Source of the DNA: a virus
Virus record (IMG/VR): IMGVR_UViG_3300027844_000463
Location: 1-41,755 of that record
Length of the DNA stretch: 41,755 nucleotides
Strand: one strand, 5' to 3'
The notes beneath the pieces are model-generated. The model worked only from the letters and a program-made list of their open reading frames with translations, made no database searches and had not been told where the DNA came from. Position numbers and translations under genes: made by a program. Below, piece by piece: positions 1 through 41,755 of this stretch; within the stretch, counting starts at the first letter, position 1; every line of letters starts with the position of its first letter.

Positions 1-72
1 CCTTCGCGTAGATTTTGGTCCAAAATGGTAGTTGTCAGAAAACGCGATTTCACAAAGGTGGAGGAACGGGGC

Positions 73-735
73 ATGGCGGGAAGACCCGGTAGGTCTGGAC
101 GGAAGCCGAAGGGCACGGAAGCTCACGTTTTAGCTGGCAGTTACCGGAAGGATCTGCACGGGCCGGTCCCGTTGGGGCTCTCTCTCGATCGCTCGAAATC
201 CTACCGCTGGCGACATGGAGGCAAGTGTGCAAACTGCGGGAATCCAACGTGCTTGAGTAGCCTGCGTTGCCTCCCCTGTCATAGACGTTACACAGCGGCA
301 AAGGTGAGGGTATGCGTCCACTGTGGTTGCGACGTTCTCGGGCGCGGGAATGGCATCAGAACATGCAGCTACGCGTGTTTCCTCGCTCGAAAACTGAGTT
401 TGGCAGAAAAACACAGGAAGCTGGGGTCAAGGGCGGAACGGGCTCGTCAACGCAGGCGCCGTGCCAGTTTTCGGCGGAAGGCGCGTGGCGGGAAGCTCGA
501 AGTGGGCAGGTGGCGGCGAATCTGCGAACGGGACTGTTGGGTTTGCTGGGTCTGCGGAGGCGGAATTGACCCGACGTTAGCAGTCCCTCACAGGCTCGCC
601 GGGACGGCGGATCACGTGATCGCGCTGTTGGACGGCGGGAGTGATACCGATGGCAATATCAAGGCTGCTCACATGACGTGCAATTCTAGGCGCGGGAGAT
701 TAGAACGGCTGAGTAGGCCGGAAGGTGTTTCTTGA
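73..735 (+). CDS. HNH endonuclease with terminase-like N-terminus and zinc motifs
   Basis: A 220-residue protein. Its C-terminal third is an HNH nuclease: a CxxCxxC knuckle (C155, C158, C161), D180-H181, N195, and a closing H200..C203-N204. Two earlier Cys clusters (about residues 52-69 and 81-102) look like zinc ribbons. Residues 1-35 align without gaps to the start of the small terminase encoded at 935 (21 of 35 identical), including MAGR, GRSGRK and YR.D.HGP. In HK97-like cos phages an HNH protein next to terminase is known to assist DNA packaging, and the position here fits that role. The chosen ATG has GGAGG eight bases upstream; an in-frame ATG at 25 would add 16 residues. Nuclease function is well supported; the packaging role is inferred. 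Confidence 0.85.
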   Translation: MAGRPGRSGRKPKGTEAHVLAGSYRKDLHGPVPLGLSLDRSKSYRWRHGGKCANCGNPTCLSSLRCLPCHRRYTAAKVRVCVHCGCDVLGRGNGIRTCSYACFLARKLSLAEKHRKLGSRAERARQRRRRASFRRKARGGKLEVGRWRRICERDCWVCWVCGGGIDPTLAVPHRLAGTADHVIALLDGGSDTDGNIKAAHMTCNSRRGRLERLSRPEGVS

Positions 736-890
736 CCATCAACATCAGGCTCGCGGACCTCACCCCGGAGGAGCGCGAGCACTTCGAGGAGAGGGCGGCG
801 ATTCGGGAGTTCGAGGGTAACGAAAGTCGGGAGGACGCTGAACGCGCTGCGCTGGCGGAAGTTCTTGACCGCAGGCGGAAGAACCTGTGA
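732..890 (+). CDS. Small charged protein with TTG start
   Basis: A 52-residue, Glu/Arg-rich, probably helical protein (begins M-T-I-N-I-R-L-A-D-L-T-P-E-E-R). The TTG start overlaps the stop of the HNH gene (TTGA), and a GAAGGTG Shine-Dalgarno-like stretch lies just upstream. Small proteins of this style are common beside phage terminase genes, but I cannot assign a function. It is easily missed because it is short and starts with TTG. Evidence is coding-like composition, coupling and position. Confidence 0.6.
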   Translation: MTINIRLADLTPEEREHFEERAAIREFEGNESREDAERAALAEVLDRRRKNL

Positions 891-896
891 TATTCT
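865..896 (+). promoter_or_regulatory. Weak candidate late promoter before small terminase
   Basis: TTGACC is followed by an extended -10-like TGATATTCT. Measured to TATTCT the spacer is 20 bases, longer than usual. The block GTTCTTGAC and the TGATATT half-site resemble the early promoter family at the right of the window, but the spacing does not match. Reported only as a possibility. Confidence 0.22.
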
Positions 897-934
897 GCCT
901 TTGGCACAAAATGACATTGGAGAGACGCTAAGGC

Positions 935-1510
935 ATGGCAGGCAGGAAGGGCAGATCAGGCCGGAAACGGATACCGGCTGAGGTGCATGCCGCTCGTGGG
1001 ACATACCGGGCTGACCGCCACGGGCCGCTGCCTGACGGGGTGACGCCGGTCGTCATCAGGGGCGCCTTCTCTGGCGTCTCACGCAGGCCGTCAGAGGCTC
1101 CGTCGGTGGCAGATGTCGCGCCACCGATGCCTTATCTCACCGCTGAGGACTGCCCGGCCATCCTGACGCCTGAGGGCGCGACGTTTTGGGAGAAGTTGAT
1201 CACCGCCCGGCCCACCGAAAAAGTCTACGAGCAAGCGGTGGCGACTTACGTGCAGGCTTGGGAGACATGGCAGCGAGCGGTTCGGCTGATTCAGTCGGTG
1301 GGCGATGTCGTGCGGCAGGGCGAGGGGAAGACGGCGCGACCGATTCAGAACCCGAACCATGCGATTCGCCGGGACGCAGAGAAGACAATGCTTGACGTTG
1401 GCCGGTTCCTTGGCTGGCAGTCGAAGGACGCGGCGAGTGACCGCAGAGGCGAGGAAGCACCGACGGTGACCCGGCTTGAGGCGTTCTTGGCGTCGAGAAA
1501 TGGACGCTGA
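935..1510 (+). CDS. terS: Terminase small subunit (P27-like)
   Basis: A 191-residue DNA-recognition subunit of the packaging motor. Residues 1-35 carry the basic Gly/Arg-rich start and the GTYR.DRHG-type motif typical of P27-family small terminases. Residues about 95-165 form long helices (the YVQAWETWQRAV region, then NPNHAIRRDAEK...GRFLGW), which is the usual P27 C-terminal pattern. The start has GGAGAG ten bases upstream. It lies 5 kb from the large subunit because a cassette of other genes intervenes, which is unusual. Confidence 0.85.
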   Translation: MAGRKGRSGRKRIPAEVHAARGTYRADRHGPLPDGVTPVVIRGAFSGVSRRPSEAPSVADVAPPMPYLTAEDCPAILTPEGATFWEKLITARPTEKVYEQAVATYVQAWETWQRAVRLIQSVGDVVRQGEGKTARPIQNPNHAIRRDAEKTMLDVGRFLGWQSKDAASDRRGEEAPTVTRLEAFLASRNGR

Positions 1511-1875
1511 TGGCTTTCACACCTCCACTCACCGAGTCTAAGTGTTTCGCGGCGGCGGCTTCCGGATTGTCACAGGCGGCGAATGACGCTTCGGAAGCCG
1601 TTCGGAAGTTTGGCGAGGCATGTGGTCACGATCCTCAGCGGCGTTTACGTGGGGGTATCCCTGAGGTAGCGGTAGCTGCTCTGCACGGCACTGAAGTCGT
1701 CGTTCCGGCTGCGGCGCTGGAGCCATTTGAGCGAATCCAGATATCACGAGCCAACCACAGGCGGCACGAGGTCAACAAGGCGGCTGAGCGGCGGAATCAG
1801 GAGGCGCCTCCGGTAATGCCGGAGGAGGCTCCGGCGCAAAACACCGGTGATCGGCGAATCACCTTCGAGGAGTAG
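1510..1875 (+). CDS. Hypothetical protein with HGTEVVVP motif
   Basis: A 121-residue protein starting in a TGATG overlap with the small terminase. I do not recognise its function. Residues about 58-66 (LHGTEVVVP) resemble the LHGREAVVPVDK segment near the end of the tape measure protein in this window, a short motif common in phage structural proteins. The C-terminal third is charged and Pro/Glu-rich, probably disordered. It could be a minor virion or assembly protein, but nothing decides this. Confidence 0.6.
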   Translation: MAFTPPLTESKCFAAAASGLSQAANDASEAVRKFGEACGHDPQRRLRGGIPEVAVAALHGTEVVVPAAALEPFERIQISRANHRRHEVNKAAERRNQEAPPVMPEEAPAQNTGDRRITFEE

Positions 1876-1877
1876 TG

Positions 1878-2498
1878 ATGGCAAAGCGAGCAGCGAAACC
1901 AGTGGCGCAACCGCTGTCGGACTTCCGCCCTTTGGCGGAGGGGAAAAACCCAAACAAGCACACACAGCAGGGCATGGGCCAGCTTGATTCGGCGATGTCT
2001 CGGCACGGGTTTACCACACCGATGACGGCGGCTGCCGACGGGGATATTCTGGACGGGAACGCCAGATTGGAGAAGGCAGGCGAGCGCTTCCCCGGCGTGG
2101 ACCCGATCGTGATCGAGCATGACGGGACGCGACCGATTATCGCCGTTCGGACGGATATCGCGTCAGCGGATGACCCGTTAGCGCGAGACATCATCGTGTC
2201 ATCGAACCGGATCTCTGAGGCCAACCTTGATTACGATCTGGCGGTGCTTCATGGGCTGGCGGCGGATGGGCTCGACTTGACACCGTATGAATTCCCGGCA
2301 GACCTCTTGGCGCCGGTGAGCTCGGGTTCTGGCTTCAGTCCGTCCGTTGAGCCCACTGTCGGCGGTTCGGGCGCTGTCACGGACGCTCAGGTGGCGGCGA
2401 CCGGAGAGCGGCTGACAGCGCAGGTAACAACGGAGGCTCCGGCGATTCGTGAGGTCGTCTGTCCTCACTGTGGTAAGGACTTCGGCATCGAGGGGTGA
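1878..2498 (+). CDS. ParB/Srx-like protein with C-terminal zinc knuckle
   Basis: A 206-residue protein. Residues about 25-60 match the phage ParB-like fold: N-P-N-K-H, then a QLDSAM helix, HGF..PM, then DGDILDGNARLEKA, where the DG.ILDG.AR box is the signature. A low-complexity Ser/Gly/Thr linker leads to a C-terminal CPHCGKDFG half-knuckle. Phage ParB-like proteins of this class are often next to methyltransferase or PAPS-reductase-like genes, as here; the enzymatic role is unknown. ATG at 1878 has GAGGAG five bases upstream; a GTG at 1875 is the alternative. Confidence 0.72.
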   Translation: MAKRAAKPVAQPLSDFRPLAEGKNPNKHTQQGMGQLDSAMSRHGFTTPMTAAADGDILDGNARLEKAGERFPGVDPIVIEHDGTRPIIAVRTDIASADDPLARDIIVSSNRISEANLDYDLAVLHGLAADGLDLTPYEFPADLLAPVSSGSGFSPSVEPTVGGSGAVTDAQVAATGERLTAQVTTEAPAIREVVCPHCGKDFGIEG

Positions 2499-2500
2499 AT

Positions 2501-2719
2501 ATGGCTGGCGATAAGGACAAAACACCGGTGGTCCAGGCGCAGAATACGTGCAAGCACTGTTGGCATCTTCAGCGGGAGGTCCGGTCCACCTTTTCTGGGG
2601 TGGACAGCGAGGTATGCTGCCGGTGTGGGCTCTGGCGGCATCGGAAGTGGGTGCTGGCGAAAGATCCGAAGCACGGCCCGTTCGCAGCGGCGACCATCAA
2701 GAAATACGTGAAGGAATGA
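2501..2719 (+). CDS. Small zinc-ribbon protein
   Basis: A 72-residue basic protein with two Cys pairs, CKHC near residue 17 and CCRCG near residue 40, spaced like a zinc ribbon, followed by WRHRKW. Nucleic-acid or protein binding is likely but not shown. GAGGGG lies five bases before the ATG; a GTG at 2495 overlapping the previous stop is an alternative start. Confidence 0.62.
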   Translation: MAGDKDKTPVVQAQNTCKHCWHLQREVRSTFSGVDSEVCCRCGLWRHRKWVLAKDPKHGPFAAATIKKYVKE

Positions 2720-3111
2720 CCATCGCCACGAATACTCTTGCGCTCGGACTGGTGAGCACGTATGGCCGGGCGATTGCCACGGAGATTGCTACGGCGATTC
2801 TTGCAGCGACAAACGAGGAGCCGTTCGACCGCTTCGCCCGGCTGGTCGCAGCGATGCCGTTCCAAGTCGCGGTGACCATGCCGGAGAATCCTCACTCCTA
2901 CACGTTGCGCCGGAAGTGGGATGACGATGCGGACTTCGTGTTCTGTGTCAATTTCATCCGGTCGGATGGCTACAAGGCGCGGTTCGGGCGCTACGACTTC
3001 CCGCAACTGGACTGCGGTGAATTCTTCTATTGGACTATGTATGACGACATCAAGGACACAGCTCTGTTCAATCGGAAGCCGCTGAGTCAGAAGGGAGTGC
3101 CGCGCCGGTGA
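2716..3111 (+). CDS. Hypothetical protein in modification island
   Basis: A 131-residue protein beginning in an ATGA overlap with the zinc-ribbon gene. The frame is open further upstream, but that part overlaps the zinc-ribbon gene and has no good start. The first 45 residues are helical and Ala-rich; the rest is aromatic and acidic (KWDDDADFVFCVNF, FFYWTMYDD). I do not recognise the family. Its place among glycosyltransferase, oxygenase and methyltransferase genes suggests a shared pathway. Confidence 0.6.
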   Translation: MTIATNTLALGLVSTYGRAIATEIATAILAATNEEPFDRFARLVAAMPFQVAVTMPENPHSYTLRRKWDDDADFVFCVNFIRSDGYKARFGRYDFPQLDCGEFFYWTMYDDIKDTALFNRKPLSQKGVPRR

Positions 3112-3662
3112 CTCGAATTATTGTGACGACTATGCCGGACTCGCGGTTTATTTCGTATCTGCTCGATCGGCTGCCGACACTGGAGGTCGTGGAGGACACG
3201 AAGCGGGATGCGTGGGATACCTACATGCGCTCACTAGAAGTGCAGGGCGACGATCCAGCGATCCACATGGAGGACGATATTCTCCTGACTCGTGACTTTG
3301 CCGCGAAGGCGCAGGCCGTGATCGACAAACGCCCGGATTCGGTCATCCAGTTCTTCAGTATGCGCGGCAAGGACTTGACGGTAGGTTCGAGGTGGGACCG
3401 TCAGTTCGCCATGAATCAATGCACTTACCTGCCTGCCGGATACCCGGCGGCGTTCATGCCGTTCGCGGAGTCGTGGACCCGTCGTGCAGAGAATCCGTAT
3501 GGCTACGATACGTGTTTCAACGACTGGCTGCGCTCTCGCCGTGAGCCGTATTGGATCTCTGTCCCCTCGCTCGTTGAGCATCGCGTGGCTGTGAGCAGGA
3601 TCGCGAGGTCGCGAAGCTCAAGGCGGCAGAGTAAGACGTTCACGGATCTTGACGAGGAGTAG
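3108..3662 (+). CDS. Glycosyltransferase-like protein (GT-A type)
   Basis: A 184-residue protein. The N-terminus has a Rossmann-like strand (RIIVTTMPDSR), and near residue 54 is IHMEDDILLT, an EDD acidic motif like the metal/nucleotide-sugar site of GT-A enzymes. The C-terminal part has VPSLVEHRV and a basic SRSSRRQSKTF tail, a pattern I associate with phage glycosyltransferases. It starts with GTG in a GTGA overlap. The acceptor could be modified DNA bases or virion protein; the neighbouring oxygenase and methyltransferase make DNA modification conceivable but unproven. Confidence 0.62.
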   Translation: MTRIIVTTMPDSRFISYLLDRLPTLEVVEDTKRDAWDTYMRSLEVQGDDPAIHMEDDILLTRDFAAKAQAVIDKRPDSVIQFFSMRGKDLTVGSRWDRQFAMNQCTYLPAGYPAAFMPFAESWTRRAENPYGYDTCFNDWLRSRREPYWISVPSLVEHRVAVSRIARSRSSRRQSKTFTDLDEE

Positions 3663-3663
3663 A

Positions 3664-4185
3664 ATGGCGACATTTAAGTGGAACACTCCGTTGTCCCATC
3701 AGCGGTCACAGCCGGTCCTTCGCTATCGCGACATCTCGTTACCGGACTCGATCGGGCTTTACCCGGAGATGTTGGAGCAGATGTTCCCGTCGGCGAATCA
3801 CTCGTTGAAAACGTGGGGTAGGACTCCCGGCGTCAAGGAAAACGATCCTCACTGGATTGGGGTCCGGAAGCAGACACCGTTGCACACGGACAAGGCATAC
3901 CCTCGCTACACGCACCAGATCATGGTCAACGTCGATCCGGGTTTCTGCTTGCGCGGTGTGTCGCTGGCTGAGATTCAGTTGAAGCGGGGCCGGTATTTCG
4001 TGCTGGACACGCATAGCCCTCACCAGTTATTCGCCGGAGGAAATTGGCCGGCTCCACAGTGGTATCTGGCACTGTCGCTGGACACCTTCGTGGACGACGC
4101 ACCGGACGCTGACGTTATCCACGCGCTGCTCGGCTACGCTGCGACCTTCAAGTTCGATGACGTTCACCCGATGCCGCTCACGTAG
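3664..4185 (+). CDS. Putative Fe(II)/2-oxoglutarate-type oxygenase
   Basis: A 173-residue protein with the outline of a double-stranded beta-helix oxygenase: H74-x-D76 in PLHTDKAYPRY, strands through IMVNVDPGFCLRGVSLAEIQL, then a second His in DTHSPHQL (H117 or H120). GAGGAG lies upstream of this ATG; an in-frame start at 3649 would overlap the previous gene. The length fits small phage dioxygenases. The substrate is unknown; a nucleobase or a protein residue are both possible. Assignment rests on the HxD...H pattern only. Confidence 0.5.
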   Translation: MATFKWNTPLSHQRSQPVLRYRDISLPDSIGLYPEMLEQMFPSANHSLKTWGRTPGVKENDPHWIGVRKQTPLHTDKAYPRYTHQIMVNVDPGFCLRGVSLAEIQLKRGRYFVLDTHSPHQLFAGGNWPAPQWYLALSLDTFVDDAPDADVIHALLGYAATFKFDDVHPMPLT

Positions 4186-4191
4186 GGCGCC

Positions 4192-4743
4192 ATGGGCAGA
4201 GTCTCGTATCTTCGCGACATCCGCCGAAAGCTCGGGACGGTTGGCCGCGTGGCAGAGATCGGTGTGCTGCGCGGTCGCTTCGCTGCCTCCCTCCTCGCTG
4301 AGCTTCGGCCACGGGAACTAATCCTCGTGGACCCATGGCGGCAGATGGATCACACCTATTCTTCGTCTGCCTCCGCTTGGGACTTCCGGCATGATTACGT
4401 TCAGAAGCGGTTCGAAGGCGACAAGCGTGTTCGGATACTTCGGGCTACCTCCCTTGAAGCGGCGCCGCTCATCATGGACGGCTCACTCGATCTGGTCTAC
4501 ATCGATGCTGACCATCGCGAGGAGTCGGTTTTGGCAGACCTGATCGCGTGGGCGCCGAAGGTCAGAGACGGTGGGTTCATCGCCGGTCACGACTTCACGC
4601 CGGATGATCATCGAACTCGCGAGGTCGTGTCGGCTGTGCGGCGGTTCTTCGGCCCGGACTTCGAGCGGATCGTGTCGCCTCTGGAGCGTGAGGGCACCGG
4701 AGCCCGTCACATGCCTCGCTCCTACTTCCTGAGGGTGGAATAG
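4192..4743 (+). CDS. Class I SAM-dependent methyltransferase
   Basis: A 183-residue Rossmann-fold methyltransferase. Motif I is VAEIGVLRGRFAASLL (residues about 20-35), followed by the acidic strand end ELILVDPW, then LDLVYIDADHREESVLADL, and GGFIAGHDF. This order matches the Methyltransf_24-like group, which often acts on sugars or small molecules. It lacks the DPPY or PC motifs of DNA base methyltransferases. It lies directly before the IbrA-like gene. Confidence 0.78.
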   Translation: MGRVSYLRDIRRKLGTVGRVAEIGVLRGRFAASLLAELRPRELILVDPWRQMDHTYSSSASAWDFRHDYVQKRFEGDKRVRILRATSLEAAPLIMDGSLDLVYIDADHREESVLADLIAWAPKVRDGGFIAGHDFTPDDHRTREVVSAVRRFFGPDFERIVSPLEREGTGARHMPRSYFLRVE

Positions 4744-5879
4744 TGCCTCCGGCGTCTGCGAAGATCTACCTTCCGGAGAACGTGCTGGAGGCGGCGCTGG
4801 ACCGGATTCGTTGGGTCTATGACCACTTCGAGTATGTCGATGTGTCCTTCTCGGGCGGCAAGGACAGCACGGTTGTCCTGAACCTCGCCCTGCAAGTCGC
4901 GGAGGAGAAGGGGCGTTTGCCGGTCCCGGTCGTGTTCATCGATCAAGAGGCGGAATGGGCCACGGTGATTGAATACATCCGCTCGGTGATGTCAGATCCA
5001 CGCGTCGATTGCCAATGGCTTCAGGTGCCGATCCGGCTTTTCAACGCGACCTCGACGGCTCACCCGTGGCTTCATTGCTGGAATCCGGAGGAGGAAGTGG
5101 AGTGGATTCGCCCGAAGGAAGCGGACTCGATTCACGAGAACGTCTACGGGACTGACCGATTCGTGAAGCTGTTCGAAGCCTACGAGTATCACCACCGGCC
5201 CGATGTTCCAGTGGCATCGCTGACCGGCGTGAGGGCGGAGGAGAGCCCGGCCCGGCGTCTCGGGCTGACGGTCTACGAGACGTTCAAAGGCGTGACGTGG
5301 GGCTCGGTGAAGAACAAGGGCGTTGACCACTACTCCTTCCATCCGCTCTATGATTGGCGCACCTCGGACATCTGGAAGGCGATTCACGACCATTCGTGGG
5401 CCTACACCAAACTGTATGACTGGCAATATCAGTATGGGACTCCGCTTCGTGAGATGAGGGTGTCGAACGTCCACCACGAGACGGCTGTCAAGACGCTGTT
5501 TCATCTTCAGGAGATCGAGCCGGAGACGTGGAATAGAATCACGAAGCGGCTGCAAGGGACGAACACGGCGGCAATGCTGGCGGAGAACTTCATGTCGCCG
5601 TCGAAGCTTCCGCCGATGTTCACGGACTGGCGCGACTACCGAAACCATCTGCTGAAGAACCTGATTCCGGGTGAGAGCGATCGGGCCTACTACCGGAAGA
5701 CCTTCGCAGCCTACGATGCCCGTTACGCCGGTGCGAAGCCTACCACGCTGAAATCGCTGGTGTCCACGCAGATTTCGGTGCTACTGGTGAATGACAGAGA
5801 GGGGACGAAGTTGAGCACATTCCGCGCAAACAATGGCGTCGAAGCGAAGGGGCTTCGGCAGGCTCGGGTGAAGTCGTGA
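4743..5879 (+). CDS. IbrA-like PAPS-reductase-family protein
   Basis: A 378-residue member of the adenine nucleotide alpha hydrolase/PAPS reductase superfamily. The PP-loop SFSGGKDST is at residues 35-43, followed by FIDQEAEW. Downstream features (LTGVRAEESPARR, YDWRTSDIWKAIHDHSW) are typical of the phage/IbrA branch. The GTG start shares one base with the preceding TAG stop. In IbrA/IbrB pairs this protein is partnered with a ParB-like protein, and that partner follows here. DndC of the phosphorothioate pathway belongs to the same superfamily, so a sulfur or adenylation step is possible; the real reaction is unknown. Confidence 0.82.
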   Translation: MPPASAKIYLPENVLEAALDRIRWVYDHFEYVDVSFSGGKDSTVVLNLALQVAEEKGRLPVPVVFIDQEAEWATVIEYIRSVMSDPRVDCQWLQVPIRLFNATSTAHPWLHCWNPEEEVEWIRPKEADSIHENVYGTDRFVKLFEAYEYHHRPDVPVASLTGVRAEESPARRLGLTVYETFKGVTWGSVKNKGVDHYSFHPLYDWRTSDIWKAIHDHSWAYTKLYDWQYQYGTPLREMRVSNVHHETAVKTLFHLQEIEPETWNRITKRLQGTNTAAMLAENFMSPSKLPPMFTDWRDYRNHLLKNLIPGESDRAYYRKTFAAYDARYAGAKPTTLKSLVSTQISVLLVNDREGTKLSTFRANNGVEAKGLRQARVKS

Positions 5880-6550
5880 CCTCGCCCTCTGTGCCGTCAG
5901 AGCTATCACATGGGCTCAGGGCATTTATCCATGGTGCGTATGAACGCTTGGACGCAATGAACGCTATTCGCGAGATATTGCACGACTTGTCGCCGAACGC
6001 TTCCTCGCCGGTCGATCTGGTGCGATGGATTCCGATCGAGGGCATCGAGGCGAACGACTACAATCCGAATGCCGTGGCTCAGGTGGAGATGGGCCTATTG
6101 CAGAAAAGCATCGAGCATGACGGCTACACGCAGCCTCTTGTTACCATCTTCGATGCAGAGCGGGGCAAGTTCATCATCGTGGACGGCTTCCACCGGTATT
6201 TCGTCGGGAAGAACAGCGAGACGATTCGCGGCAGCGTGAATGGTCGGCTGCCCTGCGTCGTCATCGAGAAGGACATCAACGATCGCATGGCAAGCACGGT
6301 GCGGCATAACCGCGCCCGGGGCAAGCACTCGATTGGCGGTATGGCGTCGATGGTGTTCGCGATGCTGGAAAACGGATGGACTGATGCGGAGATCTGCAAC
6401 GAGCTTGGCATGGAGCCGGAGGAGGTGCTGCGGCTGAAGCACATAACGGGCTTCTCGCGGCTGTTCGAGAACGCGGAGTATAGCCGGGCATGGGTCACGA
6501 AGACGCAGACCCGTGTGCGTCTCGCAGCGGAGGCAGGCGGCGACAAGTGA
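5876..6550 (+). CDS. IbrB-like ParB/Srx-superfamily protein
   Basis: A 224-residue protein overlapping the IbrA-like gene by GTGA. The ParB core is clear: NDYNPN (residues 60-65), LLQKSIEHDGYTQPLV, IVDGFHRYFV (101-110), then KDINDRMAS and RHNRARGKH (143-151). The C-terminal part (NGWTDAEICNELGMEPEEV) looks like a helix-turn-helix. IbrB proteins occur next to IbrA proteins in phages and E. coli. ParB folds bind and hydrolyse nucleotides in several families. Probable role: partner of the preceding enzyme in an uncharacterised modification or regulatory reaction. Confidence 0.82.
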   Translation: MTSPSVPSELSHGLRAFIHGAYERLDAMNAIREILHDLSPNASSPVDLVRWIPIEGIEANDYNPNAVAQVEMGLLQKSIEHDGYTQPLVTIFDAERGKFIIVDGFHRYFVGKNSETIRGSVNGRLPCVVIEKDINDRMASTVRHNRARGKHSIGGMASMVFAMLENGWTDAEICNELGMEPEEVLRLKHITGFSRLFENAEYSRAWVTKTQTRVRLAAEAGGDK

Positions 6551-8511
6551 CAACGAAGCGCCCGGCGACCAAACGGAAGACTGCGACGAAGCGGAAGCGC
6601 CCGGCGGCACCTGGGGCCAAGCGCCCGGCGCTGATCGGCCCGACCTCGAAAGACCCGGTGACGACGTATGCCCGGGATGTGGGAGCAGGTAAGATTCTGG
6701 CCGGGCGCATGGTGCGGCTGGCCTGCGCTCGTCACCTTGACGACCTGAAGCGGCAGACGACGGACAAGAGTTTTCGGTGGCGCTTCAGCGCGGAACGGGC
6801 GGCGCTCTGCACGAAATTCTTCCGGGACTTCCTCACCCTCGATGACGGTTCGCCGTTCATTCTCATGAACTGGACGAATTTCATCCTTGGCTCGCTCGAA
6901 GGTTGGGTGGACGGGGACAATAACCAGCGCTTCACGACCTCCTACACTGAGACATCGAAGGGCAGCGCGAAATCTCCCACGGCTGCGGGTTACGGGCTCT
7001 ATGGCTTGGTTGGCAAGGATGAGTTCAGCGCTGAGGTTTATGCACTCGGCGTCGATGGAAATCAGGCCGGATACCTCTTCAAGTTCGCGAAACGCATGGC
7101 CGATCGATCGGATGCCCTGATGAGCGTTCTGGATGTCGGCGAGTATCAGATATCGTGGGTTAATCGGGGCTCGTTTTTCAAACCGCTTTCAGCGGAAGGC
7201 CGGTCACTGGACAACAAGCGACCTTACCTCGCGATCGTGGACGAGCTTCACGAGCACCCAACGTCGGTCATCCCTGAGAAGATGCGGCTCGGCTTCAAGG
7301 GCCGGAAGAATGCGCTCCTGTTCGAGATCACGAATGCAGGATTCGACAAGACAAGCGTGTGCTGGGAGCACCACGACTACACGGTGAGGGTGCTCGAAAA
7401 GACTGTTACCGGCGCAGCGGCGGAGCGCTGGTTCGGCTACATCTGCCACCTTGACCCGTGCGAGGAACATCGGCTGGACGGACACACATCGCCTGTCGAT
7501 GGCTGTGTAGACTGCGACGACTGGACGAACCCGAACTGCTGGCTAAAGGTGCAGCCTGCGCTGGATGTCACCATCTCCACGGAACAGCTTCAGGCAGTCG
7601 TGGACGAAGCGCGGGACCGCCCGGCGACACAGTCGCGGACTCGGCGCTTGTCGTTCTGCACTTGGACGCAGGGCCACACGGTCTGGATTCCCTACGACCG
7701 GTGGGACCGCTGTCAAGTTCCGGAAGTGCTGACTGAGAACCGCGATCGGGCCTGTGCAATCGGCTTCGATATGAGCGAGAAACTCGACCTAACGGCAGGC
7801 GTCGTGGCAATCCGGGTGGATGATGACGAGGACGCGGAGCCGGAGACGGTAGAGTTGACGGAAGTCGTCGGCGAGGAGAAGGTGACGCGGATTCTGGATC
7901 TGAATTTCTGCATCGAGCTTGTGCCGTTCTTCTGGATTCCGGAGGACACGGCAAAGGAGCGGGAGAAGTCGGAGCATGTTCCGTTTTCGCTCTGGCGCGA
8001 CATCGGTGCGATGCGCTTCACTCCCGGGCCGGTCATCGATCACGATCTGATCTATCAGCAGGTCATCAAGGAAATCGTTCCGGCCTACCGTCCGCAGCGC
8101 GTCGGCTACGATCCGCACAATGCCACTCAATTCGCGGTGGCGCTGCGGGACAAGGGGAAGCAGGAGATCGCAGAGGTCCGGCAGGGCCGGGCGATGTCGG
8201 AAACCTTCAAGCTGTTCGAAGCGCTCGTGCATCTGAAGCGCGTCCGGCATGCGGGGAATCCGGTGCTCGGCTGGTGTCTGGCAAACGCGGAGCCGAAGAC
8301 AGACCGTTACGAGAACGTGTGGGTAGAAAAGCCTAGCAAAACACGCCGAATTGACGGCATAATCGCTACAGTTATCGCGCTCTCACAGCTTGTCCTCCTG
8401 CCTGCGAGGGTGCGGCGGAAGCGGCGTGAAGCGAGGGTCTTCACCCCGGGAGGCTTCAAGCCTCTTATCGGGCCGAAGGATGAACAGACGACGGCGGAGA
8501 CACCATCATGA
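6547..8511 (+). CDS. terL: Terminase large subunit (HK97-like)
   Basis: A 654-residue packaging ATPase and nuclease. After a Lys/Arg-rich tail (residues 1-27), the ATPase domain has a Walker A variant ETSKGSAKSPTAAG (135-148) and Walker B YLAIVDELHEH (227-237). The nuclease domain begins near residue 404 with AIGFDMSEKLDLTAG. The C-terminus holds RVGYDPHNATQFA and RIDGIIATVIALSQL, typical of the Terminase_1 group. GTG start in a GTGA overlap with the IbrB-like gene; an upstream in-frame ATG at 6490 lies inside that gene and is less likely. Confidence 0.93.
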   Translation: MTTKRPATKRKTATKRKRPAAPGAKRPALIGPTSKDPVTTYARDVGAGKILAGRMVRLACARHLDDLKRQTTDKSFRWRFSAERAALCTKFFRDFLTLDDGSPFILMNWTNFILGSLEGWVDGDNNQRFTTSYTETSKGSAKSPTAAGYGLYGLVGKDEFSAEVYALGVDGNQAGYLFKFAKRMADRSDALMSVLDVGEYQISWVNRGSFFKPLSAEGRSLDNKRPYLAIVDELHEHPTSVIPEKMRLGFKGRKNALLFEITNAGFDKTSVCWEHHDYTVRVLEKTVTGAAAERWFGYICHLDPCEEHRLDGHTSPVDGCVDCDDWTNPNCWLKVQPALDVTISTEQLQAVVDEARDRPATQSRTRRLSFCTWTQGHTVWIPYDRWDRCQVPEVLTENRDRACAIGFDMSEKLDLTAGVVAIRVDDDEDAEPETVELTEVVGEEKVTRILDLNFCIELVPFFWIPEDTAKEREKSEHVPFSLWRDIGAMRFTPGPVIDHDLIYQQVIKEIVPAYRPQRVGYDPHNATQFAVALRDKGKQEIAEVRQGRAMSETFKLFEALVHLKRVRHAGNPVLGWCLANAEPKTDRYENVWVEKPSKTRRIDGIIATVIALSQLVLLPARVRRKRREARVFTPGGFKPLIGPKDEQTTAETPS

Positions 8512-8774
8512 CAAAGCAAGAGTGGAGGAACGCCCTTGTTCGGGTGTGGGCCTACCGCCAGAACATCGGCTTCGAGGATGTCGTGCTGTTCGCAGGGATG
8601 GCGCTGATCACGGTCGCGCTCTGGCCGCTGGCGGAGCGCTGGTTCGGCGCCGGGCAGGTGGCATTCCTTCCCGCTGGTGGTATCCTTGTGTATATGGCTT
8701 TGCCTCAGCGGTTGGGGTTTTTCCATCGCGTGACGCTTCAGGGGCCACCGCAGGCGCCTAAGGGGAGAGGATAA
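8508..8774 (+). CDS. Small two-helix membrane protein
   Basis: An 88-residue protein in ATGA overlap with the large terminase. Two hydrophobic segments are visible (VVLFAGMALITVALWPL and VAFLPAGGILVYMALP), separated by a short polar loop. A gene of this kind between terminase and portal is seen in many siphoviruses, but its function is not known to me. Confidence 0.65.
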   Translation: MTKQEWRNALVRVWAYRQNIGFEDVVLFAGMALITVALWPLAERWFGAGQVAFLPAGGILVYMALPQRLGFFHRVTLQGPPQAPKGRG

Positions 8775-8776
8775 CC

Positions 8777-10060
8777 GTGAGCATCTTTGGCAGCATGGCT
8801 ACCACGAGCGTTAAGGCATCGAGCGACATGGACCGTTCGGGCTGGATGTATCAGAGCACACCCTATTTCCCCTCCGAGTGGAACACGATGCTGTCGGCGG
8901 CAGGATTCACGGTAACGCCTGAGGGAGCGATGGCGCTGTCGTCGTTCTACTCCGGCGTGACGATGATCGCGGCTGACCTCGCGGCATGCCCGTGGAACAC
9001 CTACGAGATGTACCCGGACGGCAAGGGCAAAGATCAGGTGCTCGGCGGATTAGGCATGTTCGGCGTGAAGGGGCTGGCGTATCGCCTGCGCTGGCAGCCG
9101 AATGACACACAGACCTCCATCGAGTTCTTCATGTCGATGGTGGCGCAATTTCTGTTGCGCGGAGTCGCCTACGCTGAAATCGTGTCAGGGCCACGGCTCG
9201 CTGCGAACGAGCAGTTCATCCCGCGCCATCCCGATCGTGTGACTCCTGAGCGCTTGCCGTCGGGACGCTTCCGTTACAAGCTACTGGAGTCGGACGGGCA
9301 GCCACGATACGTGACGCAGGAGGAAATGCTGGTTGTCCGCGACCTCTCGTTCGACAACGGTCTGACCTTCGCATCACGGACGCGGTTCGGCGCGGCGGCG
9401 CTCGGCTCTGCACTCGCGGCGCAGAAGGCTGCGATGAAGTTCTTCAAGTCGGGCATGACGGCAGGGACCGTGGCGACCTACGTTGGCGACATGGAGCCGG
9501 AGGACGAAGACAAGCTCCACGCGAGCATTTCCCGCTATGCCTCAGGCGTGGAGAATTCGTTCGGCCTGATGCTGATTCCGGATGATGTCAAGATCACGAA
9601 TCTGTCGGTGGACCCTGACAAGGCACAGATGATGCAGACGCAGGAGTGGGGCGTGAAGGATGTCGCCCGGCTGTTGCGAATTCCACCCTCGAAGCTCGGC
9701 GTAAAAGATGGGCAGTCCTACTCAACGGCGGTTCAGGAGGCGATCGATTACATCAATACGTGCCTCCGCCCGATCGCTGTGTCCTTCGAGCAGGCGTTTC
9801 AGAGGGATGTCATCATCCGGAAGTCTGAGTTCGTAGTGGAATGCGAGCTTGAGGCGCTGATGCGCGGTGACTTCGAGATGCAGGCGAAGTATTACGAGCT
9901 GTTCATCAAGAGCCGGATTATGCGACCGAGTGAGGTCCGTGTTCGCCTGAACATGAATCCCGATGAGGCTCTTGACGAATTGAGCGCCGGGGACATGCGC
10001 CCGGGGACTCCTGCCGGTTCGACTCCTCCAACGGAGACTGACGGCGTTGCGGATGACTAG
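8777..10060 (+). CDS. Portal protein (HK97 family)
   Basis: A 427-residue portal subunit, which forms the dodecameric ring at the head vertex. Family landmarks are GAMALSSFYSGVTMIAADLA (residues about 50-70), HPDRVTPERLPSGRFRY, the tunnel-loop/stem region GSALAAQKAAMKFFKSG, and the wing motif LLRIPPSKLGVKDGQSYS followed by YINTCLRPIAVSFEQA. GTG start with GGAGAGG six bases upstream. The acidic, Pro-rich C-terminus is probably disordered. Confidence 0.93.
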   Translation: MSIFGSMATTSVKASSDMDRSGWMYQSTPYFPSEWNTMLSAAGFTVTPEGAMALSSFYSGVTMIAADLAACPWNTYEMYPDGKGKDQVLGGLGMFGVKGLAYRLRWQPNDTQTSIEFFMSMVAQFLLRGVAYAEIVSGPRLAANEQFIPRHPDRVTPERLPSGRFRYKLLESDGQPRYVTQEEMLVVRDLSFDNGLTFASRTRFGAAALGSALAAQKAAMKFFKSGMTAGTVATYVGDMEPEDEDKLHASISRYASGVENSFGLMLIPDDVKITNLSVDPDKAQMMQTQEWGVKDVARLLRIPPSKLGVKDGQSYSTAVQEAIDYINTCLRPIAVSFEQAFQRDVIIRKSEFVVECELEALMRGDFEMQAKYYELFIKSRIMRPSEVRVRLNMNPDEALDELSAGDMRPGTPAGSTPPTETDGVADD

Positions 10061-10091
10061 GTGTAGAATAACCAGCGGGAGAACCTGACAC

Positions 10092-11216
10092 ATGATCAAC
10101 GAATTCAAGTCTTTCCTTGGAAGCGGCCTGTGGTCGGTAGAGTCTCGGGCGCTTCAGTCGCTCGTCAACCGTGCTGAAAACGTCACCGCACAGGAGCTTG
10201 AGGCGGCGTTTTCCGCCTTCAGTGAAGCGACCTCGCGAAAGCCTGCGCTGAGCATGGTTGGCGATGTCGCGGTGATTGGCATGTCCGGCCCTATCACTTA
10301 CCGGGAAACATGGATGTCGATGTTCTTCGGCGGTGCCTCCATCGAGAGCATGCAGAACCAGTTTCGTATGGCGCTCGCGGATGAGGATGTGAAAGCGATC
10401 GTCTTCCGCTGCGATACGCCGGGCGGGACCGTGGAGATGGTTCCGGAATTCGCTGATGAAATTTTCGCCGCTAGGGGCGTGAAGCCGATCGTTGCGGTGG
10501 CCGACACTATGATCTGCTCTGCCGGGATCTGGCTCGCGGCGCAGGCTGATCAGATTTGGGTGTCTTCGTCGTCGCTGGTCGGCTCGATTGGCGTGTTCAT
10601 GGAGCACGAGGACTTGAGCGGCATGTTGGAGCAGGCCGGAGTCAAGATCACCACGATCTCCTACGGCGAGCACAAGACAGACGGTTCCCAATGGCTGCCG
10701 CTGGCTGATGAGGCTCAGAAGGGGTTTCAGGCCGATGTCAACCAGATGGGCCGGGAGTTCGATGGAGCCATGGCCCGTGGCCGGGGCGTGAGCACGAAAG
10801 TCGTCGCTGACACCTTCGGGCAGGGGAAGGTCTTCCGTGGCCGGGCGGTGATTTCCGCTGGCTTGGCCGACAAGTTCGGGACGGCTGCCGTGATGATGAA
10901 GCGAGTCACGAAGGTCCGGGCGGCGGGGCCGGGGCTGGCTCTTGAGGCGGCTGTCACTACTCCTGTCCCTGCGGCGGCTTCGGTTCTCGCTACCATCCCG
11001 AAGTGCACAACCTGTGCGACTGGGTGCGACTGCCCTGGCGCAGCCTGTAATCCGGGCTGCGAGACATGCGGCGCGGAATGCCCGTGCTTTATCACCGAAC
11101 TACAAGCTGACAACAGTGAGTCAGACGCGGAAGCGGAAGCGCTCGCGACTGGTGCGCGGCAGGCTGACGTTGACCTGACAGAATCCACGCTTGCGCTGAT
11201 GAGCTCAATCGTGTAA
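10092..11216 (+). CDS. S49-type head maturation protease with Cys-rich tail
   Basis: A 374-residue SppA/ClpP-fold protease. VAVIGMSGPITY starts the fold, RCDTPGGTV is the oxyanion region, SAGIWLAAQAD contains the probable nucleophile Ser143, and YGEHKTDGS contains the probable general base Lys195. In HK97-like phages it trims the capsid precursor, and the capsid gene follows directly. The C-terminal extension is unusual: residues about 303-331 hold nine cysteines (CTTC, CDC, CETC, CPC). This may bind metal or form disulfides and could serve a scaffold role. GGGAGA precedes the ATG. Confidence 0.9.
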   Translation: MINEFKSFLGSGLWSVESRALQSLVNRAENVTAQELEAAFSAFSEATSRKPALSMVGDVAVIGMSGPITYRETWMSMFFGGASIESMQNQFRMALADEDVKAIVFRCDTPGGTVEMVPEFADEIFAARGVKPIVAVADTMICSAGIWLAAQADQIWVSSSSLVGSIGVFMEHEDLSGMLEQAGVKITTISYGEHKTDGSQWLPLADEAQKGFQADVNQMGREFDGAMARGRGVSTKVVADTFGQGKVFRGRAVISAGLADKFGTAAVMMKRVTKVRAAGPGLALEAAVTTPVPAAASVLATIPKCTTCATGCDCPGAACNPGCETCGAECPCFITELQADNSESDAEAEALATGARQADVDLTESTLALMSSIV

Positions 11217-11263
11217 TCTCTGTTTATTCGATTTCACTTTCCCACTTGGAGCGAAGCAGACAA

Positions 11264-12826
11264 ATGAACAAGCCTCTTACTGTTGCGTCATTTATGGTTG
11301 ACCTGATGACCGGCCTTTCCGCAGCGAGCACGGATGTCGTGCAGGTCTGTCTTAACAAGATGGGATTCGAACATACGAGCCCGTGGTTGTCGAAGATGGC
11401 AATGAGCGCCGCAGTCCTTGTGACGGCTGCCATACTTGAGCAGCCCGAACAGGCTGTCCTTTTGATGGGCATCGTCGGTGCCGAACCTGCCGGTATTCGC
11501 GCCCTGCGGGAAAAGGCGGCGAGCATTCACGCCTCACTGAAGGCTCTGAACGACAAGGCGGTGGCGGCTGCCACGGCTGGCGGTCCCGCGCTGACGGACG
11601 AGGATCGGGCCAGTGTCACCGCGCTGAAGGCTGAGTTCGAGACGGTCGAAGGTCTTCGTGTGGACGCGGTGCGGCTGAACGAAGCGGAGCGGAACGCGCC
11701 TGTCGCGCCTGACCCGGATGCGAAGGCGGCTGCCGCAGCTGCGCCGGACGTGAAGGCCGGAACGCTTCGCTCTGAGCTTGACCCGGGGCGTGGGTTCGCT
11801 GACCATCGCGAAATGCTTCAGGACGTGATGAACGCCGGGATGACTGGCCGCGTGTCCGAGAAGCTTCGGCCACTTCAGGCAACGCAGGGTTCAGATGAGC
11901 AGGGTGCTTACAGTGATCCGGCTGGCGGGTTCCTCATCCCTCGCGGAGTTGCGCCGGGCCTACTGACCACGGCGGCGGAGTCAGATTTCATCGCGCCTTT
12001 GGTGACGAACATCTCGCCGATGACCGCACCGACTGTCGCCTTCAACGCTCGGGTGGACAAGAATCACACTACTAGCGTCTCGGGCGGATTCACTGTTTCC
12101 CGGCGCCCGGAGACAGTGGACGGAACTTCGAGCCGTGTGACTTTCGAGCAGGTCATCCTGACGGCGAACGAGGAGTTCGGCTTGGCGTATGCCACTGAGC
12201 GCATTCTGAGCGATTCGCCTCAGTCTTTCGTGGCGATTATCTCGGCAGGCTTCACGGATGAGTTCGCGAACAACGCCATCAGCGAGCGGCTGAACGGCAC
12301 CGGTGTCGGTGAGCGTGGGGGCATCCTCCACGCCAACAACGGATCGCTGATCACTGTCGCGAAGGAAACCGGACAGGCGGCGGCGACCATCGTGAAGGAG
12401 AACATCGATGCCATGGCGGCTCGGTGCTGGCGCTACGGCTCGGCGGTATGGATCGCGAACCAGTCCACCCGTCCGCAGCTTCGCAGTCTCGTGCAGGTGA
12501 TTGGCACCGGCGGCAACCCGGTTCCGTATTTCTTGACGAGCGGCGGTCAGGAAACGTTGGACGGGCGCCCGATTTACTTCACGGAGCATGCGAAGAACCT
12601 CGGCACCGTCGGGGATCTGGTGCTGGCGAACTGGTCGCAGTATCTTGAGGGTGAGTATCAGGGTATGCAGCAGGCGGAGAGCATTCACGTTCGCTTCGTC
12701 TCGGCTGAGAGGGCGTTCCGCTTCTACAAGCGGAATGATGGCCGGACGTGGTGGAGGTCGGCGCTGACTCCGAAGAATAGTGCGCCTACGCTGTCTCCGT
12801 TCCTGACGCTGGCGACACGGGCGTAA
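11264..12826 (+). CDS. Major capsid protein (HK97 fold)
   Basis: A 520-residue precursor of the shell protein. Residues about 75-140 are a charged coiled delta domain (REKAASIHASLKALNDKA, TDEDRASVTALKAEFETV). The HK97 core begins with GAYSDPAGGFLIPRGV and runs through ITANEEFGLAY-like strands and DGRPIYFTEHAKNLG to the C-terminal SIHVRFVSAERAFRFYKRNDGR. The adjacent S49 protease predicts removal of the N-terminal part. The first 75 residues are unusually hydrophobic for a delta domain. An in-frame TTG at 11246 is an alternative start. Confidence 0.92.
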   Translation: MNKPLTVASFMVDLMTGLSAASTDVVQVCLNKMGFEHTSPWLSKMAMSAAVLVTAAILEQPEQAVLLMGIVGAEPAGIRALREKAASIHASLKALNDKAVAAATAGGPALTDEDRASVTALKAEFETVEGLRVDAVRLNEAERNAPVAPDPDAKAAAAAAPDVKAGTLRSELDPGRGFADHREMLQDVMNAGMTGRVSEKLRPLQATQGSDEQGAYSDPAGGFLIPRGVAPGLLTTAAESDFIAPLVTNISPMTAPTVAFNARVDKNHTTSVSGGFTVSRRPETVDGTSSRVTFEQVILTANEEFGLAYATERILSDSPQSFVAIISAGFTDEFANNAISERLNGTGVGERGGILHANNGSLITVAKETGQAAATIVKENIDAMAARCWRYGSAVWIANQSTRPQLRSLVQVIGTGGNPVPYFLTSGGQETLDGRPIYFTEHAKNLGTVGDLVLANWSQYLEGEYQGMQQAESIHVRFVSAERAFRFYKRNDGRTWWRSALTPKNSAPTLSPFLTLATRA

Positions 12827-12884
12827 TCTCGGGCTGAGTTGCTCGAATCTTGAGTTCGGTTTCTTTTTCCTGAGGGCATAGCAG

Positions 12885-13304
12885 ATGGCTTACACAGCGA
12901 ATCGGTTGCTTGCGCGGTTCCTGAGCCGCACCTACATTCACGACATCGCCGACGCGACGGTCGCCACGGAGATCGCGTGGGTCAAGATGGGTCTTGCCTT
13001 CGTGGCGAAGGCCACGCTGGTGAGCGGCACGGGCGTCCTGACCTTCCGCATCATGGCGGCGACGGACAGTTCGGGGACGGGCTCCACGGTGGTCGTCGCG
13101 CATGCCACGCCGACGACGGCTGACGCGGCGGGTGACCAGCTTGTGCTGGAAGTCTCGGCTGAACAGGTGCTCGCGGCGCTCGCGTCCGCATCGCATGTGT
13201 CAGTGGAGATCGACAACGACCACGCGGATGACATCATGGCGATTGATTACCTGATGGAAGGCCTGAACGCCTATGACGGGCTGACGGCGGATGTCATCGC
13301 GTAA
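12885..13304 (+). CDS. Probable head decoration or minor structural protein
   Basis: A 139-residue protein directly downstream of the capsid gene. It is beta-rich and Ala/Val/Thr-rich (GLAFVAKATLVSGTGVLTF, GSTVVVAHATPTT). Position, composition and its own Shine-Dalgarno (GAGGG) suggest an abundant virion protein. I do not recognise a named family. Confidence 0.62.
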   Translation: MAYTANRLLARFLSRTYIHDIADATVATEIAWVKMGLAFVAKATLVSGTGVLTFRIMAATDSSGTGSTVVVAHATPTTADAAGDQLVLEVSAEQVLAALASASHVSVEIDNDHADDIMAIDYLMEGLNAYDGLTADVIA

Positions 13305-13333
13305 GAGGCTCCGGTAACTCGGTATTCGTCAGT

Positions 13334-13353
13334 GGGGCAGCTTCGGCTGCTCT
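13334..13353 (+). other. UUCG-tetraloop RNA hairpin between head genes
   Basis: GCAGC-TTCG-GCTGC forms a perfect five-pair stem closed by a C(UUCG)G tetraloop, one of the most stable RNA loops; flanking G-T/G-C pairs can extend it. No T-run follows, so it is more likely an mRNA-stabilising or processing element than a simple terminator. Confidence 0.5.
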
Positions 13354-13383
13354 GCTGCCATGTCACAAAGGACAACCCTGAAC

Positions 13384-14313
13384 ATGCGAACAGCCCTTTT
13401 CTCTCGTCAACAGTCGGGCGGCGTCTTCACGATCGCCGATTTTGCACAGCATCCCGGCGAAATCTTTTTCGTCCACTCCGGAACCGGCACGGATAGCGCC
13501 GGATACGGCAAGAACCCTGACGCGCCGTTCGCGTCACTGTCCTACGCATTCTCCAGTGACCTCCTGACGGCATCGAAGGGCGATGTGGTCTACCTTATGC
13601 CGGGCCATGTGGAGTCTATCGCGAACGCACAGGTGGCGATGGACATCGCTGGTGTGGCGGTCATCGGTGTGGGCAGCGGCTCGGTCACTCCTCAAGTGCA
13701 TTTCGACCACGCGAACGCCAGTATCGACATCTCGGCGAGCGGGTGTTCAATCGACAATGTGCGGCTGCTCCCGTCGGTGACGATCGTCGCGATCGGTATC
13801 GATGTCAACGCGGCGGCGCTCGATACCACGCTGTCGAACATCGAGGTTCTCCCGGGCGAGGACGGCGCCGGTGTGGACGAATTCGTGTTGGCGATCGACA
13901 TCAAGGCCGGGTGCTCCCGAACGCGGGTGAGCGGCATCAAGGTGCGGCAGCATGCGTCGGCGGCTGGCTGCGTGGCAGCGGTGAAGCTGACGGGCGCGAG
14001 TGATGATGTGGTCATCGAGGATGGTGACTTCGATATGGCAGGTGCGGCTCTGGTCGCGCCCATCAACGGGGACACCACGCTTTCGACCGGCGTTCGGATT
14101 CGGCGCTGCACCTTCGTCACGGACGCGGGTGAGCCCGGCTTCGAGCTTTTGACCGGCACGACCGGTGTCGCGGAAGATTGCTTAGTCTTCGGGAACTTCG
14201 CCACGCTGGCGGCGGCGCTGGTCGGTGACGGCATCGCTCGGTTCCGCTGCGAGAACATCGAGGTGGCGGCGGAGTCTGGCGGCGTGATTGGCACGGCGTC
14301 GGCTGACGACTAA
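13384..14313 (+). CDS. Beta-helix (pectin-lyase-like) virion protein
   Basis: About 309 residues with the rhythm of a right-handed parallel beta-helix: repeated strands such as VAVIGVGSGS, NASIDISASGCSIDNVRLL, SNIEVLPGEDGAG, GVRIRRCTFVTDAG. An N-terminal FVHSGTGTDSAGYGKNP..PFASLSYA block matches the usual start of such proteins. It lies between capsid and connector genes, so a head-surface decoration that may bind polysaccharide is plausible. AAAGGA precedes the chosen ATG; an ATG at 13360 is the alternative but follows a hairpin without Shine-Dalgarno. Confidence 0.72.
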   Translation: MRTALFSRQQSGGVFTIADFAQHPGEIFFVHSGTGTDSAGYGKNPDAPFASLSYAFSSDLLTASKGDVVYLMPGHVESIANAQVAMDIAGVAVIGVGSGSVTPQVHFDHANASIDISASGCSIDNVRLLPSVTIVAIGIDVNAAALDTTLSNIEVLPGEDGAGVDEFVLAIDIKAGCSRTRVSGIKVRQHASAAGCVAAVKLTGASDDVVIEDGDFDMAGAALVAPINGDTTLSTGVRIRRCTFVTDAGEPGFELLTGTTGVAEDCLVFGNFATLAAALVGDGIARFRCENIEVAAESGGVIGTASADD

Positions 14314-14318
14314 AGCTG

Positions 14319-14570
14319 ATGGTTCTGACTCTGGAGGCGCGTGACGAAATCACCGCCTCCAGACTCGGGCCGGTTCGCCAGATAAAGATATTCGCGCCGG
14401 GCTACCCTCCGCTCCAGTGGCGCGAGGTGTGGGAGCGCTTCATGGTGGAATACCCGGGGCAATGGGCGGTCCAGATGTTTCCGCCTGAGGGCAGCCTAGT
14501 GGACGGTAAAGCGGTATATCACCTTTGGGTACTGGAAAACGCGCCTGAAGGATTGGACATTCGCAAATGA
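14319..14570 (+). CDS. DUF7694-like small protein
   Basis: An 83-residue protein. The C-terminal half (VWERFMVEYPGQWAVQMFPP, then AVYHLWVLE) resembles a short phage family I remember as DUF7694, with an aromatic PPE turn and a final HLW strand. Function unknown. It sits between two virion-decoration genes and overlaps the next by ATGA. Confidence 0.55.
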   Translation: MVLTLEARDEITASRLGPVRQIKIFAPGYPPLQWREVWERFMVEYPGQWAVQMFPPEGSLVDGKAVYHLWVLENAPEGLDIRK

Positions 14571-15352
14571 GTTCATTGGGTCCGTGGCAGCTTCCGACGA
14601 TCGTTAACACCTTCATGGCGGTGCTTGGCACGATTACTCCGAGCTTCTGGCCGTTTATGGAGAAAACCGGTGTCTTGGTGTCCGGCCTGTCAGTCGGCGA
14701 CTTGATACCGTCGGAGACGTCAGGCGCAGCGGAAGCGCTTGAAGATGATTTCGCACCTTACGAGCATGTGGGCTTGGTGCAGTCCTACCACTTCCACCCG
14801 ACCGGCGATCATCATCTGGCCGGAATCGACCACGCCAACTACAGCTTCGGGGACGGAACCGACGATTCGGCATTCTCTGTCGGGGTATGGATTTGCCCGA
14901 ATTCGATAGCCACGAATGTCATCGTGGCGAAGTATGACTCCGCTGGTAATCTTGAGGAGTGGCGGTTCTTCATCGACAGCAACGGAAAGCTGTCGCTAGA
15001 GCTTCACGATGCGTCGGCGTCAGCCTCGGAGATCGCCATCAGCGACGACGCGCTGACTATCGGGCAATGGGTGTTTGCCTTGGCGTCATACGACGGCGGT
15101 CAGGCGTCTCCTGTTGTCAATCTGTATGTGGACGGAACGCTGGTCAATGACGGCTCGACCACGGAGACGGGTTCGTATGTCGCGATGGAAGCGACGGCGG
15201 CGCCGCTGACGGTCGGTTGCAGCGGCGTGACGGCCACGCCAGTCGCCGAGTTCCACGGGCGCATCGCTCTGCCCTTCGTGACAGGGAAAGCGCTTACAGC
15301 GGCGGAGGTGAGCCAGCTACACGAGCTTGGTTCAGTCCTTCTTGGGGTCTAA
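14567..15352 (+). CDS. LamG/concanavalin-like decoration protein
   Basis: A 261-residue protein. Residues about 75-255 show the LamG/ConA jelly-roll pattern: FSVGVWICPNSIATNVIVAK, EEWRFFIDSNGKLSLELHD, GQWVFALASYDGG, VNLYVDGTLVNDG and a final GRIALPFVTGKALTAAEV. These domains bind sugars, and in phages they decorate heads or tails. It starts in an ATGA overlap. The N-terminal 45 residues contain a hydrophobic stretch (IVNTFMAVLGTITPSFWPF) that could anchor it in the particle. Confidence 0.75.
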   Translation: MSSLGPWQLPTIVNTFMAVLGTITPSFWPFMEKTGVLVSGLSVGDLIPSETSGAAEALEDDFAPYEHVGLVQSYHFHPTGDHHLAGIDHANYSFGDGTDDSAFSVGVWICPNSIATNVIVAKYDSAGNLEEWRFFIDSNGKLSLELHDASASASEIAISDDALTIGQWVFALASYDGGQASPVVNLYVDGTLVNDGSTTETGSYVAMEATAAPLTVGCSGVTATPVAEFHGRIALPFVTGKALTAAEVSQLHELGSVLLGV

Positions 15353-15364
15353 GGTTGCAGGCCC

Positions 15365-16306
15365 ATGTTAAGCCTAGTCACCGGCCCGGCCACTGAGCCG
15401 GTCACTGTCGCTGAGGCCCGGCGGCAGCTTCTCCTGAATTCAAGCGAAGGCGAGCCGGTTCCCCCGGCGCCTACGGCTGTGCTCGCGGCGGCTGGCGTTG
15501 GCCTAGTCGATGACGGTATCCACAAATACTTGTGGACATTCGTGACTGCTGACGGGGAAACCTCGGCTGGCGACATCTCGGCGCCGGTGACGGTTGCGGA
15601 CAAGTCTAGTGATGGCAAGGTCGCGGTGTCCGTCCCGATCGGCGGCTCGGCATGCACCTCGCGGAAGGGCTATCGGACCTCGGCGGGTGGCGCGGTCTTC
15701 GGTCTCTTCGTGACGGTCGCGGACAATACCACCATCACGACGACCGACAACATCGCGGACAGTGCGCTCGGCGCCGCGCCTCCGACTACCAACACAACGG
15801 CTGACCCGGAGATTACTCGGTGGCTGTCTTCGTGTCGGCTTCGGGCTGAGCGGGTATCGCGCCGGGCGCTTATCACGCAGGTCTGGAACCTCGTGCTCGA
15901 TGTCTTCCCGTCCTGCGGGTATATCCACCTGCCGAAGCCTCCGCTGATTTCGGTGAGCTCGATCACGTATCTCGACACAGACGGGGCTTCGCAGACCTTC
16001 GCGGCGTCGAAGTATGTTGTGGAGATACCGGCGGGTCCGTTCGCTCAGCATGGGAAGATTTCGCTGGCCTACAATGAGGCGTGGCCGTCTTTGTATGGGC
16101 AGGCGAACGATGTGACAGTCCAATTCACGGCAGGCTATGGCGCAGCCGGTGATGTCCCGGCGATGCTGAAGGACGGCATCCTGCTGGACATCGCCACGCG
16201 CAGTTCTATGCGGGAGAACCTGTCGGTCGGCGCGGCTTCCCCACGCCATGTGCCGGGGACGGCGAATGAGATATACCGGGCGTTCCGGGTATGGGCTCCA
16301 CGGTGA
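15365..16306 (+). CDS. Head-tail connector (gp6/phiE125 gp8-like) with inserted beta domain
   Basis: A 313-residue protein. The connector fold is split: LVTGPATEPVTVAEARRQLL (residues 4-23) is the first helix, and the fold resumes at ADPEITRWLSSCRLRAERVS (146-165) and continues through VWNLVLDVFP, LPKPPLISVSSITYLD and VTVQFTAGYG, the usual gp6-like sequence. Between them, residues about 31-145 form an extra domain (YLWTFVTADGETSAG, KGYRTSAGGAVFGLF, NTTITTTDNIADSALG) like repeats in tail and fibre proteins. The connector binds below the portal. Confidence 0.82.
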   Translation: MLSLVTGPATEPVTVAEARRQLLLNSSEGEPVPPAPTAVLAAAGVGLVDDGIHKYLWTFVTADGETSAGDISAPVTVADKSSDGKVAVSVPIGGSACTSRKGYRTSAGGAVFGLFVTVADNTTITTTDNIADSALGAAPPTTNTTADPEITRWLSSCRLRAERVSRRALITQVWNLVLDVFPSCGYIHLPKPPLISVSSITYLDTDGASQTFAASKYVVEIPAGPFAQHGKISLAYNEAWPSLYGQANDVTVQFTAGYGAAGDVPAMLKDGILLDIATRSSMRENLSVGAASPRHVPGTANEIYRAFRVWAPR

Positions 16307-16887
16307 GGACTGACATTGGCGCGATGCGCGAGCGGTTACTGGTGCAGAGGAACGATGTTGAGTCGCTGACCCTTTCGAGCCTGACGCGGGTTTCGACGAC
16401 GGCGACCGGCACGACGGCGAAGCCTCACGGATACCTCGCTGGAGACTATGTGACGATCGCGGGTGTCACCACGGGAACGACTGGCTGGAATGCGAAGTGG
16501 AAGATCGCGACTGTCCCAACGACTCTCACATTTACCTTCACTTGCTCTGACGCTCTGGACACTCCCGGAACAGGTTCGATGACGGTCGTTTACGCCAGTA
16601 ACGCGCAGGGCGGGAAGGTTGTCCCATGGCGCACGTTCGATACCATCCCGGCGGCAATGATGGCCCTGAGCGCTCGCGAGCGCCACGCCTTCGATGCGGT
16701 GCAGTCGTCTACGGCGTATCGCTTCCGGGTTCGGGTAAACGCGACGTTGGCGCCGGAGATGCGGTTGCTGTGGACTCCATCGGCGCCGTTTGGAGCCCTC
16801 ACGAAGACGCTCGAAATCACCGGGCTGCCTCCGTTCGAGGATGGCCGGACATGGCAGTTCATTGAAGCGGCGGAGGTCGGCGCGTGA
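16303..16887 (+). CDS. Head closure/head-tail joining protein with inserted beta domain
   Basis: About 194 residues. MRTDIGAMRERLLVQRNDV at the start and FDTIPAAMMALSARERHAF...YRFRVRVNATLAPEMRLLW at the end match the short head-closure family. Residues about 22-100 are an inserted beta domain with PHGYLAGDYVTIAGV, also found in two other virion proteins here. The GTG start overlaps the previous stop; an ATG at 16291 is the alternative. Confidence 0.75.
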   Translation: MRTDIGAMRERLLVQRNDVESLTLSSLTRVSTTATGTTAKPHGYLAGDYVTIAGVTTGTTGWNAKWKIATVPTTLTFTFTCSDALDTPGTGSMTVVYASNAQGGKVVPWRTFDTIPAAMMALSARERHAFDAVQSSTAYRFRVRVNATLAPEMRLLWTPSAPFGALTKTLEITGLPPFEDGRTWQFIEAAEVGA

Positions 16888-17309
16888 GTTCCGGGGATCT
16901 CACGGCTGCCTCGCCGGTCCTTCAGGCGGTGTTCGGCGTGTTGCAGGATGCCACGCTTCAGGCCGCTATCGGCGGTCGTCTGTTCGATGACATTCCGGAG
17001 GACACACCGCGCCCGTGCATGCTGATGGAGATCCTAGACGAGCGCGACCTTCGTGGGTTCGGGATGGGGACTCTACCGGAACTTGACCTCCGGACACATG
17101 CGTATTCAGACAGCGGCAGTATGATGCAGGCGCAGGACATCAATCGGCAAGCCGTGGCGCTGCTGAAGGACGCGGCGCTGACGGTGACGGGCTTTTCACA
17201 GGCCGGTCGTGTTACATACCGGCGCTCTGTCACAGTCAAAGATGAAGTGCTTCACGGAGTCAAGGTTCACGAAATCGTTTCCCTTTTTACCGTTTGGGTG
17301 GAACAATGA
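16884..17309 (+). CDS. Tail terminator/completion protein (DUF3168-like)
   Basis: A 141-residue protein that matches the DUF3168 tail-completion pattern: ASPVLQAVFGVLQDATLQAAIGG at the start, then the acidic PRPCMLMEI strand, DLRTHAYSDSGSMMQAQDI, and the closing VKVHEIVSLFTVWVE. It caps the tail tube at the head end. GTG start in a GTGA overlap with the head-closure gene. Confidence 0.82.
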   Translation: MSSGDLTAASPVLQAVFGVLQDATLQAAIGGRLFDDIPEDTPRPCMLMEILDERDLRGFGMGTLPELDLRTHAYSDSGSMMQAQDINRQAVALLKDAALTVTGFSQAGRVTYRRSVTVKDEVLHGVKVHEIVSLFTVWVEQ

Positions 17310-17506
17310 CAGAAGCGGGTCGCGCAGGCGCTATCGTGGCGCCGGACGGGCGCCCGGCCAGAAGAATCACAGAGCAGGGGACATCAAAGCAGCCGTGTCC
17401 GAACTGTAACGCGGGGCCGGACAAGCGTCGGGCTTCCGGTGGGTTTGGGCTTCCGCACATACTCTGCGCTGTTTGCGGCTTCGCTTGGGAGAATGAAACG
17501 CCATGA
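17306..17506 (+). CDS. Small zinc-ribbon protein
   Basis: A 66-residue protein with CPNC and CAVCG pairs about 25 residues apart, a classic zinc ribbon, preceded by a Gly/Arg-rich tail. It overlaps genes on both sides by ATGA, so it belongs to the tail operon. Function unknown. Confidence 0.62.
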   Translation: MTEAGRAGAIVAPDGRPARRITEQGTSKQPCPNCNAGPDKRRASGGFGLPHILCAVCGFAWENETP

Positions 17507-17826
17507 CTGACCGATTCCGCGCTAACCGACAGTTCAAGTATCCCGCGAACGCTGAGTCTCTGGCGTTGGTCCTCGCGGCGGGTGGGATTGCGAAGCTCAC
17601 TCCTGAAGACCGTGCGAAGGTTACGTTCAAGCGCGTGGACGTTGGCGGCGATTGCTCGGACATGCCTGCGGAGTCGATACCGTTGCGGCTGGCTCGTGGA
17701 GAAATTACGCGACTCGGCGCCGTGTCGCCAACTCCAGAATTGGCTCCGGTGAGGCCAGTGACGCCGCTGAGGGCTGTTTCGGGAATAGCCGGTCGGGTGG
17801 ACGTGTTCGATAACGGGAGGGGCTAA
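17503..17826 (+). CDS. Hypothetical tail-region protein
   Basis: A 107-residue protein. The first 70 residues (ANRQFKYPANAESLALVLAAGG, VGGDCSDMPAESIPLRLARG) look folded; the rest is Pro/Val-rich. It lies immediately before the tail tube gene and starts in an ATGA overlap. I do not recognise its function. Confidence 0.6.
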   Translation: MTDRFRANRQFKYPANAESLALVLAAGGIAKLTPEDRAKVTFKRVDVGGDCSDMPAESIPLRLARGEITRLGAVSPTPELAPVRPVTPLRAVSGIAGRVDVFDNGRG

Positions 17827-17828
17827 GC

Positions 17829-18821
17829 ATGGCGACTGGTAAATACGGCGGGAAAAGCGTTTTCTTTTTCGCTGACGGTTACAATTTGATCACGGCGAAG
17901 CTCAAGGGCTTGCGCTTCAAAGTGACCGCCATGACGGAGGATGTCACCGGGCTCGGGGACTCCGCTGAAGCGCACCTGCCAACCGGGCTGTCGAAAGCGG
18001 AGTTGTCACAGGATGGCGGGTTCTTCGATACGGCTGCCCTTCAGACACACGCCGCACATTCCGGCAGCGTCCCCACGACGCCTCAGGCGACCGTGAGGAC
18101 TGTTTGTGCCGGGTTCGCTGGCGCTACCATCGGCGAGATGTTCATCGGCTTTATCGGCGCGTTCACGGGCGCCTACGAGGTCTTGGCGCAGCTTGGTTCG
18201 TTGACGAAGGCGAACGTGGAATACACGATCTCTGGGCAGCTTGACCGTGGGCAGATTCTCCAGCCGTTGGCGACGAAAACCGCCGATTGGGATACACAGT
18301 CTACGCCGGTTGATTACACGTTGGACCCGCAGCAGCGTGTCATTCCTATCACCTCGAATTCGCAGGCGAACCCGTCGGTTGTGACCTGCCCTGTCCCTCA
18401 TGGGTTGACCTCCGGCGACATCATCTTGATTGCCGGTGTGTCAAGCTCAAATGCAGACATCAACGGCCAGCAGACGGCCACGGTAATCGACACGCTGACC
18501 TTCTCGGTCGCGGTGGATGCGTCGGTGTCTGCGGGGACCGGAGGGACGTTCGTTCGGGCGAATACCGCAGACGGCGGCGTTGGGTATCAGCAGAACACGG
18601 AGGGCTCGGGCTTCACGAATTTCGTTGGGACAATTCAGGACTCGCCGGACGACATCACCTACGCGACATTGGTCGCGTTCACGGACTCGGTATCGGACCC
18701 GGTTGCGGAGCGCGTCACCGTTTCGGGGACCGTTGATCGGTATCTGGCCTACGATGGCAATGTGACAGGCTCGGGGACGATCGGTGTCTTCGCCGGGTTC
18801 TGTAGAACGCTTCCGTCCTGA
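17829..18821 (+). CDS. Major tail (tube) protein with inserted beta domain
   Basis: A 330-residue tail-tube-like protein. The N-terminus (GKYGGKSVFFFADGYNL, then TAMTEDVTGLGDSAEAHLP) and the C-terminus (ISGTVDRYLAYD-like strands and IGVFAGFCRTLP) follow the TP901/HK97-type tube pattern. Residues about 170-245 are an extra domain with PHGLTSGDIILIAGV and NGQQTATVIDTLTF, related to insertions in two other virion proteins here. Its N-terminus also resembles the smaller protein at 19142. Confidence 0.8.
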   Translation: MATGKYGGKSVFFFADGYNLITAKLKGLRFKVTAMTEDVTGLGDSAEAHLPTGLSKAELSQDGGFFDTAALQTHAAHSGSVPTTPQATVRTVCAGFAGATIGEMFIGFIGAFTGAYEVLAQLGSLTKANVEYTISGQLDRGQILQPLATKTADWDTQSTPVDYTLDPQQRVIPITSNSQANPSVVTCPVPHGLTSGDIILIAGVSSSNADINGQQTATVIDTLTFSVAVDASVSAGTGGTFVRANTADGGVGYQQNTEGSGFTNFVGTIQDSPDDITYATLVAFTDSVSDPVAERVTVSGTVDRYLAYDGNVTGSGTIGVFAGFCRTLPS

Positions 18822-19033
18822 TGGATCTCGACAACCCTGCGCTGGCTCGATTACTGGCGCAGGTGAAGGAAGTCGAAGGCGCGACACGGGCGGCTATGCG
18901 GACGAAGGACGAAGCTGAGCGTGATCAGGCGGTGATTGCAATGCGGCTGTCCACGGCGCTCAGGCAGAAGATTGAGACATGGATCGGTCTTCGTGCAATT
19001 CGTGATTCCCTTCGCGGACCAAACACGGTATAG
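18821..19033 (+). CDS. Small helical protein after tail tube gene
   Basis: A 70-residue, mostly helical, charged protein (ALARLLAQVKEVEGATRAAM, RLSTALRQKIETWIGLRAIR). Starts in a TGATG overlap with the tail tube gene. Could be an assembly helper; no family recognised. Confidence 0.55.
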   Translation: MDLDNPALARLLAQVKEVEGATRAAMRTKDEAERDQAVIAMRLSTALRQKIETWIGLRAIRDSLRGPNTV

Positions 19034-19141
19034 TTACTGCGTTCAGACAATTTACGTCTCGGCCCACTCTCGCCGCACTAGTCCTGCCGCGTTGGCCGTC
19101 TGAGGCTCTAACATTCCCGCGAGCGGGAGAGGAGCCCAACG
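19034..19141 (+). other. Intergenic leader with hairpin at the Shine-Dalgarno
   Basis: A 108-base gap. Near its end TTCCCG-CGAG-CGGGAG can form a short hairpin (about 19114-19129) that overlaps the start of a strong purine-rich Shine-Dalgarno (GGGAGAGGAG) for the next gene. This could tune translation of the small tube-like protein. No good promoter was seen. Confidence 0.35.
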
Positions 19142-19567
19142 ATGCCCGGAAAATACGGATCAGCTTCAGTCACGATCACTTACGATGACGGACCCGGCGG
19201 AACGGGGCGCGTCATCACCGGGCATGTCCTGACGATGAGCGGGGCGAAGATCACCTCAGCCATGCAGGCATCCCACGCCTTCGGGGACGGGTGGGAAGAG
19301 TCAACGCCTTCCGGCCTGATGAAAATGGACCCTGTGACCGTCACGGGATTCTTCGACACGACGGCCACGACCGGGCCACACGTCGTCTTCATCGCGCCTG
19401 ACGACGGTCCGCAGGATTCCACGCGAACGCTCGTGATGGTCTTCGGCGACAGTAAAACCATGACCGTCGAAACCTACCTCGTGTCGTATGAGGTATTGGG
19501 TAAGAACGGGGCGCTGACTGAGTTCTCGGCAGTCATCCAGCCCACCGGCACCGCTACGTGGTCGTAA
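19142..19567 (+). CDS. Second tail-tube-like protein
   Basis: A 141-residue beta-rich protein. Its start (PGKYGSASVTITYDDG) is like that of the 330-residue tail protein (TGKYGGKSVFFFADG). The middle (DPVTVTGFFDTTATTGPHV) and end (YEVLGKNGALTEFSAVIQPT) fit a tail tube or minor tail subunit. A strong Shine-Dalgarno and its own leader suggest high expression. Which of the two paralogues forms the tube cannot be decided from sequence. Confidence 0.7.
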   Translation: MPGKYGSASVTITYDDGPGGTGRVITGHVLTMSGAKITSAMQASHAFGDGWEESTPSGLMKMDPVTVTGFFDTTATTGPHVVFIAPDDGPQDSTRTLVMVFGDSKTMTVETYLVSYEVLGKNGALTEFSAVIQPTGTATWS

Positions 19568-19590
19568 GACGGTAGCGCAAGCGTAGATTC

Positions 19591-19662
19591 TGTGGCTCCG
19601 GACCCATCCCCCACAATCCTGTCGGGGATGGCACCGGAGCCCGTTAATCACACGGAGCCACA
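19591..19662 (+). promoter_or_regulatory. Long hairpin with alternative pairing over a Shine-Dalgarno
   Basis: GGCTCCGG (19594-19601) pairs perfectly with CCGGAGCC (19634-19641), and CCATCCCC (19604-19611) with GGGGATGG (19624-19631). This gives a 16-pair stem with a 2x2 internal loop. The same left arm, TGTGGCTCCG (19591-19600), is also a perfect 10-base complement of CGGAGCCACA (19653-19662), which covers the Shine-Dalgarno of the chaperone gene at 19666. The two structures exclude each other, so this could be an attenuator between abundant tube protein and scarce chaperone. Confidence 0.5.
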
Positions 19663-19665
19663 CCA

Positions 19666-20115
19666 ATGAGTATCTTCGCCTCTCTCGTCACGAAAATCCT
19701 CGTCGTTCCCGATCTCCCCGATCACACCATCACTATCCGTAAGCTGGCGCCGAAGCATTTGGAAGCAGCGGCCACCGCGCATCAGAAGGCATCGATCGAA
19801 GCGGTGAAGGAGATGGGTGGACCGGCGTTCATCACAGAGCTTCAGGCGCTTACCGGCGTGAAGACGGCGCCGAAGGATCAGGCCGAAGACGGTCCGGCGG
19901 AGACGGTCGCGGGGATCAAGCGTGACCCGACTGACGGTTTCGATCGTGTGGTTCTTTTCCGCTCGGCGATCACCGGTTGGACATTCGATAAGGACCACAC
20001 GGACGAGGATGTGCTGACGGACATCGAGGGCGACGTGAGTGACTGGCTCGCCACGGAGATCCTGACGCTGGCGAAGCCATCGCTGTTTTCGGAGGACGGC
20101 CCAAAAAACGACTGA
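19666..20115 (+). CDS. Tail assembly chaperone (G-type, frame 0)
   Basis: A 149-residue protein in the position and style of the lambda gpG-type tail chaperone: VPDLPDHTITIRKLAPKHLE at the start, central helices, and DVSDWLATEILTLAKP near the end. It coats the tape measure protein during tail assembly. Its last codons contain a slippery heptamer, so a fraction of ribosomes should make a 243-residue G-T fusion with the next frame. Confidence 0.8.
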   Translation: MSIFASLVTKILVVPDLPDHTITIRKLAPKHLEAAATAHQKASIEAVKEMGGPAFITELQALTGVKTAPKDQAEDGPAETVAGIKRDPTDGFDRVVLFRSAITGWTFDKDHTDEDVLTDIEGDVSDWLATEILTLAKPSLFSEDGPKND

Positions 20116-20149
20116 GGTTCCTTGAGCGCTGTTTGCGCGGTGAGGGACC
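20100..20149 (+). other. Programmed -1 ribosomal frameshift site with stimulatory hairpin
   Basis: The heptamer C_CCA_AAA (20100-20106) is in the correct phase of the chaperone frame. Nine bases later an RNA hairpin can form: GGTTCCTT (20116-20123) with GAGGGACC (20142-20149), allowing two G-U pairs, and GCGC (20126-20129) with GCGC (20135-20138) inside. A slip back by one base enters the frame of the downstream T open reading frame with no stop between. Confidence 0.8.
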
Positions 20150-20396
20150 AATGCCCGTCATCTGGTGGGTGAGTCGGCTTTGCGAGGAGTTCCATTGCTT
20201 GCCCTCGCAGGCGTGGCGGGAGTATCAGAACTTACCCTCTGGCATCATCGAGGAGATCTTGGAAGCTCGGCAGTATGTGTCAGTCCGGAACGCCTACGAG
20301 CAGGCGACCGACACGGCGAAGTTGCCTCAGTCGGAGATGCTCGATCTCGTTCGTGAGATTGATTTCTCGCTCGCTCAGGAAGACGGCTTAGTTTAG
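20106..20396 (+). CDS. Tail assembly chaperone T extension (made by -1 frameshift)
   Basis: 96 codons from the slip site to TAG. After the shift the sequence reads KRLRFLERCLRGEGPMPVIW, then CEEFHCLPSQAWREYQNLP and a helical acidic end. This is typical of the T part of G-T fusions, which recruits the tail tube protein. An ATG at 20151 has no convincing Shine-Dalgarno, supporting synthesis only as a fusion of about 243 residues. Confidence 0.75.
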   Translation, partial: KRLRFLERCLRGEGPMPVIWWVSRLCEEFHCLPSQAWREYQNLPSGIIEEILEARQYVSVRNAYEQATDTAKLPQSEMLDLVREIDFSLAQEDGLV

Positions 20397-20409
20397 GGAG
20401 GGTGGTCAC

Positions 20410-20802
20410 ATGCCGGGAATGTTGAGTGTGCAAGTCGTGGGCGTTCAGTCCACGCTCGATGCCCTTGACAAGCTCGGCGACCGCGCCTCGAAACTGGTCG
20501 ATGAAGTGGCTTCGCAGGCGGCTGATAACATCGTGCGTGAAGCCGCGCAGCGTGTCAGGCGCCGGACTGGCCGGACGGCTCGGGCCATCACAAAAGAGCG
20601 AGCGAACGACGGCAACGGCTTCGTTGTCTTCGTCGATACGCCTGAGGATACGTGGCCGAACCTTGACATCGGTCTGGAGTTCGGAACCATCCACATGACG
20701 GCGGCGCCCTTCCTTCATGTCTCGGCGCTTTTGGAGTCTGAGGCATTCCAACGAGCGCTAGAGCAGGCGCTTGAGGATGCGTTGTCTGAGGTGAGCGCGT
20801 AA
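20410..20802 (+). CDS. HK97 gp10-like tail completion/neck protein
   Basis: A 130-residue protein: an N-terminal LDKLGDRASKLVDEVASQAA helix, the basic RRRTGRTARAI segment, and the signature end GLEFGTIHMTAAPFLHVSAL. This matches the HK97 gp10 family, which joins tail to neck. It usually lies between head-closure and tail-terminator genes; here it sits between the chaperones and the tape measure. A strong GGGAGGGTGG sequence precedes the ATG. Confidence 0.82.
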   Translation: MPGMLSVQVVGVQSTLDALDKLGDRASKLVDEVASQAADNIVREAAQRVRRRTGRTARAITKERANDGNGFVVFVDTPEDTWPNLDIGLEFGTIHMTAAPFLHVSALLESEAFQRALEQALEDALSEVSA

Positions 20803-23800
20803 TGGCTGGCAACAGCATGGTCGTTCGGATCGCCGGGGATCTTTCCGAGCTTCGCCGGACGCTCGCGGAAGGCACCTCGGCGATCACGACCACGACGGCG
20901 GCGATGAGCAAGCTGGCGGGTTCGCTGAACAGCGGTCCGTTGATCCAGCGAGCGCATAACGTCGTCGCGGCAATCAATAAAGTGGGCGTGTCTACCCTGA
21001 CGGCATCCCAATCTGCTACCCAACTCAAAGTCTTGGACGCGGCTATGGCGAAGCTGGCCCTGACCGGCAAGCCTATCCCGGCAGATATGCAACGGATGGC
21101 AGCCGCGTTGCGGTCTATGGCGCCTCCTGTGAAGACGCTTGAGGCTCGCATGGCGGCGTTGGCGAACAAGGTCAACACCTTCGGGCAAGCGGCGCGGACC
21201 ATCGGCGTTGGCTTCACGGCAGCTTTTACGGCTCCTATCGTCGGGTTCGGCGTGGCGTCTGTCAAGGCGTTCGCGGACTTCGATCAGGCGATGACCAACT
21301 CAACCGCCATCATGGGCAACGTGTCCGATCAGATGAAGGGCGAGATGTCGGACGCTGCCCGTGAGGTTGGCCGGACCACGACATTCTCGGCCACGGAAGC
21401 GGCGGAAGCGTATTTCTTCCTCGCGTCGGCTGGCTTGGATGCGGCGTCATCGATCGCGGCGATGCCGAAGGTTGCCTCGTTCGCTCAGGCTGGCAACTTC
21501 AGCTTGGCGCTTGCCACGGACCTCTTGACGGATGCACAGAGCGCCCTCGGTCTGACGATTCGCGATGATGTCGTGGAGAACATGGCCAACATGGTGCACG
21601 TCAGCGACGTGCTGGTGAAGGCGAACACCCTTGCAAATGCTTCTGTCCAACAGTTCTCTGTCGCTCTGACGACGAAGGCCGGTAACGCGATGAAGCAGTT
21701 GAACATCGACATCGAATCCGGTGTCGCTGTGCTTGCCGCATGGGCCGATCAGGGCATCAAGGGGACGCTGGCCGGTGAGCGCTTCAACATGGTCACGCGG
21801 GACTTGCAGAAGGCCGTGATGAAGAACGGTGAAGAGTTCAAGCGCTTGAACATCGCTGTCTTCGATTCACAGGGCAATTTCCGGAACATGTCGGACATCA
21901 CGGAAGACCTCGAAAAGAACCTGTTGGGAATGTCGGCGGAGCAGCAGAATGCCACGCTGGCGTCTCTCGGCTTCACCTCGAAGACCATTTCGGCTACGCG
22001 GTCCTTGGTAGGTTTGTCGGGCTCGATTCGTGATTACGAGTCATCGTTGCGCGATGCGGCAGGTATCACGGATGAGGTCGCGGCGAAGCAGTTGGAAAGC
22101 TTCTCGGCGGCGCTGTCGTTGGCATGGGGTAAGGTCGTTGACCTTGGTATCGAGATTGGTGGGACGCTGGCTCCGATGATCCTCAAACTTGTGGATGCGA
22201 TGGACCCGGCGATAGACCGGCTCCAGTCGCTCGCACGGAGCTTCACAGAATCAAGTCGGACGACGAAAATCGTGATCATCGGTGTGCTTGGCCTGATGGC
22301 GGCGATTGGCCCGTTGCTGGTCGCTGTGGGCATGCTTGGTATGGCCCTTGGGCCGATTATCACGGCTTACGGATTGTGGGCAGGCGCGAGCGCAACGGCT
22401 GTCGCTGCGGCTGGACCGGCAACGGCAGGGCTGGCAGCTACCGGGACGGCGGCGGCGGCGTCTACGGGCATGTTGGCCGGGCTGGTGGCGGTCATGACGG
22501 GTCCGGTGGGCCTGACGGTTGCGGCGGTAGCGCTCGCGGCGGGAGTGTTATACGCAACGGACGGCTTGGGTGACATCAAGGAAGCGGCGGAAGACGCTGG
22601 TGGGATTCTCTCCAGCCTCGCAACGATCGTGGCAACGGAGGCCACCATACAGTTCAATCAATTCGCGGAATCTGCTGGCTACATCATGGAGCAGTTGGAC
22701 AAGCTGAAGCTTTCCACTGACGACTACGGTGGCGCGACCTCAGCGGCTGTTGCGGAGGCGAATCCGTTCTTAGGTGTATTGAACTTGTTCGGTGGCGTCC
22801 TGCCGGTAGTGGATAAGTTCTTGTCGGATGTCGCGGCATCGTCTATGCGAGCGAAGGACGACATGCAGGGGTTCATCAGCGGGACATCGAACGCTGCGAA
22901 CGGCGTATCGGCGGCGCTGGCGCTGGTGGGCCCGGCCTTCATCCGGTCATCCACGGAAACGGCTCGGCTGGCTGCTGAGGCACTTGCGCTCAAGAACGAG
23001 ATGGAGGAGACGGCGGCGGCAGCCGAAAATATGAGCAAGGCCGTTCAGTCGTTAGCTGACTCGATGGGCAAGGACGGGTTGGAGGCGGCGCAGGTTTTCG
23101 AGAAGGCGGTGGAAGCGGTCGGCGGCGTATCTACGCTGACGCAGGGGAACATCGACAAATACGCGAAAACGCTGGATGAGGTGATAGAGCAGTATCGGCT
23201 GTTCGGCCCTGCTGGCGCGGCGATCGTTGCTCACTTCGAGGAGGTGCGCGACACGCTACCGCAGACTACGGAGGAGATGAAGCAGGCGGCGGAACAGTTG
23301 AAGTTCATGAACAAGGAATGGTCAGCTATGCAGGTGCTTCTGTCTAGCACTCAGAAGACCATGGCGAACTTCGCAGACGCGACCTCACCGCGTCTGCGCG
23401 GACTCCTCGATCAAGCGATTCAGGTTCCCCCGGTGATGGCGATGGGATCTGCTGGTCTGGTGAAATTCGTTGAGTCTCTGAACCTGTCGGATCACGACAA
23501 GATGATGAATTTTTTCGGGCCGTTGGCGCCGGATAAAATTCCAAGCACTCTCGGAGCGATCAAGGGTGCGCTGTCGGACATGCCGAACGTCATCATGTCG
23601 GCGATCACCGGCGGCGGCGATGTCGCTGGCGCTATCGGTGGTTCCATCTTCGGTAAGATATTTGACCCTGCTGGTGGACTTGTGACGAAGGCAACATCGA
23701 AGCTGACCGGAGCCTTGGGCTCGACAATCGGTGGCGCCCTCGGCTCTGTCCTGCCCGGCATCGGGACGTTGCTTGGCTCGCAGGCCGGGAAGTTGCTTAC

Positions 23801-24950
23801 TCCGCTTGTGGGCAAGGTTGGTAGTTTCTTCTCTGGCATGTTCGGGAAGTCGCAGGGCCGGAAGGATCTCGAAGCGGCGAACGAGGTCATCTACAAATAT
23901 CAGCGTGAGCTTCTCGCTACTCACGGATCACTGGAGGGCATTCGCGAGGCAGGCGGAGCAGCCGGGGTTGAGTTAGCGAATGCGTGGGGCTCGCAGAACG
24001 TCAAAGGGTTAGAACACTTCAAGAACCTGATGGACGAGTTCGGCAAGTCTATCGAGACGGCGGCGAAGGAGACGGAGCGGCTGGCCGAAGAAACGAAGCG
24101 GTTGGCTGAGGAGCAGGAGGAGTTAGAGCGGATCGCTCGCGGCACGATGGATGCCATGACGACAGACCTTGAACGGCTTCAGGCTCGTTACGACAACGTC
24201 GCATCGGTTGAGAAGATGGAAAAGGCGCTGGCTGACATGGCAGCCGGTGGGGGGCTCGACCTTCGCACCTTGACCCGCAGTATCGAAGACATGAAGAAGT
24301 CGCTTGGGGCTTCGAACCCTGTCGTGCAGCGGCTTGAGCAGATCATGGCGCACTTCGCGGCCACAGGGATCTTGGATGTGGACGCATTGGCGTTGGCGTT
24401 CGCCGACCTCAGGGGTGAGATGGAGCTACCGATCGTTCCGAAGATTGTCGTTCCTGACGTTCCGCCGATAGATATTCCGATAAACGTCATCATGCCGACC
24501 GCTGCTTTTTTGCGTGACTTCCTGAATGCGAGCCTGTTCGAGCAGAACGAGGCTTCAGATTGGAGTGACGAGCAGGTTCGGAACGCTGTTGAGGACTTCC
24601 TGAACAATAACCCGGGAGATGAAGGACGGATACCGTCTGCGCTCGGCATTCCGGCGTCTCGTTTGAATGATCTCGGTCTGGCAGGATACAAGCAAGGCAC
24701 TCCGAATCTTGGATTCATGGACTTCGGCGCCGGAACGCCGACTGTGCTTCACGGGCGCGAAGCCGTCGTGCCGGTAGACAAGGCGCAAGAGTTCGCGGCG
24801 AAGGTCGCAGGCGGGATCGGCCACGGCGAACACGGTGAGGAAGGGAACCATACCCTCGCGACACTGACGCGCATTGAGGCGAGCTTACGGCGGCAGCCTC
24901 GTGCGCTGGCGCTCGCGATGAAGGAGGCGAAAGCCTTAGGTGGCCGGTGA
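20802..24950 (+). CDS. Tape measure protein
   Basis: A 1382-residue protein that sets tail length. Residues about 155-400 are the TP901-type minor tail core (KAFADFDQAMTNSTAIMGNV, TTTFSATEAAEAYFFLASAG). Residues about 485-600 hold several hydrophobic segments (IGVLGLMAAIGPLLVAVGML, GMLAGLVAVMTGPVGLTVAA) of the kind that reach the host membrane. Around residues 1080-1105 is a heptad coiled coil (ETERLAEETKRLAEEQEELE). Near the end is LHGREAVVPVDK, a common tape measure motif. Starts in a TAATG overlap with the gp10-like gene. Confidence 0.93.
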   Translation: MAGNSMVVRIAGDLSELRRTLAEGTSAITTTTAAMSKLAGSLNSGPLIQRAHNVVAAINKVGVSTLTASQSATQLKVLDAAMAKLALTGKPIPADMQRMAAALRSMAPPVKTLEARMAALANKVNTFGQAARTIGVGFTAAFTAPIVGFGVASVKAFADFDQAMTNSTAIMGNVSDQMKGEMSDAAREVGRTTTFSATEAAEAYFFLASAGLDAASSIAAMPKVASFAQAGNFSLALATDLLTDAQSALGLTIRDDVVENMANMVHVSDVLVKANTLANASVQQFSVALTTKAGNAMKQLNIDIESGVAVLAAWADQGIKGTLAGERFNMVTRDLQKAVMKNGEEFKRLNIAVFDSQGNFRNMSDITEDLEKNLLGMSAEQQNATLASLGFTSKTISATRSLVGLSGSIRDYESSLRDAAGITDEVAAKQLESFSAALSLAWGKVVDLGIEIGGTLAPMILKLVDAMDPAIDRLQSLARSFTESSRTTKIVIIGVLGLMAAIGPLLVAVGMLGMALGPIITAYGLWAGASATAVAAAGPATAGLAATGTAAAASTGMLAGLVAVMTGPVGLTVAAVALAAGVLYATDGLGDIKEAAEDAGGILSSLATIVATEATIQFNQFAESAGYIMEQLDKLKLSTDDYGGATSAAVAEANPFLGVLNLFGGVLPVVDKFLSDVAASSMRAKDDMQGFISGTSNAANGVSAALALVGPAFIRSSTETARLAAEALALKNEMEETAAAAENMSKAVQSLADSMGKDGLEAAQVFEKAVEAVGGVSTLTQGNIDKYAKTLDEVIEQYRLFGPAGAAIVAHFEEVRDTLPQTTEEMKQAAEQLKFMNKEWSAMQVLLSSTQKTMANFADATSPRLRGLLDQAIQVPPVMAMGSAGLVKFVESLNLSDHDKMMNFFGPLAPDKIPSTLGAIKGALSDMPNVIMSAITGGGDVAGAIGGSIFGKIFDPAGGLVTKATSKLTGALGSTIGGALGSVLPGIGTLLGSQAGKLLTPLVGKVGSFFSGMFGKSQGRKDLEAANEVIYKYQRELLATHGSLEGIREAGGAAGVELANAWGSQNVKGLEHFKNLMDEFGKSIETAAKETERLAEETKRLAEEQEELERIARGTMDAMTTDLERLQARYDNVASVEKMEKALADMAAGGGLDLRTLTRSIEDMKKSLGASNPVVQRLEQIMAHFAATGILDVDALALAFADLRGEMELPIVPKIVVPDVPPIDIPINVIMPTAAFLRDFLNASLFEQNEASDWSDEQVRNAVEDFLNNNPGDEGRIPSALGIPASRLNDLGLAGYKQGTPNLGFMDFGAGTPTVLHGREAVVPVDKAQEFAAKVAGGIGHGEHGEEGNHTLATLTRIEASLRRQPRALALAMKEAKALGGR

Positions 24951-26689
24951 TGGGCGCTACGGGAAGCCTAAAGTTCGAGGTCGAGCTCACGACCGGCGTG
25001 TGGACGGACATCACCGCTGACACTGACGCTGCTTCAGGGCTCTCGTTTGGCTACGGCATCAACGGGAACAAGCCGCTGGACTCTATCGCAGGAGTCGGCA
25101 CCTTAGAATTCGCGCTCAATAACTGGCAGACGGCTGCCGGTCGCCCTGAAGGCTACTACTCGCCGAATCACGCCTCCGTCCGTTCCGGATGGACATTCGG
25201 TAAAGTCTTCCGCTTGGTGGCCGCCACGGGCAGCACAGCGGCCGTGACGAGCATTACAGAGTCGGCAGGGACGGCGACTGTGACAACGGCGGCTCCTCAT
25301 GGTCGCTCGACTGGCGACTACGTGACGATCGCGGACGCGGTGGAGACGGATTACAACGGGACGTTCCAGATCACCGTCACGGGCGCATCGACCTTCACGT
25401 ATGTCGTGGCGAATTCTCCCTCATCTCCGGCGACCGGAACGATCACCGTCATTCGGTCGGCGCTGAAGTTCTACGGGAAAATTGACACTATTTTGCCGAT
25501 AGCCGGGCAGTCCAAAGAAAAGCGTGTGTTGGTTACGGTGAATGACACGATCGCGGATGTCCTCGAAGCAGACGTTCGCGAGCTTGACTTGCAGATTAAC
25601 AAAACAGAGGCGGAGTGCCTCACCGCTATATTGGATTCGCTGCCGTCATCGGCGCAGCCACCGGCGCGTGATTTCGATACTGGCGTTGATACTTTCCCGT
25701 GGGCGTTTGATGATTTGGGCTCCGGGGTGAAAGGGCTGGCTCTAGTCAAGGATGCCGTGCAGAGTGCGCTGGGGATGTATTTCGCGAAGGGCGACGGGAC
25801 GCATGCGTATCGTAGTCGGACGTCACGGGCGACCGGTTCTAGCGTCTTCACCTTCGCCGATTCTATGCACGGGTTGAACGTCCCTTCAGGGCTCGACGGA
25901 GTATTTAATCGTGTCGGTGTGACCGTCAACAAGAAAGTGGTGTCGGCGAATCCAGACGAAGAACTATACACCCTCCCGACGGGAGCGTTCATTGAGGTTA
26001 CGGACGGCGGGACCGTGAAGCTTTTCACAGACTATACGGACCCGAATGATAGGCAGACCTCCATCGGCGGCAGCGAGGTTGTCACGACGCTGGTCGCGGG
26101 GACTCACTTTCAGGCGTTCGCGAATTCTGATGGAACAGGCTCGGACTTGTCGGCGTCGATGACTCCAACGCTTGCGGACTTTGGCTCGTCTGCTAAGTGG
26201 ACGTTCGTCAATGCAGCCGGGCAGACGGCTTATGTCACCTTGCAGAAGGTGATCGGGAAGGCCGTTCGGAACCCCGGTCCTCAGCGAGCGGAGTCTTATG
26301 TGGCAAAGGGTTACGGTGACCGCCCGTTGGAAATCAACCTCCGGTATCAAGACGATCTGGAGATCGGGCAGAGCGCCGCAACTTACACCCGGTCGCAGAA
26401 TGACTCACTGAGTCACCAAATGGAATCGCTGATGTTCATCGCGAACGACTCACAGGCATTCATGGGCGAAGCGGTGTATCGGGAGATCGGCGACCGTATC
26501 ACAGTCACAGAGCAGGTCACAGGGCTGGCGCTGGTAGATGCCATCATTCAGCGTGTAGAATGGAAGGTGAGCGCAGGCCCGTGGATTGAGTGCACCTTCG
26601 GGCTCGCACCGGCTTCGACGCTGGCGTTCTGGCTGTGGGGGGTTGTCGGTCAGTCGGAGTGGGGCGAAACGACGTATTACGGATTCTAA
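24950..26689 (+). CDS. Distal tail/minor tail protein with inserted beta domain
   Basis: A 579-residue protein directly after the tape measure, the usual place for a distal tail or hub protein. The N-terminus (VWTDITADTDAASGLSFGYG, GVGTLEFALNNW, GYYSPNHASVRSGW) matches a minor-tail family. Residues about 97-168 are the inserted domain with APHGRSTGDYVTIADAV and NGTFQITVTGASTFTY. The rest is beta-rich. ATG in a TGATG overlap; a GTG three bases earlier is possible. Confidence 0.75.
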   Translation: MGATGSLKFEVELTTGVWTDITADTDAASGLSFGYGINGNKPLDSIAGVGTLEFALNNWQTAAGRPEGYYSPNHASVRSGWTFGKVFRLVAATGSTAAVTSITESAGTATVTTAAPHGRSTGDYVTIADAVETDYNGTFQITVTGASTFTYVVANSPSSPATGTITVIRSALKFYGKIDTILPIAGQSKEKRVLVTVNDTIADVLEADVRELDLQINKTEAECLTAILDSLPSSAQPPARDFDTGVDTFPWAFDDLGSGVKGLALVKDAVQSALGMYFAKGDGTHAYRSRTSRATGSSVFTFADSMHGLNVPSGLDGVFNRVGVTVNKKVVSANPDEELYTLPTGAFIEVTDGGTVKLFTDYTDPNDRQTSIGGSEVVTTLVAGTHFQAFANSDGTGSDLSASMTPTLADFGSSAKWTFVNAAGQTAYVTLQKVIGKAVRNPGPQRAESYVAKGYGDRPLEINLRYQDDLEIGQSAATYTRSQNDSLSHQMESLMFIANDSQAFMGEAVYREIGDRITVTEQVTGLALVDAIIQRVEWKVSAGPWIECTFGLAPASTLAFWLWGVVGQSEWGETTYYGF

Positions 26690-26690
26690 T

Positions 26691-27155
26691 ATGGCTGAGT
26701 TCACGCATATCATCGGGCCGCGACAGGTGCACAACGTCACGACGGCGCAGGTCTACCTCCTCGCGCAACTGCGGCAGATCCGTGCGACGGTGCAGCGCGG
26801 TTTGCAGCCGGAGGGAACCGTTCCTCACGTAGTCACACCGGCGCCGAAACCTTACATCGGGCATCGAGGATGGATGCTGATCTGTTCGTGCAATGGCGGT
26901 GTCTCTGTCAGCGTTGAGTGGGATCTGGCGTGTTGCTTCGAGTGCGGGGCGTTGTATGCCGGGCTTGAGTTCCCTGCGAATCGGGAGGAGATTGAAGCGC
27001 TTCTCTTGCAGAGGCCGGAAAGGTTCCGTTTGTGGAATCCGCCTGCCGCTGTTAAGAACAGCCCGGAGCCTGAAACTGTCTCGTCTCTGGTGGTCGAAAA
27101 CCTGAAATATGGGTGGCCTGTCCCTGCCGCGATCGTTGAAGAGGTTGCTTCGTAA
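26691..27155 (+). CDS. Cys-containing tail-region protein
   Basis: A 154-residue protein. After an N-terminal helix, residues about 60-90 carry CSCNGG and CCFECGALYAGLEFP, likely a zinc site, followed by a helical acidic segment. It lies between minor tail and fibre genes. There is no clear Shine-Dalgarno, so translation may depend on the upstream gene. Virion location is inferred from position. Confidence 0.62.
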   Translation: MAEFTHIIGPRQVHNVTTAQVYLLAQLRQIRATVQRGLQPEGTVPHVVTPAPKPYIGHRGWMLICSCNGGVSVSVEWDLACCFECGALYAGLEFPANREEIEALLLQRPERFRLWNPPAAVKNSPEPETVSSLVVENLKYGWPVPAAIVEEVAS

Positions 27156-27910
27156 TGGCTTATTCTGCGCCTCTCGCTGTCATCACTGGTGACCTCGCGA
27201 CGGCGGCGCAATACAACACCTACACGAAGGACAGTATTATCGCGATGTACGCAGGGGCGATCTCCGTGACCTCGCAGGCGACGAACGATGTGATCGTGGC
27301 TACTAGTTCCACGCAGCTTGGTCGAACGCCGAACATCAGCGTGGCGCAAGGCGGCACGGGTGTCGCAGCACTCACCGCAAATTCACTCCTGCTAGGCGCG
27401 GGGACATCGGATGTCACGTTTGCGGCTCCGGGCAGTAATGGCAATGTCCTCACATCGAATGGCACGGTATGGGCGAGTGCGGCGGCGGCAGTAGGTGGCA
27501 AGGTGCTGCAGGTTGTGTCGGCGGTGTACGGAACTGCGGCAAGCTCGTCGTCGGCTACGGCTGTGGATACGGGATTAACCGCGACGATTACGCCCGCGTC
27601 TACGTCCAATAAAGTACTGGTGATCATCTGCCAAGCAGGTGTCGGGAAGGACACAGGCAACGCGTATCTTGATCTGCGCGCCTATCGCGGTGCGACCGAG
27701 ATCAATAAGATGGGCGTCACCGTGGGATACACCGGCTCTTCAATCGCGCTTCGGATGGCGAGCGTATCCTGCGTCGTGTTGGATTCGCCGTCTAGTACGA
27801 GTGCCGTCACATACAAAACGAAGTTCGCCTCGGCTCCAGGGGTCGCACAGGTGTTCATTCAGAAGTCAGGCGAGGAAAGCACGATCGCGCTGATAGAGAT
27901 CGCGGGGTAA
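27155..27910 (+). CDS. Tail fibre or receptor-binding protein
   Basis: A 251-residue protein. The N-terminal half has a fibre-like repeat style (SVAQGGTGVAALTANSLLLG, GSNGNVLTSNGTVW) common in phage fibres. The C-terminal half looks like a compact beta sandwich (TSNKVLVIICQAGVG, VFIQKSGEESTIALIEIAG), a probable trimeric tip. TAATG overlap with the previous gene. Host recognition is inferred from family style and position. Confidence 0.72.
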   Translation: MAYSAPLAVITGDLATAAQYNTYTKDSIIAMYAGAISVTSQATNDVIVATSSTQLGRTPNISVAQGGTGVAALTANSLLLGAGTSDVTFAAPGSNGNVLTSNGTVWASAAAAVGGKVLQVVSAVYGTAASSSSATAVDTGLTATITPASTSNKVLVIICQAGVGKDTGNAYLDLRAYRGATEINKMGVTVGYTGSSIALRMASVSCVVLDSPSSTSAVTYKTKFASAPGVAQVFIQKSGEESTIALIEIAG

Positions 27911-27917
27911 TTGAGTC

Positions 27918-28265
27918 ATGAGTCTGATACACGCTATATGCGAACAGTGGCCGGGTGCTCAATGCGTCACACGAGGTGATGGTAGCTTCGAAGTGCTCGA
28001 ACGGTGGGATGGGCCGATGCCGCAGCCGACAGACACCGAGATCACCCAAGCGGTTTCTGATTATGTATTGATCGAACAGCTTGCGAAGCTACGAGTCGAG
28101 CGCAATGGACTACTCGCAGCATCCGATTGGACAGACCTGCCGAATGCCCAGTTGTCCGCAGAGCAGAAAAACGCATGGCAAACGTATCGACAAGAACTAC
28201 GTGATCTCCCGGAGAACACTGTTGATCCAGAAAATCCCGTCTGGCCCATCGCCCCGGCAGACTGA
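27918..28265 (+). CDS. Tail fibre assembly chaperone-like protein
   Basis: A 115-residue protein. The C-terminal half (KLRVERNGLLAASDWTDLPN, WQTYRQELRDLPENT, ending VWPIAP) matches the Phage_tail_APC pattern: RN.LLAASDWT, AW..YR..LRDLP, then WP. Such proteins help fibre folding or attach to fibres. It follows the fibre gene directly, as expected. Confidence 0.75.
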   Translation: MSLIHAICEQWPGAQCVTRGDGSFEVLERWDGPMPQPTDTEITQAVSDYVLIEQLAKLRVERNGLLAASDWTDLPNAQLSAEQKNAWQTYRQELRDLPENTVDPENPVWPIAPAD

Positions 28266-28651
28266 TGGCTGTGGCCGTAACGAAGGAAGACCTCACAGCC
28301 TTCGGGGTTCAGCTTACGGCGCTGAATGCCTCGCAGCACGAGCAACTCTCGGCGTCAGTCGCGGAGATCAAGACATCGGTGCTCGCCATCGCGACCGCTG
28401 CGGAGGTTCGGACGGTCAGGACGCACGATCGCATCGATGCGCTTGACCTCAGGATCAACGGGCGTCTGGTGAAGGCGGTAGACGGCGTGAACGACCATGA
28501 GGTTCGCGTCACGGTCTTGGAGAAGCGCCCAAAAGCACTCTCGCGCCGGGAGTTCTGGTCTGGTGTGTCGGTCCTTGGAACAGCAGGAGGAGTCATCCTA
28601 TGGGTGGTGCTAGTAGCGCAGGCTGCGAAAGAGGCAGGGCTGTCACCGTGA
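28265..28651 (+). CDS. Coiled-coil membrane protein, probable lysis accessory
   Basis: A 128-residue protein: a helical N-terminal region with heptad character (residues about 30-85) and one hydrophobic segment near the C-terminus (VLGTAGGVILWVVLVAQAA). The layout is like hemolysin XhlA-type holin partners. It lies directly upstream of the endolysin, sharing bases with its start. Confidence 0.55.
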   Translation: MAVAVTKEDLTAFGVQLTALNASQHEQLSASVAEIKTSVLAIATAAEVRTVRTHDRIDALDLRINGRLVKAVDGVNDHEVRVTVLEKRPKALSRREFWSGVSVLGTAGGVILWVVLVAQAAKEAGLSP

Positions 28652-29106
28652 CGATGTTCACGGATGCCCTGCGCTTCGTCGGGCAGGTCATGGAGATCAA
28701 GGGGTCTGAACATCAGCCGTTCATCCAATGGTGCTTCTCGCTCTGTGGCTACGGCCCTGAGACGCCGGACGAGACGCCATGGTGTTCTGCCTTTGTCAAC
28801 GAGCTTGCGTGGCGCCTACGGCTTCCTCGCTCGAAATCAGCAGCGGCGCGGTCGTGGCTCAACGTCGGGCGCCCGATTTCGTTGAGCGAGGCGAGGGCGG
28901 AGAACGATGTGGTGGTCTTCAAGCGCGGCGGCGCCGGGCAGCCCGGGCCGGAAGTCACGAAAGGTGCGCCGGGGCATGTCGCGGTCTTCGCTGGCTTTGA
29001 GGCGCCGTGGGAGAACGTGCAGGTCATCGGCGGCAATCAGGCGGATGGTGTCACGGTCGCATCCTTCCCGGTCGATCGGGTGCTTGGCGTTCGGAGGCTG
29101 GACTGA
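28648..29106 (+). CDS. Endolysin, NlpC/P60-CHAP-like (TIGR02594 type)
   Basis: A 152-residue peptidoglycan hydrolase. The probable nucleophile is Cys46 in TPWCSAFVNELAW; SAAARSWLNVG, NDVVVFKRG and PGHVAVFAGF (His110) follow, then VIGGNQADGV, the characteristic order of this group. No cell-wall binding domain or signal peptide is seen, so export needs the holin. GTG start in a GTGA overlap; ATG at 28654 is possible. Confidence 0.82.
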   Translation: MTMFTDALRFVGQVMEIKGSEHQPFIQWCFSLCGYGPETPDETPWCSAFVNELAWRLRLPRSKSAAARSWLNVGRPISLSEARAENDVVVFKRGGAGQPGPEVTKGAPGHVAVFAGFEAPWENVQVIGGNQADGVTVASFPVDRVLGVRRLD

Positions 29107-29411
29107 TGGGCCTACGAGACGCGGTAAACAAGTTCAAGGCGTGGCGGGAATACGGGCGCCTGAAAAAGCTGTGGGAGGGCTACAGGATGAACAAGGGACA
29201 CGAGCCGGTTATGCTCGCATCGGTCGTTCGGTCGGCTGCGGTGATCGCGGCGCTCTTGGGCTACGCTGAAATCAGCGAGGAGCAGGTGGAGTCAATCGTT
29301 GTCGTGGGCGGCGCGGCGATCGTTGGCTTCGACATACTCAGTTCATGGCTCACCCGGCGGAAGACTGTCTCGGTGAAGAAACTTGAAGAGGAAGGCAAGG
29401 TGGTATCGTGA
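29106..29411 (+). CDS. Probable holin
   Basis: A 101-residue protein with a basic amphipathic N-terminus and two hydrophobic stretches (VMLASVVRSAAVIAALLGYA and SIVVVGGAAIVGFDILSSWL), followed by a charged tail. Size, two membrane segments and position after the endolysin fit a class II-like holin. Starts in a TGATG overlap. Confidence 0.65.
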   Translation: MGLRDAVNKFKAWREYGRLKKLWEGYRMNKGHEPVMLASVVRSAAVIAALLGYAEISEEQVESIVVVGGAAIVGFDILSSWLTRRKTVSVKKLEEEGKVVS

Positions 29412-29668
29412 ATCGCCTCCGGTCGTTCTTCGGGTTCCTCGGTCGTCTGATGATGCGCGGGTTCAAGCTCGCGCAGAAGCGCGGCCTGTCTGACTTCGCG
29501 TTGGAAACGGCGCTCCAGCTTGCCCGTGCCGCGCAGTCCACATCGCAGGATGGCCGAACAAAGCATGATTGGGTGCTGGGTCAGCTTACGCAGCGTGGCC
29601 TGTCGGAGAATATCGCCCGGGGCGCGATTTTCCTCGCCGTTGAGATAATCAAGGGCGACCGAAAATAG
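29408..29668 (+). CDS. LLH-like lysis-region protein
   Basis: An 86-residue basic, helical protein. The C-terminal part (KHDWVLGQLTQRGLSENIAR, then AIFLAVEIIKG) resembles the end of LLH-family holin-like proteins. The N-terminus (RLRSFFGFLGRLMMRGFKLA) is amphipathic rather than a clear membrane segment. Last gene of the late operon; its TAG stop lies in the AT-rich block before the first early promoter. Confidence 0.5.
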   Translation: MNRLRSFFGFLGRLMMRGFKLAQKRGLSDFALETALQLARAAQSTSQDGRTKHDWVLGQLTQRGLSENIARGAIFLAVEIIKGDRK

Positions 29669-29671
29669 TTC

Positions 29672-29710
29672 TTGACATGTCTGTTAATTGATATTATCAT
29701 TCAGGGCATG
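29672..29710 (+). promoter_or_regulatory. Early promoter P1 with operator palindrome, leaderless
   Basis: TTGACA, 17-base spacer, TATCAT (29695-29700). The palindrome TTGATATTATCAT (29688-29700) covers the -10. The ATG of the next gene starts seven bases after the -10, at the expected transcription start. GAAAATAG lies upstream of the -35. Confidence 0.85.
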
Positions 29711-29983
29711 GACAAGATAAAGACGACGTGCGGTAAAGGCGGCTGCTACCTCAAGCCTGAGATTTGGTCATGCTCCGGCTGTAACACACTGATTTTGCGC
29801 GAGGAGGCAAGGCACACGGTTCCGGATGGTAGCTATAGTCGGAGCTATCATTGCCGCTGTTTCGATGTCGCTGATGCTGATGCAGGATTGAGCATTGACG
29901 AACCGGAAGTCTGCGACGTTTGCGATCGGGCTATCACAGAGCATTCAAACGATTGCCCTGAGAGCGACGAAAACCGAAAATAG
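29708..29983 (+). CDS. Cys-rich early protein, leaderless start
   Basis: A 91-residue protein with several Cys pairs (CGKGGC, CSGC, CRC, CDVC), probably a two-zinc fold. It begins exactly where P1 should start transcription, so the mRNA is predicted leaderless. The frame also reads upstream through the promoter from a TTG in the -35 box, which should not be taken as the start. Its TAG stop lies just before promoter P2. Function unknown. Confidence 0.68.
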   Translation: MDKIKTTCGKGGCYLKPEIWSCSGCNTLILREEARHTVPDGSYSRSYHCRCFDVADADAGLSIDEPEVCDVCDRAITEHSNDCPESDENRK

Positions 29984-29986
29984 CCC

Positions 29987-30017
29987 TTGACATCGGCGCA
30001 AGATTTGGTAATATCAA
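29987..30017 (+). promoter_or_regulatory. Early promoter P2 with operator palindrome, leadered
   Basis: TTGACA, 16-base spacer, TAATAT (30009-30014). The palindrome TTGGTAATATCAA (30005-30017) is a variant of the P1 type. The start codon is about 70 bases downstream, unlike most copies in this family. Confidence 0.8.
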
Positions 30018-30025
30018 TCTTGCAA

Positions 30026-30069
30026 GCGCGGCTCCGGCTGTCAGATACGGGCTCTGGCCGGAGTCGCGC
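30026..30069 (+). promoter_or_regulatory. Strong 5' leader hairpin upstream of winged-helix gene
   Basis: A 13-pair stem (30026-30038 with 30057-30069, one G-U pair) with an 18-base loop lies in the leader from P2, ending five bases before AGGAGA, the Shine-Dalgarno of the regulator gene. It may control message stability, attenuation or translation of the regulator. Confidence 0.65.
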
Positions 30070-30088
30070 AAACTAGGAGATTGAGACG

Positions 30089-30319
30089 ATGACGACACTA
30101 AACAAAGTGGCCGAAGCGCTCAAATCGCTGTCTGACGCCACGGACCCTGCCGAGATTTTCTTCTGTATTCACTACACCACAAAGCGAGTGGCGAAGGAAG
30201 CCGGGGTGAGCGAGGCTTCGGCCCGATACCATCTGAGCAAATTGGTTCGCTGCCGGGGCTTTTACCGGAAGCGCTTTTCTGGCGGTGCCTTCGGCTATCG
30301 CTGCGAGGTGGAGCGATGA
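30089..30319 (+). CDS. Winged-helix DNA-binding regulator
   Basis: A 76-residue protein with a helix-turn-helix and wing pattern: TTKRVAKEAGVSEASARYHL, then LVRCRGFYRKRFSGGAFGY as the likely wing. Its own promoter carries the family palindrome, so autoregulation and control of the other copies is a reasonable hypothesis. AGGAGA lies eight bases before the ATG. No paired regulator gene is seen nearby. Confidence 0.68.
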   Translation: MTTLNKVAEALKSLSDATDPAEIFFCIHYTTKRVAKEAGVSEASARYHLSKLVRCRGFYRKRFSGGAFGYRCEVER

Positions 30320-30489
30320 GTAACGCAGAGTGCGCTGGCATGGTCATCGAGTATGTGCACGAAGGTCGGACACCGGCGAATCAGCGTGTCTTAGCGAGGC
30401 TGGCGCAGGCATCGCGGCAACTGCGGGACGCTGGCGTGGATGTCCTTGATCCGGTGGCGCTGTCACTGATCGCGATGGCCGGGGAATGA
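30316..30489 (+). CDS. Small hypothetical protein
   Basis: 57 residues, helical (NQRVLARLAQASRQLRDAGV). Starts in ATGA overlap with the regulator gene and ends in ATGA overlap with the next. Such coupling on both sides supports it as a real gene. Function unknown. Confidence 0.55.
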   Translation: MSNAECAGMVIEYVHEGRTPANQRVLARLAQASRQLRDAGVDVLDPVALSLIAMAGE

Positions 30490-30584
30490 CGCTGCTGGAT
30501 GTAGAGGCGGTGCTAGCTCGGCTCCGGCGCGGAGAAGTCTCGGTGGCCGACGCTCGGCGAGCGGTCGCGGGGTGGCTCCGATGA
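30486..30584 (+). CDS. Very small hypothetical protein
   Basis: 32 residues (MTLLDVEAVLARLRRGEVSV and a helical end). ATGA overlaps on both sides. Possibly a small helical protein or a coupling ORF for the next gene. Confidence 0.42.
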   Translation: MTLLDVEAVLARLRRGEVSVADARRAVAGWLR

Positions 30585-30817
30585 GGAGTAAACCGCAGAG
30601 AAGACATCATTCGATGAAGATCGGTGGTCAGCGCAAGTCGAAATACGCTGACGACACAACGATCAGGATGGACTGCTTCGGCGGCTACGATGAGCACTCT
30701 GTCACCGAAGCGCTGCCTCGATTCGTTCCCTTCTCCGGAATGGACTCCCTTAACGGTCAGACCGGCCCTCACCTCTCACGATTCCTGCTGTTGCAAATAG
30801 TCGAAAATAACTCTTGA
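30581..30817 (+). CDS. Small basic hypothetical protein ending in promoter P3
   Basis: 78 residues: a basic N-terminus (RSKPQRRHHSMKIGGQRKSK) and a less charged end. Its last codons (LLQIVENNS) are read from the AT-rich block of P3 and the TGA stop lies inside the -35 box, so the C-terminus was probably set by the promoter cassette. Function unknown. Confidence 0.52.
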   Translation: MRSKPQRRHHSMKIGGQRKSKYADDTTIRMDCFGGYDEHSVTEALPRFVPFSGMDSLNGQTGPHLSRFLLLQIVENNS

Positions 30818-30851
30818 CATCCCACCAGATTGATATTATCATTCGGACATG
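30814..30851 (+). promoter_or_regulatory. Early promoter P3, leaderless
   Basis: TTGACA, 17-base spacer, TATCAT (30837-30842), palindrome TTGATATTATCAT (30830-30842). The ATG lies six bases after the -10. Confidence 0.85.
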
Positions 30852-31145
30852 GCAAAGACACAGACGATGACGGCGGCGAGGATGGGCAAGCTGATCGCGG
30901 CGACTTCTGACCGGCTGCCGACAATTTCCGAGTGGCTGCGGCGGATGGAAGCGATCGGCAACGAGTATCTGAACGAAGCTATCGAGGGGATCTGGTGCGG
31001 ACGATCGGGCGAGGTCCGGCTGAGTCTTCCGGACCCGCTGAAGCCTGCCACGATGTCGGCTTTTCTCTGCATGGGTTGGCACGAAGGCAAGGTCGAATTC
31101 TGCTACCTCACGTCGTATCGCGTCACCGGGGGTGGAATCCGATGA
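30849..31145 (+). CDS. Hypothetical early protein, leaderless start
   Basis: 98 residues. Begins MAKTQTMTAARMG, Thr/Met-rich like the starts of other genes behind this promoter family. The middle (ISEWLRRMEAIGNEYLNEAI) is helical. The predicted transcription start coincides with the ATG. Function unknown. Confidence 0.65.
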   Translation: MAKTQTMTAARMGKLIAATSDRLPTISEWLRRMEAIGNEYLNEAIEGIWCGRSGEVRLSLPDPLKPATMSAFLCMGWHEGKVEFCYLTSYRVTGGGIR

Positions 31146-31462
31146 CACTCGATGAAGCGTGCAAGATCGTCCTGCCGGAGCTTCGGGCGGTCACGATCGA
31201 CGCTTGGGGGCCGGATGACTTCGAGGACGATCCGGAACTGAAAACGATAGTTGACGACGTTGGAGCAGGCGTGTTTTCTCCGCCGGTCGTCGCAGAGTTG
31301 CTTGACAGGTCAAACGCAGATTGGGTGCGCGGCAGGATGAAGACAGCGGTATTCACTGTCCTTGCCGGGCATGGCGCGTTGGAGGAATTTGACGACGAGG
31401 CGGTTTGGTCGCGTCGGCCTATCACACGGATGATCAACGGCACACGCTACATCATAGGTTAG
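31142..31462 (+). CDS. Hypothetical early protein
   Basis: 106 residues, acidic (WGPDDFEDDPELKTIVDDVG), ATGA overlap with the previous gene. Ends RMINGTRYIIG. Second gene of the P3 operon. Function unknown. Confidence 0.62.
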   Translation: MTLDEACKIVLPELRAVTIDAWGPDDFEDDPELKTIVDDVGAGVFSPPVVAELLDRSNADWVRGRMKTAVFTVLAGHGALEEFDDEAVWSRRPITRMINGTRYIIG

Positions 31463-31473
31463 GAGATTCAACG

Positions 31474-31692
31474 ATGACTGACGCAGCCACACGCGGCATA
31501 CTGACCGGCAATCTGTGGGCGCTCCCGTCCACGGTCGCATTCCAAACATTCGAGGAGCTACAGGTGGGCGACTTGTTCAAGGAATACGGCGGCACCGGTG
31601 AGGTCTTCAAAAAGGTGAGCGACGGCGAGGCGTGGGGCGACGATGGCACCAGTATCCACTTCGCACTTGCGGCGACGGTCATCCCGGGATGA
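31474..31692 (+). CDS. Small protein sharing a C-terminal module with the gene at 31950
   Basis: 72 residues, with AGGAG eight bases before the ATG. The segment LWALPSTVAFQTFEELQVGD matches TWSMPSTVTHQRFEVLLVGD in the protein encoded at 31950, and both end in a Gly/Pro-Val strand. This protein lacks the N-terminal module found there. Function unknown. Confidence 0.62.
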   Translation: MTDAATRGILTGNLWALPSTVAFQTFEELQVGDLFKEYGGTGEVFKKVSDGEAWGDDGTSIHFALAATVIPG

Positions 31693-31895
31693 CGAAATAC
31701 ACGCTGCTGTATCGCCCACCCTGCTTCTCTAGCCTCCCTCGCGCCGGTTGGACGCTGCTCGAACGTCCGCAGGGGCCGGGCTTCGAGCTTCGCCCGGACC
31801 TCCCGGTGAGCGCTCACCGGTTCGGCGTCATGACATTCGACCGTGAGCTAACGGCGGAGGAAGTCGAGTCGTTCGAACTCCAGCGGGTGCCTTGA
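31689..31895 (+). CDS. Small hypothetical protein
   Basis: 68 residues (KYTLLYRPPCFSSLPRAGWT, FDRELTAEEVESFELQRV). ATGA overlap with the previous gene; its TGA stop begins the AT-rich block upstream of P4. Function unknown. Confidence 0.58.
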   Translation: MTKYTLLYRPPCFSSLPRAGWTLLERPQGPGFELRPDLPVSAHRFGVMTFDRELTAEEVESFELQRVP

Positions 31896-31913
31896 AAATA
31901 GTTGAAATAATCC

Positions 31914-31952
31914 TTGACTCGCACCGGGATTGATATTATCATTCTAGGCATG
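31914..31952 (+). promoter_or_regulatory. Early promoter P4, leaderless
   Basis: TTGACT, 17-base spacer, TATCAT (31937-31942), palindrome TTGATATTATCAT (31930-31942), ATG seven bases after the -10. AT-rich GAAAATAG and GAAATAAT lie upstream. Confidence 0.85.
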
Positions 31953-32339
31953 GAGATGACGACGACGCCAACCAAAATCCAAGGAGTATCCGATATGACT
32001 GTTCGATTTGATTCGCTCGCCATCGATGCGAAATTCGCCGGGGTCAATGGCCCACGGACGGTGCGCTACATCAAGACCGGGCCGGGGCATGCCGTCGCGG
32101 CGGCTGGCGGCGTTGGTCAGGCGGTATTTCAGCCGCACGAGCTTGTCGAGCCTGAGCACACATGGTCGATGCCATCCACGGTCACACATCAGCGGTTCGA
32201 GGTCTTGCTGGTCGGCGATGTCTTCGCGATGCTGGCGCATCCCACCGTTCGGCTGACGAAGACCGGCTCACATACGGCGGCTGACTCCGACGAACGTGAG
32301 ATGTCGATCGGGCCGTTGGGGAAGGTCGTCCCGGCATAG
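31950..32339 (+). CDS. Two-module early protein with dual in-frame starts
   Basis: 129 residues from the leaderless ATG; an in-frame ATG at 31995 has AAGGAG eight bases upstream and gives 114 residues. The segment between starts (MEMTTTPTKIQGVSD) recurs in three other early genes. The N-terminal module (RFDSLAIDAKFAGVNGPRTV) matches the protein at 32422; the C-terminal module (PSTVTHQRFEVLLVGDVF) matches the protein at 31474. It is thus a mosaic of two neighbours. Function unknown. Confidence 0.68.
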   Translation: MEMTTTPTKIQGVSDMTVRFDSLAIDAKFAGVNGPRTVRYIKTGPGHAVAAAGGVGQAVFQPHELVEPEHTWSMPSTVTHQRFEVLLVGDVFAMLAHPTVRLTKTGSHTAADSDEREMSIGPLGKVVPA

Positions 32340-32348
32340 CATCCCACT

Positions 32349-32375
32349 CCCGGCGCGGGGTATTCTCGCGCCGGG
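32349..32375 (+). terminator. Hairpin between early operons
   Basis: CCCGGCGCG and CGCGCCGGG form a perfect nine-pair stem with a nine-base loop, directly before the AT-rich block of P5. The run that follows is A-rich (AAAATAAT), not T-rich, so termination on the + strand is uncertain; it could instead protect the 3' end. Confidence 0.5.
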
Positions 32376-32385
32376 AAAATAATCC

Positions 32386-32424
32386 TTGACTCTCACCGGG
32401 ATTGATATTATCATCATGGAGATG
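32386..32424 (+). promoter_or_regulatory. Early promoter P5, leaderless
   Basis: TTGACT, 17-base spacer, TATCAT (32409-32414), palindrome TTGATATTATCAT (32402-32414). An ATG one base after the -10 is too close; the ATG at 32422, seven bases after it, matches the other copies. Confidence 0.85.
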
Positions 32425-32814
32425 GAGACGACGACGACGGCCACAGCGAATCAGGGAGACACGCCAATGACCATCCAAGTTCGATTCGACTCGCTCGCTA
32501 TCCACACCGGCTTCATGGCAATCAACGGCCCACGGGAAGTGCAATACATCAAGGTCGGCGGTCGGCATGCCACGCCGGTCGGCGGCGTCGGAGTCGCGGC
32601 ATTCATGGGCGGCGAGATGGTCACACCGGAAGCGCCCGGCGTCGTCGGCTCGGCCACGAGCCCGGTCAATCTGGCTAAAGCGCTCGTATCGCAGACCGGC
32701 ACGGAGACTTGCTCGGCCTGCCTTCACACTATCGTCGCCGGGCTCCCGATGACGCAGAGCGGCAGCGGCGACTATTACCACATGACGGCTGACGACTGCG
32801 GGGCGGCTCGATGA
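32422..32814 (+). CDS. Early protein with dual in-frame starts, shares N-module with 31950 gene
   Basis: 130 residues from the leaderless ATG; an inner ATG at 32467 with GGGAG upstream gives 115. The leader peptide METTTTATANQGDTP is like those of three other genes. The N-terminal module RFDSLAIHTGFMAINGPREV, then YIKVGGRHA and GGVGVAAF, matches the 31950 gene. The C-terminus is different, with a CSACLH motif and H/D-rich end. Overlaps the ligase gene by ATGA. Function unknown. Confidence 0.68.
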   Translation: METTTTATANQGDTPMTIQVRFDSLAIHTGFMAINGPREVQYIKVGGRHATPVGGVGVAAFMGGEMVTPEAPGVVGSATSPVNLAKALVSQTGTETCSACLHTIVAGLPMTQSGSGDYYHMTADDCGAAR

Positions 32815-33899
32815 CACGGGAATTTCCCTCGAAGTCATCGAGCGCAATCCACACGATGACCTTCACGGCGGCAGGCGCGATTGACTGGTGCACTTGCCCG
32901 GCATGGCGGAATCAGAAGCCGAACAAGCCTCGCGACTGCCCACACGCCCGTCTCGTGCGAGCGGAGGGGCAGACGGGCCAGACATCGCCGGAGCCGGTGA
33001 AAGCCTCACAGGAGGCGAGCAGCGCAGCCGACGAGCCGGTTCGCGGCCTGCCTCCGGCGCCAATGCTCGCGTCTGCGATGACGACGCGGGTAGAGGGCGC
33101 CGAGTTTGACGCCACGTTCGCTCACGGCTGGACGATGGAGCAGAAGATGGACGGCCACCGGATTACGGTCGTCATCGAGGGCGCGGATGTGTGGGCCTAC
33201 GCTCGTCCACGGGGCGACAAGCCACCGACATCGGTGCAGATGCCCGGCATGATGATCGAAGCGCTTCAGGCGCTCGGCACTGGCGTCTACGACGGCGAGT
33301 TCGTCACGCCGGGCGGAATTTCGAGCGACGTATCGCGGGTGCTGGCGGCGATTCGGAACGGGCAGTCGGACGGCTCGGATCTGATGTTCATCGCTTGGGA
33401 TGTCGTCTCACTCGATGGCGCCTCCGTCGCCTGCTCCTACGGCACACGGCGGCGTGAGATGCTGCTGGACCGGCTGCGCCGTCTCCCGGCAGGCCAGCGC
33501 AGCGTGTCCACGGTCGAGTCAGTCACGCCGACATGGGCCGCGATCGAGGAAATCTGGCGGCAGGGCGGTGAGGGCGCGATTCTGAAGCGTTCGGCGGCGA
33601 CGTATCAGGCCGGGCGCCGGTCACCGGACTGGCTGAAGGTGAAAGAGGAAGGCGCGGCGGTCGGCAGAATCACCGGATTCAAGCCGGGATCGTTCGGGCC
33701 ACACTCGGTCACTTGCCTCACGCTGGAGAGCGGTATCGAGACGACGGTGAAGACGAAGAACAAGGCCACGCTGGCTGACATCGCGAAGGACGAAACGCGC
33801 TACATCGGCGCACGGCTGGTGATCTCCCACAAAGGACTGTTGAAGGGCGGCAAGCCGCGACACCCTGTTTTTGATCATCTAGCAGGAGAGGGGGAGTAA
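32811..33899 (+). CDS. ATP-dependent DNA ligase with N-terminal SWIM-like zinc motif
   Basis: 362 residues. Nucleotidyltransferase motifs are in order: I EQKMDGHR with catalytic Lys112, III/IIIa VYDGEFVTPGG and MFIAWDVVSLDG, IV EGAILKR, V PDWLKVKEE; an OB-fold region follows (GRITGFKPGSFGPHSVTCLT). Residues 27-45 carry C-x-C...C-x-H (C27, C29, C43, H45), a SWIM-type zinc motif not part of the minimal ligase, joined by a Pro/Ser/Glu-rich linker (residues about 52-82). Seals nicks in phage DNA replication or repair. Confidence 0.9.
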   Translation: MTREFPSKSSSAIHTMTFTAAGAIDWCTCPAWRNQKPNKPRDCPHARLVRAEGQTGQTSPEPVKASQEASSAADEPVRGLPPAPMLASAMTTRVEGAEFDATFAHGWTMEQKMDGHRITVVIEGADVWAYARPRGDKPPTSVQMPGMMIEALQALGTGVYDGEFVTPGGISSDVSRVLAAIRNGQSDGSDLMFIAWDVVSLDGASVACSYGTRRREMLLDRLRRLPAGQRSVSTVESVTPTWAAIEEIWRQGGEGAILKRSAATYQAGRRSPDWLKVKEEGAAVGRITGFKPGSFGPHSVTCLTLESGIETTVKTKNKATLADIAKDETRYIGARLVISHKGLLKGGKPRHPVFDHLAGEGE

Positions 33900-33946
33900 T
33901 TGAGCGGACACCATCGGATACTGAGGCTGAGCATAGGAGGCGAACG

Positions 33947-34072
33947 ATGACTAGGACGGTAGAACAACGGCGGCAGCATGTCGCGGGTGTGATGATGGCG
34001 GCGATCATGGCCGGGACCGCTGCCGGAGTCGCGATCGGTGGGCTGATCGTATGGGCGCTCGGCCATGGATAA
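33947..34072 (+). CDS. Single-pass small membrane protein
   Basis: 41 residues: a short basic N-terminus (TRTVEQRRQH) and one transmembrane helix (AAIMAGTAAGVAIGGLIVWA). A strong AGGAGG lies six bases before the ATG. Its end overlaps the next gene. Function unknown; superinfection exclusion or lysis timing are only guesses. Confidence 0.6.
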   Translation: MTRTVEQRRQHVAGVMMAAIMAGTAAGVAIGGLIVWALGHG

Positions 34073-34226
34073 CGGCAGGGTGAGGATCGGCGACTGGTGT
34101 CCGATCTGCTTCGGCCCGTGCAGAGGCCGTGGAAACGCGCCTGATGGGTGGGCATGGCTCGGCTTGGCGCTGGTCGTTATTGTGGCTGTCACCGCTGCCC
34201 TGGTCTTCCTGCCGGGCCTGCTGTGA
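34065..34226 (+). CDS. Small membrane protein with CPIC motif
   Basis: 53 residues. Starts inside the previous gene in another frame. The N-terminal half has WCPICFGPCRGRG, a possible metal site; the C-terminal half is one transmembrane helix (WLGLALVVIVAVTAALVFLP). Ends in GTGA overlap with the next gene. Confidence 0.55.
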   Translation: MDNGRVRIGDWCPICFGPCRGRGNAPDGWAWLGLALVVIVAVTAALVFLPGLL

Positions 34227-34477
34227 AATTGACGCCGGAGCACTTCAAGCTAAAGGCGCCATGCGTGTCCTGTCCGTTCATGCGGGGCGGTGTGAAGCAC
34301 GGGCCGGAGTCGGCATTCGGGTATGCCGCTCATCTCACGTTCGGCAACCGGATTCGCGGTGCTCACGCGGTCGCGAGCTTCGGCTTCGATTTGATCGGGC
34401 GCCTTGTCCGGCTCGGCACACGATCGCGGCTCGGCCTTCCCACGCAGGTCTGGCGAGCAGAGGACGACGGAAAATGA
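34223..34477 (+). CDS. CxxCPF-motif protein (DUF6283-like)
   Basis: 84 residues with GTG start in a GTGA overlap. APCVSCPFMRGGVKHG near residue 12 resembles the C-x-x-C-P-F start of a small phage/actinobacterial family I recall as DUF6283. The rest is Gly/Arg-rich and short. Function unknown. Confidence 0.52.
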   Translation: MKLTPEHFKLKAPCVSCPFMRGGVKHGPESAFGYAAHLTFGNRIRGAHAVASFGFDLIGRLVRLGTRSRLGLPTQVWRAEDDGK

Positions 34478-34641
34478 AACCAATCGAAGTCATGTTCGCA
34501 GAGCAGGCGGAACGGCTGCGCCGGATGCCGATTCGCGCCACTCAGCCGCACCATTGCCACGACCGGAAGTGCGGACTGTGCAAGCGCCGGATCAGGAACG
34601 AGGATCAGCGGAAGTATCGGAAGCGGGTGGAGAATGGGTGA
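34474..34641 (+). CDS. Small basic His/Cys protein
   Basis: 55 residues, very basic. HHCHDRKCGLCKRR in the middle could bind one zinc; the end is Arg/Lys-rich (RKYRKRVENG). ATGA overlap with the previous gene. Possibly nucleic-acid binding. Confidence 0.52.
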   Translation: MKPIEVMFAEQAERLRRMPIRATQPHHCHDRKCGLCKRRIRNEDQRKYRKRVENG

Positions 34642-35116
34642 GGTCACTCCGGCGCAATTCGGGCTGTTGGGCTACATGCAGTCGCTCACCGTCATGCACT
34701 ACGGTCGGAAGGCTGAGCGCCGGGCGCAGGGCTTCGCCTTCAGTTGCATCGAGGAGTATCTGTTACTGCGTGGCAGGCTGTGGAATCGCGAGGACTGGCG
34801 GAAGCCGTTCGGCTTCGCGATGATGACACCGAAACAGTGTTTCGATAACGCTTACTGGCTGGCATCGAGCCGTGTCGGACTGCGCTACGTGGAAGGCTAC
34901 GCCACCAGCGTGATACCGATCCTGCATGCGTGGTGCGTAGACGGGAACGATCAGGTCATCGACCTGACATGGCGGGAGTTCTCGCACACCAACGAAGTGC
35001 CGAGTTACTTCGGCGCCGTCTTCCCACTGGCGACGGTGAAAGCCTGTCGCTCGGCGAGGAACTGTTCGGTCCTGCAAGATTGGGAAAACGGCTATCCGGT
35101 GCTCCGGGCGCAATGA
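34634..35116 (+). CDS. Putative Cys-His-Asp papain-like fold protein
   Basis: 160 residues. PKQCFDNAYWLASS (Cys69), YVEGYATSVIPILHAWCVDG (His98) and QVIDLTW (Asp110) form a C-H-D order with strand-like spacing, reminiscent of transglutaminase/papain-like folds. I recall similar uncharacterised proteins in phages and bacteria with YVEGYA and HAW..D.TW signatures. Activity (protease, amidase, or neither) is unproven. Confidence 0.6.
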   Translation: MGEVTPAQFGLLGYMQSLTVMHYGRKAERRAQGFAFSCIEEYLLLRGRLWNREDWRKPFGFAMMTPKQCFDNAYWLASSRVGLRYVEGYATSVIPILHAWCVDGNDQVIDLTWREFSHTNEVPSYFGAVFPLATVKACRSARNCSVLQDWENGYPVLRAQ

Positions 35117-35136
35117 TGCCACGGTCTGGTGGCGTC
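35115..35136 (+). terminator. Hairpin upstream of promoter P6
   Basis: GATGCCAC and GTGGCGTC pair over eight positions with one G-U, loop of six, directly after the TGA of the preceding gene. No T-run follows, so termination is uncertain. A second inverted repeat, AAGGGTT and AACCCTT, flanks the AT-rich block downstream. Confidence 0.35.
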
Positions 35137-35166
35137 TGAAGGGTTGAAAATAATCGAAAAGAACCC

Positions 35167-35205
35167 TTGACTCTCGCTATGGTTGATATTATCATTCTAG
35201 GTATG
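35167..35205 (+). promoter_or_regulatory. Early promoter P6, leaderless
   Basis: TTGACT, 17-base spacer, TATCAT (35190-35195), palindrome TTGATATTATCAT (35183-35195), ATG seven bases after the -10. Confidence 0.85.
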
Positions 35206-35484
35206 GCGATGACGACGACGGCAACCGAGATTCAGGGAGATACCATGATCCACGAAATGACGGCCAACACAATCCAGACACCCCGGACCTATTCGACTTT
35301 CGGCAATGCGAAGGCGAAGCTGATCAAGGCGATCGAAATCTCGGGTCACAAGCCTGATGCTGTCCGCTGGATGATCGGGGTGGCTGACGATGGTCGCTTC
35401 GCTCCGGTCGTCATCGGCGCCAACGACCGCGCCGGACAGAGCAACATGGACTTCATCCACATCGGCGTCACGGTGGTCGGATGA
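35203..35484 (+). CDS. Hypothetical early protein with dual in-frame starts
   Basis: 93 residues from the leaderless ATG; an inner ATG at 35245 with GGGAG upstream gives 79. The leader peptide MAMTTTATEIQGDT is of the shared type. The body (STFGNAKAKLIKAIEISGHK, DAVRWMIGVADDGRFAPVVI) looks like a small alpha/beta domain. Function unknown. Confidence 0.62.
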   Translation: MAMTTTATEIQGDTMIHEMTANTIQTPRTYSTFGNAKAKLIKAIEISGHKPDAVRWMIGVADDGRFAPVVIGANDRAGQSNMDFIHIGVTVVG

Positions 35485-35729
35485 CCGGGGGTTTGGGAAC
35501 GCGGAGCGCTGCGGAGTTTGAGCGCACCTGCCGGGCGCAGGATGCGTTCGATCTGGCGCTCGGCGAGGACTATGGAAACTTCATGGAACGTCACATGGTC
35601 GTCACGGAGATGGCGTGGGATGGCGATGCGAAGGCGGAGGCCGAACTAGTGGAGATGGAGGCCCGACTGACCCGGGCAGAGCGCGTTCGCAGCAAGATCG
35701 AGGCGACACCGCTCAGGGGTGAGAGATGA
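35481..35729 (+). CDS. Hypothetical coiled-coil-like protein
   Basis: 82 residues, acidic and helical (AEAELVEMEARLTRAERVRS). ATGA overlaps on both sides. Function unknown. Confidence 0.58.
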   Translation: MTGGLGTRSAAEFERTCRAQDAFDLALGEDYGNFMERHMVVTEMAWDGDAKAEAELVEMEARLTRAERVRSKIEATPLRGER

Positions 35730-35974
35730 ACCGATACGCAGCGACGGGCCGTTCGGATCAAGAGGTGCAGCGAACCTTCTCCTCCAAGCGCGAGGCGAAC
35801 GACTACGCGAGCCGTGTGAGATTTCAAGGTGGCCGGGTGCTGATTCACGACTTGCAGACCGGGGTGATTATCCGCGACACCGGGAAGCCGCACGGGCAGG
35901 TATGGGCCTTCCCGTCTCGGAAGGGTGAGCCGTCACCTTTACCGAAAATAGTTCTTGACTCTCACCTGGTTTGA
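35726..35974 (+). CDS. Hypothetical protein ending in promoter P7
   Basis: 82 residues. The body (FSSKREANDYASRVRFQGGR, VLIHDLQTGVII) looks like a small alpha/beta fold. The last ten codons (PKIVLDSHLV) are encoded by promoter P7 and the TGA stop lies in its palindrome. ATGA overlap with the previous gene. Function unknown. Confidence 0.58.
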   Translation: MNRYAATGRSDQEVQRTFSSKREANDYASRVRFQGGRVLIHDLQTGVIIRDTGKPHGQVWAFPSRKGEPSPLPKIVLDSHLV

Positions 35975-35993
35975 TATTATCATTCTGGACATG
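35955..35993 (+). promoter_or_regulatory. Early promoter P7, leaderless
   Basis: TTGACT, 17-base spacer, TATCAT (35978-35983), palindrome TTGATATTATCAT (35971-35983), ATG seven bases after the -10. Lies inside the end of the upstream gene. Confidence 0.85.
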
Positions 35994-36203
35994 GCGAATG
36001 CGACGACACTGACGGAGCGCACAGAGGTCGCGGGAATCCAAGTCGAAGTGAGAGAGATGGATTTCCTGCTCGCGATGTTCAAGCGACTCGGCGGGACCGC
36101 TGACGGCGCAACGGACAAAAGCATCGACCTGCACTTTCCGACTGAGCGAGCAGCCAACGAGTTCAAGGCTGCCGCTGTCACACGCGGCGCAATTTTTGAT
36201 TAG
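35991..36203 (+). CDS. Hypothetical early protein, leaderless start
   Basis: 70 residues (MANATTLTERTEVAG, DFLLAMFKRLGGTADGATDK). It precedes the AAA+ ATPase gene by eight bases, in the same operon. A strong AGGAGG for the ATPase overlaps its stop codon. Function unknown. Confidence 0.62.
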   Translation: MANATTLTERTEVAGIQVEVREMDFLLAMFKRLGGTADGATDKSIDLHFPTERAANEFKAAAVTRGAIFD

Positions 36204-36211
36204 GAGGACCG

Positions 36212-37729
36212 ATGACGACGAAAACGACCACGGTGAGCGGCATGGTGAAGGCATTCAAGGCGGCACGGCGCTGCTCTTGCCCGATCGTCGCGATCGAGAC
36301 TCCGGACCCGGCAGCCACGATCGATGAGATTGTGGCCGTCGTCAAGGGCGCGGCGGTCGCGCAATGGGATCTGGTGCGAGGGCTGCGCGGTGTCAACAAG
36401 GCGGCACAGTCGGCGCTTGTAGATGTCAACCCGGATGCGACGGTGAGCCCGGTGGAGGCGCTGGCGGCGCTGGCTGGCAAGGCGCCGGAGGATAGCGTCA
36501 CCTTCATGATGAACGCGCACCATCATCTTGCGGACCCGGGGGTGGCGCAGGCGGTGTGGAACCTCCGCGATGAGTTCAAGGGCAACGGGCGGATGCTGGT
36601 CTTGCTTGGTCCGGCCTTCCAACTTCCCTCCGAACTGGCTGGCGATGTCGTCGTGCTTGACGAGCCGCTGCCGACACGCGATGACCTGAGCGCGATCGTC
36701 ACGAAGCAATACGAAAACGGCGAGGTCGCGCAACCGGATGACTCCACGCGGTCGGCGGCGCTCGATGCGCTGGTGGGCCTACCGTATTTCACGGCGGAAC
36801 AGGTCGTCGCGATGTCGCTGACACCTACCGGGGTGGATGTCGATGCGCTGTGGGATCGCAAGCGAAAGGCGATCGAGAACACCGAAGGGCTGCGGGTGTG
36901 GCGAGCGCAGCCGGGCGACACGACGCTGGACGAGCTTCACGGCATCGATAACGTGATTGGCTTCCTGCGGCGCCTGATTGCCGCGAACGCCTTCGGGGCG
37001 ATTGTCTTCATCGATGAGGGTGACAAGGCGTTCGCCGGGGGGATGTCAGACCACACCGGCGACTCGGGGGTGAGCAAAGATCAGGTGGGAACGGTCCTGT
37101 CCTACGTCGAGGATACGAAGTCACTCGGGGTGCTGCTGGCAGGCATGACGGGCGCCGGAAAAACACAGCTTGCGAAGGCGGTGGGGCAGGCGTCAGGCAA
37201 GCCACTCATCATGTTCGATATGGCAGGCATGAAGGGCGGGACGGTCGGTGAGAGCGAACGGGCGATTCGGGCGGCGCTGAAGGTCGTCACGGCTACCGCT
37301 GAGGGCCGGGTGCTTTTCATCATGACCGCGAACAAGACCACGCAGTTCTCGCCGGAGCTTAACCGGCGCTTCCCTGACCAATTCTTTTTCGACACGCTGA
37401 GTGAAGAGGGGCGCGAAGCCTGCTGGACCGTCTACGCGGGAAAGTGCAAGCTGACACCGCTTCAGGCGTCACGGCCCACGGGATTCGATGAGGGCTGGAC
37501 GGGCGCTGAAATCAAACGGGCCTGCGAACGGGCGGCGCTTTTCAACCAGACAATCGAGGAGGCGGCACGATACATCGTCCCGGCGGCTGTCTCGGCGAAG
37601 GCCACGATAGACAACCTGCGGCGCGAAGCTGCCGGGCGCTTCCTCTCGGCGAGTGACCCGGGGCTGTATCAACCGGCGGTCGCGGACTCACCGGCGGAAG
37701 CCACGCGGAAGTTCAGGACGGAGGACTGA
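36212..37729 (+). CDS. AAA+ ATPase (Ycf46-like) with Walker B before Walker A
   Basis: 505 residues. The N-terminal 230 residues resemble the Ycf46-type regulatory region (SVTFMMNAHHHLADPGVAQA, LLGPAFQLPSELAGDVVVLD, EPLP). The ATPase core is rearranged: AIVFIDEGDKAFAG (263-276), a Walker B-type segment, comes before Walker A GMTGAGKT (311-318). GESERAIRAAL (346-356) then leads straight to the sensor-1-like RVLFIMTANKT (366-376), the arginine-finger region PELNRRFPDQFFF, and a helical lid (GWTGAEIKRACERA). In ordinary AAA+ proteins Walker B lies between GESE and sensor 1. AGGAGG precedes the ATG. Role unknown. Confidence 0.85.
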   Translation: MTTKTTTVSGMVKAFKAARRCSCPIVAIETPDPAATIDEIVAVVKGAAVAQWDLVRGLRGVNKAAQSALVDVNPDATVSPVEALAALAGKAPEDSVTFMMNAHHHLADPGVAQAVWNLRDEFKGNGRMLVLLGPAFQLPSELAGDVVVLDEPLPTRDDLSAIVTKQYENGEVAQPDDSTRSAALDALVGLPYFTAEQVVAMSLTPTGVDVDALWDRKRKAIENTEGLRVWRAQPGDTTLDELHGIDNVIGFLRRLIAANAFGAIVFIDEGDKAFAGGMSDHTGDSGVSKDQVGTVLSYVEDTKSLGVLLAGMTGAGKTQLAKAVGQASGKPLIMFDMAGMKGGTVGESERAIRAALKVVTATAEGRVLFIMTANKTTQFSPELNRRFPDQFFFDTLSEEGREACWTVYAGKCKLTPLQASRPTGFDEGWTGAEIKRACERAALFNQTIEEAARYIVPAAVSAKATIDNLRREAAGRFLSASDPGLYQPAVADSPAEATRKFRTED

Positions 37730-37926
37730 TGGAAATCAAGTCACGGAGGGGGTTCGACGCGGCGGTATATCGGCAGACCGAACTTGAGGATAGCGTGGAC
37801 GGCGATGTGGATGCGCTGTCGGCTGAAGAACAAGTGGAATTCGAGGCGATCGGGGATGCGATTATCGCGTGGGAAGACAAGTGCGAAGAACGCGGCGGCA
37901 AACTGAACCGCTACGGGGGCGACTGA
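37729..37926 (+). CDS. Small acidic hypothetical protein
   Basis: 65 residues, acidic (LEDSVDGDVDALSAEEQVEF), TGATG overlaps on both sides between the AAA+ and SWIM genes. Function unknown; may work with its neighbours. Confidence 0.58.
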   Translation: MEIKSRRGFDAAVYRQTELEDSVDGDVDALSAEEQVEFEAIGDAIIAWEDKCEERGGKLNRYGGD

Positions 37927-38339
37927 TGGCAAGCGCAACGGCGATTCGGCAGGGATGGGCAGATCACACCGAACTGACACCTTCGGACGGTGGGAAGTCG
38001 TGGATGGTGCAGAAGAACGTCAACGGGGCGTTCCGCTGCTCCTGCCCGGCCTACATCTTCAGCAAGGCACCGAAGGGGTGCAAGCATGTCGCCCGGGTGA
38101 AGTATCTGGAGGAGGAGAACAGGACACTTGAGCCCTACGTTGAGGAGGCATCGAGCATCCTCACGGAGATGCTTCAGCATGTCGGACTAAACCGTTCAGA
38201 GTTCGTCGGCCCGGAGTTGCGAAACCAGATGGGCGCGGTGCTTGCGCTTCGGCTTCAGGCGCTCAGCACGATCGCGGTCACGGTCGCTTCGCCGACGGCT
38301 GCCACACGCGGGGTGCGGAAGATTCGGTTCGATGACTGA
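37926..38339 (+). CDS. SWIM zinc-finger protein
   Basis: 137 residues. RCSCPAYIFSKAPKGCKHV has the C-x-C-x(n)-C-x-H pattern of SWIM (C38, C40, C52, H54). The rest is helical (NRTLEPYVEEASSILTEMLQ). SWIM motifs bind DNA or proteins. A related motif is fused to the ligase in this window. TGATG overlap with the previous gene. Confidence 0.72.
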   Translation: MASATAIRQGWADHTELTPSDGGKSWMVQKNVNGAFRCSCPAYIFSKAPKGCKHVARVKYLEEENRTLEPYVEEASSILTEMLQHVGLNRSEFVGPELRNQMGAVLALRLQALSTIAVTVASPTAATRGVRKIRFDD

Positions 38340-38766
38340 ATTCACGAGAACGGCCTGCTCGTGTCCGGCCTGCGTTGAATGCTGCCAGCGGCAGCCCGGG
38401 CCACTGGCGCCGGGCGACATGGAGAAAATCGCGGAGTGGGTAGGGCAGCCGGTAAACGAGGTCATGCAATACTTTTGGGCATCGCCCGGTGCGCTCGTGC
38501 AGGATGTCGAGACGGGACGGCGCCGGATGATTCCAACGATCACGCCGAAGATAGAGGCCCATGGCTGCACGTTCCTTGTCGATAACCGCTGCGTGATTCA
38601 TCCTGTCGCGCCGTTCGGCTGTTCGAAGTTCGACACGCACCAGCGCCCGGCAGAGTATGTCCCACGGGCAGCCTTCCTGTATCGGAGCATCGAGGACAGC
38701 GACGTGTATGCACGGCAGCGGGGCATGCTGCCACCTGCTACGAGTTGGAAACCGAGAGGGCGGTAA
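38332..38766 (+). CDS. CxxCxxCC protein (YkgJ-like zinc/iron-chelating domain)
   Basis: 144 residues. CSCPACVECCQ near residue 9 contains C-x-x-C-x-x-C-C; later GCTFLVDNRCVIHPVAPFGC and SKFD complete the usual YkgJ/UPF0153 pattern of Cys and His. Metal binding, possibly an iron-sulfur or zinc cluster, is expected. It starts inside the SWIM gene, overlapping by eight bases. Biological role unknown. Confidence 0.75.
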   Translation: MTEFTRTACSCPACVECCQRQPGPLAPGDMEKIAEWVGQPVNEVMQYFWASPGALVQDVETGRRRMIPTITPKIEAHGCTFLVDNRCVIHPVAPFGCSKFDTHQRPAEYVPRAAFLYRSIEDSDVYARQRGMLPPATSWKPRGR

Positions 38767-38784
38767 AATAGTTGAAAATAGTTA

Positions 38785-38823
38785 TTGACTTCCACGTAGA
38801 TTGATATTATCATTCTGGACATG
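38785..38823 (+). promoter_or_regulatory. Early promoter P8, leaderless
   Basis: TTGACT, 17-base spacer, TATCAT (38808-38813), palindrome TTGATATTATCAT (38801-38813), ATG seven bases after the -10. Upstream, AAAATAGTTG is repeated almost in tandem. Confidence 0.85.
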
Positions 38824-39096
38824 GACAAGGCAACGACTTTCGAAACGATGACGCTCACAGTAACCGCGCTGATGGTCATGGGCCTGGACGATATCGGTCG
38901 CGTTCCTGATGTCGCCCGGCGGCGCGATGGTAGTAAGGTCATTTGCACTGGCGAGCGGAGCGATCTGCTCTATATCGTGCAAGAACTGAACGATCGGGCC
39001 ACTGAGGGTGACGGCGGATACGGTGAAACGGCAAGGGATAAAGCGGTCTGCCGACGGGCCGTTAAGGCGGCGGCGCGGCAGGGCTTCCACCTCTAA
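38821..39096 (+). CDS. Hypothetical early protein, leaderless start
   Basis: 91 residues (MDKATTFETMTLTVTALMVM, DGSKVICTGERSDLLYIVQE). Single gene between two promoters. Its stop is followed by an inverted repeat ATTTCAA/TTGAAAT (39096-39114) just before P9. Function unknown. Confidence 0.62.
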   Translation: MDKATTFETMTLTVTALMVMGLDDIGRVPDVARRRDGSKVICTGERSDLLYIVQELNDRATEGDGGYGETARDKAVCRRAVKAAARQGFHL

Positions 39097-39119
39097 TTTC
39101 AACGCGCTTGAAATAGTTC

Positions 39120-39158
39120 TTGACACCGGCGAAGTTTGATATTATCATTCTGGACATG
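39120..39158 (+). promoter_or_regulatory. Early promoter P9, leaderless
   Basis: TTGACA, 17-base spacer, TATCAT (39143-39148), palindrome TTGATATTATCAT (39136-39148), ATG seven bases after the -10. Confidence 0.85.
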
Positions 39159-39845
39159 GAGATGACGACGGCAACCGCGAAGCAGGAGGCGACCATGACA
39201 ACGAAGAAAATCACGAAGGCGACACTGAAATCCTTTGTCAAGCGTAACCGCGAGAATCTGAGGATTCTGGTGTCGAGTCGATTCGATAGCATGACGGACG
39301 GGGTTCGCGCCACTGGCGATTCGACGTTCGAGGATGTCACGCCAACGTCATACGATGTCGAGGGAACGACACTCGGGATCGAAGGGCTCTGGCTGGTCGG
39401 CGGTTCGCGGAATTACTTCTCGGCCTTCGAGGGCGACACGCACACCGGCATCCGGGTTTCTAACTGCTGCGGCTCCGTCACGGTCGCGATTCGGAAGTCT
39501 GGCGGCGCGGAACTGGAAATTCAACCGGAGCATGTCGCGCCGGATGTCCCGGCGGGAGTTCAGCCGGAGCCCGACAGCCAAGTGTGCGCGAGGGTTGGAG
39601 GGTTAGAATTCACTCGGCGCGAGCTTTCCGACTTGTTCGACACCGTCGCGCCACAGACGAACTGGAAGCAGCGCATCGACACGACGGTGACACGGGATCT
39701 GTCGGATAGTCGGCTGGTTGGTCTTCGGGAAGCGATCATCTTCTACACGGGTTCGGTCCCCACTATTTCGCTGAGCTTCAGGGACGACGGGACGACGGCG
39801 TATCGGGTGCAAGCTGACGGCTACTATCAGGCGATCGGCGCCTGA
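39156..39845 (+). CDS. Hypothetical early protein with dual in-frame starts
   Basis: 229 residues from the leaderless ATG; an inner ATG at 39195 with AGGAGG five bases upstream gives 216. The leader peptide MEMTTATAKQEAT is of the shared type. The first half contains SRFDSMTDGVRATGDSTFED and a beta-rich part ending in SNCCGSVTVAI; after a Pro/Glu linker the second half is alpha/beta. I do not recognise a named family. Confidence 0.65.
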   Translation: MEMTTATAKQEATMTTKKITKATLKSFVKRNRENLRILVSSRFDSMTDGVRATGDSTFEDVTPTSYDVEGTTLGIEGLWLVGGSRNYFSAFEGDTHTGIRVSNCCGSVTVAIRKSGGAELEIQPEHVAPDVPAGVQPEPDSQVCARVGGLEFTRRELSDLFDTVAPQTNWKQRIDTTVTRDLSDSRLVGLREAIIFYTGSVPTISLSFRDDGTTAYRVQADGYYQAIGA

Positions 39846-39854
39846 AAATAACCC

Positions 39855-39891
39855 TTGACATCCACGCAGATTTTGGTAATATCAAATCATG
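39855..39891 (+). promoter_or_regulatory. Early promoter P10, leaderless
   Basis: TTGACA, 16-base spacer, TAATAT (39877-39882), palindrome TTGGTAATATCAA (39873-39885), as in P2. The ATG lies six bases after the -10. Confidence 0.82.
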
Positions 39892-40221
39892 AATAAGACG
39901 ACGACAGAACAGCACGACGATTTCCGCGATGTCCCGCATGTCGCGAGTGTCATCCTTCATCAACTCGGCGGTCGGCGCTTCCGGAGGATGACCGGCGCGA
40001 AAACCTTCGTCGGGCAACAGAATGACGACGGGACCGGCTGGCTGCGCTTCCGGCTCCCGAAGCCACGGTGCATCATTCAGGTCACGCTTACGGCCATGGA
40101 TACCTACATCGTGAGGAGGCTGGCGCTGAACGGACAGGAACGGAAGGTCTGCGAAGATGTCTACGCGGACAATCTCGAAGCGGTTTTCACCGGCATGACC
40201 GGACTTTACACGAGGCTTTAA
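39889..40221 (+). CDS. Hypothetical early protein, leaderless start
   Basis: 110 residues. LGGRRFRRMTGAKTFVG and FTGMTGLYTRL at the end match a small family I have seen in phages and integrative elements, of unknown function. Shares an operon with the DUF1257-like and DUF2997-like genes. Confidence 0.65.
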   Translation: MNKTTTEQHDDFRDVPHVASVILHQLGGRRFRRMTGAKTFVGQQNDDGTGWLRFRLPKPRCIIQVTLTAMDTYIVRRLALNGQERKVCEDVYADNLEAVFTGMTGLYTRL

Positions 40222-40223
40222 CC

Positions 40224-40676
40224 ATGTCACACGTAGCAGCGGTATCACTCTACGTCACGGACCTCGATGCGCTCGAAGCGGTCGCGGACCGTCTCGGCTT
40301 CAAACTGATGCGCGGCCAGAAAACTTGGGCGTGGTATGGCCGGGCGGTCGGTGAGAGCGAAGCGGCGGCACAGGGCCACTCGGCGAAGGACTTCGGCAAG
40401 GGCGTTCACGCGCTTCGACTGAAGGATCACGGTCCCGGCGATTACGAGATCGGACTGGTGGCCCGGCTGGACGGCAAGCCGGGGTTCGAACTGCTCCACG
40501 ACTCATGGGGTATGCACGGGCGGAAGCTGACGGCTGCCGCTGGTGCCGGGCTCGGGACGCTCAAACGCGAACTGGCGGCGGAGGTATCCACGCGGATCTT
40601 GCAGCGACAGGGCTATCGAGTCTCACGGATTATTCAGCCGGACGGCGGCATCAAACTTCGAGGTGCACGAGCATGA
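40224..40676 (+). CDS. DUF1257 (Ycf35)-like protein
   Basis: 150 residues. It starts MSHVAAVSLYVTDLDALEAV, then DRLGFKL, a GHSAKDFGKGVHALRL block, GDYEIGLVARLDGKPGFELL, and an end rich in helices with YRVSRIIQPDGGIKLRG. This is the layout of DUF1257/Ycf35: MSHxS..., L...L..LG, GDYE and a final basic strand. In bacteria and plastids such proteins accompany Ycf46-type AAA+ ATPases, and one is encoded about 2.5 kb upstream here. CGAGG lies eight bases before the ATG. Function unknown. Confidence 0.68.
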   Translation: MSHVAAVSLYVTDLDALEAVADRLGFKLMRGQKTWAWYGRAVGESEAAAQGHSAKDFGKGVHALRLKDHGPGDYEIGLVARLDGKPGFELLHDSWGMHGRKLTAAAGAGLGTLKRELAAEVSTRILQRQGYRVSRIIQPDGGIKLRGARA

Positions 40677-40858
40677 AGGAAATCACCGTCAACATTTCGG
40701 AAGCTGGCGATGTGGAGGTATCCACGAAGGGGTTCGCTGGCAAAGCCTGTCAGGACGCCACGAAGCAGCTAGAGGCGGCGCTAGGCGCCACGACAGCGGA
40801 CACGCCGACTGCTGAGATGATGAAGCGCAACACGGCTCACCTGAGGGCAGGACAGTGA
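40673..40858 (+). CDS. DUF2997-like small protein
   Basis: 61 residues: KEITVNISEAGDVEVSTKGF, AGKACQDATKQLEAALG, then a polar end. This follows the DUF2997 pattern (strand, D-G-x-V, GF.G..C..AT..LE..LG). ATGA overlap with the DUF1257-like gene. Such proteins occur beside DUF1257 and AAA+ genes. The conserved Cys may be important. Function unknown. Confidence 0.7.
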   Translation: MKEITVNISEAGDVEVSTKGFAGKACQDATKQLEAALGATTADTPTAEMMKRNTAHLRAGQ

Positions 40859-41115
40859 CCCACGATGTCATCATCTCGCCCACCGGTGAGATCAGCTTCA
40901 TTTATGCCGATGGGCTGGCGGCGCTGGTGGATGCGGGAGAAGGGACGATCACCCGGGCGAGCCACGTCGAACCGGCTTCGGCGTATGGGCTGTCTGGCAC
41001 CGGATGGGTGGCCGATATGGCGCCAAGCGCGGGGCCGCTGCTAGGGCCGTTCGAGACACGCGGGGAAGCGCTCACCGCTGAGGTCGCATGGCTTCAAGAG
41101 AATCGGGGGCTCTGA
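40855..41115 (+). CDS. Hypothetical protein following DUF2997-like gene
   Basis: 86 residues (IISPTGEISFIYADGLAALV, SHVEP, GWVADM, LLGPFETRGEALTAEVAWLQ). The last segment matches small phage/plasmid proteins of unknown function. GTGA overlap with the DUF2997-like gene. Likely in the same functional operon. Confidence 0.62.
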   Translation: MTHDVIISPTGEISFIYADGLAALVDAGEGTITRASHVEPASAYGLSGTGWVADMAPSAGPLLGPFETRGEALTAEVAWLQENRGL

Positions 41116-41507
41116 TGGCAACAGGTCAAAAACTGTCACCTTCCGCGTTGCGGGAGAGGCGATTGCGCCGGGAACGGTTTGCCACGCTCTCCGCAGACAA
41201 CCGGAGGCTGGTCACGGAAAGCGATGGTTGGCGGGAGAAACACGCAGTCGCTGTTCGATCGCTCACGGAGGTCGCGAAGGAAGCGAGTGAGGGCCAGATG
41301 GAAATCTTACGGCTCCGGGCCTTGCTTGGCACAGCCGGGGATGCGATACGGATCGGGTTGCGGAAGGACTTCGCGGCGCTCGTATCGGATGGGCTGGCGG
41401 CGCGGACTGCGGAGCAGCACGGCGATTTCCCTTGGTGCGATGACTGCAAGAGTTACCATCACTCGGATAATCCAACCTGCGTCACTTGGCACCCGCTGAA
41501 AAAATAG
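41115..41507 (+). CDS. Coiled-coil protein with C-terminal Cys/His motif
   Basis: 130 residues. The N-terminal two thirds are helical and charged (RERRLRRERFATLSADNRRL, heptad-like to about residue 75). The end has WCDDCKSYHHSDNPTCVTWH, a possible zinc site. TGATG overlap with the previous gene; TAG stop in the AT-rich block of P11. Function unknown. Confidence 0.6.
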   Translation: MATGQKLSPSALRERRLRRERFATLSADNRRLVTESDGWREKHAVAVRSLTEVAKEASEGQMEILRLRALLGTAGDAIRIGLRKDFAALVSDGLAARTAEQHGDFPWCDDCKSYHHSDNPTCVTWHPLKK

Positions 41508-41510
41508 TTC

Positions 41511-41541
41511 TTGACACCGGCTGTCAATTTGATACCATCAA
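41511..41541 (+). promoter_or_regulatory. Early promoter P11 with variant palindrome, leadered
   Basis: TTGACA with TACCAT (41533-41538) at 16 bases; palindrome TTGATACCATCAA (41529-41541). A hairpin GCGGC/GCCGC (41551-41566) lies in the leader before GAGG and the ATG at 41575. Confidence 0.7.
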
Positions 41542-41574
41542 TAAATCGATGCGGCAATCACGCCGCGAGGGCTA

Positions 41575-41755
41575 ATGAAGATGACGACGACAAACGCAGC
41601 GGAGCAGGGGAACCTTATCGCGACCAAAACGATTTGCCTGTGTTTGGAGCGCGGGAAGTTCGGGAACAGCAAAAAGGCGGGGCTGAGCGCGGTCACGGTG
41701 CGAGCGGACAAGACTCGGCTTCGGATGTCGAAGCAGTTGATTGATTCGCCGGAGC
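41575..41755 (+). CDS. Partial early protein, cut by window end
   Basis: 60 codons visible, no stop before the edge. Begins MKMTTTNAAEQGNLIATKTI, showing the Thr-rich start seen in the dual-start genes, then LERGKFGNSKKAGLSAVTVR and DKTRLRMSKQLIDSPE. GAGG lies four bases before the ATG. I cannot assign a family from this fragment. Confidence 0.6.
   Translation, partial: MKMTTTNAAEQGNLIATKTICLCLERGKFGNSKKAGLSAVTVRADKTRLRMSKQLIDSPE

Follow-up and report, generated by a model that had tools for sequence, protein, structure and literature searches.

A predicted Ycf46-like AAA+ ATPase family of phages in which the Walker B block precedes the Walker A block

To our knowledge, AAA+ proteins are taken to have their motifs in one unvarying order, with Walker A first, Walker B next and sensor 1 after both. 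What kind of protein, then, is encoded by a gene in which Walker B comes first? The question is raised by a locus in a metagenomic virus record (IMG/VR IMGVR_UViG_3300027844_000463), of which the whole stretch of 41,755 nucleotides was analysed and is called the window here. An earlier note, made from the letters alone, had claimed that FIDEGDKAFAG and the segment DSG...GTVLSYVED stand ahead of GMTGAGKT within one frame, and had read this as an internal transposition in a Ycf46-type AAA+ ATPase. The motif order was confirmed, since the ATPase ORF is a single uninterrupted ATG-to-stop frame of 505 amino acids, and the positions and residue numbers given for it were correct (window position 36998 is ATPase residue 263). 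The transposition is supported as well, as piecewise alignment to phage homologues, Pfam AAA and p97/Cdc48 indicates that two adjacent blocks were exchanged. We take the name Ycf46 for the phage ATPase from BFVD labels. The features of the locus are listed in Table 1.

Table 1. Features of the ATPase locus in window coordinates
Feature	Position	Strand	Remark
Promoter-like element copy (TTGAC ... TATTATCAT)	35936..35985	+	~230 bp upstream of the ATPase gene
Predicted permuted Ycf46-like tandem AAA+ ATPase	36212..37729	+	505 aa
N-terminal region, residues ~10-228	36239..36895	+	colinear with normal-order phage homologues
Moved block B, residues 260-304: Walker B strand, D268/E269, following helix	36989..37123	+	
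Block A, residues 305-364: beta1, Walker A (G311-T318, K317), alpha1, beta2, VGES loop, alpha2	37124..37303	+	
Block C, residues 366-460: sensor-1 strand (N374), Box VII Arg (R386), lid (WTGAEI)	37307..37591	+	
ORF homologous to the L044 ORF that matches DUF1257 (Ycf35)	40026..40673	+	transitive assignment; just before DUF2997
DUF2997 domain (PF11211)	40682..40819	+	52.9 bits
Small conserved protein of the DUF2997 gene group	40816..41112	+	stop-to-stop frame; cluster in 42/93 loci

In the window protein, residues 260-304 (AFGAIVFIDEGDKAFAGG...DSGVSKDQVGTVLSYVEDTKS) form the Walker B block (FIDE...GTVLSYVED), and residues 305-364 (LGVLLAGMTGAGKT...VGESERAIRAALKVV) form the Walker A block (GMTGAGKT...VGES), which is placed after it. 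D268 and E269 of Walker B sit within AIVFIDEGDKAFAGG; the DSG...GTVLSYVED helix comes next after the FIDE strand and is followed by the P-loop GVLLAGMTGAGKT with K317. GESE occupies residues 346-349, the sensor-1 strand reads VLFIMTAN, and sensor 1, the Box VII arginine finger and the lid are in their normal positions after the swapped blocks. The earlier note had seen no hydrophobic-DE motif between GESE and sensor 1, and inspection by eye agreed for the window protein and for the 24 relatives covering this stretch. Upstream of the swap, residues 7-252 match the phrog_8638 profile over positions 17-286, and no P-loop was seen by eye in the N-terminal region. With Pfam AAA, the window protein was matched over residues 307-370 only, and profile positions 1-54 match at 37130-37291. 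Because Walker A, Walker B and sensor 1 do not follow one another in the usual colinear order, the ATPase is, on its sequence, classed as a permuted derivative of the classic AAA and Ycf46-like proteins rather than as a standard member.

Normal block orders were found only in the named phage records fetched as comparison (N-A-B-C in six, A-B-C in two and A-B in one, where N is the N-terminal domain). An archaeal virus protein showed block A alone with the block HMMs, yet was contiguous by Pfam AAA. When the window protein was compared by phmmer with the first four normal phage homologues, its residues ~303-363 matched ahead of ~260-304 in three; the fourth, L007, gave only the A piece plus another that was very weak, and with the isolate phage Tunturi_3 protein as query it gave the A piece ahead of B. 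The spacing of the two Walker motifs, counted from B to A, gave the same separation: it is -59 residues in 8/8 normal-order phage homologues measured, where Walker B comes second, whereas in the permuted family it is +39 to +51 residues in 95 of 97 proteins, the remaining two ending before block C and being absent from the measure. Pfam AAA, run on 50 permuted records, placed a middle piece (profile ~37-106) upstream of the start (~1-63) in the ATPase frame in 28, a count read off the match table with the middle piece below threshold in the other 22; three of the records (G018, G045 and G006) showed three pieces in the order middle, start, end. The same profile was contiguous (~1-130) in the ATPases of 10/10 normal-order virus records. 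A profile of the permuted core, searched against Cdc48, returned A (76-128), B (32-78) and C (136-214) in both D1 and D2, with the B pieces weak alone (8.6 and 10.7 bits; one alignment viewed). By eye, Box VII of the permuted proteins appears two residues shorter than its normal-order counterpart, and the permuted protein lacks the segment joining alpha0 to beta1 in the normal-order homologues.

The swapped order extends far beyond this record. Two other IMG/VR contigs with different metagenome ids encode a protein identical to the window ATPase, and the ATPase of Tunturi_3, gp103, has the same block order at 35.5% identity to the window protein. Scans with the window protein, a two-sequence alignment or the Tunturi_3 protein returned just the two identical-protein contigs or no match. 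A DNA pattern for an N-domain signature, which is blind to block order, gave 27 stretches, all encoding relatives, of which 25 span the swapped blocks and are colinear with the window protein. The profile scan by N-domain patterns gave 136 relatives, 80 of which were kept, and the scan of genome contigs gave 16 loci, 13 of them real (L129-L131 were dropped as PilT-like false positives). Over all loci, the block HMMs assigned the order N-B-A-C to 120 ORFs and N-B-A to two that are truncated; three fragments (L016, L035 and the N half of L126) held too little sequence for block order to be read. Since these 122 ORFs count some contigs more than once, the search for same-order relatives that the earlier note had proposed came to 97 distinct proteins: 83 from viral contigs, the window's own included, 13 from contigs of metagenome-assembled genomes (MAGs) and one from an isolate phage. 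They fall into 76 clusters when grouped at 70% identity and into 17 at 50%, and are mostly 33-65% identical over the best segment. The MAG titles name Acidobacteria (Bryobacterales, Acidobacteriaceae), Deltaproteobacteria, Nitrospirales/Nitrospira, Phycisphaerae and Bacteroidetes, and at one MAG locus (L119) phage-type replication genes and an excisionase flank the ATPase. None of the fetched relatives that came through the N-domain signature and were long enough to judge had the normal order. As read from these sequences, the swapped order is clade-wide.

The catalytic residues were conserved in spite of the exchange. In Walker A, G311, G314 and K317 are invariant in 97/97 permuted proteins and S/T318 is present in all 97; in the hhhhDE of Walker B, E269 is found in 97/97 and D268 in 94, with Glu in the other three. 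Sensor-1 N374 and Box VII R386 are present in the 95/95 proteins that have letters there. An oddity is the position of the second P-loop Gly (residue 316), where 47 proteins have Gly, 33 have Ala and 17 have Ser. These residues predict that the permuted domain is catalytically competent, while ATPase activity should not be assumed because 50 of the 97 proteins have Ala or Ser at that Gly.

Structure prediction gave a full-length model that had a pLDDT of 86.6 and aligned over p97 D1-D2 with Z 18.9, 6.5 Å and 414 residues. The AlphaFold2 model of the core (residues 225-486, 76 sequences) had a pLDDT of 94.0 and a pTM of 0.90, with strands at 263-267, 305-311, 332-335, 367-373 and 389-393 and with the lid helices present. 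Its best 50 matches to solved structures were AAA domains of Vps4, p97/Cdc48, spastin, fidgetin-like and related proteins (Z 15.5-17.5, 2.4-3.1 Å, 198-211 of 262 residues); the unaligned residues are about as many as block B holds. Foldseek gave query-normalised TM scores of 0.37-0.57 for the best 50 matches of the core, low as expected because an order-bound aligner meets a swapped chain.

In the normal AAA+ sheet, of order 5-1-4-3-2, beta2 and beta4 flank the Walker B strand. Mean-field couplings from 94 sequences (Neff 63) ranked beta2 (331-336) first and beta4 (367-372) second among 162 six-residue windows as partners of the moved strand, with beta1 at rank 93 and beta5 at rank 124; the signal is weak (mean z ~0.47), and moving the beta4 window by a single residue lowers it to rank 16. 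The helix that follows the moved strand had its top coupling with 335-350, the end of beta2 and the loop ahead of alpha2. Shuffling block B among the sequences gave -0.51 (sd 0.10, 20 shuffles) against 0.38 observed, and we regard the window ranking as the better evidence because shuffling also erases relatedness. By elimination, too, beta2 and the moved strand are probably neighbours, as beta2 requires a strand beside it and no other remains. The weak covariation, the confident model and the invariant Walker B Glu together point to the moved strand lying between beta2 and beta4, where Walker B normally sits.

Several other explanations were weighed. As the window is a metagenomic virus record, its order could in principle come from an assembly, sequencing or annotation error in one record, but the same order is found in an isolate phage, in IMG/VR contigs from many metagenomes and in MAG contigs, and the distance from Walker B to Walker A hardly varies. 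The identical protein in two contigs, the order in Tunturi_3 and the 97 distinct proteins rule out chance and artefact; an error confined to one record is so improbable as to be negligible, and a lone oddity was rejected in the same way, as independent records share the order. That the swap arose more than once, so that the permuted proteins are convergent, draws some support from the tree of block A alone, in which the permuted/normal split was not recovered. Against this, the concatenated tree of A, B and C, built on 95 permuted and 8 normal proteins, set the two groups apart at support 1.0, the single-block trees of C and B gave the same split at 0.94 and 0.71, and the tree of the N domain, which is untouched by the swap, gave it at 0.963 on a long branch. 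The N domain and the concatenation thus give one split, though versus only 8 normal proteins, and with the near-constant spacing they make repeated origin very unlikely; on these sequence comparisons one swap event is most likely.

The early FIDE might also be an extra acidic strand lying outside the Walker B position, with another acid serving as catalytic base. Block B, however, matches the Walker B block of the normal homologues and, weakly, that of Cdc48 D1 and D2, the stretch from VGES to sensor 1 offers by eye no hydrophobic-DE in its place, E269 is invariant, and the moved strand couples most with beta2 and beta4. A spurious acidic motif was rejected on the invariant E269, the block B match and the beta2/beta4 coupling, and we judge the extra-strand explanation highly improbable. 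With its order permuted, the domain might still be a degenerate pseudo-ATPase that serves as a scaffold without hydrolysing ATP; the Ala or Ser at the second P-loop Gly in 50/97 proteins speaks for it, and the invariance of K317 and E269, and of N374 and R386 wherever letters are present, speaks against it, which leaves such a loss of hydrolysis unlikely.

The preferred reading is a permuted AAA+ domain, and its gene neighbourhood often resembles that of the normal form. Neighbouring ORFs were grouped by single linkage. Of the 93 permuted loci, 54 carry the DUF2997 cluster, and all 59 of its ORFs share the strand of the ATPase, at a median of 1,092 bp downstream; the count for the cluster holding DUF1257 (84/93 loci) was left unused because it had merged with another family. 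In the Pfam search of 50 permuted records, DUF2997 was matched in 29 and DUF1257 in 24 at E<=0.01 (23 and 18 over the cut-off, respectively), and a direct Pfam search of the window for DUF1257 gave no match. In Tunturi_3, DUF2997 and DUF1257 lie directly downstream of the ATPase. Among nine normal-order bacteriophage records, DUF2997 was present in six (HJ05, RHph_I4 and SM1 among them) and DUF1257 in four, downstream of the ATPase and on its strand, with DUF2997 at 1.2-2.0 kb where carried; Wildflower, DLP_3 and Javan368 had a match to neither. No normal-order Ycf46-like paralogue was found in the fetched flanks of the permuted loci. Several permuted records have other contiguous AAA genes by Pfam AAA, and the one near the ATPase in L050 is not a Ycf46-like homologue by phmmer at E 1e-3. 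From the shared DUF2997/DUF1257 gene group, the permuted ATPase therefore appears often to replace the normal one there. Our best guess for the function is protein remodelling by a ring ATPase with DUF1257/DUF2997 partners. Cyanobacterial and plastid Ycf46, with Ycf35 (DUF1257) and DUF2997, has gene partners like those of many permuted loci; DUF2997, DUF1257 (ycf35) and fed7 are clustered in Synechocystis (PMC4284462).

Other features were observed around these ATPase genes. Seven promoter-like copies (TTGAC, a spacer and TATTATCAT) start at 30795, 31895, 32367, 35148, 35936, 38766 and 39101 on the + strand, in the right-hand part of the window, and the element translates as a false peptide like FDIIILDM that opens several ORFs. 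The small protein at 37827-38336 (+) and, at its N-terminus, the ATP-dependent DNA ligase at 32793-33896 (+) each show by eye a C-x-C...C-x-H pattern resembling a SWIM zinc finger, for which Pfam gave no match in either protein. The ORF at 38326-38763 (+) encodes a CxxCxxCC putative zinc- or iron-chelating protein (PF03692). At 41545-41754 (+), cut by the window end, lies the start of an ORF matching L003 8612-9646, which is near the ATPase there and annotated as HNH endonuclease, and also an ORF of L124. In L117, a 308-aa protein near the ATPase (8648-9571) is weakly DUF3150-like (20.7 bits, below cut-off) and is resembled by ORFs of L118, L122 and L128; a radical-SAM activase-like ORF by eye (L052 6889-7440) belongs to a cluster present in 11/93 loci.

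The proposed protein would be a tandem AAA+ ATPase of Ycf46-like phage ancestry in which two adjacent blocks of the C-terminal catalytic domain were exchanged. Its chain would run beta3(Walker B)-alpha3-beta1(Walker A)-alpha1-beta2-alpha2-beta4(sensor 1)-alpha4-beta5-lid and would fold into the usual sheet with the moved strand in the Walker B slot, the rewired connections being alpha0 to beta3, alpha3 to beta1 and alpha2 to beta4. The three cuts would each fall at a strand start, all on the same edge of the sheet; two connections shift by one strand and one by two, and handedness would be kept because every crossover keeps its direction, an argument from AAA+ topology. The protein may bind and hydrolyse ATP in a ring, as normal AAA proteins do, and its job would be that of the normal-order Ycf46-like ATPases beside DUF1257/DUF2997 genes. 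The likely and simplest origin would be one tandem duplication of the A-B region with later loss of the outer copies; among the ORFs of the examined loci, no intermediate with two copies of a block was found. We consider it quite probable that these proteins form a large, diverged phage AAA+ clade with a non-cyclically permuted core, in which a unit of Walker B and pore loop 2 comes before the P-loop and the unit of P-loop, beta2 and alpha2 leads straight into sensor 1. The account as a whole, a Ycf46-like permuted AAA+ protein with the usual sheet, ATP hydrolysis in a ring and the job of the normal form, is very probably right; block order, conservation and residues are read from sequence, and we infer the rest.

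Compared with known systems, the normal-order Ycf46-like phage ATPases (phrog_8638; Wildflower gp97, HJ05 and Javan368; RHph_I4 and SM1) have the N-terminal region, catalytic motifs and lid as here, but are arranged A-B-C, whereas the permuted family is B-A-C. The core fold resembles p97/Cdc48, Vps4 and spastin, and p97 is also a tandem-domain protein; these differ in motif order, and the N-terminal domain of the window ATPase lacks a visible P-loop. In circularly permuted GTPases the permutation runs end to end, whereas here an internal block of the AAA+ core was exchanged and the N domain, sensor 1 and lid are unmoved; this type was rejected for the window ATPase, as N domain, linker, sensor 1 and lid hold their places. 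RbgA/YlqF and YloQ are named as circularly permuted GTPases (PMC6912228) and, being P-loop NTPases with changed motif order, are the nearest precedent found. That the order might belong to an already catalogued AAA+ clade found no support in open papers or in Pfam, PHROGs and NCBIfam matches. Searches of open-access papers on permuted AAA+/P-loop proteins, Ycf46, DUF1257 and Tunturiibacter turned up no description of a permuted AAA+ core, subscription papers being mostly outside their scope, and this absence is weak evidence.

The swap matters since colinear domain models depend on a fixed order, and Pfam AAA covers the window protein only in part; structure predictors and aligners, too, find in this family a natural case on which to be tested. 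A very common protein machine appears to work when rewired, because many phage relatives keep both the order and the catalytic residues, which suggests that complex motor cores can be permuted non-cyclically and that such a form can become fixed and diversify. Being conserved in a different order, the family is a test of which chain connections couple ATP hydrolysis to the pore loops, and, if the reading is true, it would be a natural experiment showing that AAA+ mechanochemistry can dispense with the usual chain order. The Ycf46/Ycf35/DUF2997 genes of cyanobacteria and plastids, which are unexplained, would also gain a link to phage motors.
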